DNA of 64,000 bases from Nymphaea colorata. Its lineage: Eukaryota > Streptophyta > Magnoliopsida > Nymphaeales > Nymphaeaceae. A program made the translations under genes and the position numbers. Below, in pieces: positions 1-64,000 of the stretch (positions are counted from its first letter, which is position 1; each line of letters opens with the position of its first letter). The notes under the pieces are model-generated. The model worked only from the letters and a program-made list of their open reading frames with translations, had not been told where the DNA came from and did no database searches. The stretch is taken from the NCBI RefSeq assembly GCF_008831285.2, contig NC_045147.1, forward strand, positions 3,126,001 through 3,190,000, in the 5' to 3' direction.

Positions 1-1751
1 TGGTGGTGCCTTTATTTCTAAGCCTCATAGCCACAAATCTCATCTCCTCGACAATGCCCTTCGCTTCACCTGGATATGGTTTCCTATACCTCTTCCTCTT
101 CTTTGCAGTCGCCACGCGCAAGACGGCGAAGGACCCGCTTGCTGCTGCCCGCAGTCCTTCCCGGCTGGGCACACGCAAGGCGCTCGGCAAAGCTGCATGA
201 AACGGGATAACTACGCAGGAAGCGACAGCCAGAGAAGGCCCCGATTTTGGTAGCATACAGGAAGCCGAGCAATGCAGCATTCTGCAACTAAAATTTCCAG
301 ATACGAACACTATGTGAAGGAAATGGCATTTTTTTCAAATTTGACAATGTCGGGATAAGCTTTTCTATGCACTGTTAGTCGGTATCGCAGAACGACGAGA
401 GAGAAGCAAAGAAATAGACACCTCACCGGAGGTCTAGTCGGAGGAGCCCATGTTTGAATGGAAACAATGAGAAGGCAAAAACGACGGAATGCGACCCTAC
501 TTTCTTAGGAAAATAGGGCAATTCCCAAAAAGTCACAAGCCGCAATGCATGCACGTTTACATGCAAAGGATCCTCTGGCAACCTTAATCTGCATCTTTTC
601 GCAATTAAGCATCCACAACGAGTTGAGCCAACTGGGGTTCCAAAAAATTTCGTCTTCATGTCCAATGTAAATTTATAGTCAAAATGTTAAAATAGTAAAG
701 GAGTTGAATTCCAATTGTTTAAACCCGTATTGGCTCAACTAAGTAGAACTGGTTTATCATAATTGAATTAGTTAATGAATTAACAAGTTAAACGAATTGA
801 CAAGTTAAATGAGTTTAAAAACAAGACAGGTTAACATAAACGAGTTCGAACAAGTCGAGCTCGAGCTATACAGTCGAGTCAAGCTGGAGTCTGTTCTATG
901 GAGCAAATTATAACCCCACTTGTACTAATGCATAGCTTCCACCCTACGAAAATCATCATAACCTATTCAGTTGGTATCGGTATTCAAATCTTTAAAACCA
1001 ATATATGCATGTGTAAACAGCAGATGGCCGAAATCTTTTTAAGACAAATAAGGGCCTATGGTCTAGTAAACCAGTCAGAGAACCCATCCAGATTGATCCC
1101 GCCTTGACAAATAAGGTCCTATGGTTTAGTAAGCCAGTTAGAGATCCCAACCCGATTAATCCCGTCTTAACATTTCAATTTTCTTGAAAAAATCATATTT
1201 TGCATGTTAACTTAAGAACTTAAGGGTAAGGTATGAGGAAATCCCTCTCCAAACCACATGGACTTGGAAGAGTTACTTGCGTTCAGGAATTCGTGATTAT
1301 GTAGGAGAATAAAACAGAGTTTCACAGATCTCGTTTGGCAAATAGAACAGTTGTACTTGTTCCATGAATATGGTTCAAAAGTTGAAGTAGATTTAGAAGA
1401 CACATTTTAATGTATTTTATGAATCTGCCCCAACTTTTAAACTATATTTATGAAACAATTACATACTGATACAGACCCAAATCATGATTGTGAAGAGTAC
1501 CCTAGTGTTCTGCACTGATATGATTGGATGAGCCTAAATCGTCCACAGTTCTTTCATTTTCAACAAAAGTGGTGATTTCACTCATGTTGAAAGAATTGAT
1601 TATGTAGATTCACATGCTGAAGGAATGCTTATATACAGATGTACATGTATGCCAGCATCGCATACTATAAATATAGATTAATAAAGAATGAATATTTCAT
1701 ATACACAACATGACTACAACAATACAAGCTTGGCGCCAATGCTTCCGCCTT
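1..1751. other. Intergenic DNA downstream of the SERAC1-like gene
   Basis: No gene is supported here. The open frames on both strands are short and without recognisable motifs. The only structure seen is a 63-bp tandem duplication (listed separately). The 3' UTR of the minus-strand SERAC1-like gene should lie at the right end, just left of its stop codon at 1752. Confidence 0.5.
1043..1168. repeat. 63-bp tandem duplication
   Basis: Two adjacent copies, 1043-1105 and 1106-1168, both begin gacaaataagg and run through ctatggt..tagta. They differ by several substitutions, so this is an older local duplication rather than a fresh one. Confidence 0.85.
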
Positions 1752-3248
1752 TTATCCACTCGTGACCTTCTCCTTTAACTTCAGAAGAAATTCTAGAGTC
1801 TCCATATAGGACGGATCGGAACGACTTACTGGTTTGCAAGAATTGATGTGATCAGTGGCATCTAATACCTGAATCATTCACCAGAAACGAAAGAATATAT
1901 GTGAAGTCTTTGCAGAAGAAAAGATGAAAATTCCTGTACTAATTCAAATTTCTTTTTCTCCTCCGATAGAGACATGCAAACTACACAGAGTAGAAGAGAA
2001 CTAATGCATACGCGGATGCAGCCTCCAGGAAACGGATTCTGCTTTTAACTAGACGGATGCCTTTTTATAGGAAATACAGATTACGTCTAATGCTTGGCCA
2101 GTTCTAACTCTCATACGAACTCGAACTCAAGCTGTCAAGACCCAAAGCATGCTGACTATTGCCTCCTCTCGTATTTGATGTTTTGCAAATTCAAAATCAC
2201 AATAAGACCCAAACTAAGCTACAATGGCCTCCAGATGAGCTTAATTCAGCTTTTTTAAAGAAAATGAAAAGTAACTTCTTGACGTACTACAAGGAATTTT
2301 AAACTCATAAAGGCTTCTGCCCATTTACCAAACCATATGTTTGTAATGCAAGTTTAGCTCATTAAGCATGACATGCTCATAAAATAAACTAGTTGAACTA
2401 CATATCAATGAAAATGAGTTTTTACTGATCCAACCCGAGTATGAAAAGCTTGGGAACTTATCATCCCTATCCACCAAGCACCCCAAACGGTGCATTAGCC
2501 TCAGTCCCCAAGAATTAGACTCAAAACTTTTACATCAGACGTGGATAGCCAAAATCAGTATCAAGGCTCAAGAATCCACATAAAGATACACAAATATGTT
2601 AAAGGCAACTTGGAAAGTTGATCTACCTAATCATCATGAATAACCATGAACTTATCCACCATGAACTTATCCAGTAAGTGTCCAATGGAGGCACATGTAC
2701 ATCTAAAACCTACAGATTCTATGCAGGCAAAAACTTTCAAGAAAAGTCTTCCACAAGCTGGTTTTTGAAGTCACACAAGTTATTGTCCCTTAATTTCAAA
2801 CTTCATTGCTACAAAATCCAGTGAACCATGAAGGAACAGAACATGGTGAAGGTACGACTATTGGGAGTAGATGTACAAGGCCCAACTTAAGGGAACATAT
2901 GTAGGAGTTTCTTTTTCTATGTTCTTTTTTTCGATCATACTTCTCTTTTTTAACATTTTTTTATAAAAAATTGACCTGTTAAGAGTGTTGTAAATCTTCA
3001 TCGCAAAGGAAGAAAAGCCATTTACAACCCTAAGAATAGCTCCTCCTTATCATCTCTTCATGTTTTGTCTCCGACATCCTTTTCCTGTTCTTCTGCTCCA
3101 AAACTTGTTCTACTTTGTAACTTTTTTTTTTAACATGCTTCATGCCATCATCTATGTCACATGGGTACGGGTACGGGTGCCGGTACTGGTAACTGGTACG
3201 GACCATTTTCAAAAAACTTGGGTACGGGAGTACGGCCGTACACACACA

Positions 3249-3291
<43 letters not shown>

Positions 3292-5638
3292 AAAAATTGC
3301 AAACAGAATAACATATTCAGTATTCACACATATATATCAAAAAATTGGATACAATGGTAAAAGATAATTTATTCTAACGACACAACCACACAAATTTATT
3401 TTGATATTCAAGAAAAAATAAAATTGCATGCCATTCAGCCAAGCTTCAACGGAGTGTTGACCCATTCAGCCATTCGGTAGCATGTAAAACCATAGAACAT
3501 CATAAGAAGAAAAATAAAAAGTAGCATATGTATAAGTAGGCTGGTGGCGATACACAAGAAGAACAATAAATCAATCAATCAAAGTAACCAAACACACGGT
3601 CTGACACGATATTGCAACAATCAAACAACTACAAAGAAAAAAAAAAGGTAGATGAAGAGGATGACCAAAAAAAGCCACTGTGCAGTCGTGCTTGCACTGA
3701 AACTGAGACGAGAGAAAAAAATCGACTGCAAAACTACTTATTTTTATACACAATCACATTGACTACTTGTTAGAAACTTAGAATATCTCTTCTTCCATTG
3801 ACGATGAAACCCTCTCGGGTAGAGAAAGGGCGAGCCAGAGGGAGAGGTGATGGGTTTTCAGGCGATGGGTTTTCTGCACACTGTCTCCGTCGCCAGTCGC
3901 CGTCGCCGGTCACAGTCGGTGGAGCCGATGAAAATGAAAACAAAAAATGAAAAAAAACAAAGTCACAGTCACCTCCTGTCGCCGCCGCTGTCGTCGCCTG
4001 CGTTCGCCGCCCCTGCCGTCGCCTGTGTTTGCCGCTGCTTCGTCGCCGGAGAGAGACGAGAGGTAACAGTCGTAAGAGGTAAGACGCAAGGGTTTCGACG
4101 CTTTACGTTTTTTTTTTAAACGTCAAAATGATTTTTAACGTTAAAATGAAATAAACGTTAGAAAAAAAATGGACAAAATTGGACTCGGTCAATGTTGACC
4201 GTGTCCAATTTTGGACGGATACGGCCTCCGGTACGTTGACCGTACCCAGTACGGTCAACACGTACCAGAGTACCCAGGCCCGTACCGGTACCGGTAGGGT
4301 ACGCCTCCATAAGAGGCGTACCCATGTTCATCATAAAAAGATCGATCTCAGTCAACTGAGAATCCAAAATCTATCTAGGATATTCTCACACCTAACCATG
4401 CAGCACACATATGAACAGTTCTAAAATCATCCAAAGATTCAAGTACTATCACTGAAGCAGCAAATTTTAAGAATCATGAAAACTTACTACAAGTTCACCA
4501 AAGCCAGGATATGCTGACTCTATTGGCACAATTTCCATCCGGAAGGCCCATCCACCATAACCTTCAACTATGGGAGTCACTTTGGTCTGCAAAAATAGTT
4601 TAGTTAGAAGCACTTAGAACTTTCACAAATATATGATAAGCTTGAAAAGATAACCATGATTCATATTGCATAGTACTACTGCCCTACCTCACTAAAGCTA
4701 AGGACCTCAAGTCCTTCTCGGTTATGTAGATGACGGATGAAATCATTAAGCTCAACAAGCCTTGGAGATCCACTTCTTAGCTCTCCAATCTGAAAAGACA
4801 GGACGTCTACAAGCATGTCAAATGGATTTTCATCACGATCACAATAAGAGTTATTCACAAAGTCTCAGTTTTGAGTTGCTAAAAGTGTTACCGATGGAGC
4901 TGGTCGAAACACAAGGCCCATACGGCAGGGAACATCTGCAAGCTTGCTGCCAAAATGCGGACAGCTGTAGAAGACCTGAAGTATGAAAGTGGTTAAGTGC
5001 ATGTTATAGTTCACTTCAAAGCTAATGGAAACTATAAGGAGTGGGAGCTTCAATAATAAATCGCTTACAATTCCACGAGTGTTCTTAACAAGCTCAGTAA
5101 TATTCTCATTCTTTGCCTGATATAACATCTGCTTGACCACCAAACCTCCCATGCTGCAACCAAATGCAGTCACATTTAAAGAACCTATATATGATTATGA
5201 GGATACTGTTGAACACATTGCAACACCATGGGATACTGTTGAACACATTGCAACACCATGGCATCTGGTTTCTTATTTTCATGCTGCTTTAGCACATGAG
5301 TGCAAATATTTTGCTAGTTAGGACTATTTCAGTGATTTACTTTTGCTGCTGTATATTAATCTTACTAAAGAGGAAGGAACTGTCTTCCTCATAATGCTGC
5401 AAGCACATTGAGTATCATTTGCCTCATTCCCCATTCTCAAAATCACCTGCACTCTTAACAGCAAAAATTACATTTTATGTAGTTTCAACCGTGAGCCACA
5501 AGTTGATTAAAGAGATACTCTACAGCATTTATCTGATCACAACCATAGAGGTGAGCCACAGAAGGTGATGATACTAGACTTGCACACCCTATTCTGAAAC
5601 TAAATGTTGCTGATCATGTGTCACATTAAGTTTCTATG

Positions 5639-5702
<64 letters not shown>

Positions 5703-8700
5703 CAATGAAGCGTGACCACTTAGCAAACGATGTCATGCATCCTATACTTCTTAAGTAAATCTGACTGCATCAACTGATTTATCATGCATAATTTTCTACA
5801 TAACATACTTTGAATCAACATAAATACATTAGGACAAAGAAAAAACGGAAGGTCTGGAAGGCCTTCTATAATTATATTATTAGGTAAACATGGTTCTAGT
5901 AGATAAACGATGTGAGGCTCACCTGTGTAATTCAATGACATAAATCACTTGAAAAAGAGTGACATGAAAAAGAGTGACATTATATTGAACTCATAATACC
6001 GTGTGCACATTTATGTGTGCCTAAAGTGGGTGATTACGTGTTATTTAGGAGGAAACAAACCTGTGAGTCACAAAGACGACTGGATGACTTCCAATTCCAG
6101 CAGCAACCAATTTCCTCAGCAAAATTGCACTAACTTCCTAAGCAATGTTTAATGTATCCTCCCAATCATTAAAATGTATAACAGAATACGAGCAACTCAA
6201 GAAACATGATTCCGATTAAGAAAAAACATGGAGCACATAAAGCATAAAAAAGGCACTCAAATAGTTCTATTTTTTGCTAGAACACCATATAGTTAAAAAT
6301 AATAACTCCATAAAACTTGTAGAGAGATCTATCTTCTGTATCCCACTCATATCAAATTTTTTCAAAGCAACTCAAAAAGAAGCATGTGTTCTTAGACATC
6401 ACCTACAAATCCCAGTTGCTTTTTATTAAAATGCAGTCCTCTGTTTGGTAGAGGACCTTGACAAACAGAAGACAAATAAACAAGAAAAACAGCACATTGA
6501 AATATGAAGATTTGATGTCTACATGTGCAATATTTATGGCACCAGCCAGACAAAGCCTACTTAGGCCCAATCTATTGCCTTCATTCTTAGAAGAAGCAAT
6601 CACATAAGAGAAAAAGATAACAATACAGATCATTAACATGACAATCTAGGTTGGGCCAAGGACATCCTATCCATGTGACACTGCACCAGTTCAATGCAAC
6701 ACCAGGAGGCTGGACATTGCACATATGTCCGATGGTTGTGACAAACTGAGCCTGCACACTTGCATCAACAACTATGTCACATGGGTGCAGGGTGTGAGTG
6801 CGGGTGCGGGTGCAGGTGCGGGGAGGATGTATATATACATGTCTGTATATATGTACATAAATAATTTATTACATAGTTATTTAACGGTTTAGTAACCTTA
6901 TTTATCTATATTTACATATAAACTTTTTGTATTAGAGATAGTTTAGTTATGTACACATTTAAAATGGTCAGTTTCGGCCTGGTTTGGCTGACTGAACCAG
7001 ATGTACTATGTTGCAGGTGCGGGGAGGATGTATATATACATGTCTGTATATATGTACATAAATAATTTATTACATAGTTATTTAACGGTTTAGTAACCTT
7101 ATTTATCTATATTTACATATAAACTTTTTGTATTAGAGATAGTTTAGTTATGTGCACATTTAACATGGTCAGTTTCGGCCTGGTTTGGCTGACTGAACCA
7201 GATGTACTATGTTGGAGAAGAACCAGAACCAGAACCAGCACCTGCATTGACACGGGTGTGGCAGCTATTTAGAAGCACTCCTGTGATGTAGATCAACAAC
7301 GTATTATGATGTCTACTATATATAGTGTCATATATGCTTTATATTTTAACTCAACTAAGTCAATTCTTTTACACATACATATAACTCATGAATGTGTTAT
7401 TTTTTATGAATTATTATTTTATGTTATATATATATATATATATATACACACAGCCGTATCCCATACCCAAGTTTTTTTAAAATAGTCTGAACCCATACCC
7501 GTATCAGCACCCATACCCATACTTATGTTATGTGACATAGCATATATGCTTATTTTGCATATATGACTTCACCACATACATGTCCACTCACCACAATGAT
7601 GTGACATAGCACCATAGAGTTCCACCTAAGTCCACAGGTAATCTCAAAGTTCTAGTCCATGGGGAGTTAGACTTTCAATTCAATTGCCCAGATATCTCCA
7701 TGTGGCATATGTAGGACTATGAGTCTGAAAATCTAGAAAGTGCTTTAGTTATCTATGCCCAAAGATATTTGAAATTGAAATTACTGATGTTAGACAAGGA
7801 TACTGCATAGAACAATACAACCCAGTCCAAAAAACAAAAAAAACAGCAGAAGGGAAAAGGGAAAGAAGGATCATTAGTTTGAATGTTTCTCTGCTTCAAT
7901 TATTTAACAATGCGAGCACACCAAACAGCATGCTTATGAAACTCAAATATTTCAACATGTGAATATTTTTCTTCCTTTCCACTTCTCTGAGAGTAAAAAT
8001 AAATTATAATTTTTTTTTTATGCACCATAAACCATAGAAGCTTTTCAAGATCCCTTCTTTCTTCAAAAGTAGTTATATCGCTATTATGATATTTGTCATT
8101 TAAATGCCATTATTTGGTCATATCCTTATCTCACGGATATTTGCAATTATGGAAAATTGAAATCTGCCGGCTACCAGATGTTGCTAAATATTTAAAAACC
8201 ATGGCTAAATTGCTAAGTAAGAACATTATAAAGTATAAACCGTTGTTATACCATAATCCATTGCTAGTGCTTCGTTGCATGGTGTTTTTAGCAATGGTTT
8301 TTATAATTTTTTTATCATTCGACAGTTAGCTGATTTCAGTTCCACTTATTATTACAGCTAATACGCAGTCGGCATTTCAAGATCTCCATTCATCTACATA
8401 CAAAATAAACAATATCACTTACAATTTCTAGCTTCTATATGCACAATCCCCGTCCAAACCATGGTTTCCACTTTCCTTCAATCCTTGCGTTACATTTTGA
8501 ATTTCTTCTAATATCAACTATTGAGCATTAACAAGCATTTATTATGATCTCCTAATTTTTTTTCATTTCAGAGCCCACCTTAACATGTTGCATCTCAAAT
8601 GTGCACTCTTCTATTTTTTGTTAGTTCACACCAACGTGCTGGACAAAATATAAATGACTCATTGTTTCTGCTACACCAAACCATGCCCAATAGCCCCCCA

Positions 8701-11700
8701 TCATAAAATCCAAGACATACATGGAGTCATGGACAAAAACCACCAGACCTTTATCATAAGAGAAATAATTAGCAACTTTTGTTTTGGAAAGGAAGAAAAA
8801 GAGCCAAAGAATGAAATCTGCACACCTGGAGAGGAAGACTAGCTCCAGACCACTGGGTCAAATTTGTCTGCATGAATCATTCAATTAGATTGTATGGTTG
8901 TAGGAATGGCCCCAACCTGGAGATGGCCTGGAAAAATTAAAACTACTAGTGCTTCTGTGGAAGTGAGTAAAAGCACACCATAAAAGTGAAATAAGCACCT
9001 GTAGGTGGTCCAAAACACTAGCACGATTACCTTGTACTTCACGGCAAATAAGCGAGCATGAGGTAGATCAGTTGCAAGCCATTCCTGTGGCCAACACGTT
9101 CCTTCTTTTCCTGCCTCCTGGTCAATCTTCTCTACAAGGCCAGATTTACTAGTTGTCGAAGACTTATTTTCTGCTATGCGCCAAGTTTTAAAAGGTCCTC
9201 CACGTAAGCCATGGACGAAAACAACATCAATTGATGAAACCACATCCTTTGAACACTCATCTGATACCCTACCACATGACGTGCTACAATCCAGATTTTC
9301 AATTTTTTTGTCATCGAAACATTCAGGGGTGGCAACAGATATACTCTGCTGGCTATTAGTTGCAATTGCACCTGGTCCATCCTCGTGAGAGCCACCCTGA
9401 CCAAACATGTCTGAACATTTCCAATGTGGTAATTCGGGATTAATTAAAAATATCATGTCATCATATTGAGGGCACATTCTCTTGTGGATCCCTCCCTCTT
9501 TGCTAAGACCATCCTGCCCACCGGAATCATGTGGGCCAGCCTGGCCAGGGCAAAGAATGTTTAGAAGAGTTGCTCGAGCATAACTTTGAATTTTTTGATC
9601 ATTGCAGCCAGAAATCCTCCCATTGGCACAATCATCAAGCCACTTGCACCAAATCTTGTCCGCTAAAATTAATTTCTGTACCTTTGGAAGAAGAGAAAGG
9701 ATTGTAAGTAACCTAGCAGCATGCCTTCGGATATGAGCTGTAGGAGGCACCCGAATGCTTGAAGAATCATTTGCAACTGATATAGGGGATTCATCAGGAT
9801 TTGGAACTCGTTCCTGTGCCTCCCGGATTCTAGATGCATCATATGCCTCATTTGCAGCTAGTCGCTCATAGTCATCACATAACAAGAGACGTCGCAACAA
9901 ACACAAAATTCCAGAATCTACAATCATGTTCTGAGATGATAAATCATCATAACACAAACCGGTCAATGCCTTAACACCCTTCAGTGTAGCTATTGCAGAA
10001 TCAGCAGCATCGAACTTGGGCAAATTCTCAACTTTCTTGTTTTTGAGCTGACCAGCAAAGGGTTCTAGTGAAAGGAGGCTCGCAAGAGGCAACGCATCAA
10101 ATGAGTCATCTGTGCTTTCTGATTGACTAATTGCTAAGTTAATAACAGCATTGGCCAAGATAGTGGAAACCTCAGCGGCTGTTTGAACATTTGACTGATC
10201 AATTTGAGTCTGTAATGATTAAAAGAAATGACATCAAGTATGAGCACCGAAGCCAGCACCAAATATATGCATACACATGCCAAAAAAAAATATGTCAATG
10301 AGTAAACATACAAATTCATGCTCACAGCAAAGAAAAGAAGAAGAATATGTCCTAACCTTCACTTTGTCACCTTTTTTGGAAGCATTTCCTTTGACAGCAG
10401 TCCTCTTACTAACAATTAAAATTTCCGAGAGCAGTATGGCTAACCACCCTTGAGATATAGATATTGACCCTGGCCCATAATCCTCAAGAATGCATGCAAG
10501 CACCTTTATTGCAGAAAGTCGTGTGGACTCTGAGATGTGCTTACCACAAACCCATGGCAAAAGAATGCCAGACCATTTTTGGCCCTCCTCAAGAGATATA
10601 CATTTGCCCCCAGAACAGAGAAGTTCCAAGGCTTTTGCAAGTGACTCTTGGACTTGCCCATTTTTTTTAGTATACTTAGCAACTTCTCGCATTAGATAAA
10701 GGCCCTTTTCCATTACTAATGTCCTTGCAGCTTGACATCTTTCAAGTGAAACCAAGAAAGCTGAGAGTGCCACATTAGTCAGTGGAATGTCCTCCAACTT
10801 GCTAGCTTGAGAAGCAGTGTAGAGAAGACAAGAACTCCAGTCAGGAACAGTGCCTGTCACTGCCAAATCCTTATCCTCTAAGATCATCCGAGCAACCAGA
10901 CTTCCATGCCATTTTACAGTCCTTTCTGGTGCCATCAAAGCTGTCATGATTGCACGCCCGTCTCTGTCAAGCTCCTGGATATGACCGCGATTAACTTGTG
11001 ACGCTGATGCCCAGTTCGCTAATGCCCATGTTGCAAAAGGAACAGCGACATGCCTACAGTGCAAATCATCCCAGAGGCCATGAAAGTCGATTCCTTTTCC
11101 TGAATCAACTAGTTCAGATGAATTAGAAACTGAAAGGGAACCCGATTCTCCTTTACTTGATGGCTGGAACTGGCGATTTTCATGCAAGATTGTACTCGAT
11201 CGAGAATTCCCCGACTTCTCTAAATGGCCAGTATCAGAAAGCTTGAAATCTAAATCACCATGCACTCTCGACAGCCCAAGGATGCCAGTACCACCAAATA
11301 TTTTTATCCCAATGCCCTTTATTCCATTATCATTGCCATCTTCATCTTCACTATCATGTGGTTCATCCAACCGCATCCCACCTTCCTCAACCACCTCCAG
11401 GGCAGCAGCAATATCTCGCATATCAGCATGTGCCGGAAGACATGGTCTAAATTGTGGTTTATCCGTGCCGCTGCAATTTGAAGTAACTATATCCATGATA
11501 GCAGCAACAAGCATGCTCCTTCCTTTCAAGATTTCAGCATCGTCCAAGGACATGCGTTTAGTCTGCTGCATTAGTTGCAATATGCAGAATGGATTAAACA
11601 TACCGCGAAATGATAAATGTACATTTTCTTAGCGACAAAATAAGGGAGAAGTTTTATCGAATTGGACAAAGAACACTCAAAAATGGAAAATGGAAAAGCT

Positions 11701-12812
11701 GTTCTGTTCACGATCAAATGATGACGGCAGAAAACACCAACAGACGAACTTCTCGTGTGCTTTTGTTTGTAATGGTTATGCCTACGATATAAGACACGAC
11801 TCATCCCCAATATATCAGAAACCCCGGAAGGAGTTTTCTTTTTCATGTTAAAACGCAAAGAAGTCACGCCTTATATCGACAACGCAAGTCCAGCTGACGG
11901 AAATTCAAGAAGACACGGTTAAACCAAGTCGAAGTATCGAAGAACCAATGCAGAAGAGGGTCTAGAAAAGGGCGACCTTTACTGACCACGAGATCCTAGA
12001 ACTAAGGATGACATGGTTTCTAGGGAATTCGTGAATGCCCAAGGCTAAACATTCACCTTCTTTGCACGCTGAGGTTGTCCCGAAAAGATGAAGCGGAGGA
12101 GGTTCGGAATCGCCTGAGGCCTCCCGAGCACCGCCTCACAGACGCCAGGATCCGAGATTAGGTGAGCCAACGCCCTGGCCGACTCGGCCTGCGTGGCCCT
12201 GGACGCAGCGTCCGCACAAGCCACCGTCTCGAGAAGCCAATCGACTACGGCGCCACTACCGGCACCCACGATTGCGGCCCTCCGGCTCTCGTTCGCAGCC
12301 GTTATGTCTGCCAGGAGTGCCGCCACCCTCAACCCGAATCCCGACCGCACCTCCTGGTTTGCCGAAGACAAGACAGAGCAGAGGGACTTCCACAGGACGG
12401 AAGCGGCAACACCTGTCTGCACGATCCGATCATAGAACGCCGACGTGGCAGAGGAAACCCGGCGGAGGGATTCTCTGTGCCTACCAATCGCCTCCTCGAG
12501 GTCGGAATACAACCGCTGGGACCGATCATGAAGCGACCCATCGGTGTCGCCAGATGAGAGGAGAAATGCCGCGGTGGCGGTGGAAACTAGGGCGCCAGAA
12601 CCAACGGCGAGAAGGAAGAAGGTGCCCCGGCGAGAAGGAGGCGGAGAGGAAGCGATAGGGACGGTTTCCGAGACGCGAGCGGGGGCTAGGGTCTTGGAGT
12701 CCTGCTTGGCCTGGAGGGTGGGGCGGCTGGAATCGGTGAAGCACGAGCGAAGCAGCGGTTTCCGGCCGGTATACGGCGGAAAACGGCGTCGCCTCCCGAC
12801 GAGTCGAAGCAT
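1752..12812 (-). CDS. SERAC1-like ARM-repeat / alpha-beta hydrolase, complete ten-exon gene
   Basis: Exons on the minus strand, 5' to 3': 12057-12812, 10357-11565, 9031-10209, 8826-8867, 6061-6137, 5069-5153, 4892-4975, 4688-4789, 4488-4586, 1752-1868. Together they give 3750 nt, 1249 residues plus stop, with GT-AG borders and matching phases throughout. Residues 1-60 are Arg/Ser-rich like a mitochondrial presequence, followed by a membrane segment at about 63-85. The long middle reads as helical ARM-type repeats. The C-terminal third is an alpha/beta hydrolase: FVHGLRGG at about 986-993, nucleophile elbow THSMGG with Ser1088, and ATDHINSCKP with the probable catalytic His1218. By recollection it matches plant SERAC1-type proteins such as Arabidopsis At4g34310 in order and length. 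SERAC1 in animals acts in phosphatidylglycerol remodelling at mitochondria; the plant role is not established. Exon 4 is only 42 nt (TNLTQWSGASLPLQ). Introns 4 and 9 (about 2.6-2.7 kb each) carry small transposons. The start ATG was chosen as the first Met before the Arg-rich leader. Confidence 0.92.
3153..4336. mobile_element. Element with GGGTACGGGT-type subterminal repeats, in intron 9
   Basis: The left end reads tatgtcacatgggtacggg. A run of gtacgg/ggtacc words follows at 3166-3240, then a (TA)n tract. The right end at about 4196-4336 again holds dense gtacggt/ggtaccgg words and ends cgtacccatg, inverted relative to the left. The left 110 bp resembles the reverse complement of 7430-7539, the right end of another intronic element. 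No transposase is visible. Borders and the 1.2-kb extent are tentative; this could also be two unrelated insertions sharing the same repeat. Confidence 0.4.
5201..5260. repeat. Perfect 30-bp tandem duplication beside a splice acceptor
   Basis: The unit starts ggatactgttgaacacattg and ends caacaccatg. It occurs twice without mismatch at 5201-5230 and 5231-5260, in the intron just upstream of SERAC1-like exon 6 (5069-5153, transcribed leftwards). Absence of mismatches suggests a recent event. Confidence 0.95.
5642..5701. repeat. (TA)n microsatellite, about 30 units
   Basis: Pure alternating ta across about 60 bp inside intron 5 of the SERAC1-like gene. It gives no coding signal. Confidence 0.95.
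6773..7539. mobile_element. 767-bp non-autonomous element with inverted ends, in intron 4
   Basis: The left end is tatgtcacatgggtgcaggg and the right end, reverse-complemented, is tatgtgacataacataagta. Both are followed by GGGTGCGGGT / GGGTATGGGT-type words, so the ends form degenerate inverted repeats. Inside are a 201-bp tandem duplication (6813-7214) and a short (TA)n tract. It belongs to the same family as the 3153-4336 element. No coding capacity is seen. Confidence 0.55.
6813..7214. repeat. 201-bp tandem duplication
   Basis: Copies 6813-7013 and 7014-7214 begin caggtgcggggaggatgtat and end atgtactatgttg. I see only two substitutions between them (near 6953/7154 and 6964/7165), so it is a recent duplication inside the intronic element. 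Confidence 0.93.
8151..8343. mobile_element. MITE-like hairpin in intron 4 of the SERAC1-like gene
   Basis: The first ~60 bp, starting ggaaaattgaaatctgccgg and ending aaaaaccatggctaaa, pair imperfectly with the reverse complement of the last ~60 bp (ggaactgaaatcagctaact ... aaaaaccattgctaaa). The whole ~193 bp folds back on itself and has no coding capacity. Related words (gaaattagtcggctgtcaga) occur near 16800, suggesting a dispersed family. No target duplication was established. Confidence 0.6.
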
Positions 12813-13100
12813 TGGCGCTTCCCCGTGCGGTCCGTCGCGGTCTCCGGTCTCCTCCCGCTTTCAGAAGAGACGTCGGCCTCCTGGCTCGGTTGCTTTCCTT
12901 GGGCGGCGAGACTTGTGGGCGCATACGTGGGGATTCGCGGGTGGCGGGGAAGTTTCGAATTGGCCGCGTTCCCTTGCCGCCAAGCCTCGCACAGGGAAAG
13001 GACATCCTCGAGTCTCGCAGAGGGAAAGAATATACTCGACATTCGATTCGGATTACCGAATCGGATCGGACATATAATAGCCGCTTGTGATCCTCAAAAC
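12813..13100 (-). promoter_or_regulatory. 5' flank of the SERAC1-like gene
   Basis: This is a GC-rich stretch directly upstream of the ATG at 12812. It should contain the 5' UTR and core promoter of the minus-strand gene. No clear TATA box is seen at a usable distance, and the open frames on both strands here (e.g. 12544-13077) have no protein-like motifs. The call rests on position only. Confidence 0.4.
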
Positions 13101-13205
13101 AATTAAATTTACAAATTCGTGCTTAAAATATATTTAATAAGATGTTTAGGATGTTTTTCACAGGTAAAAATCCTAAACTATTGATCTCACTGATTGGACT
13201 GGTTA

Positions 13206-13432
13206 ATTCCATATATATATATATATATATATAAGGAGAGAGGTAGGGAACTTATATTTGTTAGACACTTAAATATTAGATAGATAAATAAAACAATTAC
13301 AGCCTTTGATTTTTTCCAAAACAATAGTTCCAAAAAAAAAATGTGTCAACTAAATGACCAAAACCACTTATTTGAAAAAGATCAAGAGTTCAAATTATTT
13401 CTTTAGTTAGTGTCTAGACTTACAAGTTTTTG

Positions 13433-13494
<62 letters not shown>

Positions 13495-13759
13495 CATAGC
13501 TTATAAGCAGTTACTAAACTATTGCCAAACATTCTGTACAATAGAAAATCAGATGAATTCATAAGAAGAATACATAAAACAATCAAAAGTTTAATAATCA
13601 GAAAAGAAAATTAGAAAAATTATGGGTTTTATCATAGCAGATTACCTGGACACACAACGGCACACTATGATGAAAATTAGAATCTCACAAGAGAAAAAAT
13701 ACGTTATGTCAAAAGCAAGAATATCAAGAAAGAAACTAATTTATTTAACAATATGTTAG

Positions 13760-13791
<32 letters not shown>
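13206..13791. repeat. Cluster of microsatellites: (TA)n, (CT)n(TA)n, (GA)n
   Basis: (AT)n lies at about 13208-13231, (CT)n running into (TA)n at about 13433-13491, and (AG)n at about 13763-13791. They sit in AT-rich intergenic DNA upstream of the SERAC1-like gene. Confidence 0.9.
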
Positions 13792-13795
<4 letters not shown>

Positions 13796-13799
13796 AAGG

Positions 13800-15640
13800 C
13801 AACCGGTGCTAGTTTGTTGATGCGTGCGGATCAGGACCGCTTCACCCAAACGCTTTGAAGCATTTTGCTGGGTGAAGCGCATGAGGCGTGCACCTCTAAT
13901 AACAATGATTAAGAGTACATTCCACTACATCTTAATCCAAACCTGAAATAAACCAGTATATCTAGAGCAGCGCCCAAAAAAGAATCTGATTAATGAAATC
14001 TCGATATGAGACTGTCTTGTTGCCATATTTGACACAAACTGCCGAAAACATAGTAGATGACAAAAAGTGGCAACAATAATAAAAAATTGAGATGTCAATA
14101 TATCCGGCTTGGATCAGACATCCAAATGAACAGTTCCGAACGGATATGGCAAAAAATTGAATTAAATTTGGATTTAAGAAATGACAGCCAATTAGATTCA
14201 GATTCAGACATACAAAAATTTCTCATCAGATTCAAATCTAAATTTAGTTTTAAACAAATATCCTATATCTAATGCTCTCACATTTTGAAAATCAGTCAGA
14301 TTCAATTCAAATTTAGGATACGGATTCACATATAAATGTGAAAATCAGATTCGAATCTGATTTAGATTGTGAAATCAAATTTAGGATTCAGATTTTGATA
14401 ATTTTTTATATCCGAAAAAGCAGATATAATTAAGTATATATGTAATTGGAATCCCATCTCTTGAGATCCCTAGCAAAAGATGCTCCCATGGCAGTAAGTT
14501 TTTTCACATAATCCGAATTATGCACTATGAGCTTCTACTGTTTTCTGTATATAGAAGCAAAAAGAAAAGAAAAAAAAAAAGAAGAGAGAGAGAAAGGATT
14601 AAATAATCTATAAAAAGAACCCATAGCATCAACACCGAGCAAAACAATTCGATTTTCGAAGATGTATGAGACTCAATTTTCACAGAGAAGAAAATATATT
14701 TATCAGATCACAGTGATGTGCAATCAAAAATCTATTTGGTAAACGCAAATTTTTCCTTGTTATAAGATGCTTCTCCCTAAGAGTGGAGCAACATATGAAC
14801 CTGACCTCTGACTGAAATAAAAGTAACGGGTCAGTCCAGGGATGCATTCTGGAGCAGATGTAGATGGCTCAGATTTGATTCGATTCCATCACAAATTGGA
14901 CTCAATCAGGCCTGGATCTGAAGTTGAAATCAAACTATATTTTTTAGAATCCAATTTAGATTCAACTGGCATGAGATCCGACATTTATATGTAACAAGGT
15001 TGGATATTTATCAAATCTTCATCAGATATTGAACTCAAATTTAGATTCCATCACCAAACTAGCCCAAATTTCTTAAACAGATCCAATTAAACGAACTCAA
15101 AATTGAATATTTAATCAAGAAAGTCACATGCATTTATATCTTTATTCGATCCGGACCCTGTATCCGCTGAGTGCCACCCACTTGAATAAGGAAAGCCTCT
15201 CGAAATTTCTCACCAGCGTTGCCCCTTCCTCATCTCCTCATGCACCGTGCCAGTGTGCTCCTCTTGGAAATTATTTCCTGCTTTCTTTCTGTTCAGAGTT
15301 TCTCTACTGCAGGAGACAATGTGCTTTTATGCGTTTATGTAATTCTGATTGGTTCGGTTTTGAAGTATCTACATGGTCGGTGTGAAAGTTTGCTTACTCA
15401 ATTCAATGTCCGTCTCTTGATTACCAATCAGCTTCGGAGCCATAAATTTTTATTTTTATGGAGGGGGCCAAATTAAAGTCGCTAAACTTTGACAGAGGTT
15501 GAAATATCATTTTTCAAATTGTTTATATAGGACAAATGAAATTTTCTAAAATTTACATGCAACTTTAAAAAAAAAAAATTGAGGAGGGCCAGGCTTCCGC
15601 CCCCTCTACCAATTACAATCATATCCATCACAGAGTTACG
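13800..15640. other. AT-rich intergenic DNA with degenerate GATTCAAATTTAGATT words
   Basis: No gene is supported. Between about 14050 and 15100 many variants of gattcaaatttagattc recur in both orientations, with gatccg/ggatcc words. This is typical of decayed non-autonomous transposon sequence, but I cannot delimit an element. Confidence 0.45.
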
Positions 15641-15654
15641 ATATTGGCCATGAG

Positions 15655-15870
15655 GGGTGTAGCTTAGTTGGTCGGATTGGTGGATAGGTGAAAGTGCGAT
15701 TGTCACTTCGAATCTCATAAGTGTTATTCCTTTTGACGTAAGACAGTAGATGCGTGACATTTTAATTGACAAGTGCACCGCTCTCCACCTAAAAGTCCGG
15801 AAGCAGCTCTTGGTGCTTGGGGTGATCTCCTTATGGAGTTTTACAATGTTGTGGATGTCTCTCACTACCA
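15655..15870 (+). mobile_element. tRNA-derived SINE-like sequence
   Basis: The word tagcttagttgg at 15660-15671 fits the RNA polymerase III A box, and acttcgaatctc at 15705-15716 resembles the B box, with tRNA-like spacing between them. The surrounding sequence does not form a normal tRNA gene. The 3' end, poly-A tail and target duplication are not evident, so the right border is a guess. Confidence 0.4.
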
Positions 15871-15931
15871 ACCAGCACCTGTGGTCATTAATAGTGATTT
15901 GAACTAGTAACCCTTTCTAGCTTTTCTACGT

Positions 15932-16145
15932 TGGCTTCTGCTTGGTTACTGGAGAAGAGGCAAGCAATGTGATGATGGAGGATCACATTGCTACCAAATG
16001 TATCAGCTGGCTTTCATTTATCTTTTCATTTCTTGCATTTCTGCTTCTGGCTTCCACTTGATTAATGAAGAAGAAGCAAGCAATTTGATGATTCGAGGGT
16101 CACTTTTCTACCAAATGTATCAGGTGGCTTTCATTTATCTTTTCT
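15932..16145. repeat. ~117-bp diverged tandem duplication
   Basis: Copies begin at 15932 (ggcttctgcttggtt) and 16049 (ggcttccacttgatt). They share gcaagcaat, accaaatgtatca and ggctttcatttatctttt in the same order and spacing, with many substitutions. Confidence 0.75.
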
Positions 16146-16149
16146 CGAT

Positions 16150-16988
16150 ATGTAAGTGCGCTATACCAAATCTATGCATATGTGGGATTGAAGTGATTTA
16201 CGGTAGAGGCTGAGTTATGACATTATGTTTACCGAAAGCCATTTAATAACAAGTCCTTACAGGGTTGTTGTGCATGAAGTATGGAATAAAATGACTCAGT
16301 TGTGAATGATTTGCAAGTAGAGTTTAGGAGTGTTAAATAGATGTGGAGAAGTCATTGATATGTCGCCCAAATCAATAAACATTTCCTTTTGCTATTGAGA
16401 CAGGACAAGGTAGGCAAGTGCAGATCGTCACTTAATTGAAAGCTCAAAGATGTGACCTTTTACAAGGTTATATGCTGGAGGTCTGTATTAACCTTGGTAA
16501 TGTTGGTGTCATGGGGTGGCGTACTATGATTCAACTTGTATCGATCTTCCTTCTTGCAGCAAAGAGGTTTGATGTTCTAGGAGTTTGAAACAAAGAATGG
16601 CCACCTATCAGCCCCCACCCCGATCATTGCACCAACGCCCTCAAGGACCCTTTTTCTCCTCCTTTTTCCCATTTTCCAACACTAGACTAGCATAAGAGTT
16701 TAACATAATTATGATTACAAAAGATAGAAGTAGAATACATCGATTGTTTTAGGAATAAAGAGCGAATATATATATGTATGTGTGTGTGTGTGTGAATTGA
16801 AATTAGTCGGCTGTCAGATATTAACAGATGACAAAATATTTGAAAAATGTCTCCAAAAACGCCATGCGAAAGAAGTACTAGTAACAATTTGTGGTATGTT
16901 TAGCGACGATTTATGTTGCATTTAACCACAATTTTTAGTTTATTTTTAATCATCAACCTACATCCAGCAATCAGCACATTTCCAGTTT

Positions 16989-17031
<43 letters not shown>

Positions 17032-18590
17032 CGATATTTGTCAGATAATGAAATTTTAAAAATGCATTGCTCACCGCTTCTCTCTAAATATTGTCTATCA
17101 ATAGTAGGGAAGTCATTTGAAACATGCTAAATTTGCAGACTTACGAAGGTACACATTAGGATGCCTTGTCCTACTTCAGTCTACAACATCATGGAAAGTT
17201 GCTTTGGGCATTAGCTCGAGAATCTGATCAAATCAAAGCACAAACCCACCAAACTAATTAAGTATGGGGCGCAGGGCCTTGGAGCGCCAAAGCAATTGCA
17301 CTTCCCTTTCATATCTTATATAAGAACCAACGCCACTTTATTAGCAGTCCATACACTTGCTGTAGAAGAACTCCACCGAAAATACAACCACTGCAGGGGC
17401 ACCATCGTCTGCTGTTATAACTAGCAGAACCCATTTTTGTTAGCACTAAAACAATGCAATCTAAATGCAAGCCAAAGAAAGTGTCTATAGAACAAAGAGA
17501 ACAAGGAAATTCAATAAGAAATGTTTTTCTCCATGACGACTGTTAAAGAGTGCATGCAATTTCGCATCCCAGTTTTCATCAGTGTTTGTACTCGACGAAC
17601 ATGGAGCGAGTTTTTTGTGATCACTTTCGCGAACCTGCAAAAGATTGAAAATTTCCATCTTTCTGTTTCCATGCAAAATTAGACTCCTAGCTGGTTGTAA
17701 ATGATGCTGATCTTTGAGTGCATTTGCTCCCTTTTCCATTCAACCAGGACAGTTCAGCTAGCCAGGGGTGGAGACAGATGTGGACTAAGTGTGGGCAATT
17801 GCCCACACAGACCCAAAAAAAGGTTCTTATTTTGATACTGATGTTTTAGAGCAAATTTTTCTCATTTATATATTGGTGCGCCTTAAAAATTTGAGAAGAA
17901 GAAAAAGAGAACCTAACAAATTGTCCCTGCTTCTTTAGTCTGGGCAAACAGGGTCACAACTGAACCCACTCTCGGTCTTTTGGTCGGTAGATCCTAATCT
18001 GCTCCCTATCAGTTTCAGATTTAACCCTAAAAATGGTAAGAATAATGACTACTAATCACTTAATAACCCTCTTTATAAAATTTTCAAAATTCTTGACAAT
18101 GTGAAACTAAACTTTGAGAATGTTACAAACAAAACTCATGATAATTGAATTCGAGACCTTCTTCAAATTAGAGACCTTAATTTGATCCACTCGACTTCAT
18201 GTGTGGAGTTTTTGCATCACCTCTAACAATAAACAGACCCATGGATTTGACATGGCATGCTTTTGTTGATATAACATAAGATCTACACGAACATATTGAT
18301 ACATCAATCTAATATATTATGTCTAATCTAGAATCTACACATCAAATCTCCATTTTACTCTCCATTCTAACAGAAGGTCTTGATCTAAAATCAGAAAGGG
18401 GAATATTTGAACTTAGTCCATAAAAATTCAGATCATATGGATCTAAGATCGAATTAGATCAGAAGTAATCAAGTGTTACATAAAAGAAACGTTCCTTTTG
18501 CATGTGATTGGACCACTATTTTTCGGCTTCTATTACTTGGGTAGCAGGTGTCGGCAGGCATTATTACTATGCTTCCGGTCTTCTGAATTA
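16150..18590. other. AT-rich intergenic DNA, no gene seen
   Basis: It contains a (TG)n/(TA)n tract near 16765-16795, another (TA)n at about 16992-17028, and at about 17766 a start aggggtggagacagatgtgg followed by gggcaattgcccac. The latter resembles the ends of the small GGGTGGAGCCA-type elements seen at 54166 and 63766. Frames are short and featureless. Confidence 0.4.
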
Positions 18591-18591
18591 A

Positions 18592-19695
18592 CCTTACTAA
18601 ACTAAACACCCAAAGTTCCCTTCACGCATCACACAAGAAGTAGTGGGATGGGCTGGTTAAGCTCAACAAAAGGAAAGGTTATATGTAAAGGACAAGTCTG
18701 TTTTCCATCAAACTCAACAAAGGTGCAACAGACAACTTCTTAGTTTGCAAAAGTATAAAAGCTAGCCCATCCAAATATTTTTCTATATATGCACCCACCC
18801 ACAGACCTAGTCTTTTGATTTCAACCAAACCATGTAACTAAAATATATAGACACACTTCTTAGACAAGGTTAAGTTTTCCTTCGAGGTACCCATTTCTGC
18901 AATGCAACTACTTTTCATAACATAGTTGTTCTGGTAAAAAGGAAAATTATAAATGTTACAATTATACTTTAGTTGACAAGTATACACAGGTCAACTACTT
19001 TTCATGACGTCATAACCTGGACTTCCAGCCTATTTCCGCCCGAAACTTCCTGCTGCCTTCCGACCTCAGCTGCCCGTCATCCGCTCCAATGAATTTTGAA
19101 GGGAGGCCCATGGACGCTGCAACATTGAAGGTCCAGAAGGTCTACAGGAGTTACAGGACCAGACGTCAGCTTGCCGACTCTGCTGTCATCGCCGAAGTGC
19201 TATGGTTGTTCTCTTTCCTCATGCCTCCCTTCTCTTTCAACCTTCTTCACTCCGCTCCCACATCCCCCTTTCTTGTCCACTCTTTCGTTTCATTCGGACA
19301 TTTTAAACAAGTTATTCAAATTTTCAGGTGGCAGGCCATCAATTTCGTCCGCCTAAACCACAGCACGATCTCCTTCTTCAATTATAGCAAGCCGGAAACC
19401 CCTGCTGCCAAATGGAGTCGAGTTAGCGGAAACGCATCGAAGGTCCGGTTTTTTTTTTTTGTGCTTTTGTTGTGACTTTTTCGTCCTTTTGTGGTCCTTT
19501 TGGGTAGTACCTGGAAATTAGCTGAGATGATGCAGCAACTCATCAACCCTGCTCACCGGCTGCCTGAAAAAACGGTTTCATTGGAATATTGATTTTAAAA
19601 TGGGTTTACTAAACAGTGACTTCGAATTCAATCTTAGTTATTGTTTTTATGTTGTGTATCGCTCACGCACTAGAGAACCGCCTTATTGAGCATCT
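18592..19695. repeat. Duplicated ~1.1-kb unit, copy A (carries IQM exons)
   Basis: It starts ccttactaaactaaacaccc and runs to ccttattgag. The same order of sequence recurs at 22460-23526 (copy B), about 3.9 kb downstream in direct orientation, with small indels and substitutions. The unit carries an ~200-bp arm that is also inverted at 22091-22320, then about 300 bp of upstream sequence, then two IQM-like exons. Confidence 0.85.
19089..19442 (+). pseudogene. IQM-type IQ-motif protein, 5' fragment (copy A)
   Basis: Two exons can be read. 19089-19204 gives MDAATLKVQKVYRSYRTR and onwards, an IQ calmodulin-binding motif ending EVLW. 19328-19442 gives WQAINFVRLNHSTISFFNYS then KPETPAAKWSRV. The donor after 19204 and the acceptor before 19328 are GT and AG and join in frame, rebuilding the LWWQA sequence. 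By recollection this is the start of the conserved core of plant IQM proteins, which continues for several hundred more residues. Nothing resembling the following exons is present before the repeat begins at 20044. It is therefore a 5' fragment, although these two exons are themselves undamaged. The reading frame stays open upstream of 19089, so the true start may be earlier. Confidence 0.7.
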
Positions 19696-20065
19696 GAAAG
19701 AACTCTTCTTCTTTGCTGCTTCATCTTGAACCTTTTCTTGCTTATAATGATTTACTTCAAAATAGATACATGTAGATCTAGATCTTATCAACTTAGCTCT
19801 GGGCACCATTTCTTTCTTTTTCATCTATAACGTTGGAGGAGAAGTGGTGTTAGGGGCCCAGGGGGGATGGGACAACAGTGGATTGTTTCTTGTGGTTTAC
19901 AGAATGATACAGAACAAGGAAAAAACCTTGTCTTTTGTGTGCATGCTCAGCATGTTTGCATGCATCTACAGATGCAGCATATCTCCTTTAGCTTTGCTGC
20001 ATGCCATGCTAAGTTATGATTTATGTTGTGAGTACACCCTATTGCCAGACCACCCTCTCTCTCCA

Positions 20066-20404
20066 CAAAATTGTGTTGAACTTCTTGCACCTCGGCTTGA
20101 GGAAAGCATTTTGAATACCTAGAGGGATGGTAGGAATATGCAACCAATAGTTAAACTTACCAATATGTTGGGCATCAAAGAACAAATAAATGGTGGTAAT
20201 GATTTGGCCCGTAACACTTTGAATCTGAGCCCTGAGGTGGGTATGGGGACAGAGTTGAGCATCTTGCAAGATGGACAAGATTTGCAAGTGCAATGGGCAG
20301 ATGTAACTGTTGTGCAAGGGCAAGGGCTATCTTTGAGTCTCAGCACGCACATACCATCTGCAATTACAGTTTCTTCTTTCCAATTTCATCATGAAAAATA
20401 CTGA
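20066..20404 (+). pseudogene. Gene fragment inside repeat R, possibly BEL1-like N-terminal region
   Basis: One frame reads NCVELLAPRLEESILNT, then a stop (tag, 20120-20122), then on through GRNMQPIVKLTNMLG, LSILQDGQDLQVQW and VVQGQGLSLSLSTH to a stop near 20404. The GQGLSLSLS motif recalls the N-terminal region of plant BEL1-like homeodomain proteins, but no homeodomain is present. The copy at 54362-54559 keeps a Trp codon where this one has the stop, so the ancestral frame was open. Family assignment is weak; an unrelated low-complexity match is possible. Confidence 0.4.
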
Positions 20405-21512
20405 TGTTGCATTCGTAGATTTGCAGATTTTTTTTTTGAGAATGAAGCTCACAGAAATGATGGATTCAGTTGTAAGCAGCCAAGTGGCAACAAATGTTTC
20501 TTACTTTTACAATTTGTATTATCACAAGTGCGTGAGATATACTGTAATTTGCTAATGAAATGTTTTTGCAGGCATGTGATTTCCTTGAACAAGGCTATAG
20601 GCCCACGATTACCATTATTACAACAAGGATTTTTTTTCAGAATTCACATGACAATGTTCTGCCCGGTAGGTGTCTTGAACAATCATGGTTCAATTTTTAT
20701 TTTATCCTGCTAGAGGCTAATTTCAGTTTAAACTAGTATACTTTTTCTTTCATTTCGCATCCACCTATATTGTTGAATTTTTAAAGTATTGTAAAACAAT
20801 GAATTCCAAATAAGGTTTCAAGTCATTCCGCGTATCATTTTGCATATTATATCCAACAACATGCATGTGTGGTAATGACCTTTTTTTCGGGCTTATTCTC
20901 TAGAAATCAAGGGGACAACGGTGCATTGAATGAATGGTAACCAAGAGGACAACAAAGATAAAGGTAGAAATTGGATCTGCTGGTGCACTGGATGAAACAC
21001 TCTCTCTCTGTCTCTCATATGATACACACTGATGGGAAGGTCAGTTTAACCTAACAAGAAGTCAGTTTTGTTGTTTAGGTGCTTGTCCATATGTGTAAGG
21101 AACGGTTGCACCATTCGTGAGGGATAGTTTCTTTCTTTTTAAAAAACATTGAGTACCTAGGGGAAAGGGATAAAAGTTCACCAAATACCATGATTAAATT
21201 CGTGCAGTCCCACCTCATCAACAGCCGAACCAATCTGTGTTCATAATTATGGCAAGGGAATTTGTCAATAATATAATAGAAAGAGATAGTGCGATTGTGT
21301 GGGTGAGAGTCCATGTGCTTGAATCTGCCCACGGTTGAGCCGGAACCGACAGAAGTCCTTGGCATGGATGGACCGGTTCAATGGCAGACGCTAGCGGTTC
21401 TTTAGTTGATGCATGGGTTAGAGTTGTAGAAAACTAGCTAGTTTCCAGCTTGTGTGCCTGAATTGAGTAGTATAACTCTCTTCCTCATAGATTCCAATTT
21501 TCTCAAGCCTGG

Positions 21513-21612
21513 GCTATTAAATTTGTTTTACACTTGCCTTTTTTGTACACTAGTCAAAAAGAGCTATTAAATTTGTTTTACGCTTGCCTTTTTTGTACAC
21601 TAGTCAAAAAGA
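21513..21612. repeat. 50-bp tandem duplication within repeat R
   Basis: Copies 21513-21562 and 21563-21612 both start gctattaaatttgttttac and end tagtcaaaaaga. They are nearly identical. The R copy at 54349-56445 has only one unit at this point, so the duplication happened after the copies separated. Confidence 0.85.
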
Positions 21613-21751
21613 GAAAATGATTGTACATGTACATTGTATCCAATGGTGTGCTGAGGACTGAAGATTTTCAGTCTAAACTTAGATTAGAAAAATCTGTAAA
21701 TTTTATATATATAAAAGATTTTCAAACCAAACTTGATTGGAGAAATTGTAA

Positions 21752-21865
<114 letters not shown>

Positions 21866-22090
21866 TGTGTGAGAAGGATTCCTCTCATGAGAGCTGGAGG
21901 AATCCATGTTATTTATATAATAGAAAGAGAGTGCGAGTGTGTGGGTGTGGTTGAGAGTTCGCATCCTGTGGTTGAAGCTGCCTACCGTTCTTTTCTTGTT
22001 GCCTGAGTCGAAACCGACAAAAGTCCTTGGATGGACCGGTTCAATGGCAGACCGCCGGTTGAAAGTGGTTTTGGTTGAAATAAAAAAGAT

Positions 22091-22698
22091 GGTTGAAATC
22101 AACAAGACCTGATAAGATCTGTGGGTTAGAAACATATTCGGATGGGCTAGCTTCAATACTTTTGCAAACTAAGAAGTTGTCGGTTGCACCTCTTTTGAGT
22201 TTGATGAAAAACAGGCTTGTCCTTTACATATAACCTTTCCTTTTGTTGAGATTAATCAGTGCGTCCAACTACTTCTTGTGTGATGCGTGAAGGGAACTTT
22301 GGGTGTTTAGTTTAGTAAGGTTGATCTCTCCGCTCTACGGAAAAAGGAACTCGACGAAAGCAATGGAGCTTACAAGCACAAACTCAATTGCAGAATTGTT
22401 GTTTATGACTATAAAGTTTACTCTCAAACACCCAAACTCCATTGTTTTCCATAGAGCGACCTTACTAAACTAAACACCCAAAGTTCCCTTCACGCATCAC
22501 ACAAGAAGTAGTGGGATGCACTGGTTAATCTCAACAAAAGGAAAGGTTATATGTAAAGGACAAGTCTGTTTTCCATCAAACTCAAAAGAGGTGCAACCGA
22601 AAACTTCTTAGTTTGCAAAAGTATAGAAGCTAGCCCATCCAAATATTTTTCTATATAGCACCCACCCACAGACCTTGTCAGGTCTTTTGATTTCAACC
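22091..22698. repeat. Inverted repeat, ~230-bp arms, 139-bp spacer
   Basis: Left arm 22091-22320 (ggttgaaatcaacaagacct ... gtgtttagtttagtaagg) pairs with right arm 22460-22698 read in reverse complement. Arm identity is high, with small indels. The spacer (gatctctccgctctacgg ... ccatagagcgacc) is shared with the R copy at about 56320-56450, where the right arm is absent. The right arm is also the start of the duplicated IQM unit (18592, 22460). The palindrome therefore arose where the end of repeat R met the IQM unit, or both are parts of one larger mobile unit. Confidence 0.8.
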
Positions 22699-23526
22699 AA
22701 ATATAGACACACTTCTTATAAGTTTTCCTTCCTTCCTTGTTAGACAAGGTTAAGTTTTCCTTCCTTCGTAAAGCAAGAGGTAACCCATTTCTGCAATGCA
22801 ACTACTTTTCATAACATAGTTGTTCTGGTAAAAAGGAAAATTATAAATGTTATAATTATACTTTAGTTGACAAGTATACACAGATCAACTACTTTTCATG
22901 ACATGTCATAACCTGGACTTACAACCTATTTCCGCCCAAAACTTCCCGCTGCCTTCCGACCTCAGCTGCCGGTCATCCGCTCCAATGAATAAGGAAGCGA
23001 GGCCCATGGACGCTGCAACATTGAAGGTCTAGAAGGTCTACAGGAGTTACAGGACCAGACGTCAGCTTGCTGACTCCGCTGTCGTCGCCGAAGTGCTATG
23101 ATTGTTCTCTTTCCTCATGCCTCCTTTCTCTTTCAATTCGGACATTTTAAACAAGATGTTCAAATTTACAGGTGGCAGGCCATCGATTTCGTCCGCCTAA
23201 ACCACAGCACGATCTCCTTCTTCAATTACAGCAAGCCGGAAGCCCCTGCTGCCAAATGGAGTCGAGCTAGCGAAAACGCATCGAAGGTCTGGTTTTTTGG
23301 TGCTTTTGTTGCGACTTTTTCGTCCTTTGGTGGTCCTTTTGGGTATTATCTGAAAATTAGCCGAGATGATGCAGCAACTCATCAACCCTGCTCACTGGCT
23401 GCCTGAAAACGGTTTCATTGGAATCTTAATTTAAAAATTGGTTTACTAAACAGTGACTTCGAATTCAATCTTAGTTACTGTTTTTATGTTGTGTATCGCT
23501 CACGCACTAGAGAATCGCCTTATTGA
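22460..23526. repeat. Duplicated ~1.1-kb unit, copy B
   Basis: Second copy of the 18592-19695 unit, cut at ccttattgag, where the Copia remnant begins. In copy A the sequence at this point continues catctgaaag. Confidence 0.85.
22985..23286 (+). pseudogene. IQM-type fragment (copy B), disabled
   Basis: It holds the same two exons as copy A (22985-23100 and 23172-23286). The IQ motif is broken by an in-frame stop at 23030-23032, where copy A has a Gln codon (KVQKVY). The splice donor after 23100 is AT instead of GT (ctatg then attgtt). Exon 2 is still readable (WQAIDFVRLNHSTISFFNYS). Two independent lesions against an undamaged copy A show that copy B is a pseudogene. Confidence 0.75.
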
Positions 23527-26150
23527 GTATAATGTTGCAGATGTAGATACTACGACTGATTTGTGGGTTAAATTAGAAAAATTGTACTTGTCGAAGTCTC
23601 TCACAAATAAGTTGTATTTGAAAAAATAGTGACTGATGGATCAAATCTGTTTGAGCATCTGAATGCCTTCAATAGGTTAATTACTCAACTTCAAAGTGTT
23701 AAAGTAGATGAAGAAGACGAGGTCCTTCTTCTTCTTTCATGTATGCCTAAAGTGTATGACCAGCAAAGACACTTTAAAGCTTGAAGAAGTCGGAACTATT
23801 TTGCTTTCAAATGAAGCCAAGCATAAGCCAAATCGTGGAGAAAATTTGGCGAGAGGTCGTCAAAAGCATAAATTCAGCAAAAATTTAGATCTCGATCCAA
23901 GTCAAAAGGTAGAGACAACAGATGTAGGTATTGCAAAGAAGAGGGTCATTGGAAGGTTGATTGTCCAAAGCTTAAGGAAAAATATAAACAGAAAAAGAAA
24001 TCAGCCAAAGAAGCAAGTGTAGTATCAGACGTCGAGATGTGCTGGCCATTTTTTCAGGTAATAATCTCCAACCTGATGTATGGATTTTAGATTCTGGATG
24101 TCCATACCATATGTGTCCTCATAAGTTATAAGTTATGGTTTGATTCTTATACATCATGTGATAATGGAAAAGTGTTAATGAGAAATAATATAGAATGTAA
24201 ATCAGTTGGAATTGGAACCATAAAAATAAAAATGTTTCATGGTGTCATTAGAACTTTAACAAAAGTTAGACACGTTCCAGATTTAAGAAAAAGTCTTTAT
24301 TTCTATTGGTACACTTGATGTTAATGGTTTTACTTTTAGTGGTGCTAATGGCATATAGTGAAGCTGTTTTTTAGTAAATAGATCTCCTTCTACAACATTA
24401 AATTTGAAAGTGCCAGAGCCAGATTACTCTGACATACATATTTTTTGTTGTCCTATTTATGTGTTATTGCAGGAAGGAGAAAGAAGCAAACTTGATACTA
24501 AATCAAAGAAATGTATCTTTCGTGGATACAAAGCAGGTGTGAAAGCGTATAAATACTATAAAGTATGGAACCCCAACACACAAAAAGTGGAAATTAGCAT
24601 AAATGTAGTCTTTGATGAAGATTCATTGTTAAAGAAAGTCCCAGATTGTGATAAAGACATTGGCAAGAAACACAATCCAATTCAGCTAGAGTAGAGTAAT
24701 GACAAGATCAACCAAATTTTAGAAGAACCATCACAAAAAAGTGAGGAAGAGGAACAACCACTTGATGAACCTTATTCTATTGCAAAGGGTAGAGAAAGAA
24801 GGGAAGTTAAATTACCTTTAAAATTTCAAGATACAATAGCATATGCATTTTCAGTTATGTCTACTGAATCTTTGACTTTTCAAGAAGTAATAGAAAGCAA
24901 GGATAGTGAAAGATGGATGATTGCAATGGAAGATGAAATGAAGTCCCTTCAAAAGGATGAGATGTGAGAATTGGTAAGTCTTCCCAAAAGAAAGAAAAGA
25001 GGCAGTAAAATGGATTTTGCGATATTTGAAGGGCTCATCAGATTTTGGTTTTCTATTTCAGGCAGGTACAAATATTTCTGATGCTCTTATCGGCTATGTT
25101 GATTCAGACTACGCAGGTGACTTGGACAAAAGAAGATCAACAACATGGTATATATTTACTCTAGGTGGAGGCCCAATTAGTTGGAAAGTTGCATTACAGG
25201 ATATTGTTGCTTTATCAACAACTGAATAAGAGTATATTGCTGCAGTAGAAGCTGCTAAAGAAGTAGTTTGGTTAAGAGGACTTGTTAACGAATTGGGTAT
25301 TATGCAGGAAAATGCCAAATTACATTGTGATAGTCAAAGCGCAATATGTTTGGCTAAATATTCAATTTATCATGTAAGAACTAAACATATAGATGTCAGA
25401 TATCATAAAATCAAGGAGTTTGTGGCGAATGGTGAAATTCAACTGCAAAAAAGGTGGAGTCGCAACATAGTGTGGTAGACATGTTGACAAAACCTCTCAC
25501 TACAACTAAATTTCACCGTTGTCTGAGGTTGGCTCAGATTTGTGCATGTTAACATGTTTGGAGTCATATTGAGCACGATTGATCTTATATATTTTTTGGA
25601 TTATGACCAAGCCAATAAGGTGGAGTGTTGTTATTATTTTTGACTTGGTCATATGCAAGTCAACAGTGGGCATTTGTGTCTTTTTTCAAACACCTTACTT
25701 TTGCTTTATGTAAGGGTTCAACTTCTTTCCCCTTTTTTTGCCTCTTGCCTTCATTTTGTGGTATGCGACTTTGGTGGAGTGTCTCAAGGAGTGGCCTGCG
25801 ACTTTGGTGGAGCCTCTCAAGGAGTGGCCGTAAACATGGAGCCTCCACTACCAACTCTCTCACTTGCTGCAATTTTTTTTTGGGCAGTTATTTTTCTATT
25901 GCATTAAAAACATGTATGTTTTTCAGTTTTTCAAGAGAGGATGAACACACAGAAGAAAGAGGGTTTTGGGGGGCTGAATGTCACAACATAGCATTGTTCT
26001 TGGATCTCACTGTATTTTGATGCTTCATATAATATGAATCTTGCTGGTTTCTCCCCGTGGATGTAGGAAGGCAAACAGTATATCCGAACCACGTAATTTG
26101 AGTGTCTTTTGTGTGATTTGGTTTCTCTGTTTTTTCCATCTGTCAGTTTA
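23527..26150 (+). mobile_element. Ty1/Copia retrotransposon remnant (Tnt1-like), 5' truncated, RT deleted
   Basis: The frames read in Copia order. Gag pieces (near 23650, FEHLNAFNRLITQLQS) come first, then a CCHC zinc knuckle (CRYC..EGHWKVDCP near 23930) and a protease-like VWILDSGCPYHMC near 24080. A GAG-pre/integrase tail follows (24404-24694, KSKKCIFRGYKAGVKAYKYY), then the start of the RT domain (SERWMIAMEDEMKSLQKDEM near 24907). The sequence then jumps straight to the end of RT/RNase H (25017 on, RYLKGSSDFGFLFQ, GYVDSDYAGDLDKRRSTT). The central RT with its YMDD-type motif is therefore deleted. Several stops and frameshifts are present. A candidate 3' LTR starts tgttgttattatttttgact at 25627 after a purine-rich stretch. 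No 5' LTR is seen. Confidence 0.8.
25627..26150 (+). repeat. Candidate 3' LTR of the Copia remnant
   Basis: It begins TGTTGTTATT after aataaggtggag, which would be the polypurine tract. It holds a 33-bp tandem duplication (gcgactttggtggag ... caaggagtggcc) near 25769-25835. With no second LTR in the window the right border is only approximate. Confidence 0.45.
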
Positions 26151-27200
26151 TTTTTCTAGTGACTCTCTTGATATCACAGACACATATTTGTTTACAGAGT
26201 GACTGTTTACACTTTACTCTATTTTTGCTTGCAATCTGGACCTCTCTTTTACAACAGGAAGGTTGGGTGGAAATCTCGATAAACACTTCAACTTCTGTCA
26301 ATGGTTGTACTGTTGTAGGTTTTTCTAAGAGAATTGGACTGTTTGATGCCAACAACACTATCTTCTCTACGTTTCTTCACTTTCAAGAATTTATTGATGG
26401 GCATGCTCTGATTTCAGATATCCTGTAATAACTGACAAGTTTCATGGGGTGGTAGATTTTCCAGGTTAGTTTTTTAGAGTTTATCATATAAACCTGCCAA
26501 ATGCTTGAACATTAGCCTTCTGTATTTGCTTGATGCACTGCACAATGATCTTATAACCCCATGTTTTTCTTGATCCGTGGAAAGAGAATCTATTAGTTGT
26601 AATAAACTAAAGGACCATCTTTCTATAAATAACTGATAATGGGTTAAGTTTTTCAACCAATGCATTTTTTTGCAGTGGCGCACATTTACAAGTTATGTTT
26701 GGTTTCCTTTTTCATAAACTTCTTGATAAGAAGGTGGTTGAGTGAAATCTCAGATTGATATAAAGACCCCACCTAGAGTTGGTATGCGAGATTCCAAACC
26801 GTCCAACTACTTTAGCAGTATAACCAACAGCTTATAAACTTGTCGAGATCTCGTATATTTCCTTGTCCTTTACGTGCATGAGGCTCTTCAGCATCACACG
26901 ATATAACGTTTTGTTTCTTAATTCGCAAATGGAGTCTAGGGGATCTTTACATCCTTGTATGCTCAAATATGGTAATTCGACCTCATCCAACTTCACGGTC
27001 AAGGGATTAAGCTCCTAATTTCCCAGGCGGACTGGCAAAGCTGCATAATTGCAACTCTAATTGACAAGACAATATATGAAATGAACCATAAGAGTTCTGA
27101 GCAAATTAATTTTTGAGAAATGATTCATTTATTCAAATTTGTTTTCGTACAAAATATGGATTTTATGACCAAGGGCCAGGCAGCTTTTAAATTAATTTGT
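26150..27200. other. Intergenic DNA, no gene seen
   Basis: Short frames without motifs and no repeats that I can delimit. Confidence 0.4.
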
Positions 27201-27203
27201 TTG

Positions 27204-27800
27204 ACACTAGTCAAAAAGAGAAAATGAGTGATCATGTATATTGTATCGAGTGGTGTGCTGAAGACTGAAAATTTTCAGTCCAAACTTAGATTGGAGAAAT
27301 CTGTAAATTCTATATATATGTAGCTAACCTTGATGAAAAAATCTATAAATACTTTATATATTTATATAGCCATTAAGATTTCTATTGCATAGGGCTGCTA
27401 ACATGAGAGGCACTTTAGGGGGCTGGGTTATATATATATATAGGGGGCTGAGTTATATATATATATATATCTAAAGCACTGGATTCTCATGGCCATCCCG
27501 CCTCATTAGCACAGCCCCAAAAAAAAAAAGACATTGGGCTGCGTGTGTGAGAGAGATTTCTCTCGCAGCTGCAGGAATCCATGTTATTTATATAATAGAA
27601 AGAGAGAGTGCGAGTGTGTGGGTGAGAGTTCGCGCCGTGCCGTTGAATCTGCCCTCCCTTATTTTCTTGTTGCCTGAGGCGGAACCGACAAAAGTCCTTG
27701 GATGGAATGGATGGACCGGTTCAATGGCAGACACTAGCGGTCTGCCAGTATTCTGAGTTGTAGAAAATTGGCTAGTTTTCAGCTTTTGTGCCTGACTTGT
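27204..27800. repeat. Dispersed repeat R, partial copy (tail)
   Basis: It shares acactagtcaaaaagagaaaa, gtggtgtgctgaagactgaa and the block ending atggatggaccggttcaatg with the long R copies, in the same order. Its local (TA)n tracts and a spacer are rearranged. The coding-like segment is absent. Confidence 0.75.
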
Positions 27801-28111
27801 ACAACCAACTAGCAACCCAAAGATCTTTTTGTTGTTGAACGTTCTATCATGGGTCAATTCAACAAGGGAAACCAAATGAAAAGCTCCTCCCAAATATCAG
27901 ACCTCCAGTCGAAGAAAAAAAAGGAAAAATAGAATATCACCTGAATTCTTCCCTGAAGAAACCATACCACCTTGATTCTGTCGATTCCGCTGATTTGCTC
28001 GGCGCTTCTTCCGTTTTTCCTTCTCGCCTTCTTCGAACCTCTCAGCGACTAAGTCTATAAGACCCCGTCATTCCTTCGTTCCCCTTCATAACTCTACCAA
28101 ACAAATTTGCA

Positions 28112-28731
28112 CAAAAGATCTCGGAGCAAGAAGAAAAAGAACAAAGCAACAAGATAAGCGAAAAGGAACTGGGACCCTAATCTATGGTTCTTTTCACACG
28201 CTTCGATCAGTCTCATCCCAACAAAAAACACAGACGAAACCGGTGCGGGAGACTCTTCCTCCTTCTGGAACTCAAAAGGGCATACGGCATGTGGAAATGA
28301 GGCTCCTATTCCCATGATAAAGCCTTTCCCTCTTCCCTCCTCCCTCTTTTCTCTATTTTTTCCAGGAGGTCTCTCTATGCAATTTCTCATTTCCCTGTGC
28401 ATACGGCATGTGGAAATGTTTCAAAGAAATGAGAAATTGCACAGAGAGACCTCCTCGGAAAATAGGGAAAAGAGGGAGGAGGGAAGAGGGAAAGGCTTTA
28501 TCGTGGGAAGAGAAGGTTGCCGTCGTTTCCACATGCCTTGTGCCCTTTTGAGTTCCAGAGGGAGAGGAAGAGTCTCCCATGCCGGTTTCGTCTGTGTTTT
28601 CTGTTTGGACGAGACGGATGGAAGCGTGTGGACAGAACCGTAAATTAGGTTCTCATTTCCCTTTCGCTTCTCTTTGGTTTTAGTTCCAAGAGGAGTTGCT
28701 TTGTTCATTTTCTTCTTGCTTTGAGATTTTC
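28112..28731. repeat. Long imperfect hairpin, arms ~282 and ~306 bp, loop 32 nt
   Basis: Left arm 28112-28393 (caaaagatctcggagcaaga ... gcaatttctcatttc) pairs with right arm 28426-28731 read in reverse complement (gaaatgagaaattgc at the loop; tcttcttgctttgagatttt at the far end). Mismatches and small indels are scattered along it, roughly one in seven by eye. The short loop contains gcatacggcatgtggaaatg, a word also present inside the left arm at about 28279. No open frame gives a protein-like product. It could be transcribed as a long double-stranded RNA, be a young MIRNA-like locus, or be a foldback transposon. Confidence 0.8.
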
Positions 28732-28739
28732 TCTTTCGC

Positions 28740-31450
28740 CTTCTTTTCTGTGGATTTGTTTGGGACGTCCTCAATTTGGATAGCAGGCTTTTTATAGCAA
28801 TTCCAGCAAGGGAGTAGACTGTGGAACATGGACTCCTCAGTCCTTTGGAAATTTGACCACAGGATTTTGTGTTTCATGTAGAATTTTGGGCAGTAATTCC
28901 GTGGACACTTTATTTTTCATGAATGTTGGTTGTTAGGATCTACCTACAAGTGTTAAAGAACATTTTTTACACTAAGGCTGTATATCATTACTTACCTGTG
29001 CTCCTTTAGCATTACTGTGATTATTTAGTTTATCCTGGTCTTGTTTGCTTGAACCAGTTTCACTTAATCTGTATGGACTGATGATCTGCAATGCTCAGGC
29101 TGATCGAAGTTTACAACAAGAACAAGATGTGATTCTAGAATGCTTAAGGATTGGCAGTAAGATCATGTTATTCTACTATGCCAAATAATTTTTTGAAGGG
29201 CAACTATTTATGTTTGTAAGTTGGTTGTGGTCAATAAATTATTTGGCTTTTGATATGCTTGATAGAAATAGACATGCAGCAGTGGGTTCATATGATGTCT
29301 TGAAGAGTTTATAAATGCTTACGACTTTATGTGGCTTTGAGTTGACAGTTGCATGGCTCATTGTTATTGTGTTTGGCTGTTTATCCCCCTCTGTTATATA
29401 TTGCTGACATTTTGATTTATTACCGGATCATGTTTAATCTTGCATTCTTGGCTAAAGAATTCATTTTGGTGGCTCTAACTTCATTTGTAACAAATTTTCT
29501 CCACCATGGACGCTAGTCTCTCTAGATGGTTCGACAATCTAAACACTATAGGAAAACAGACTAGTGGCTTAATCACTAAAAGCTTTGGCCTGTTCAAATA
29601 ACTGGTTTTGTCCTTTCTGTAGTTATTTAGTTCAAAGTTCCATATATCACTATCCTTTCCAAGTGATATTCTGACTAAAATTACTCAGTGTATTTTGATT
29701 TGAAATTTCTAGCATCAGATAACTTTGTGGCTATCTCTCAGAAAAAATCAAGCATCAGTAGGATGGAAAGTTGACTGTCCTCGCAAAGTGAAGCATCTTT
29801 TGGAAAAGCTCTCAGACAATTTTCTATTTAGAGAAAGCTCAACCTGAAATTGAAAACTTTTATTGAACTTCACGGTATCGGGAATCCCTGTGTATTCTAG
29901 TTTGGGGAGAAACATGGACCCCTTTTCTTTATGGGGTAAAGTTCCTCTTACGAATGGTTCCCTTTATGTAACAGCCTTGGAAGTTACAATAGTTTCTTTG
30001 TTCTCCTGTGCACAAGACCTCCTTTCATTGCTCAAGTTTTGGTTCTTTCTGTGCAATTAACACAGCTGTACTTCCCTTAAATATTTAAATATTTAGGTAC
30101 TGATGATAGACATTTCTTCTATGCACTTGTCCATATGTCACTATTACCCTTTCCATTTTTAAATTTGAGTGGTGTTCCTCCTGTGGAATTAAATCATTTT
30201 TGCTTCTTCCTCTTCCAGCCGCTTCTCCTATGTCTTGGCAGCAATGAGACATTGAGACGGACTAAGGATGTCTAACTTTTATCAAGAGGTTCTGCAAGAT
30301 AACTATTTCAAATGGCCAAGAAAGAGGGTCTATTTTCTGTTTAATCTGCTATTTTCTGCTTCGCATGAAATATATTTTCTGTTTCAAAAATTTTGCTTGT
30401 TGACCATAGGCTTGTCATTGTTTAGAAAGAAGCTTGAGATTTTTGTAAGAGGTAAAGATTAGATTGATCACTTTCTCTGCAATTGTGTGACTACCTGATG
30501 GAGTTCAGAAGATGAAACTTGACTCATGTCTGAACTCTGGAAGTTATGAGGGCATATTTGCTTTTAGTCATGCAATGAGCGTCGTTTGAAATTGTGAGGG
30601 ATCAAGTTTACCAGTTACTTGAGCAGTTTGTACTTTTTCATGAGACATTTGACATCGAAGAATTTTTCTTGTCCTTAAGCCAAATGTTTGTACTCCTAGC
30701 TATCTAAACATGTCAATAATTTAACTTATTTGCAGTTGAGGATTTGAATTCTAGCATGATGGGTTAATTTTCGAAACTATTGGGAAACATGATAGAGATT
30801 TGATGCAGTTAAGAAGGTTTAGAACCGTTGTTGCGAACATGTGGCACATGCTATTATCGATGTGCATATTGCATTGTTGGTTGGGAAAAGATATATAAGT
30901 TGGGAAGCATAATTACTAGAAAGACGCCTCAACTAAGAAAGCAAGTGAGAAACATATTAGTGATTGATTGAATCGAAAGCTCGGAGCTTAAGCCGTTTAG
31001 TCACAACCTCAAAGAGTTAGGAAGGCACCTATTGGAGGGTTTTGTGGGTTGATACTACCTATCGGCACCCTCTTGAGGCGATAACCTACAAAGGGATTTA
31101 CAAAGGAAAAAAAGTTCAGCTGTCAAATGCAGTTCCAGACTTCCAGGAAGAGTAACCATCTCAAAGAAAAAATTACCACCCTCTCCTGCCTTGTCAAAGC
31201 AAATATCATAAAGAGTAACAAGGCACAAAATACTTCCTAGATGGAGCATGTATCAAGACAAGCTGCTTCAGGCCCATAGTCTGTCCAGCTCAAAAGAATT
31301 ATGGAACTCATGAAACAGGCTTGGCAGCCTAATATGAACAAACACCGAGCTTGACTTGCATAGACTATAAACTAGTCACGTACAATATCATAGAACTCGT
31401 AATGTAAGAATCTTATTATTTTAGCTTTGGAAAAAGTCAACGAGGCAGCT
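28740..31450. other. Region without a confident gene
   Basis: Mostly AT-rich with short frames. One exon-like stretch at about 29100-29160 on the plus strand (acceptor tgctcag, frame ADRSLQQEQDVILECLRIGS) may be a stray coding remnant, but I do not recognise it and no partner exons are visible. Confidence 0.35.
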
Positions 31451-34400
31451 TTACCTATTACTTTCAGCTGGTGAGACTGTTAGTAATGTCTGAAATTCCC
31501 AACAGCACAGAGATTGGTGACCTGAAGAAAAAGGCATCAAGCTAGGATGGTAATGAGTAGCACCGTAGAAGCAACATAAACTAACATATTTCCATTGGAA
31601 CATAAAATAACATATATTACTCACCCAACTCGATTTCTTGGGTTTGATCTTCCACATCACCCTCATCTATGGTAGTTACATCAACATTTCCTGAAGTTGC
31701 TTGTTCATATCTCTCCAAGAACTCTTCCTCTGTTTCTTCATCATCATCATTAGAATCCTACGAAAAAAGTGAAAACAACAAAAGGCCCTGGGAAATATTA
31801 AGAATATGACAGACACAACATTATGCAATCACAAATCTTGACGTAGTGACTTGTAAAACCTCATCTGTGTCAGTTTCTTCATCTTCCTCAGTCACATCAT
31901 CCGTACCACTTTCACCATTATTATCTTCAACTTCTTTTAAATAAATAAGGGCTTCTGTCAGAGATGCAAAGCATTTTCCTACAATCCCAGCATCTTGTTC
32001 TGATGAGGACATCCATCTCTCAAGAAAAGCTGGTCAACCCTGCACATAAAGTCAAGATGTAAATGTCAGCAAATATAGAAGATTGCATTCTTATGGCCTT
32101 TGGCTTCTATGCTGATATAGCTTCCTGCACCCACAAAACCTTGCGTCCATTTTCATTGTCACGTACTAATAAAACTTGAGGGGTACAAACTAAAAGCTTC
32201 AAAACTTTAAAGCTGAAATTGCAGAAGACTGAAAAAGCAGGGAGCTAGGAGGTTTCCTATCATGCTGACAGAAAAGAAAACTGCCTTATTTCATCATCGA
32301 TACAAGAAAGGCAGATAGAAATTGTTATGGAACATAGCACTTCAGTTATACCAAAGTATATGTGCTTTGACTGTACAAATAAATTGGTGTTTCTTCTGAG
32401 AGGTCAATCTAATGCACACATTTATCAAAGCACACACCCAAACAAAAGCAATACTACAGAAAAACAAAGTGTTAAACTGAGGGAACAAATTAAAACTATA
32501 TCTAATAGAAATTTTGAAATGCACACTTAATTTTTGTAAAAAATGCAATTTTCTGGGCAGTGACAATTCTGAAATTTATAAGACTTTAGTTTTTTTATAC
32601 TTTAAGAATTTAGATCGTTGATCATTTTTGTGGGGGTTTACTTACATGTAATATCTTAAGGCAATAAAGAGTCAAACTAAAACCACTACGAATGCTTTAT
32701 TTACATTTAGTTAACATATCTTTGCAATAAATGGAACATTTTAGGTAGAAGAAAATAACTGAGGCACCACGTGATTTTAAACATATAACAATTACCTGAA
32801 TGCTCAAATTTTAGAAAATCACTTAGGGCAACAGACCAAATCACCCACCTCAATTAATTAGCTTAAAGGCTGAGAAGAAGAAAGGACAGCAAACGGATAA
32901 GATTCAAACACTCCGGTAGTTAGGTACAGCTTTATAAGTTTGGAACTTTGGATACATTTTCCAACATAATTTTGAGTTTTAGCCTATCAGGTAACCAACT
33001 ATAGTTTTAAGCATATTAATCAGTTTTATAATAATAAAACTAAGCAGTTATAGCTTGTACAGCCAGCATAGCATTTTCTTGTATTAGATTTGTGAACCAT
33101 AGCAAATTTAATGCCAATCTTAAATAATTAAATTAACCTATTTTAATACTGTTTCCAGTTAATGAAAATTAATATTTACATAGTTGGTGTTTCACGAGCC
33201 AGAAAATTTTGTTACCGGTAAATTTTGATGACAATCTGGACCAAGCTGTCAACTGGGTTGCAACTGAAATGCAACCAAACTTTTTTGGTCTATCGGTTAA
33301 AGCCAACAGCAGTGATTAAACATCGTAAGTTGCAGTTAAGGGTGCTGATATGAAGCATCACGCACTCGCAAGATAGAGTTGGACAAGAAGTCTAGAAAAA
33401 GAGAGCAGAAGAACAGGAGCATCATCAAAAAAAGAATTTTGCATATCAACTCTAATTTGCACACCCAAAACCCAGAAAAGTTCAGGAAGCTCACCAGCTA
33501 ACTTAATCTCAGACCTAGATGAAAGACTTGGATCAAACGACATGGAAGAGATACATGCCATCCCTGACGCCCAAATCGTACATCCATTTTCCACATCCTT
33601 TTCCAATATTCTCTCAACATAATCAGGATCAGATACATAACATGCCCCAATAAGTATCAAAAGAGGTTTCCACAAAGCAAAGGGCTTATGCTGAATGCCC
33701 TTGAAATGTGAAAAAGATGCATGGGTGAAGCTGAAAATAAGTGCTTTTTTCACATCTTCAGTTTGGAGTGATAAACTGGGCAAGTGCAGCAACATATGTG
33801 CACATGAGCATGCTCTCCATGTTGCAGAAGGATATGCTGAAATGGCCTTAGCAAGGAAAGCTCCAATGCGTATTATAGAACATGGAGGAGCAGGTGGTGA
33901 AGGTGGAGGTAGAGGCGTTCTCACCAAAAATGATTTCAACTCATACTTCTTAACAACGACAACGACTTCCTCAATAGCAGCAAAGACAGCCATGTCCTCC
34001 ATTTCCTTCCAAGCGTCCCACTCTGCTATCAGCTGTGACCATATCACTAGCAGCTCTTCAATTCTCAAATGAAATAACTGAGACTTGTCTATAATAAGCT
34101 TCATCAGAGCGCCAAGTATTGAAGAAACTGCATCTAAGCATGACGATGGTGGAAGGGAAATGTCAATCCCTCTGTTCTGAATGCAGCACGAAATGGACAG
34201 ATCAAGAAAAAGAAAATCCCAAATAGTTTTCAAATGCAAAATCAAAATTTGCAGTCTTAATTTCTGAATTATTAGTTTATAACTTTCAATAATAAATAGT
34301 ACATCCCTATACAGTCTCCTAGTTCTGTGAACAACGGGCTTTATCCATCCCCTGCCTCGGACATGGACCTATAGCCTGAAGGTCCTCCTTAAAGAAGGAT

Positions 34401-37400
34401 GTAGACATGGCTTCGAAGACCCTCTGACTGGCTAATTGAACAATGCCATCACAAGAGTTCGTGAGGGTCTTTTCCTACCATCACTTGCTCAGTTCCCGAG
34501 AAGAATTGCAAAGAGACTATCCCATAGATTTCCAAATACCATTGGAAATCCAAATCCGGTATACCACACGTCCTGATTTCCTTAAAATGTTCATAAGACC
34601 TTGTATTGACATGGACCTTTGCTAGTTTGGCTTCCTTCTTTTCACAGCTACAAGACTGATGTAATGCATTGAGTCGTCAAAATATCTTCTCAAGCAACAT
34701 AAAGCTAGAGATACGCAAGGAAGGACTCAAATTGTATTAGGGTTTTGGTAACAAGAATAACCATAGAATTTCAAGGTCAAATCAGTTATTGTTTCTTTGG
34801 AATCTATTACTTAGGGCATAGTTCTCAACATCAGCTTAACTTTGACTGCAATTAGCAGCATAGTATCTGGTTGAATCAAGAATGCATTGCAAAGCAACTC
34901 ACTGATGCTTGTACAGGTGACAGCCAAACTTTTTGTAGTAAACAAGCCAACGCTCCAACCACAGTAGCCGTACCAGTCTTCCATTCATGGGCAGTTTCAT
35001 TTGGATCTTCCTCTTCAGGAACTGAATCAACCCAAGTACGACTAGTTGCTGCTAAAGCAGCAAATGCTGGTTCAAAAACCTGCACAAAGTTCCAAGTTGT
35101 TGTAAAAAGCAATGCTCAGATGGAAAAACCACAGCACTATAATTTTTTTCTGAAGAAATGGAGATTCATCAAATATAATGGGCCAAACAGAAAGTAAGCT
35201 TATTAGTTTCATATGAAAATCCAACCATTTGAAATCCAAGAGCAAATTTTGAAGAGGAAGAAAGTCAGATATAACTTAGGGTGCTTGTATGAGAGGAACC
35301 GATAATAAAGAATAAACATTACAGAAAGGTACCTGTGGCCATGGTTCTGGACTAGGTGGCACGTGCTTTGGAATAGCAGCAGATATTGCTGACACTAGCA
35401 TAGGTATATGACATGTAATCTTATGATCGCCTAAAGTCACTACATTCATCAAAAGATGGAACATAAGAGAGGCTATGTTTTCATCATCTTCATTCACCAC
35501 TCCAACCAATATTTTCAGAAGCGGCAACCATTTAGGTGGCCCATAGAAAGAACCTAAAAGATGTAAAATCAAAAATAAATGTAAGTAAACAGGAAGATGG
35601 AAATGAGACCAGCAATACCTCAAGCAATTCTCCAATAGCAGCAGCAGCAGACGTACGGACTGGATAGCAATTTATATCATCTTCATCAGGCATCACCATT
35701 GCCTTGAGAAGCGCATTATACATATCTGCATTCATTTGCTGAACAAAGCAACAAAGGCAGGAAGCATAAAAAAAAGATCCACAAATAAATGTGTTAGAAT
35801 ATCACGTAATAGGGAACCGGGTCCGGATATGGACCCGGTACCCATGGGCATGGGAACCGAGGATGGCTCGGTGCCCTAGGCAGGTTTCCTCTCCCTCTTA
35901 TTTTCTGATCAAGAATTGTAATCAGTTGATTAAGTGATAATAGACTCTCTCTCCTAGGGTTGCGGTTTTGCCCTTAGGTTAGAGCTTCTCCGTGTTTTTT
36001 TTCCTCTTTCCTGAGGTTTTCCACGTATATCTTGTGTTGCTTCTTCGTTTCTTCTTCCGTTGCGTGTGGGGTTCAGTCTGTGATCGTGGAGTTTCCGCCG
36101 TTCTTGTGCCGCTGCCATCATTTCCGTCGTCGCCACCGGTGTTGTCTTTTCCGCCGCCGCCTGCGATGCCGTCGTCGCATCCGTCATCGCCCTTTGCTTC
36201 GCCGCCTCTTGCACCGCCGCCGTCTCCTGTGCACCGTCGTCGCTGCTCTTGAGCCGTCACTGCCTCTCTTACGCAGTACTCCCTCTCGTGTTTTCTGGTG
36301 GTGGATATTGTTTGTCTTTGGTGCTCGTGATGGCCGCAGAGATGACTCCCAAGATCGATGTTGCCTTTGACACGGGCAGCAATACCAAGAGCGAGAATGT
36401 ATCTGTTCAAGTCACCTCTATTCGGCTGAACAAAGACAACTATTTCTCTTGGTCTGCTGCGCTGGAAATTGGAATCACGAGTCGCGGTCGTCTGCCCTAC
36501 ATCACTGGGGAGAAACCCGCGCCTAGTAAAACCGATCTTAGTTGGGCGACTTGGGCGTTGGAGGATAGTCAAGTTAAGGTATGGATTATTAGTTCTGTTT
36601 CTGCTGATATTCAGCCCCTTATTTTGCGAAAGTCAACCTCATATGACATGTGGACTGTGCTTGCGAGGATGTATGGCTGTAAAAAGAGAGTCCTGCATAC
36701 GTACCAAACCAAACGCAGCATATATTCCCTTAAACATGGTGACTTGTCTTTGGCATCCTTTTATGCAGCCCTGAAGACTAAATGGGAGGAACTGGATTAT
36801 CATGTGAATGATGACTGGTACTGTGGTTCTGATCATGCCCTGTACTGGCAGAAGGAGTGGATGGACCGGACGTTTATTTTTTTGGGAGGTCTGCGTGATG
36901 AATTTAACTCTATTAGGAGTCAAATTCTCAACTGTTACGAGACTCCTGGGATTGAGGAGGTGTATGCTCGGGTGGAATCTGAGGAACAATGCCGTCATGT
37001 GATGCATATCGACTCTAGTCATGGGAGTTCACCCTCAGCCTTTGTTAGCCGTGCTCCAGGGACTGGGCAGCGTCCTGTTCGGCGTTGTAGTCATTGTAAC
37101 AAGTTGGGGCATTCTGTTGATTTCTGTTGGGATATTCATCCTGAGAAGAAGCTCTCCCGTGGTCGTCCCCCTTCTGGTCGGCGAGGTCCTTCTGTGCCCG
37201 ACTCCAGTCATGGTAGCTCTTCTAGTGTTGAAAAATCAAAGCTTTCCTCTGACCAAATCAAGGAACTGCAAGCTTATATCAGCCGGCTTTCTACTACTCA
37301 GGAGGATGCCTCCACGTCTGAGGGTGCTCAGTTAGCCCAAGCTCTTGTTGCCACAAGCGATCAAGGTAATCCCTCACTTGGTGATTGGATTGTTGACAGT

Positions 37401-40400
37401 GGAGCTACGCATCATATGACAAGGGACCCTAAGATGTTTCAAGAGTACAAATTGTCTTCAGGGCAGCAACACGTGTCTATGGCTGATGGGTCTTCCATAT
37501 CTGTGGTTGGAAAAGGGAGTTTGTCCTTGTTAAATAAATATCGTCTTCATAATGCTCTTCATGTTCCCAATATCCCTGTGAATTTTTTATCTGTCAGCAA
37601 TATTACAAAAGAACTCAATTGCAATCTAATCTTTTCTGCTAATCATTGTTCCCTGCAGGACTTGGTGACGGGGAAGAAGATTGGGATTGGTTCGGTCATT
37701 GATGGTCTCTACAGACTGCCCGTGCAGGTTGCTTCTGCTCTCATTTCAGCCACTAGTGGACAGTTGTCGGGCGTGGAGGACAGGTCTACCATTATGCGAT
37801 GGCACGAGCGTCTTGGACATCTCCCATTCCAGTTGATTAAGAAGTTGTTCCCTAGTTTTTTTACTTCTGTTTTCATGGACTCCTTCACTCACTCTGATGT
37901 TTGGGGTCCTTCGGGAGTACCCACCTGTCGTGGTTTTCATTACTTTATGACTCTTATTGATGACTACTCCCGGTGTACGTTCGTGTACCTGTTGAAAGAA
38001 CGTAGTGAAGTCCCAATCATTGTTAAAAATTTTGTTGCATTTGTTGAGAATCAATTTCAGACGTCTGTTCAGACTTTCCGCACTGATAATGCTAGAGAGT
38101 ATGTCTCCCAATCCCTGGATGACTTCTTGAGGAGCAAGGGTATTGTTCATGGGACGTCCTGTAGCTACACTCCTCCACAGAATGTATAACAACCCGACCC
38201 ACTCCCGGGCTCGGGCCCCTGGTTCGATGGATCCCAACCCGCCCCCTAGCAGTTTCGGTTCCAATTCTAAAAAGGCTAGGAACCAGGACAATCATCTCAT
38301 TAAAGCCTCCCTTTATAAGCCCTTGAAGATCCCTCACAATCTTCGATACGGGACTAAACTTCTGGGGTGTTACAATCCACCCCCCTTAAGGCACACGCGT
38401 CCGCGCGTGTGGGACCCCAGGTCCGAGTGTTGAAACTGCTCTGATACCACTATAACAACCCGACCCACTCCCGGGCTCGGGCCCCTGGTTCGACGGATCC
38501 CAACCCGCCCCCTAGCAGTTTCGGTTCCAATCCTAAAAAGGCTAGGAACCAGGACAATCATCTCATTAAAGCCTCCCTTTATAAGCCCTTGAAGATCCCT
38601 CACAATCTTCGATACGGGACTAAACTTCTGGGGTGTTACAGAATGGCGTGGCCAAACGAAAAATGTCACCCGTGCTATTATGTTCCACAGGCACGTTCCT
38701 AAGCGCTACTAGAGTGATGCTCTTTTCACCAGTGCCCATCTTATTAACCGTATGCCTACTCGTGTGTTGAATGGTCGTACTCCTTACTCTGTGCTCAGGC
38801 CCACTCATAACCCCTGGTCTCTTACTCCTCGGATGTTTGGGTGTATTTGCTTTGTTCATAACCATAGTCCAACCATCAAGAAACTTGACCCTCGGTCTGT
38901 CAAGAAACTTAAATACAAATACCCGAATTAATAATATACGCACACTTTAACATGGCACAATTTCATATGCCTATATGATAAAACTTCATCAATCAAAGCC
39001 ACTAAATCATTCTTTGGTTGGATTATTGATTTAAGTCTTTGCTTATAGATCAAGCTATTGAGGAAATGATGATTCTAACAAGAACAAGGACTGAACAAAC
39101 TTAACCTGGATGGTGCAGAAAGAAAAGGATGAAATGCTGGCATAAACAGCATACAAAACTTTTTTTTCTCTTTTTCCTACCCTCACACAAATCCTTCCTA
39201 ATTTATCTTGATTTTTCTCCCATACCACTTTTTTTTTTTCACAAACACTCGCTATTTCATAAGATGAAAGGAGATGGGTTTTACCACCCCCACCAAAAAA
39301 AAAAGGGAAAGAACACCCAGGGGTTCTCCTGTTGCACAGTCTATAAAAAGTCAACCCACCTGAGGTAAGTAGGATACAAGTTCTCCAAGAAGCCAATTTG
39401 CAGTATCAAGCAAATAAGGTGAACAAGATGCAGATGAATATAGTGGCATCACATTATTTTGGACCATTTTTTCTGTGTAGTCTGGATTTTTGTCTTTCAG
39501 AAACTGTAAACCAAAGAAAAAGAAAAAAATAGTAACCAACGAAAATCAGCAGTGGGGGTTATACAAGATAACGCACATCTTGAAGACCTCCATATGCCAT
39601 CAGAACACCATAATACATGCAGTTCGTGTTTAAAAAGTATTTGTAATAGATAAACAAAGAAAGCAGGTCAGCTTCCATCAAATCTATTTTCTAGAACATA
39701 TAACTCCATTAATACTCACTCACTAATGCCCGTTGAAGTGGTCATGGCATCTAAGGGAATGGAATACTTTGACAAAAATGGCATTACCAGTGAATCCCCA
39801 AAAGCAAAAGCCTTCCTTTCCTTTAATATGCTTGGCACCTTTTTACGCTTCCCAGAAATCGCAGGACCTGCATTGCGCGAGTTTGACAAAGGGGGGCCCT
39901 GCAGATTCATAAGGTGAAGCATTTATATATGTATCAGGCTTCTTCTTTCCTTACCTGAATCTGGGAGAGCAGGTTGAGATAAAAATAGACATCAAAAGAC
40001 AATGAAAATAGCACCTTTGACTTTGCCATAACACCCAGTAAATTTATTGCACTTTTTCTTGCAGTAAAAAGCTCTTCCCTCCATCGAGAACATTCGCCCT
40101 AAAAACAGTATGTACGAAACAGCTAACAAATATGGCAACAGCAAGAAGAGAACAGGGGAGTGAAAATTACTGGAAAGCAATATCACATACAAGTTCTGAT
40201 GGAAGATTCTTTCTTATATACTCTTCTGGATCCTCCTCCCACTTGGATACATCCTTTACAAGAGATTAAATTAGCTATACATGTCACAAAATTCACTAAC
40301 AATTAACAACATACATCATGCAGTTCTGTTTTAAAATGTTAACATATAATTTTGATATTTTTTTGCAGTACAACTGTACAAGAATCTAGAATTAAAGCCC

Positions 40401-40670
40401 CAAAGAGAAACAAAAGTGTTGCCAACCATACTGACTAACTACATATTGCAGAACTTGGAGAAAAGGGAGAGGAATGAGTACATTTAAAAGCCAACCAGAA
40501 ACAGACTAAAGCCTCACTTTACCAAACTGATCAGTAAGAAGGCAATAACATCCTCTCAGTAGGGAAAAAAAAAAAGCAAACCAAATAACCAACCTTGTTA
40601 TTCATCACCAAAGCAGGAAATATTGCATACTCCAGAAGCGGCAGAAAATATGGTGAAACTATTCTCCACC
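31451..40670 (-). CDS. Importin-beta-like ARM-repeat protein, 5'-incomplete and probably decaying
   Basis: Exons read on the minus strand: 40594-40670, 40191-40253, 40015-40098, 39720-39898, 39577-39616, 39360-39503, 35619-35738, 35333-35553, 34903-35079, 33495-34176, 31860-32029, 31625-31757, and a doubtful last one, 31451-31521. Signature pieces are WRIVSPYFLPLLEYAIFPAL, LFTARKSAINLLGVMAKSKG, MAYGGLQDFLKDKNPDY, YPSATWRACSCAHMLLHLPS, and an acidic tail DSNDDDEETEEEFLERYEQ. By recollection the order matches the middle and C-terminus of plant At3g17340-type importin-like proteins, which carry cargo through nuclear pores. Three defects are seen. No exon for the first third of the protein is found upstream. 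The acceptor before 39616 is AT, not AG. Junction 35619/35553 is out of phase by 1 nt. A Copia element sits in the 39360-35738 intron. The C-terminus after 31625 does not resemble the family. It may be a pseudogene or a mis-assembled gene. Confidence 0.65.
36330..38184 (+). pseudogene. Copia gag-pol polyprotein, truncated in integrase
   Basis: Open frame with a likely start at 36330 (MAAEMTPKIDVAFDTG). The domains run in order. Gag comes first (LNKDNYFSWSAALEIG; SLKHGDLSLASFYAALKTKW). A zinc knuckle CSHCNKLGHSVDFCW with C-x2-C-x4-H-x4-C spacing follows at about 37087-37131. An aspartic protease WIVDSGATHHMT lies near 37388. The GAG-pre-integrase segment is RWHERLGHLPFQLIKKL, and the integrase core follows (HSDVWGPSG, LIDDYSRCTFVYL, FRTDNAREY). 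It ends at SYTPPQN where the TRIM enters, and the frame runs out a few residues later at 38189. The family normally continues through the rest of integrase, RT and RNase H. The intact ~600 codons suggest that the insertion and truncation are fairly recent. Confidence 0.85.
38185..38374 (-). repeat. TRIM LTR (3' LTR in element orientation)
   Basis: 190 bp, next to the polypurine tract. It differs from its partner at gttcgatgg versus gttcgacgg and at ccaattct versus ccaatcct. Confidence 0.93.
38451..38640 (-). repeat. TRIM LTR (5' LTR in element orientation)
   Basis: 190 bp, next to the tRNA-Met primer site at 38436-38450. Confidence 0.93.
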
Positions 40671-41228
40671 CTTGAAAGTAAGATTGAAAATAAACATTAT
40701 TAAGATATATAAAAAGAAATTGGTGGTAGGCCAGGAAGAGGGCAAAGGGATGAAAAGACCTAGTTCACTTCAACCAAGTCATCAAACGTCCGAAATAATC
40801 ACTTGACTAACAAAAATGTTACCCTCCACGACTGTGATAAGCCAAAATCACTATGATGTACTACATCAGAAGTAAATAATTCAAGACGGGTCTAAATGAC
40901 CAGGCATCACATCAAATAAGCCAATGCCTTTAACAGATTTGAGTAGGTTCAATACACTAGCTTGCAATAAAAGGAGAAAGATAATATTACTGCCGGGAGC
41001 ATTGCAGCAGTTTGGACTCTAAGAGTGGGGTAAGCGAGGCCTAATCGAGCCTAAATTACCTAATATCTTCTATTAGGTCTTGTATAATTATTAATTGAGC
41101 ATGCTATATTTAAGCTTTGATGATTTATAATGCATGTTAGCGACGTTGCTCTTTTTTAGAAAGTTTAAGACTATTTTGAGAAGGACGATAATCTACGTGT
41201 ATAAATATCTTTCTAGCAAAAAACTAGC

Positions 41229-41420
41229 AGATGTAACTGTTGTGGAAGGGGGCTATCTTAGAGCCTCGGCACACACATACCATCTGCAATTACAGTTTCT
41301 TCTTTCCAATTTCGTCATGAAAATACTGATGTTGCAGTTGTAGGCTTGCAGATTTTTTTTGGAGAATGAAGCTTGCAGAAATGATGGATTCAGTTGTAAG
41401 CAGCCAAGTGTCAACAAATT
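41229..41420. repeat. Dispersed repeat R, short internal fragment
   Basis: Matches 20298-20486 and part of 54600-54750 in the same orientation (catctgcaattacagtttct, gaatgaagct, gtaagcagccaagtg). It lies upstream (with respect to transcription) of the first recognised exon of the importin-like gene, where the missing 5' exons would be expected. Confidence 0.8.
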
Positions 41421-41429
41421 TCCACCTGC

Positions 41430-43620
41430 CTTTTCATGGAAAAAGGGGGATACTGTAAACAAATTTCAACCACCCCTAGTGGTAAAACAGATGCATATGG
41501 GTGGGTCTTCGTACGGATTGATAAGCTGTTGATGAATGATGAGATAAAAAGGAAGAATCCACCTGTTTTGATATTTTTGTACAGAGAAACCCTCCTTAGG
41601 AGATATTTAACCATATTAGAGTGCAAATATTCTCATGCATCTCTCTTTCATGTTCTCATAAAAGGAAGACTGACATTGAATCCTCCTGTCAAACTTTGTT
41701 TGACATTTACTTCATTAACAATTCATGATGTGGTGAGTAGCTAAAAATACTCCAGCATGCTTGAGTGACTTGTTTTTTTAACATTATAGTGGTAGGTGTT
41801 AAACTCTTTGATCGACAAACTTTGCCATGTTTACACATTATGCAAATGGCAATATGCTGCAGGCAGCAGCAACTGGTAGCTGGCGGGAATGGGGGGTAGT
41901 GCTTTCTAGGACTTTTGCTGCCGGCCGAACTAATGTCTCTCCCAAACCAGCGCATGCCCAAGGCTGGTGGGGTGCTGGGAGAGTGCACTTATTAAACACT
42001 GGGAAAGGCTATAAGTGCTGCAGTGTAATTGTTGTTTTTCTCGTTACTAGTCCCTTATTTACTTGTTATTTTGTTATGGTTATGCAATTCACGTGCATAG
42101 ATAGATTCTTTTTTCCTTGTATTTTTGTTCTTAGTGTTTTATTAAAAAGTAAGTTAGTGTTCAAGATTGTTCAGTTTCACTTTCCTTTTAGAGTTTAGAA
42201 TTTTTTCATTTGCCTTGAACATTGGTGGAAAGGTTTGTAGTTTTGGTGGCCTTATTAATTTGATTTTCTTTTTCAGTGTGAGATTCACTATATTCCCTAA
42301 TAAATAGGGTTGCGGATGGCATTTAGGATTTTTTTATCACGTCTGAGTGGCCTTTGAGAGAGTAACCCTTATCGAGGATTAGGGTGTCATATGTGTGTTT
42401 AAAGGGTTTGGATTAGGGTGTTACATGTGTGTCTCAAGGGTTTCGTAGGGTTTTGCCTGATTTCAAATTTATGACTTGAAAATCATTTTTGAGGTACTGC
42501 AGTCATTGGGAGAGATTCCCAAGGGCTATATGCTTTTCAAACTTGGTTCTAAAGTATGTAGGGGATTGGGATTGTCAACCGTCGCCAAAACCTCATGCTG
42601 CAGGGTAAAGTTCAGAGCCAACGAAATGGAGCAGTTGCTTTAGGGTTTGCAGTTTTGCTTGTTATGCCGCTTGGAAAATCACTTCAACCGATGGTTGATT
42701 GGTGGAGCAGCAAGAAGTCCTCCAAGTATTTTGATGATATTGTTCATATCTTGAGAAGAATGTTTGGGGATGCACGGGTGCCTAGTTCCTCCTTGACCAT
42801 TGTGACCAGTTCTTCAATAGAAGGTTGACAAAACTACTATTTGAAGGGTTTACAAGTCAAGGCAAACAGGAAATTAAGCTAAAGGTTAGAGAGAAAACAC
42901 TTTCAAACTTAAAGGGTGGTTGCTGTTCTAGTATCCCTAGATCAAGGATCAATGAAGCCGTTTAACATTGATCCCAGTTGAAAACAGAACTAGCATGGCC
43001 AATAAAATGCAGCATATAGATTCATGGGTATTGACAGCTGTAAGTCCAGCGAAGACAGTCTGACTTGACTAAAGGGTTTGTCCATATGGAGGAGCAACTA
43101 TATTACTTGTTGGAAAGAATGAATCTCTTATTGTTGGTGGCAGGAAATAAATTCACTAACCATCGTTGTCCTACTGGTGGTGAGGCTTTCGAAGCTCGTG
43201 GCAGACCGAGTAATCTTCAAAAATGCAATGCAAGTCCTGTTGTGACTAATGGTCTCCTTTTTAATGGACAGGTTTCACAAGGTAAGCAAAGTGAATGGGC
43301 ATGCTTTTCACCATGCGAGATTAGCTGCAATTATCAAGTGTTTCATTTTTGACTTTCAAAGAACAGAGATATGTATAAATATTTTTTTGTGGTTCTGAAT
43401 CAGTTCAATCAAAGGATTGTAGATATCCAGTTACAAGAGAAACGACCCAGGTGTCTACTTTTTGCTTTCACATTTCACTGGAGGGTAATATAAAAAATTC
43501 AAAGAAAAGCTGCAAACTTAATATTTGTGGTCACTCACGGCAGTGGATATGGGTTGGTGTGTAACTCAATGTTTCTTATTTCTAAATATTTGCTTGACAT
43601 GGAAATGTGTGAATGTGTGA
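41430..43620. other. Gene-poor DNA, no gene supported
   Basis: Plus-strand frames at 42595-42828 and 43065-43352 are 77 and 95 codons long but show no motif I recognise and no splice-linked neighbours. They may be transposon scraps. Confidence 0.35.
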
Positions 43621-43628
43621 AAGTATCC

Positions 43629-43860
43629 ACGACTCTAAAACATTTAGCTTCTTAATAGTTTTGTTTCTTAACATATTTGGTAAACTTTAACGGCTGCAAA
43701 ATACCATACGTTCATGCTATTTTTGTTGTAGTAGTTGGAGGAGCATTCAATTCAAATGCTACTAAAATAGCATGAAAAACTAGTATTTGTGGCCGTTAAA
43801 ATTTACCAAGGATGTTAGATATGAAACTATTAAGAAGCTAAATGTTTTTGAGTCAACGTG
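43629..43860. mobile_element. MITE-like inverted repeat, ~232 bp
   Basis: The left end cacgactctaaaacatttag and the reverse complement of the right end cacgttgactcaaaaacatt share agcttcttaatagttt. Further inward, ggtaaactttaacggc on the left matches ggtaaattttaacggc on the right strand. Arms are about 100 bp and there is no coding capacity. A target duplication was not identified. Confidence 0.65.
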
Positions 43861-44589
43861 ACAAAAAAATAAATAAATAAAAGTACCCAAAATAAATTTA
43901 AAGAAAATAAAGTGTTGAGATTGCTAACATTAGTCGAGTCATATTGAGACAGTTGACCGGAAGCCCAAAGCTTTCTGGAAGGAGGTCGAAATATGATGGA
44001 TATCTGAATTCTTGGGTCCATGTTATGGATATTTGAATTCTTGCCACCACTTCTCGGTAGAAATGTTTGCAAGACATATTTCACTGCAAAATTCATTTTT
44101 GAAGGCGAATTGTTTGTTTGTGTTCTTACTTGAATTGAGCAGGAGCTGTTTGTTATTGGTGATCAAAGAGGGACTCTCGTTGCCTTCATTGATGGGGGAA
44201 AACCTTATGCAATCTGCTGTAGATGGTTGAGTTAACGAAAATAGCAAACAAGGTATTTCCATTCCCTCATTTCAAGTTGTTAGAATTGAAGATGGACTTA
44301 TTCTCGTATTGTTGGTGATACTCCAGAAGTGAGCAACAATCGCTTGTGGCTCTATGTCAAGGATGTTCTAGGGAGTGAGGACTCTACAAAAAGTATCTTT
44401 GGCCTGTTAAGACCATCAGCGCCGCCCCCAACCCCCACACTCTCATTTCTACTAATAGCGATAGAATCTTGTGGGAGGCGAAATAAAATTTGGCATAATG
44501 TGTTAAATATTGTTAAAGTCAAAGGTGTGCCTGCTTCTTGGATGAGGGACGGCTACCCAACAGCATTCTTCACACTCTACATTGCCCAA

Positions 44590-44650
44590 AACTCATTCTC
44601 ACGTAGTGGAGGTGAGCCATTTATTTTTTGAATGCCCAGTTGCAAGCATT
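44590..44650 (+). pseudogene. LINE reverse-transcriptase zinc-domain scrap
   Basis: One frame reads VEVSHLFFECPVAS, the H-LFF-CP pattern of the zinc-binding domain that follows plant LINE reverse transcriptases. The upstream frame (44329 on) is broken. Too short for a firm call. Confidence 0.35.
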
Positions 44651-44803
44651 CCATTTCCTTTGATGCCCATTCGACGACTGTGGATGTTACCCTTAACTGA
44701 CGGATGATGCAAATGACAAAGGTCTCAGGATTGAAATGAGGTAACCTGTTTTATGTTGCTGATATCCATCAGCAGCAAAAGATTGGCACTCCACTTCCTG
44801 CAG

Positions 44804-44907
44804 CTGGGAAAGCTATTATTGAGGTTGGAGTAGATGGAATAATTGTTTCGAATCATGGTGGTCGCCAACTTGACTGTGCACCTGCTGCAATTTCTGCCCT
44901 TGAGGAG
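44804..44907 (+). pseudogene. Glycolate oxidase / 2-hydroxy-acid oxidase, single-exon fragment
   Basis: One exon with clean AG and GT borders reads [19 protein letters not shown] then [23 protein letters not shown] is the FMN-dependent alpha-hydroxy-acid oxidase active-site segment; its His and Arg are the catalytic base and the substrate-binding residue known from spinach glycolate oxidase. In the full peroxisomal enzyme this segment lies past the middle. No adjacent exons (for example the one with the DGGVRRGTDV motif) were found within several kb, so it is a stranded exon. Confidence 0.7.
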
Positions 44908-44929
44908 GTAACATTGATTCACCTCAAAT

Positions 44930-46735
44930 AATTCTGAAATTGCTATTCCTTCACAAAGACAAGCTCTTCTTTTTCCTTCTCAAAACGGATTGCAAGAAAT
45001 CTTCTATCATTTTCGTCGTTCCCCTGATAAGTTGTTGACACATTTGAGAGATGCTTGATTCCCCTCCTCGTTGGTCTTCCAATTTGAAGCATAGGTTGTT
45101 CAAGCTGTCGCTCTTAAAGTTCAAGTTCTGCTGATGGAGGAATTAGGCGTGGGACATCCGCCATGCTGCAAGCAAGGGGAAACATGCTGCCCGACTGTGG
45201 AAATGTGAATTTGTATATTAAAAAAATTGGTGGAAAAATAAAAAGTGACATCAGAAAAGTCGAAATCACGGGGAAGAGCAGGCATGGCACAGCAAGCAAC
45301 GGGTTTAGGTGACTTCTCCACCTTGACTAAGCACATCCCTGCTTAGTGGACGTTTGAATCGACAGAACCATCAAAACAGGAATGCCCCTGTTTTAGCAAC
45401 TCATGCAGTGCCAAAAACAGTGGACCTTGGCCATGCCGTCGACAGCAGCGGAAAGAAGCATGAATTGTCTCTTGTAGGTTATTTTCTTTGTCATTGAATG
45501 CTTTCTTGAGTTGCTAAGTTGCCAGGCTTCATCATGCACATGGAAAGGCCATGAAGATACCACTGCTATCTACTAGTAATGAATGATATTACAAAATAAA
45601 GATTTTTCCAGGTGCTATAACTTTGTGAGGTAGTGCTCTACTTACATCGTCTGAACCTGTTTGGTATCCTTTACACTATTTCTTGTTAAACAGGACCAAG
45701 ACCCAATATGAAATTTAATAAAATGAGTCGGATCACTCGCACATGGCAGCACTCTAGATGGTGCAGAGATACTATGTTCCCGTCAGGAAAGGAAATGGGA
45801 GAAAAGTAATACCCAAGCAATCCCGCTGTCAACACGTCTCACATACAAATAGGAGCACTCACCGTGTTGTGGTAGGGTGTGGTGCTCGGGCAATCCATCG
45901 AGAGAGAGGGATGTAGAGAAAAAGGAGAAGAGAAAGGAAAAGAGGAAGCTTCCCGTCTTGGCCTAGAAGGCGCTGTGACCGGGCTCGAGAATAGTCGGGC
46001 TTGGCAGCCAAGTGATCTAGGGTAGCAGGTGGGTCCCTAGGCCTTAAGCCTCAAATTGGTCCACTTTGGATGCTCCTACCACTCTAGAGGGAAGTTTGGC
46101 CAGCAGCTGAGGTAGGCTAGACCAAGTCAAGCTAGGTCTAGAGGGTGGGGGTTCGGCCAGCAACTAGTCTGTAGCCGAGGAAGGAGAGAGGGAAGGGGCT
46201 TCCTGCGGCTGGCTCCCGAAAAGACCTTAGGGCCTGGCCAGGGCTCAGGCAGACCAAGAGGAGTTTGTGGCCTGTGCTCAGACCTAGACCTAGTCCTTAG
46301 ACCGGTCTTGGGCTGGGATTGGCTCATGAATAGGTTGAGGAAGGCCTGTCCGACTGAGAGCTAGAGGGGGCTGGGCTCAACATACCACCGGAGAGCTACA
46401 CATCCAAGGTGTAGTTGCTGCTTTAGATCTCCTCTAAGCGGGAGAGCTACACGTCTAAGCATAGTTGCTGCGCAATGACCCTCCTACATGGCCGGGGACG
46501 GCTGGACCTTGTGGCTGGAATTGGACAGGTGTGCGAGTGCCCAATTGGAGAGGAGTTCACCAACGATAGATCTTCATGATGGCTCCAAGGAAGAACCTCG
46601 TTGGGGCTCCGAACTCCAGTCGTTCCACACACTTCACAAGCTTTCCTCACGTGATCCAAGAACACTTGCGCTCAACGCTGTGAAGCAATTGAAACCAAGT
46701 TTGAGCTGACTCATTGTCGCACAGAACACAATGTT
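44930..46735. other. Gene-free region with a GC-richer stretch
   Basis: From about 45830 to 46700 the sequence is richer in G+C and has short repeats, for example gagagctacacatccaagg at 46390 and gagagctacacgtctaagca at 46441. Frames of 66-73 codons here are low-complexity (Pro/Ser/Arg) and unsupported. It may be part of an undelimited LTR. Confidence 0.35.
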
Positions 46736-49700
46736 TCAACAAAAACAATAGTAGACTTTGAGCTTGAAGCATATTAAGCCAATCCCAAATTAATTCTTGA
46801 TCTAAAACTGCTTACTTGCAAACAAAGGCTTGAAGGAATAAGTTTCAAAAACACAACGTTCTATGTTGCTCTGCTTAGTGGTAGATGCTTACATGGGAGA
46901 CGCTTGACAATAGTTGGCAAACCCCATGATTGGGACTTAGTCAGAGGGAAACTCAAATTTATGATAACTGAAAATTTAAATATTTCAAAGTGATTTTGAA
47001 CATACGAAAACAGAAAAAATCATAAGCGCTAGATAAAGGACACGTTGCCTTTCCACAAACATTTTTTCTTTTTTCTTTTTTTTTCTTTTTTTTTAGAATA
47101 AACGCTTTAAATTTGATTTGCTACGAGTCCGAATTGAGGGGGAGGGGGAAGATCTACAGGGGCTTTGGGTCTTGGGTTCTTGATATCTTCATCTCTTGTT
47201 TGTCTAAATCAATACAAGAACGCTTTGTTTGACATCCTATGGCCATGTGGGATCATATATGTCATTATGAAAAAAATTTGTATTTCTTTTTGTTGACTTC
47301 GTGAAAAGAAAAAAGGTTGATTCAAATTAACTGAAAATTTTAACCTCAATAACGAATTTCAGAGACTTGAGTAAATTAATTTGAAGAAGCATTTGAGCAT
47401 GTATATATAACTAGTAGCTGGGGATGGATTTGCTAATTGGCTTGTAACTCATGGATGTATTTGGAAAAGAGAAAACAAAAGTAAAATAAACAACACCATT
47501 GATTCGTGTTCTCACAGAAATAGAAAAATAAATTATAAACCTGTCTGTTGGTATTTATAATTAATACTGAAGATAGACAAGTGATTTTATCTAATTACGG
47601 TCAAATTTATGAACAGATTTTACCGTAAAATGCCATGCATTAATTCTTTTATTTTATTATAGAGGCTTATCAGGTCTCGAGAGGGATCATATTTTTGAAG
47701 CCCAATCTAATTGATTATTATCAAGCTGGGAGTGAATAAAAAAGCCATATGTGCAACAAAATAAGTTAAAACTTTTACAGTTTACTTTTTCAACTCTATT
47801 TATTTTTTTTTTAAATAAAAAAATATTGTCATGCATACCGGGCCCGCCAATGGGCTGACTGTCAGATTGTCAGGCTAGGCCTGACTCGGGCTCAGCTGGG
47901 TACCTGGTACCCATCAGCGCTCAGTCCAGTAACCAGCGTTATCGACCAGCATGGGACATATCTGACAAAAAAAATATAAAATATTATATTTTTATAGATA
48001 ATTAAGAAAAAAAATCTTGGCAACTTTTAAAAGTAAATAATAATATTAACCGTGTGTGCGTGACATGTGGGACTCTTGTATATCAACCAATGAACTGATG
48101 CTTTGGCATCAATCCGAACCAAATCGGTGGATTGAGGTGGATTTTTATAACAATACTGGTGCATCTTCTCAAAGTGCAAATTAATGATGAAACTAGTGTC
48201 TAGCTTCTTAGGAAAGAAAAAGCACATATTTTAGGTCGCATCTAAGATGGCCGCGTCTCACTGTCTTGGAACTGAAAGTTCAACTGATACTCCTTTTAAA
48301 AAGATTAATATAATTTGAGCACATATACTAGCAAACATTTAAATGTCAGGTACCCTTATTGAATCATGCTTTATCATTTTTTTTAATCTGTCAATACAAC
48401 GTATTGGGTTTGAAAATTGTAATCAACCAATGAACATACGCAAATTGTATTATCAAAATATTTCATTTCATTTGATTTTGATGAACCCAATATTACTACA
48501 AAGGGATTTTTTCGTTCAGATATAACTTCATAGAAGGGGATTCGACCTGCAGACCACCTCCCTGGTGAGAGGTCCGGTGCTCACGTTGACTTTAGTTTCT
48601 GGTGTTGATGTTTGTAAAGATAGATTTTTGCTTCTTTTATGTGGGGGTTACAGTGTAATTTGACCATCGAGGATGTTTGGGCAGGGGTTTGATTTTTTTT
48701 TGTTTGTCTATTTCTTTAGATGGCGATGGTTCTCTTCCTTAATTTTTTCTCTGTTATTTTAGCAATAATATACTGTTTAAGAAGTGCTTTGGAGGGTTTA
48801 GGCTATCTTATGCCCAAGGTGCAAGTATATTTCTTAATCAGCGTGCCCTGCATAGTTTTTCTTGTTAGATCATGTTGAACTTGGTTCAAATGCTTGTGTA
48901 CGTGGTTTCATGTTCCTCTCTTGTGAATCTAGAAAAATATTTCCTTATTATAGAACTCAGAATTATTTTTTTGAAAATCTGGAAATATATTTCTTCATTA
49001 TCAAACTCAGAAATATATTTTTGGAAATATATTTCCGAGTTATCGCACACACATCAAAATGAGAATCGGAAAGATTTTTCCCATTTATTTTTTCTAAGAA
49101 ATATGTTTTCAGAAATATATTTTCAATTCCAGATTTCCAGGCCATCAAAGGTATGACATTTTTGTTCGTTTTGTTGCCCAGAATTGATTTTTTTTTTCTT
49201 TTGATATTTTCACTGTTTGATCGAATTTAGTCTTTGATGATACTTTGGGAGTTCTTTTTGAATGTTATTCATGAAGCACCTGTAACGACCGCAGCAGTGA
49301 TGTTTTGTGAATATGTATTTACTATGTATATGTGTGTATAGGGATAGTATGTATTTTTATATTTGATTTTTTTGTATTTTTCCAGCTTGTTTGGCTAGGA
49401 TAGCCCCAACGGCTCCTTTTAGAACCAAACTCTGCTGGCCTGAAAGAGGGCTGGGCTGCCACCCTTTTTTATTGTATATTGAGAAGAAAAAAGGAAAACA
49501 CTAAGGAACCTCTCTCTATCTGTCTCTCTTTATCTCTTTCCAGCATGATCCCCATTCAAAGCCACAATGATTCCCGTAAGATTAAGAAACAAAGAAAGAA
49601 AGAAAAGCTCATTTTTTTGGCTTCTTTGATCTAAACCATTATGTATTATGTATGCATTTGAAGAACTTTAGCCAGCTTGTTGAATTTTACGAGCTTGAAA

Positions 49701-52700
49701 GGAAATGAGTTCCCCGAGTCTCCATTTAAACCCACAAGCATATGTGCTTAAGAAGATCTAATTAAGTATGGCTTGGTGAAGTAGAAATTGATGTCAACCA
49801 TCGACATCTTTTGTCAGAATGAAGCAAATGATAAACCAGAAACAAGTTTGAAATAATTAAATAGAAAAAATTCTTTGACAAGACCGAAGCTAAGTATTGC
49901 CCTACTAAGATTGTGTTAAGTGTTAACTTTTAACACATAGGGTTCGGGGCAATTTTTATTCTTATTCTGTACGAGGGTATTTTTATCCTTACGCCAATCC
50001 AGCTCTTTCCAACCCCCTGATATCAGAAGATTCTCCTTTTTCTTATTTTTGGTTCGTTATAGCTTGCTCGAACACCACCGACCTCGACGGTGAGTCTCTT
50101 TGTTACGCCCGTAAGTTTTTCAAAAAGGCAGTTTATGAAATTTTTAAAATTAAAGAGTGTTTTTGAAATACTACTTAATATTTGGGTCGATGTTGAATGT
50201 TTGGTAAGGGGAGGGTTTATCGAGCCTGAACCACCTCTTTCCATCTTCTTTTCTAAAATCCAAGAGCCCGAACAAAATTTCTGCCCGTTGGGGCATAATT
50301 TCCTTTTTTTGTCCTTGCTCGAATGCTCGTGGAGAAGGCTCGTCTTCCTCTCGCAGAAGCTCTCTGCATGCAGTTGGTCATTCTCATAGCGCACGTCCTC
50401 TCCGCATCTTTATCGAGGTAAGCCGCAGGCTTGCCTCTTATTATTGCGTTTTATTTCCAAACGCCTGTGCTTTCTGTATGCCTTTCCCCAAATCGCTGCC
50501 CTAGTCGTCTTATTCGCCGTTTTAACATAGGGAGGGTCCTTTTGGATATACTTTATGTTTGAAAATGTGTTTAATTGGATCATAACTTTGCAAAGGACTG
50601 CTTACAACATGGATGTTATATGAATATCGGACATTCATGCGTTGTCGTTTTTCTTTGTTGGTTGCTAAATGCTTTTATCGGTTTAGTTATATTTGGGCCT
50701 GTCCATTGCACTTCCGAGCATTCATGGCATTATTGGCTTTTGCTTCAAACTGTGTATAGTTTCTTCTCCTATTCTTGCGTAGTTTCAAATATTGCTTAGA
50801 TCTTTCCTATAATTCTGTTTTTCTTGTATTTGCAGTTATGACTTGTGACCTATTTTTGCTGGTGGCTGGTCAAGTTTGTCGTGAGAAAGGGAAGGCAGAA
50901 TTTGGCAGCCCATTGTTGTAGTCTGGCTTTAGCAGTCGTTGTCTGGTATGCATTTTTATTCGTTTTCTTCTTCCTTTCCTTCTTAATTTATGGATTGTGC
51001 TTGTCTAAGACCGTCTTATTGTCAAAAAATGTTTCCCCTTAATGCAGCCCCAATTAATTGTCATTGTAACATTTGGGAATATGATGAAGGTTCATGGTCC
51101 ATTACAAGAAGTGTGTTGCTTTGAAGAAGAAATATGTTTTCTATAAATTCTATAGAATAACATAGTTTGATTTCTTTGCTAATGTATTTCACATTTGTTC
51201 TTTTTTTATTTGTATTATTCTTGCCCTGTGTGCTGAGTGTTGTACGTTCATCTTGGTTGCAAGCATTTTCTGTTTTGATCTTCTTGCATGTGATTATAGT
51301 TTTCTGAACTTTTTGTGATTTTTACTGATCTTTAATAGTTTAATTAGGAAACATTGTTTTTGAGAACTTTTATTCTGTTATACTTTGTATAGAAACTGGG
51401 CAGAATAAAAAGAAATACAACACAAATGCCAAAATTGTTCAGAAAATTTTGTATTTTGGTTTTCTAAAATCCTCTCCTTCTGTACAGAAAAGAATCCTTA
51501 GTTTTGGTATCAGCTCTTTATAATACAATGTCTTTTTAAACCAGATTTGTGAACCTGTCAGAACTGAAAAAGTCTGCCTCTGTTCTACATCCGGACACTT
51601 TTTTTTTTGCTTTTGCTTTCTGCTATAGTCAGAGTCTAACAATGTCCATTCTCATAGTTGTCATTATCATTTCCCTAATGATTTTACAAAAGTCGCTGCA
51701 TAGGACTGGTTTATCCTGGGCTTCGTTCAAGGGCAAAGAAGAGTTTAACCTAAACTTCTTGCAAAGCTTTCGATCAATGACCTAACATTTATGCGAACTC
51801 GTCACCCTTAAACCAATCTTTTATGTAAAATATCATACTTTTATGGGATAGTTGGTTAAGTTCATTTTTCTACCCAGTCTACCCATCTTGTTTTGCATTC
51901 ACCCATCCCTTTAGGGACTAGAGTTCATGCCTCCTGGTGATATACCATTTGATGTCAAGAACTTTTGCAAACAATTTTTTTTTTAAATTTTGTTTAAAAA
52001 CATTTTAAAGATGCTTTCTCACACAATGATATGTCTTTGCCTTACCCTTAGTATCCTCCCGAGTATGAGAAAATTTCAAGTTTTTGATGTCAATCAATGG
52101 AAGAGGCAAGTTGAAAAAATTCTGGATATGAACATTAAGGAAAATTCTTATGAAGCTGAGAAAGTTAAGACTAGGAAATGCTATTGACTCTAGTGTTCAA
52201 ACATTTACAAGGATTTAGCATGAAATATACTAAGAGAGAAGCCACAATGTTCTGTAAGATCTTGGCAGGTAGCAAAATGAGAGCTGAGAGATGGGCTTGG
52301 GGCTTGTGTAATTGTTCCTCTGAGTCAGTAATCAAGAGTACCAGATAGACATATAGTTGATTTATGTTTATTTCGCAAAGATAATGATTTACTAACCTTT
52401 AGCTCGTCAAAAACCCGTAAGGTGAAGCGGGTTGGACATGTGATAAAACTACACATAACCACGAAAGCGATGGAGCTTCGTAGTAGCCTTTGATGTGGTG
52501 AGGTATTCCCTCAAAGGTGAAGGTCGACCTAAAAAAAGAAAAAATCAAAGGAAAAAAAAACATCAAAAGTCAAAAAGCTGAATGCAAAAGAAAGAAAAAC
52601 AAAAGAAACTAAGGAAAAAAAAAAGCAAAAGGTGCCTACCAATAGACGAAAGATATGGAGGTTGAACTCGCAGGAATTGAATGTGACAATCTTTCGTGGA

Positions 52701-54165
52701 TGTGCAATTTTAGGGTCAATATCTGCTCCTCTTTTTTATTACCTAAGATGTCGAGGACGATTCTTTTATGTTCACATTTTGGAAATTGAAAGATACCTCT
52801 TCTAGAGGTTTGGCGACATTGATGTAGAATGAATTCTAATGCTCGTACGGTACTATGGGTAAATGAATGACATATTATGTGCACAACACGAGCACTCATG
52901 CTTATGTGTTAAATTGATAATTTGAACTATTTCAAAGTAAAAACTTGACATCTCTTGTTATGTTTCGAGGTTTTCTAGTCATTAACCAATCCCCTTTAGT
53001 CTTGAAAGGTGTTTGCTGTTTCATTAACAAACCACTAGTCCGTACATGGAATAAATGAAGCTCCTCAAACTTAGTCCACTTATGTTGAATGTGACAAATT
53101 GTCCATCTTTTCCTCTGGTGTAGGAGAGGCAAAACATTTAAGAACTGACCTATTATTCCATCTTGACCGAGTGTCTTCAACCTGTTGAAATGTCTTCAAC
53201 ATGTTTTTCAATGACATAACTAAGACTTAGGGTTGACGCTATCATGGAAGATCTCTTATAAGTTTTCAAAAGAACCAGTCGATTTTTTGAACTGTGACAT
53301 TTTTGAAAAGTTTGTCCTTTGAGGTTGCATGAGTTTTGTTCCTGGCTTCATCTAAAATTTGTCTTGGCTTGCAATACATGGTTTTGCAAAATGGTGTGGA
53401 GTTATTCTTCATTGTCACCAACTACCCACCCATGCCTTTGCTTTGACAACTGGGCGCTTCATAGTTTTTGACCATGTTAGTATTCAGTTTCTTCTTGTGT
53501 CTTGTTAGTTGAGCGTTATGGGTATTTTGACTAGTATGTGTTTGTTTATCCATAAATCGGGACAATATCCTACATTGGGAAAAAATTATGATATTATTGA
53601 ATTCTTTCTCATTGATTTTGTTTATGATGCTTCACTCATTTAAGGCTGGCTGTTGAACCTGTTACCCATCAATTCAGGCAATTGCTTTTAATCCAGTTCT
53701 TCCCCTTCCCATAACCGAGATGTTTTTCCAACATTGGAGGAGAAGGTGGGCCGAGGTTGATCCAAAATTATGTCAGAATGTTAGTTTTTTAGGCATGAAA
53801 ATGACACTACTAACGCTTATTTCAGAATGTCGTGGAAAGCTTATTTTTAGATTTGTTATTGGTCTTGAATTTTTTGATGTTCTTATCCAAATGTTGTTGC
53901 TGCAGGTAAGGCCAGGATCATGAACTAGAAGGTCAACTAGAGGAGGCTGTAGAATTGGTTGAAGGCATCCTTTGGAAGTGTTATTGGTTGGCTGACCATG
54001 AAATAATGGCTTTTCTTTAGATAAGATGGTCGGTGCTACATATTTCTCTGGTTCTAGTAGTCAAAGTGATGTTATGTCTACCTTATGTCTTAAGGATGGT
54101 AGTCAAAATCGCTTCCTAGATTAGGCCCTATGATGTATATGAAATATTCAACTGCCAGTACACAA
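46736..54165. other. AT-rich region without confident genes
   Basis: I see no protein family. At 50380-50420 a GC-richer stretch ends at a good donor (tatcgag then gtaagcc), and at about 50835 a strong acceptor (tatttgcag) precedes ATG. The ATG frame closes after 27 codons, so any transcript here would be non-coding or broken. At 48900-49110 variants of gaaatatatttc recur, including the palindrome ggaaatatatttcc. At 47840-47960 a GC-rich patch with repeated cctggtaccc words looks like a transposon end. Confidence 0.35.
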
Positions 54166-54345
54166 GGGTGGAGCCAAGATTTTTTTCAGAGGTGGGCCAA
54201 ACGGTTCGTGGGTCGGGCCAAGATGAGCGATGGGTCGGGCCAAACTAAAAAAAATTAATTTTTTCAATATAATTTTTTTTTTCTCCTGCGCTCACCCGAG
54301 CCATGGCCTAGGTGGGCCACCCCCTCCCTCTGCCCCTGCCACCTT
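54166..54345. mobile_element. Possible small GGGTGGAGCCA-type element
   Basis: It begins agggtggagccaagattttt and ends near ctctgcccctgccaccttg, the same kind of ends as the 63766-63936 element. It abuts the left border of the second long R copy. No target duplication was found, so the limits are uncertain. Confidence 0.35.
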
Positions 54346-54348
54346 GCT

Positions 54349-55941
54349 AGACCACTGTCTCTCTCCACAAAATTGTGTTGAACTTCTTGCACCTCGCATT
54401 GAGGAAAGCATTTTGAATACCTGGGGGGATGGTAGGAATATGCAACCAACAGTTAAACTTACCAATATGTTGGGCATCAAAGAACAAATAAATGGTGGTA
54501 ATGGTTTGGCCCGTAACACCTTGAATCTGAGCCCTGAGGTGGGTATGGGACAAAGTTGAGCATCTTGCAAGATGGACAAGATTTGCAAGTGCAATGGATT
54601 CAGCACGCACATACCATCTCTGCAATTATAGTTTCTTCTTTCCAATTTCGTCATGAAAAATACTGATGTTGCATTCGTAGGTTTGCAGATTTTTTTTTTG
54701 AGAATGAAGCTCACAGAATTGATGGATTCAGTTGTAAGCAGCCAAGTGGCAACAAATGTTTCTTACTTTTACATTTGTATTATCACAAGTGCGTGAGATA
54801 TATTGTAATTTGTTAATGAAATGTTTTTGCAGGCGTGTGATTTCCTTGAACAAGGCTATAGGCCCACGATTACCATTATTACAACAAGGATTTTTTTCAG
54901 AATTCACATGACAATGTTCTGCCTGGTAGGTGTCTTGAACAATCGTGGTTCAATTTTTATTTTATCCTGCTAGAGGCTGATTTCAGTTTAAACTAGTATA
55001 CTTAAGTTTTTTCTTTCATCTCGCATCCACCTATATTGTTGAATTTTTAAATGTATTGTAAAACAATGACTTCTAAGTAAGGTTTCAAGTCATTCTGCAT
55101 ATCATTTTGCATATTATATCCAACAACATGCATGTGTGGTAATGACATTTTTCTCGGGCTTATTCTCTAGAAATCAAGGGGAGAATGGTGCATTGGATGA
55201 ATGGTAACCAAGAGGACAACAAAGATAGAGGTAGAAATTGGATCTGCTGGTGCACTGGATGAAACACTCTCTCTCTCTCTCTCATATGATACACACTGAT
55301 GGGAAGGTCAGTTTAACCGAACAAGAAGTCAGTTTTGTTGTTTAGGTACTTGTCCATTGGTGTAAGGAACGGTTGCACCATTCGTGGGGGATGGTTTTTT
55401 TCTTTTTGTATTAGTCACTCTTAAAAAACATTGAGTACCTAGTGAAAAGGGATAAAACTTCACCAAATACCATGAATAAATTCATGCAGTCCCACCTCAT
55501 CAACAGCCGAACCAATCCGCATTCATAATTATGGCTAGGGAACTTGTTTGAATCACCCATTGCCACCTTCGTCGTTTATGTTACTTCAATAATATAATAG
55601 AAAGAGAGAGTGTGAGTGTGTGGGAGTCCATGTGCTTGAATCTGCCCACGGCTGAGCCGAAACTGATAGAAGTCCTTGGCATGGATGGACCGTTTCAATG
55701 GCAGACGCTAGCGGTTCTTCAGTTTATGCATGGGTCTGAATTGTAGAAAACTAGCTTGTGTGCTTGAGTTGAGTAGTGTAACTCTCCTCCTCATAGATTC
55801 CAATTTTCTCAAGCATGGGCTATTAAATTTGTTTTACACTTGCCTTTTTTTGTACACTAGTCAAAAAGAGAGAGAAAATGAGTGTACATGTACATTGTAT
55901 CCAGTGGTGTGCTGAGGACTGAAGATTGTAAATTCTACATA

Positions 55942-55985
<44 letters not shown>

Positions 55986-56445
55986 GTGTGTGTGAAAAGG
56001 ATTCCTCTCATGAGAGCTGGAGGAATCCATGTTATTTATATAATAGAAAGAGAATGCGAGTGTGTGGGTGTGGGTGAGAGTTCGCTCTTTGTGGTTGAAG
56101 CTGCCCACCCTTCTTTTCTTGTTGCTTGAGTCGAAACCGACAAAAGTCTTGGATGGACCGGTTCAATGGCAGACCGCCGGTTGAACGTGGTTTTGGTTGA
56201 AATCAAAAAGACCTGAGAAACAGGCTTGTCCTTTACATATAACTTTTTTTTTGTTGAGATTATTCTTGTGTGATGCGTGAAGGGAACTTTGGGTGTTTAC
56301 TTTAGTAAGGTTGATCTCTCTCGATCTGCTGAAAAAGGAACTCGACGAAAGCAATGGAGCTTACAAGCACAAACTCAATTGCAGAATTGTTGTTTATGAC
56401 TATAAAGTTTACTTTGAAACACCTTAACTCCATTGCTTTCCAAGG
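54349..56445. repeat. Dispersed repeat R, long copy C
   Basis: Colinear with 20044-22450. It lacks a ~45-bp piece of the coding-like segment (between aagtgcaatgg and attcagcacgcac), has a shorter (TA)n tract at about 55941, and lacks the 50-bp duplication of copy A. It ends within the spacer of the inverted repeat found at 22091-22698. Confidence 0.8.
54362..54559 (+). pseudogene. Gene fragment inside repeat R copy C (possibly BEL1-like)
   Basis: Reads NCVELLAPRIEESILNTWGD, GRNMQPTVKLTNMLG and NTLNLSPEVGMG, then a frameshift and stop. It is parallel to 20066-20404 but with Trp where that copy has a stop codon. The GLSLSLS part is deleted. Confidence 0.4.
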
Positions 56446-56449
56446 GAGA

Positions 56450-57605
56450 ACAATGGCTGACTAATTACAAAATAAACTTTCCCTAAGAAATGTATCCCCA
56501 GTTGGTCAAAGTGAGGCCACTAACTAATGGCTGATTAGAGCACCAATGCGCCCTTTGAATTTATCTTTTCCAAAATAATTTTTCCTTGAAGAGAATGAAC
56601 CAATTAACAAAAGCTTAAATTGCCAAAAAATGGAAAATTTTTGCAATATGTTGCCCATAAGGTAGGTCTTTTTTCTCTTAAGCACACTTGGTACCCTAAA
56701 CACTGTTGTGAATCTACTGTTTAAAGTCATTGTCACAGATATTGTGAGAGATAAACAATTAAGCAAAAATATCGGAAAAATCTTGACGAAAAATGAATAT
56801 CTTGCAATTTTTTATGATTTTTTTCAGTCATTTTCACATTTTTATTTTATTCTCTCATTTATTTTATTTTTCTGATTTTTAGATTTTTTAAAAGATTTAT
56901 TGAGATTTTTCTGAAATTTTCCTCAAAAAATAGCTTCAGCAAAAAATACCTCTGAAAATCCTTGCCGATATTTTCCCAAGAACAATGATTGTAACAATGG
57001 TTTGAACAAATAGTGTGTTTTACTGTAGACATTTCAGATCTGTGAATGAATACAAAACCATGGGTTCATAGTTGAACCTCAAAGGGGAAGAATGAAAAGA
57101 ATTATGGAACTGTGGATTTGAGAGCAGTAGAGATTTTAGCTACCCATCTGTTAGTGCCAAGGCCAACTGGTTTAGGGACAACACTAAATTTGTGCCTGTA
57201 TGGACTTGTATTTTGGGAGTTTGAATGAGCTGAGAACAGTGGCAGAGCTAAAAATTTTGGTTGAGGAGCACTAACAGATCTCTTGTTGTTTAGGAGGATG
57301 AGTGTTTGCAGGGAACAGACTTGGGTCTGCTGGGGGCACCATATGTGGCTGGACCTTGCTGAACATAGGTCCAGCTTAGTTCACAATTCATGATTTCAGG
57401 GGCTGGCATGGGCAATGGCCGACAATAGTCACACAATAGCTCCACTACTGGCTGAGTGTAACATTAATCACTTATGTAATTAAGTTGCTTAATTTTAAGC
57501 TTGAGTCCATGGTCGTATAGCCAATTTATGACACTCCATTTTGCTGCCATTTTCGTGCTATACTTCATTTCAACCTTGGCCGAGCCTGTGCCCAGAGAGA
57601 TGACT
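56450..57605. other. Intergenic DNA, no gene seen
   Basis: It contains an AT-rich patch at 56760-56960. Near 57238, gtggcagagctaaaaatttt resembles the GGGTGGAGCCA-type element ends. The plus-strand frame just left of the Copia insertion is short and featureless. Confidence 0.4.
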
Positions 57606-57612
57606 AGAAACC

Positions 57613-57958
57613 TGTTAACACACAATCTGATGACAGTTACACAAATGATGGGGAAGATCACGATGGAGTTGACAAATCAATTCAGCATAATCCTATCAAA
57701 AAGAAAACTACATCCGCTGGACCTGATTTGATAAATCAAGAAAGAGCATATCATAAGGAAGGAATCTAAGCAAACAACGTGGCAATAAATCCTCATTGAG
57801 AAGAGAGAAACAGTTACAAAGAATAGAGATTTAAGGAAGGATTCTTCAAAATTTAAATAAACGTATAAAATCCATCCAAAAATCTTGTATAAATATTGGA
57901 TGTATGATTTTATATCTGAACCACTTAAAATTCCTTTTTGTCTTGCTTATTTCATTCA
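57613..57958 (+). repeat. 5' LTR of the 57.6-62.8 kb Copia
   Basis: 346 bp. Compared with the 3' LTR it lacks about 50 bp near its right end (the tcaaggaaacctcacaccat ... gtggacgtagg part) and has scattered substitutions. Confidence 0.92.
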
Positions 57959-58034
57959 TGGTATCAGAGCTATATCTGTGAGGAATTTTTTTTGGGCTAT
58001 CTTCTTCATGGCTTCGGGTGCGTCTTCTTCTTCC

Positions 58035-58678
58035 ATAATGGCAGCTAAGTATCCATAGCCTTCCACAGTTAATGTTGCAAATTTTATCTCTATCAAACTT
58101 TCTCATAAGAGTTACTTCCTTTGGAAAACCCGGGCTCATTGAAAGCCAAGACATGATGGGATTTATTGATGGACAAGTTTCCAAGCCGACCTCCACCATT
58201 GAAATCGTTGAAAATGGTGAGGCCCACTCTGCTCCAAATTTAGATTTCTTTGCTTAGAAAAAATCAAATTGACTTCTTAGGGGGTGGATATTGAATCACT
58301 CTCTGAAGAAGTTCTAGGCCTGACTCCAAAGCTCTGCCGATGTTTGGAATGCTCTTATAATGGCAGCTAAGTATCCATAGCCTTCCACAGTTAATGTTGC
58401 AAATTTTATCTCTATCAAACTTTCTCATAAGAGTTACTTCCTTTGGAAAACCCGGGCTCATTGAAAGCCAAGACATGATGGGATTTATTGATGGACAAGT
58501 TTCCAAGCCGACCTCCACCATTGAAATCGTTGAAAATGGTGAGGCCCACTCTGCTCCAAATTTAGATTTCTTTGCTTAGAAAAAATCAAATTGACTTCTT
58601 AGGGGGTGGATATTGAATCACTCTCTGAAGAAGTTCTAGGCCTGACTCCAAAGCTCTGCCGATGTTTGGAATGCTCTT
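58035..58678 (+). repeat. 322-bp tandem duplication in the Copia gag region
   Basis: Copies 58035-58356 and 58357-58678 both start ataatggcagctaagtatcc and end gtttggaatgctctt. They look identical over nearly all of their length, including internal stop codons, so the duplication is younger than the decay of gag. Confidence 0.95.
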
Positions 58679-59640
58679 ATAAAGGTCTTTGTTAGATAAT
58701 CAAAAGACCAAGAGTTTTTTTTAAACAAAAAATTACAGACGTTTCAAAAGCATGACAAAACTATCACTGAGTATATAAGAGCGTTCAAAACCATATGTGA
58801 TGAGTTGGCAGCCATTGAGAAACCCTTGTTGGATCAAGACAAAGTATTTTGATTCATAAATGGTCTTGGATTAGGTTATGAATCATTTATGACGTCCATA
58901 CTTCAACCTCCTATTCCGACTTATATTGATGTTGTCTCATTGCTTGAAAGCCAAGACAACATGAAAAACCTCCATGGTCTTCAACTCAATCCTAATGTAG
59001 TCAATGTAGGTCAGCAGGTTCAATCTTCCAACTCTTACTACTATAGAGGATGTGACAACTACAATAAGAAGAATAATAACTCTCGCTTCAACTTTTGAGG
59101 ATGAGGATTTACGCCTGCCTCTCAATCACGTCCCAACAATGTTCCAGCTAATACAAGGTAGAATAATTCTCAGCCTCAAGTAAAAACTCCATGTCAGATT
59201 TGTGGCTTAAGTAACCACACAGCCTTTAAGTGTTATCACATATTCAATCAGGCGTACCAGCCGAAAGACCATCTGTTTTCCACTATGCAAGTTCCTGACC
59301 CAAATGACGAAGACTAGTATTCTGACACTAGAGCAACGACTCATGTGATAGATGACCCAGGTAAACTCAAAAATCTTATTAAATACAATGGAACTGATCC
59401 TGTAATGGTTAGAAGTTGGCAGCATTTGCCTATAACTCGTATTGGTTCTGCTAATCTTGATCTTGGACATGAATCACTTTCTCTTGATAATGTGCTAGTA
59501 GTTCCTGATATTAAAAAAAATCTTATTTATGTGAGTCAGCTTACTTTTTCTATGCCATATGTGTTTGATTTCACATCTGATTCATTTGTGATTAAGGACA
59601 AGGAAATAAGTCAGGTAATTGTAAAGGGAACTAGAGAATG
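58679..59640 (+). pseudogene. Copia gag, zinc knuckle and protease region, decayed
   Basis: The pieces run in order. Gag gives KTITEYIRAFKTICDELAA, then YESFMTSILQPPIPTYIDVV. A zinc knuckle CQICGLSNHTAFKC with C-x2-C-x4-H-x4-C spacing follows at about 59193-59234. Next is a degenerate protease site (YSDTRATTHVID where DSGATxH is usual) and a pre-integrase part (LDNVLVVPDIKKNLIYVSQL). Stops occur at several points. Confidence 0.8.
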
Positions 59641-59866
59641 AGACTTATACGCACTCAAGGCCAGACCAAAGTTAGTGTTTTTTTCTGATCATTTTAGGAC
59701 AGCAACTTCAAAAGTATGACATAGTCGACTTGGGCATCCATATGCTAAGATCATTGATTCTTGTCTTGAAAGGGTAAAATAAGTTTAATGACAAAAACTT
59801 CTACTTTTTCAATTTGTCAAAGCTGTCAATTGGATAAAGCAACACATTTGTCTCTTTTTCCATTAG

Positions 59867-60472
59867 ATGATGAATATTATGAACCTCTTGAAAAAATACA
59901 CTGTGATCTTTGGGGCCCAACGCCTATTGATTCTTGTCAAAAGGTTTGATATTATGTTTTTTTTTGTTGATCAGCACTCTAGATATTCTTGGATCTATCC
60001 ATTAAAAACAAAGTCTAATTTTTTCACAAAGTTTATTGAATTTCATAAGATGGTGACGACGCAATTTGGAAGATCTATAAAAAAATTTCAAAGTGAAGAG
60101 GGTGGCAAATTTAATAGCTCTGCATTTCTCTCTTATTTAAGAGAACATAGAATCAAACATCTCAAGGCTTGTCCAAAAACACCGCAACAGAATGGGATGG
60201 TAGAGCGAAAACATAGGTCAGTTACCAAACTTGGATTAACTCCACTTTTTCATAGTAATCTACCAGCAAACTATTGGGTAGAAGCTTTTTCAATAGCTGT
60301 CTGGCTTATAAATCGGCTGCCTACATCTTCGCTACAAATGCAAAGCCCATATGAGAGCCTATTTAAAAAACCAGCAGACTATTATTGCCTACAGACATTT
60401 GGTTGTAGATGCTTTCCCTACATTAAGAGTTACAACAAACAGAACCCAAATCTTTACCATGTGTCTTTATAG
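59867..60472 (+). pseudogene. Copia integrase, decayed
   Basis: 201-codon frame with FFVDQHSRYSWIYPLKTKS, KKFQSEEGGKFNSSAF, TPQQNGMVERKHRSV and YWVEAFSIAVWLINRLPT. The second catalytic Asp of the family (in R-S-D-G-G-G-E-F) is replaced: the window reads QSEEGGKF. It ends where the chromodomain-like part should continue. Confidence 0.85.
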
Positions 60473-60608
60473 GGTATAGTGACTACCACAAGGATATTGT
60501 TGCCTTTTACCCTTTGACAAAGTGTTTATATTTCAAAACACGTTGTGTTTAATGAAAAATGTTTTCCTTTTAATCAAGGTTCTGCTAGAACACCACTAAA
60601 TTATAGTT

Positions 60609-62450
60609 TTGCTCATGACCTTGTATCATTTTCTCCCATCGCTACTCAAACCGAAAACCGAAACGCCTGCACTACCCAATGTGGACCCACATGATCTTGC
60701 CCAACTACATAATAGTGAACCAGCACCTCATCCTATTGATCATACTGATTCACAATCTCAACTTCAGCCATTAGCCCCCGCTCCTTTATTTCCCTCCCTA
60801 CTAGTCTTGCCTCCACTAAGCTCACCATCACCTAGCTCACCTCCACCTGTACTAGGTACCTCTACTGGACTCTCTCATCCCATGGTTACACGTTCTCAAA
60901 ATGGTATTATTAAACCCAACCCTAAATACCTATTAACTACCTATGTTCCCACCAAACCAAAAAAAAATTCCATTGCCCTTAAACACCCTGGTTGGAGAAG
61001 AGCTATGGAAGATGAAACGGCAGCCTTGATAAAAAATGAGACATGGACATTAGTATCTAAAGATCCCTCAATGCACATTATTGGAAGCCGATGGGTTTAC
61101 AAGACTAAATTAAAGAGTGATGGCCAAGTTGACAGACTCAAAGCATGGCTAGTAGTGCAGGGCTATAATCAGGTTGCAGACATGGATTTTCTTGAAACTT
61201 TTTCACCAGTTGTAAAACCAGCAACTATACAGATCGTTCTTTCTATCGCTCTCATGAACGGTTGGACTCTTGGACTCTTAAATAATTAGATGTCAAGAAT
61301 GCATTCTTGAATGGTTATTTGACTAAAACTATCTTCATTGAGTAGCCACCTGGGTTTAAAGACAAACAATTTCCTCATCACGTTTGCAAATTAAACTGAG
61401 CACTCTACGGACTTAAACAGACTCCACAAGCATGGTATGATCTTTTCACTCAGTTTTTGTTCTCTCAAAATTTTCAATCCAGCTCCGCTGATTCCTCAGT
61501 ATTTGTTCGACTTCAAGATTCCACGCTGACTACACTTTTATTATATATGGATGATATTATTCTAATGGCGGCTGCCCAAACTTTCTTGCTTCCTTCCAAA
61601 AGCAAGTGTCTCATACCTTTGCCATGAATGATCTTGGGGAATTACACTATTTTTTGGGCATTTAAGTTCAATGAAATGCCTCAAGACTTTTTCTCAACTA
61701 GCAACGCTATGCTATGGAAATTCTAAAGTGAGCACAAATGCAATCATGTAAACCAACTGCTACACCCATGGTTGCTAATGTTTCTAGCATAAGCACTTCA
61801 GAGACAGCTTATCCCAGTGCTACTATGTATCACAGTCTTATTGGCGCCTTGCAATATCTTACATTTATGCGACCAGACATTACTTATGCCGTCAATTATG
61901 TCTCACAGTTTATGCACGCCCATTCTATAAGACATTTTCAGCTGCTTAAACAAATTCTTTGCTATTTTCAGGGAAGTATATCTCATGGGATGCAATTTTT
62001 TAAGCCCAAATAGTTATCCGTTCGAGCATATTTTGATGCAGATTGGGATGATTGCCCCAACACTCATAGGTCTACAACAGGCTAATGTACCATTTTGGGA
62101 CGCATATTTTGGCTTCTAAGAAACAACATAGTGTTGCTCGAGCATCTTGCGAAGCTGAATATCGTGCTCTTGCAACAATAGCAGCAGAACTAACTTGGAT
62201 AACCTTTATCCTTAGATATCTTGGTCTTTTTCTATCACAACCTCCACTTCTCTTATGTGACAACCTTTCTACTTTGCAATCCACCATCAAAACAGCCAAT
62301 CACTCCCAGATGAAGCATATTGAGCTTGATTTTCATTTTGTAAGTGAAAAGGTGGCTCTTGGATCCTTAGTCACTCAATTCGCACTTGACAACATTGGGT
62401 TACAATCTCGGTCTTTGACAAGATTTACGCTCGAGATTGAGAGGGAATGT
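60609..62450 (+). pseudogene. Copia reverse transcriptase and RNase H, decayed
   Basis: RT starts at HPGWRRAMEDETAALIKNET (about 60985) and has SRWVYKTKLKSDGQVDRLKA and FLETFSPVVKPATIQIVLS. After a stop near 61289 come LDVKNAFLNGYL and ALYGLKQTPQAWYD. The active-site YMDD is at 61544-61555. Frameshifts follow. The connection/RNase H part reads YHSLIGALQYLTFMRPDITY, YFDADWDDCPNTHRSTTG and ASCEAEYRALATIAAELTWI. The Pro/Ser-rich stretch before RT (60700-60880) is the usual linker. Confidence 0.88.
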
Positions 62451-62842
62451 TAATGCACAATCCAGTGACAATTACACAAATGATGGGGAAGATCACGATG
62501 GAGTTGACAAATCAATTCAGCATAATCCTATCAAAAAGGAAACTACATTCGCTGGACCTGATTTGAGAAATCAAGAAAGAACTTATCATACGGAAAGAAA
62601 TCTAGGCAACCTGGCAATAAATCCTCATTGAGAATGAGAGAAACAGTTACAGATAATAGAGATTTAAGGAAGGATTGTTCAAATTTCAAACAAACGTGTA
62701 AGAATCCCTCCAAAAAATCTTGTATAAATATTGGAATCAAGGAAACCTCACACCATTGAGTTTTGTCTGTGAGAGATAGTGGACGTAGGATTTTATATCC
62801 GAACCACTTAAAATTCTTTTTTGTCTTGCTTATTTCATTTCA
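62448..62842 (+). repeat. 3' LTR of the 57.6-62.8 kb Copia
   Basis: 395 bp. It appears to be the full-length form of the LTR; the 5' copy has lost about 50 bp. Confidence 0.92.
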
Positions 62843-62847
62843 AAACC

Positions 62848-63765
62848 TTCCATAATCCATGTGCTTGATTGGGAAGAAGTTGAGGTTGCCGTTGAAGATG
62901 TCTTTGGAGATGTGCCAATAGCTAACAAACACTTGAAGACGATACATATATCCGAGTAAAATTAATTAGTTCAGTTCTTGAGTTTTCTTTTACACAACAA
63001 AAGGTTTGAGATCGTGAAGATGCAGGAAGTAACAAGATTGTTTGCTGCCACACCACCATCTGATAGGTTTTAATGCCTTGTTGTGCCTTGGGAGTCCTTT
63101 GTTTATAAGTAATGAGCAGGCAGGTAAGTTGGTGCAGCAGAGGTGCTGATGCATATATCATAGAGGGCGGCATCCTTTGAAACATTGTTCTTTGTCTGCT
63201 TGAAAATGAACATGATTATGAGCAATAGTTTTTTTTTCTGGACAAGCAGGAGGATGGTTCCAATTGCCCGAGAGCTGTGTTGGTACTAGGTGGTGAGATC
63301 TCATGTGCTTCAACTTTCACATAAAACCGTAGTCAAGGTTGTATGCACAGTTATGCTTACGTGCACAGTAAAAGAAGGAGGATGTTTTTGTAATTAAAAA
63401 AATATGTCCTTTGTAGTCATTTCACTTTTTTTTATTTTTATCCTACCAAAACTTGTCTTTTTCTGTGTGGACAAGGGGTATTTTTGTCATTAACTAATAT
63501 AGTGCATTAAACCCACCTCCTTTTAGGGTATTGGAGCATAGTTCCCCACGAGACAAACTGGAGACTCACTGTTACAACGCGTCCCAGCCCATTCATTTGA
63601 GTTATGCCCCTCTGACACAGCAATAACTGATTTGTTACAATTAATTTTGGAAAAGAAAAGCAGACCAACAAAAGAGTAGTATCAATTTAGGAACAAATGG
63701 CGCTTTGAAAAATCAAAAGTTTGAAAAACATACGTTTAGAAATGGGGATACATTAGGTCATAACT
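62848..63765. other. Flank of the Copia insertion, possible coding remnant
   Basis: Directly right of the target duplication one plus-strand frame reads PSIIHVLDWEEVEVAVEDV then FGDVPIANKHLKT and stops after about 37 codons (near 62959). An AG just left of the insertion could have been its splice acceptor. I do not recognise the sequence. The rest of the stretch has no features. Confidence 0.3.
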
Positions 63766-63936
63766 AAGGGTAGAGCCAAAACTTTTTTCCGGTGGAGTAC
63801 TAAATATATGGTTTATAAATTTTCAATTGACGATGGACAGTGACCCAAATCTTATAAGACTACCCTATATAACTGGACCCAAATAATGGGCTTGTGGGGG
63901 CATACTCCCCATGGAGACCCCTCTGCCTCCACCTCT
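63766..63936. mobile_element. 171-bp non-autonomous element with 10-bp target duplication
   Basis: It is flanked by ggtcataact at 63756-63765 and 63937-63946. It starts aagggtagagccaaaactt and ends ctctgcctccacctct; the reverse complement of the end (agaggtggaggcagag) loosely resembles the start. A 9-10-bp duplication suggests Mutator-type transposition. Similar ends occur at 54166 and about 17766. Confidence 0.7.
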
Positions 63937-64000
63937 GGTCATAACTTGTCTGTTATTGTTGTCTCTCGTATTAATTTGGCGTAGGGTCATTCATATAATG

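Follow-up and report, generated by a model that had tools for sequence, protein, structure and literature searches.

A recent TRIM insertion in a dead Copia fragment of Nymphaea colorata, its dispersed family and a candidate Ty3/Gypsy helper

A search for direct repeats combined with motif reading identified a complete TRIM element of 456 bp on the minus strand at positions 38185..38640 of the window (the entire 64,000-nucleotide stretch of Nymphaea colorata DNA that was analysed). Its LTRs, each 190 nt long, occupy 38451..38640 (the 5' LTR in the element sense, TGTAACACCCC...GTTGTTATA) and 38185..38374 (the 3' LTR in the element sense), both on the minus strand, and enclose an interior of 76 bp. 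On the same strand, this interior begins with a single base and the primer-binding site TGGTATCAGAGC (38438..38449, an exact motif match), which we take to be the complement of the 3' end of the plant initiator tRNA-Met, and ends with the polypurine tract CTTAAGGGGGGTGGAT (38375..38390) directly before the 3' LTR. The insertion flanks read cagaatg/TATAACAAC...GTGTTACA/gaatg, giving a 5-bp target-site duplication, GAATG, at 38180..38184 on the left and 38641..38645 on the right. Every part that the initial annotation had listed, namely the LTR pair, the tRNA-Met-type primer site, the polypurine tract and the GAATG duplication, was located in the sequence. With so short an interior the element has no coding capacity, and both its total length (below about 1 kb) and its LTR length (below about 250 bp) lie in the TRIM range. 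A polypurine tract of the CTTAAGGGGGGTGGAT type is recognizable, with some changes, in 43 aligned interiors of the family. A perfect 8-bp hairpin (38392..38411, minus strand) lies in the interval from primer site to polypurine tract; the interior bearing it is by itself no more stable than its shuffles (z -0.54), and no compensatory changes for the hairpin were seen by eye in the 43 aligned interiors. As RNA, the whole element is more stable than its shuffles (z -3.08). The window element is a real, ordinary TRIM of a large family.

The two LTRs are identical at 188 of 190 positions (99%) and differ at exactly two sites, each a T/C pair (38228/38494 and 38266/38532). In the element sense both are G to A changes located in the 3' LTR, the G being present in 81 of 84 and 82 of 84 other family LTRs, respectively. 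At a substitution rate of 1.3e-8 per site and year, which is assumed and may not be that of the plant, this corresponds to an age of about 0.4 million years (95% interval 0.05-1.5). The claim that two visible LTR differences mark a recent insertion is a fair one: only 4 of the 57 family copies sampled have fewer, and several have as many.

The TRIM is inserted into a Copia fragment that extends upstream from gag to the integrase core (36084..38184, plus strand). The frame 36084-38189 matches Pfam models of the Copia gag, Pol beta-barrel, GAG-pre-integrase and integrase core; the rve match reaches residue 697 of 701, at TPPQN, the very point in the Copia integrase after which the insertion had been placed. 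Past the TRIM the integrase sequence, read by eye, resumes at 38646..38931 (plus strand); its frame changes and a stop appears inside the first 100 bp or so, and it can be followed until close to 38.93 kb. A search of the 30-48 kb interval for a Copia LTR pair gave no further direct repeats with a length of at least 40 bases. Given the broken frame and the missing LTR pair, the TRIM therefore sits in a dead Copia fragment; its insertion may or may not have contributed to the death of that element. Hence the Copia integrase frame of the initial annotation stands, but its "Copia element" is a degenerate remnant rather than an intact element. Of the nesting it had proposed (host intron, Copia, TRIM), the TRIM within the Copia frame holds, but the intron layer does not find comparable support: on both sides of the Copia lie what we presume, by eye, to be minus-strand exons of a HEAT-repeat, importin-like gene, and these putative exons have no significant match in Pfam or PDB. 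A second Copia remnant (57959-61289) has integrase and RVT_2 matches and an exact TGGTATCAGAGC primer site at 57959, and its LTR end is unlike that of the TRIM. The window also contains an old relic LTR of the TRIM's own family (17952..18127, minus strand), solo-LTR-like and with no clear target duplication, which aligns nearly end to end with a local alignment score of 102 (the maximum for 20 shuffled LTRs against the window being 39). This relic is situated about 0.9 kb upstream of a frame (19008-19475) with a weak, below-cut-off match to the IQ motif (E 0.0067).

Searching the 407.8-Mb genome for the LTR/primer-site junction recovered 427 instances at up to two mismatches, against none for the reversed control; 83 of these are exact and are spread over contigs C1-C15, so that the family is a dispersed one. 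A search with the element itself gave at least 50 matches from the 40 scored among 1274 first-look candidates. We measured LTR-pair divergence (K) in 57 two-LTR copies, as the initial annotation had proposed. This sample is biased, with 43 copies picked by likeness to the window copy and 14 by the junction motif on C1-C3 (three of them for a TG..CA junction); four of the five repeats of one tandem array (L031) and copies in which either of the two LTR matches failed to cover more than 165 query bases were excluded before counting. The median K is 0.027 in the likeness-sampled copies versus 0.126 in the junction-sampled ones. Three of the 57 copies have an identical LTR pair, and one further copy has fewer differences than that of the window. 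An exact 5-bp duplication was scored in at least 31 of the 57, a lower bound because altered LTR ends were left unread. The other 26 are truncated at an end, joined in tandem, decayed or so altered at an LTR end that the duplication is hidden; for instance, the duplication of L027, hidden in this scoring, is exact in a separate reading. The initial annotation had held that a lack of paired or solo LTRs with 5-bp duplications elsewhere would speak against its reading; paired LTRs with such duplications do exist elsewhere in the genome. Thus, from the large junction count, the spread of K and the copies with identical LTRs, the family is old, large and recently active.

The copies fall into two types by their LTR ends. 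Both LTRs are of the TG..TA form in 43 of the 57 copies and of the TG..CA form in 4, while four copies combine the two forms and in a further six one side could not be read. All three identical-LTR copies end in TG..TA, and two of the three have an exact target duplication, which indicates that TG..TA ends can integrate. Divergence is greater in the few copies whose 5' LTR is of the TG..CA form (median K 0.080, n=5, versus 0.035, n=52, with uneven sampling). On a tree of the copies the TATA/TACA end state is not clustered (5 changes versus a shuffled mean of 4.9) and the tree does not give the direction of change; accordingly, we claim no single origin for TG..TA. There is a precedent in the onion element AcCOPIA1, whose termini, in the passages available from its description, are TG..TA, as in most copies of the present family; the same source describes Rosaceae elements with non-canonical TGTT/AACA ends, among which AACA3 and AACA4 are TRIMs too (PMC5659011). 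Unlike those non-canonical LTR elements, TG..CA and TG..TA copies here coexist inside one family, and these two coexisting end types are a worthwhile addition to the initial annotation, along with template-switch-like arrays and the lone TRIM/Gypsy joint from which a candidate helper can be named (see below).

We consider it highly probable (about 0.93), from its anatomy, its family with target duplications and identical-LTR copies, and the subfamily mosaics, that the window element arrived as a complete TRIM by retrotransposition using the proteins of another element. RNA polymerase II would transcribe it from the LTR, which holds a TATA-like TTATAAA; the RNA would be packaged by the Gag of another element; initiator tRNA-Met would prime its reverse transcription; and a foreign integrase would insert the cDNA, making the 5-bp duplication. 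That some active element must supply the enzymes, as the initial annotation had argued, is a sound inference. As to which, the leading candidate is a Ty3/Gypsy lineage whose primer site is the same and whose terminal signals are similar, a favoured but unproven source to which a single chimeric locus on contig C7 points.

This locus emerged when all 83 exact junctions were fetched. Eighty-one enter a TRIM-like interior (six of them only remnants of 30-54 bases). Of the other two, one (L082) is a deletion-scarred TRIM, and the C7 junction (L024/L125) enters a Ty3/Gypsy polyprotein. The order at C7 is LTR, TRIM interior, LTR, primer site and foreign interior, with an 84-bp duplication spanning the joint. 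In Pfam searches the foreign interior shows a reverse transcriptase, a zinc-binding domain, an integrase core and a Tf2-1-like SH3 domain, in the order of Ty3/Gypsy elements, with RVT_1, rve and H2C2 scoring under the cut-offs and the SH3 domain well over. Of 459 genomic candidates for the 5' interior of this Gypsy, 40 were scored, and these gave at least 55 matches. In 14 of 14 sampled relatives the primer site follows a different LTR end, GGTTGGGGTGTGACA in 11 of them and a variant of it in three (L132, L135 and L140), and the roughly 300 bp upstream of the primer site contain no match to the TRIM LTR at E<=1 in any of the 14. The joint at the primer site and the different LTR of all 14 relatives indicate that the C7 locus is a chimera and that the Gypsy family has its own LTR. 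We rejected the TRIM as a simple internal deletion derivative of this candidate Gypsy, the LTR body not being shared in any of the 14 copies. The 16-base LTR ends do show some likeness: that of TG..CA TRIM copies (GGTCGGGTTGTTACAG) agrees with that of the Gypsy (GGTTGGGGTGTGACAG) at 13 of 16 positions, compared with 12 for the TG..TA form, whereas among 127,968 16-mers of the window none reached 13 and nine reached 12. Likewise, a TRIM-like purine tract, TTAAGGAGGGTAGGA, precedes TGTAAC after the Gypsy pol (by eye, in one copy). Both likenesses speak for a transfer between TRIM and Gypsy within one particle (see below), but weakly, since a purine tract or an inverted LTR end is a generic feature. 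Further TRIM/Gypsy joints may exist among the junctions with one or two mismatches. At two other loci, L005 and L025, a TRIM copy sits within or abuts fragments of this Gypsy family or of a relative of it, and in L005 the 3' end of the TRIM is seemingly cut short at its contact with the Gypsy pol.

On this basis we tentatively propose, while rating it somewhat below an even chance, that the TRIM is trans-mobilized by a Ty3/Gypsy lineage with which it would have neither LTR body nor interior in common but only cis signals, namely the primer site, the LTR termini and a similar purine tract. The C7 chimera would then be an intermolecular second-strand transfer, in which, within a common particle, TRIM plus-strand strong-stop DNA paired with a Gypsy cDNA at its primer site; if so, the Gypsy would be the helper. 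Arrays of mixed subfamilies would reflect co-packaged TRIM RNAs, and the change from TG..CA to TG..TA would be a terminal alteration that the helper integrase tolerates. Should helpers in general share just such short cis signals, similarity searches would miss them, and joints at primer sites could reveal them.

An alternative that we take quite as seriously, though it too falls short of an even bet, is that the C7 joint is a DNA-level product of deletion or recombination across the 12-bp primer site that TRIM and Gypsy have in common, in which case it would be silent on co-packaging. The joint does lie in TGGTATCAGAG(C), which both families carry, and the locus has been rearranged further, as seen from the 84-bp duplication; the 19 kb examined downstream of the joint yielded no Gypsy LTR end and no outer duplication. 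A DNA-level origin, however, requires that a TRIM array with two interiors lay beside a Gypsy in the same orientation, and template switching is already suggested by two other arrays of the family.

Many Copia and Gypsy elements of plants are primed by initiator tRNA-Met, and a Ty1/Copia helper is as compatible as a Gypsy one with this priming and with a 5-bp duplication; the C7 joint would then be accidental. Such a helper has a parallel in rice, where a Copia element with TRIM-like LTRs is named for the TRIM OsajRetroS10 in the passages drawn on from Gao et al. 2016 (PMC4717578). Against it, none of the 83 exact junctions leads into a Copia interior, and the 57959 primer site of the second Copia remnant in the window follows an unrelated LTR end; hence we regard a Copia helper as rather unlikely.

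The mixed arrays come from a set of loci in which LTRs are shared. A pattern that misses TG..CA ends found six exact interior-LTR-interior places in the genome, and among the fetched loci L006, L008 and L013 have three LTRs, full or nearly so, around two interiors. In L006 the third LTR is 4 bases short and both interiors are of one type, whereas L008 and L013 each combine interiors of different subfamilies. Between the two outer LTRs there are 2 differences in L008 and 3 in L013; the middle LTR has 9 and 7 differences from them in the former and 9 and 6 in the latter. L008 is bounded by a single exact outer duplication, GTTAC; L013 has no exact one (GCTAT versus ACTAC), and its third LTR carries the state of the other subfamily at LTR position 15. 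In simple copies the LTR type tracks the interior type (12/1/1/19, p=4.6e-7; counted on simple copies from L001-L040, leaving out eleven loci that were array-like or damaged, as well as L014, whose LTR states are unlike). In both L008 and L013 the LTR that comes after the first interior shares the type of that interior, and the first LTR is like the last. Reverse transcription across two co-packaged RNAs predicts this order, with both outer LTRs copied from one template and the middle LTR read through, and this suggests that the two arrays arose by template switching. Complex LTR insertions via template switching were reportedly the subject of Sabot and Schulman in 2007 (cited in PMC7215508), a likeness that we draw from the title and citation of that work; in the present arrays the outer LTRs match each other, and the middle LTR agrees in type with the first interior.

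The mixed-subfamily arrays bear on the question of how arrays with shared LTRs originate, through recombination or in the course of retrotransposition, which is raised in the passages available from two published accounts; crossing-over or recombination is also proposed for them there (PMC11899658, PMC7215508). Unequal crossing-over of one insertion fits the like interiors of L006, as does any model, but it would give like interiors in L008 and L013 too, where they are unlike. Recombination of two neighbours predicts unlike outer LTRs and unlike flanks, and is at odds with outer LTRs that differ at 2 and 3 sites when the middle one differs from them at 6-9, with the GTTAC duplication of L008 and with the linkage of interior and LTR types in simple copies. 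It could draw on the inexact outer bases and the position-15 state of L013. Shared states by themselves prove little, since 135 of 468 LTR differences within simple copies are likewise between states each found in at least 8 other loci; the middle LTRs in L008 and L013 give corresponding counts of 5/9, 5/7, 4/9 and 3/6. On balance, crossing-over or neighbour recombination appears improbable for these arrays. Another possibility is that a cDNA inserted into a copy already in place, both joints falling at the LTR edge. Outside the arrays, two simple copies have the look of mosaics, L005 and L029, the latter having an A-type interior flanked by LTRs that are of another type.

A special subclass of small element is very improbable: Cassandra and Helenus (TRIMp3) share the size class and are likewise small non-autonomous LTR elements in the passages drawn on from their descriptions (PMC10886601, PMC7215508), as are retrozymes, but the 5S rRNA-like LTR sequence of Cassandra, the tRNA-like LTR sequence of Helenus and the LTR hammerhead ribozyme of retrozymes are all absent, with no Rfam match to any of them at E<=5 in 38160-38660 on either strand, none at the gathering level in the window and no tRNA found by ARAGORN. 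The sole Rfam row in 38160-38660, a CRISPR-repeat model, is below threshold (E 1.7) and was taken as chance. With Cassandra, as described in the passages cited, the window TRIM shares the miniature LTR organization, the LTR-sharing arrays and the TGGTATCAGAGC primer site (PMC7215508), and it differs in that its LTR is without 5S sequence.

Among plant TRIMs, 156 families with 289 subfamilies are reported in the passages available from Gao et al. 2016, with enzyme-encoding relatives detected by sequence similarity for 11 of the subfamilies and none for the other 278 (PMC4717578). As described there, the window TRIM resembles these in its 456-bp length, LTRs under 250 bp, primer site, polypurine tract and lack of coding sequence, as well as in its 5-bp duplications and tandem arrays. 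It differs from them, families being compared by description, in the TG..TA ends of 43 of 57 copies, and from those with similarity-found relatives in that its candidate helper is a Gypsy with another LTR (PMC4717578). A full-text literature search with the string at the LTR start returned no retrotransposon title among the matches listed.

Some copies record rearrangements of their surroundings. The L031 locus (G000:C3:26774500-26780300) comprises five head-to-tail units of 958 bp, each with one TRIM with a shortened 3' LTR, and is a TRIM captured in a tandem repeat. L068 (C4:4692700-4694600) and L069 (C4:4855700-4857600), which lie 163 kb apart and have the same truncation of the 3' LTR, are perhaps a segmental duplication. 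Inverted TRIM LTRs or copies lie beside a TRIM copy at L007, L057, L058, L063, L087 and L095.
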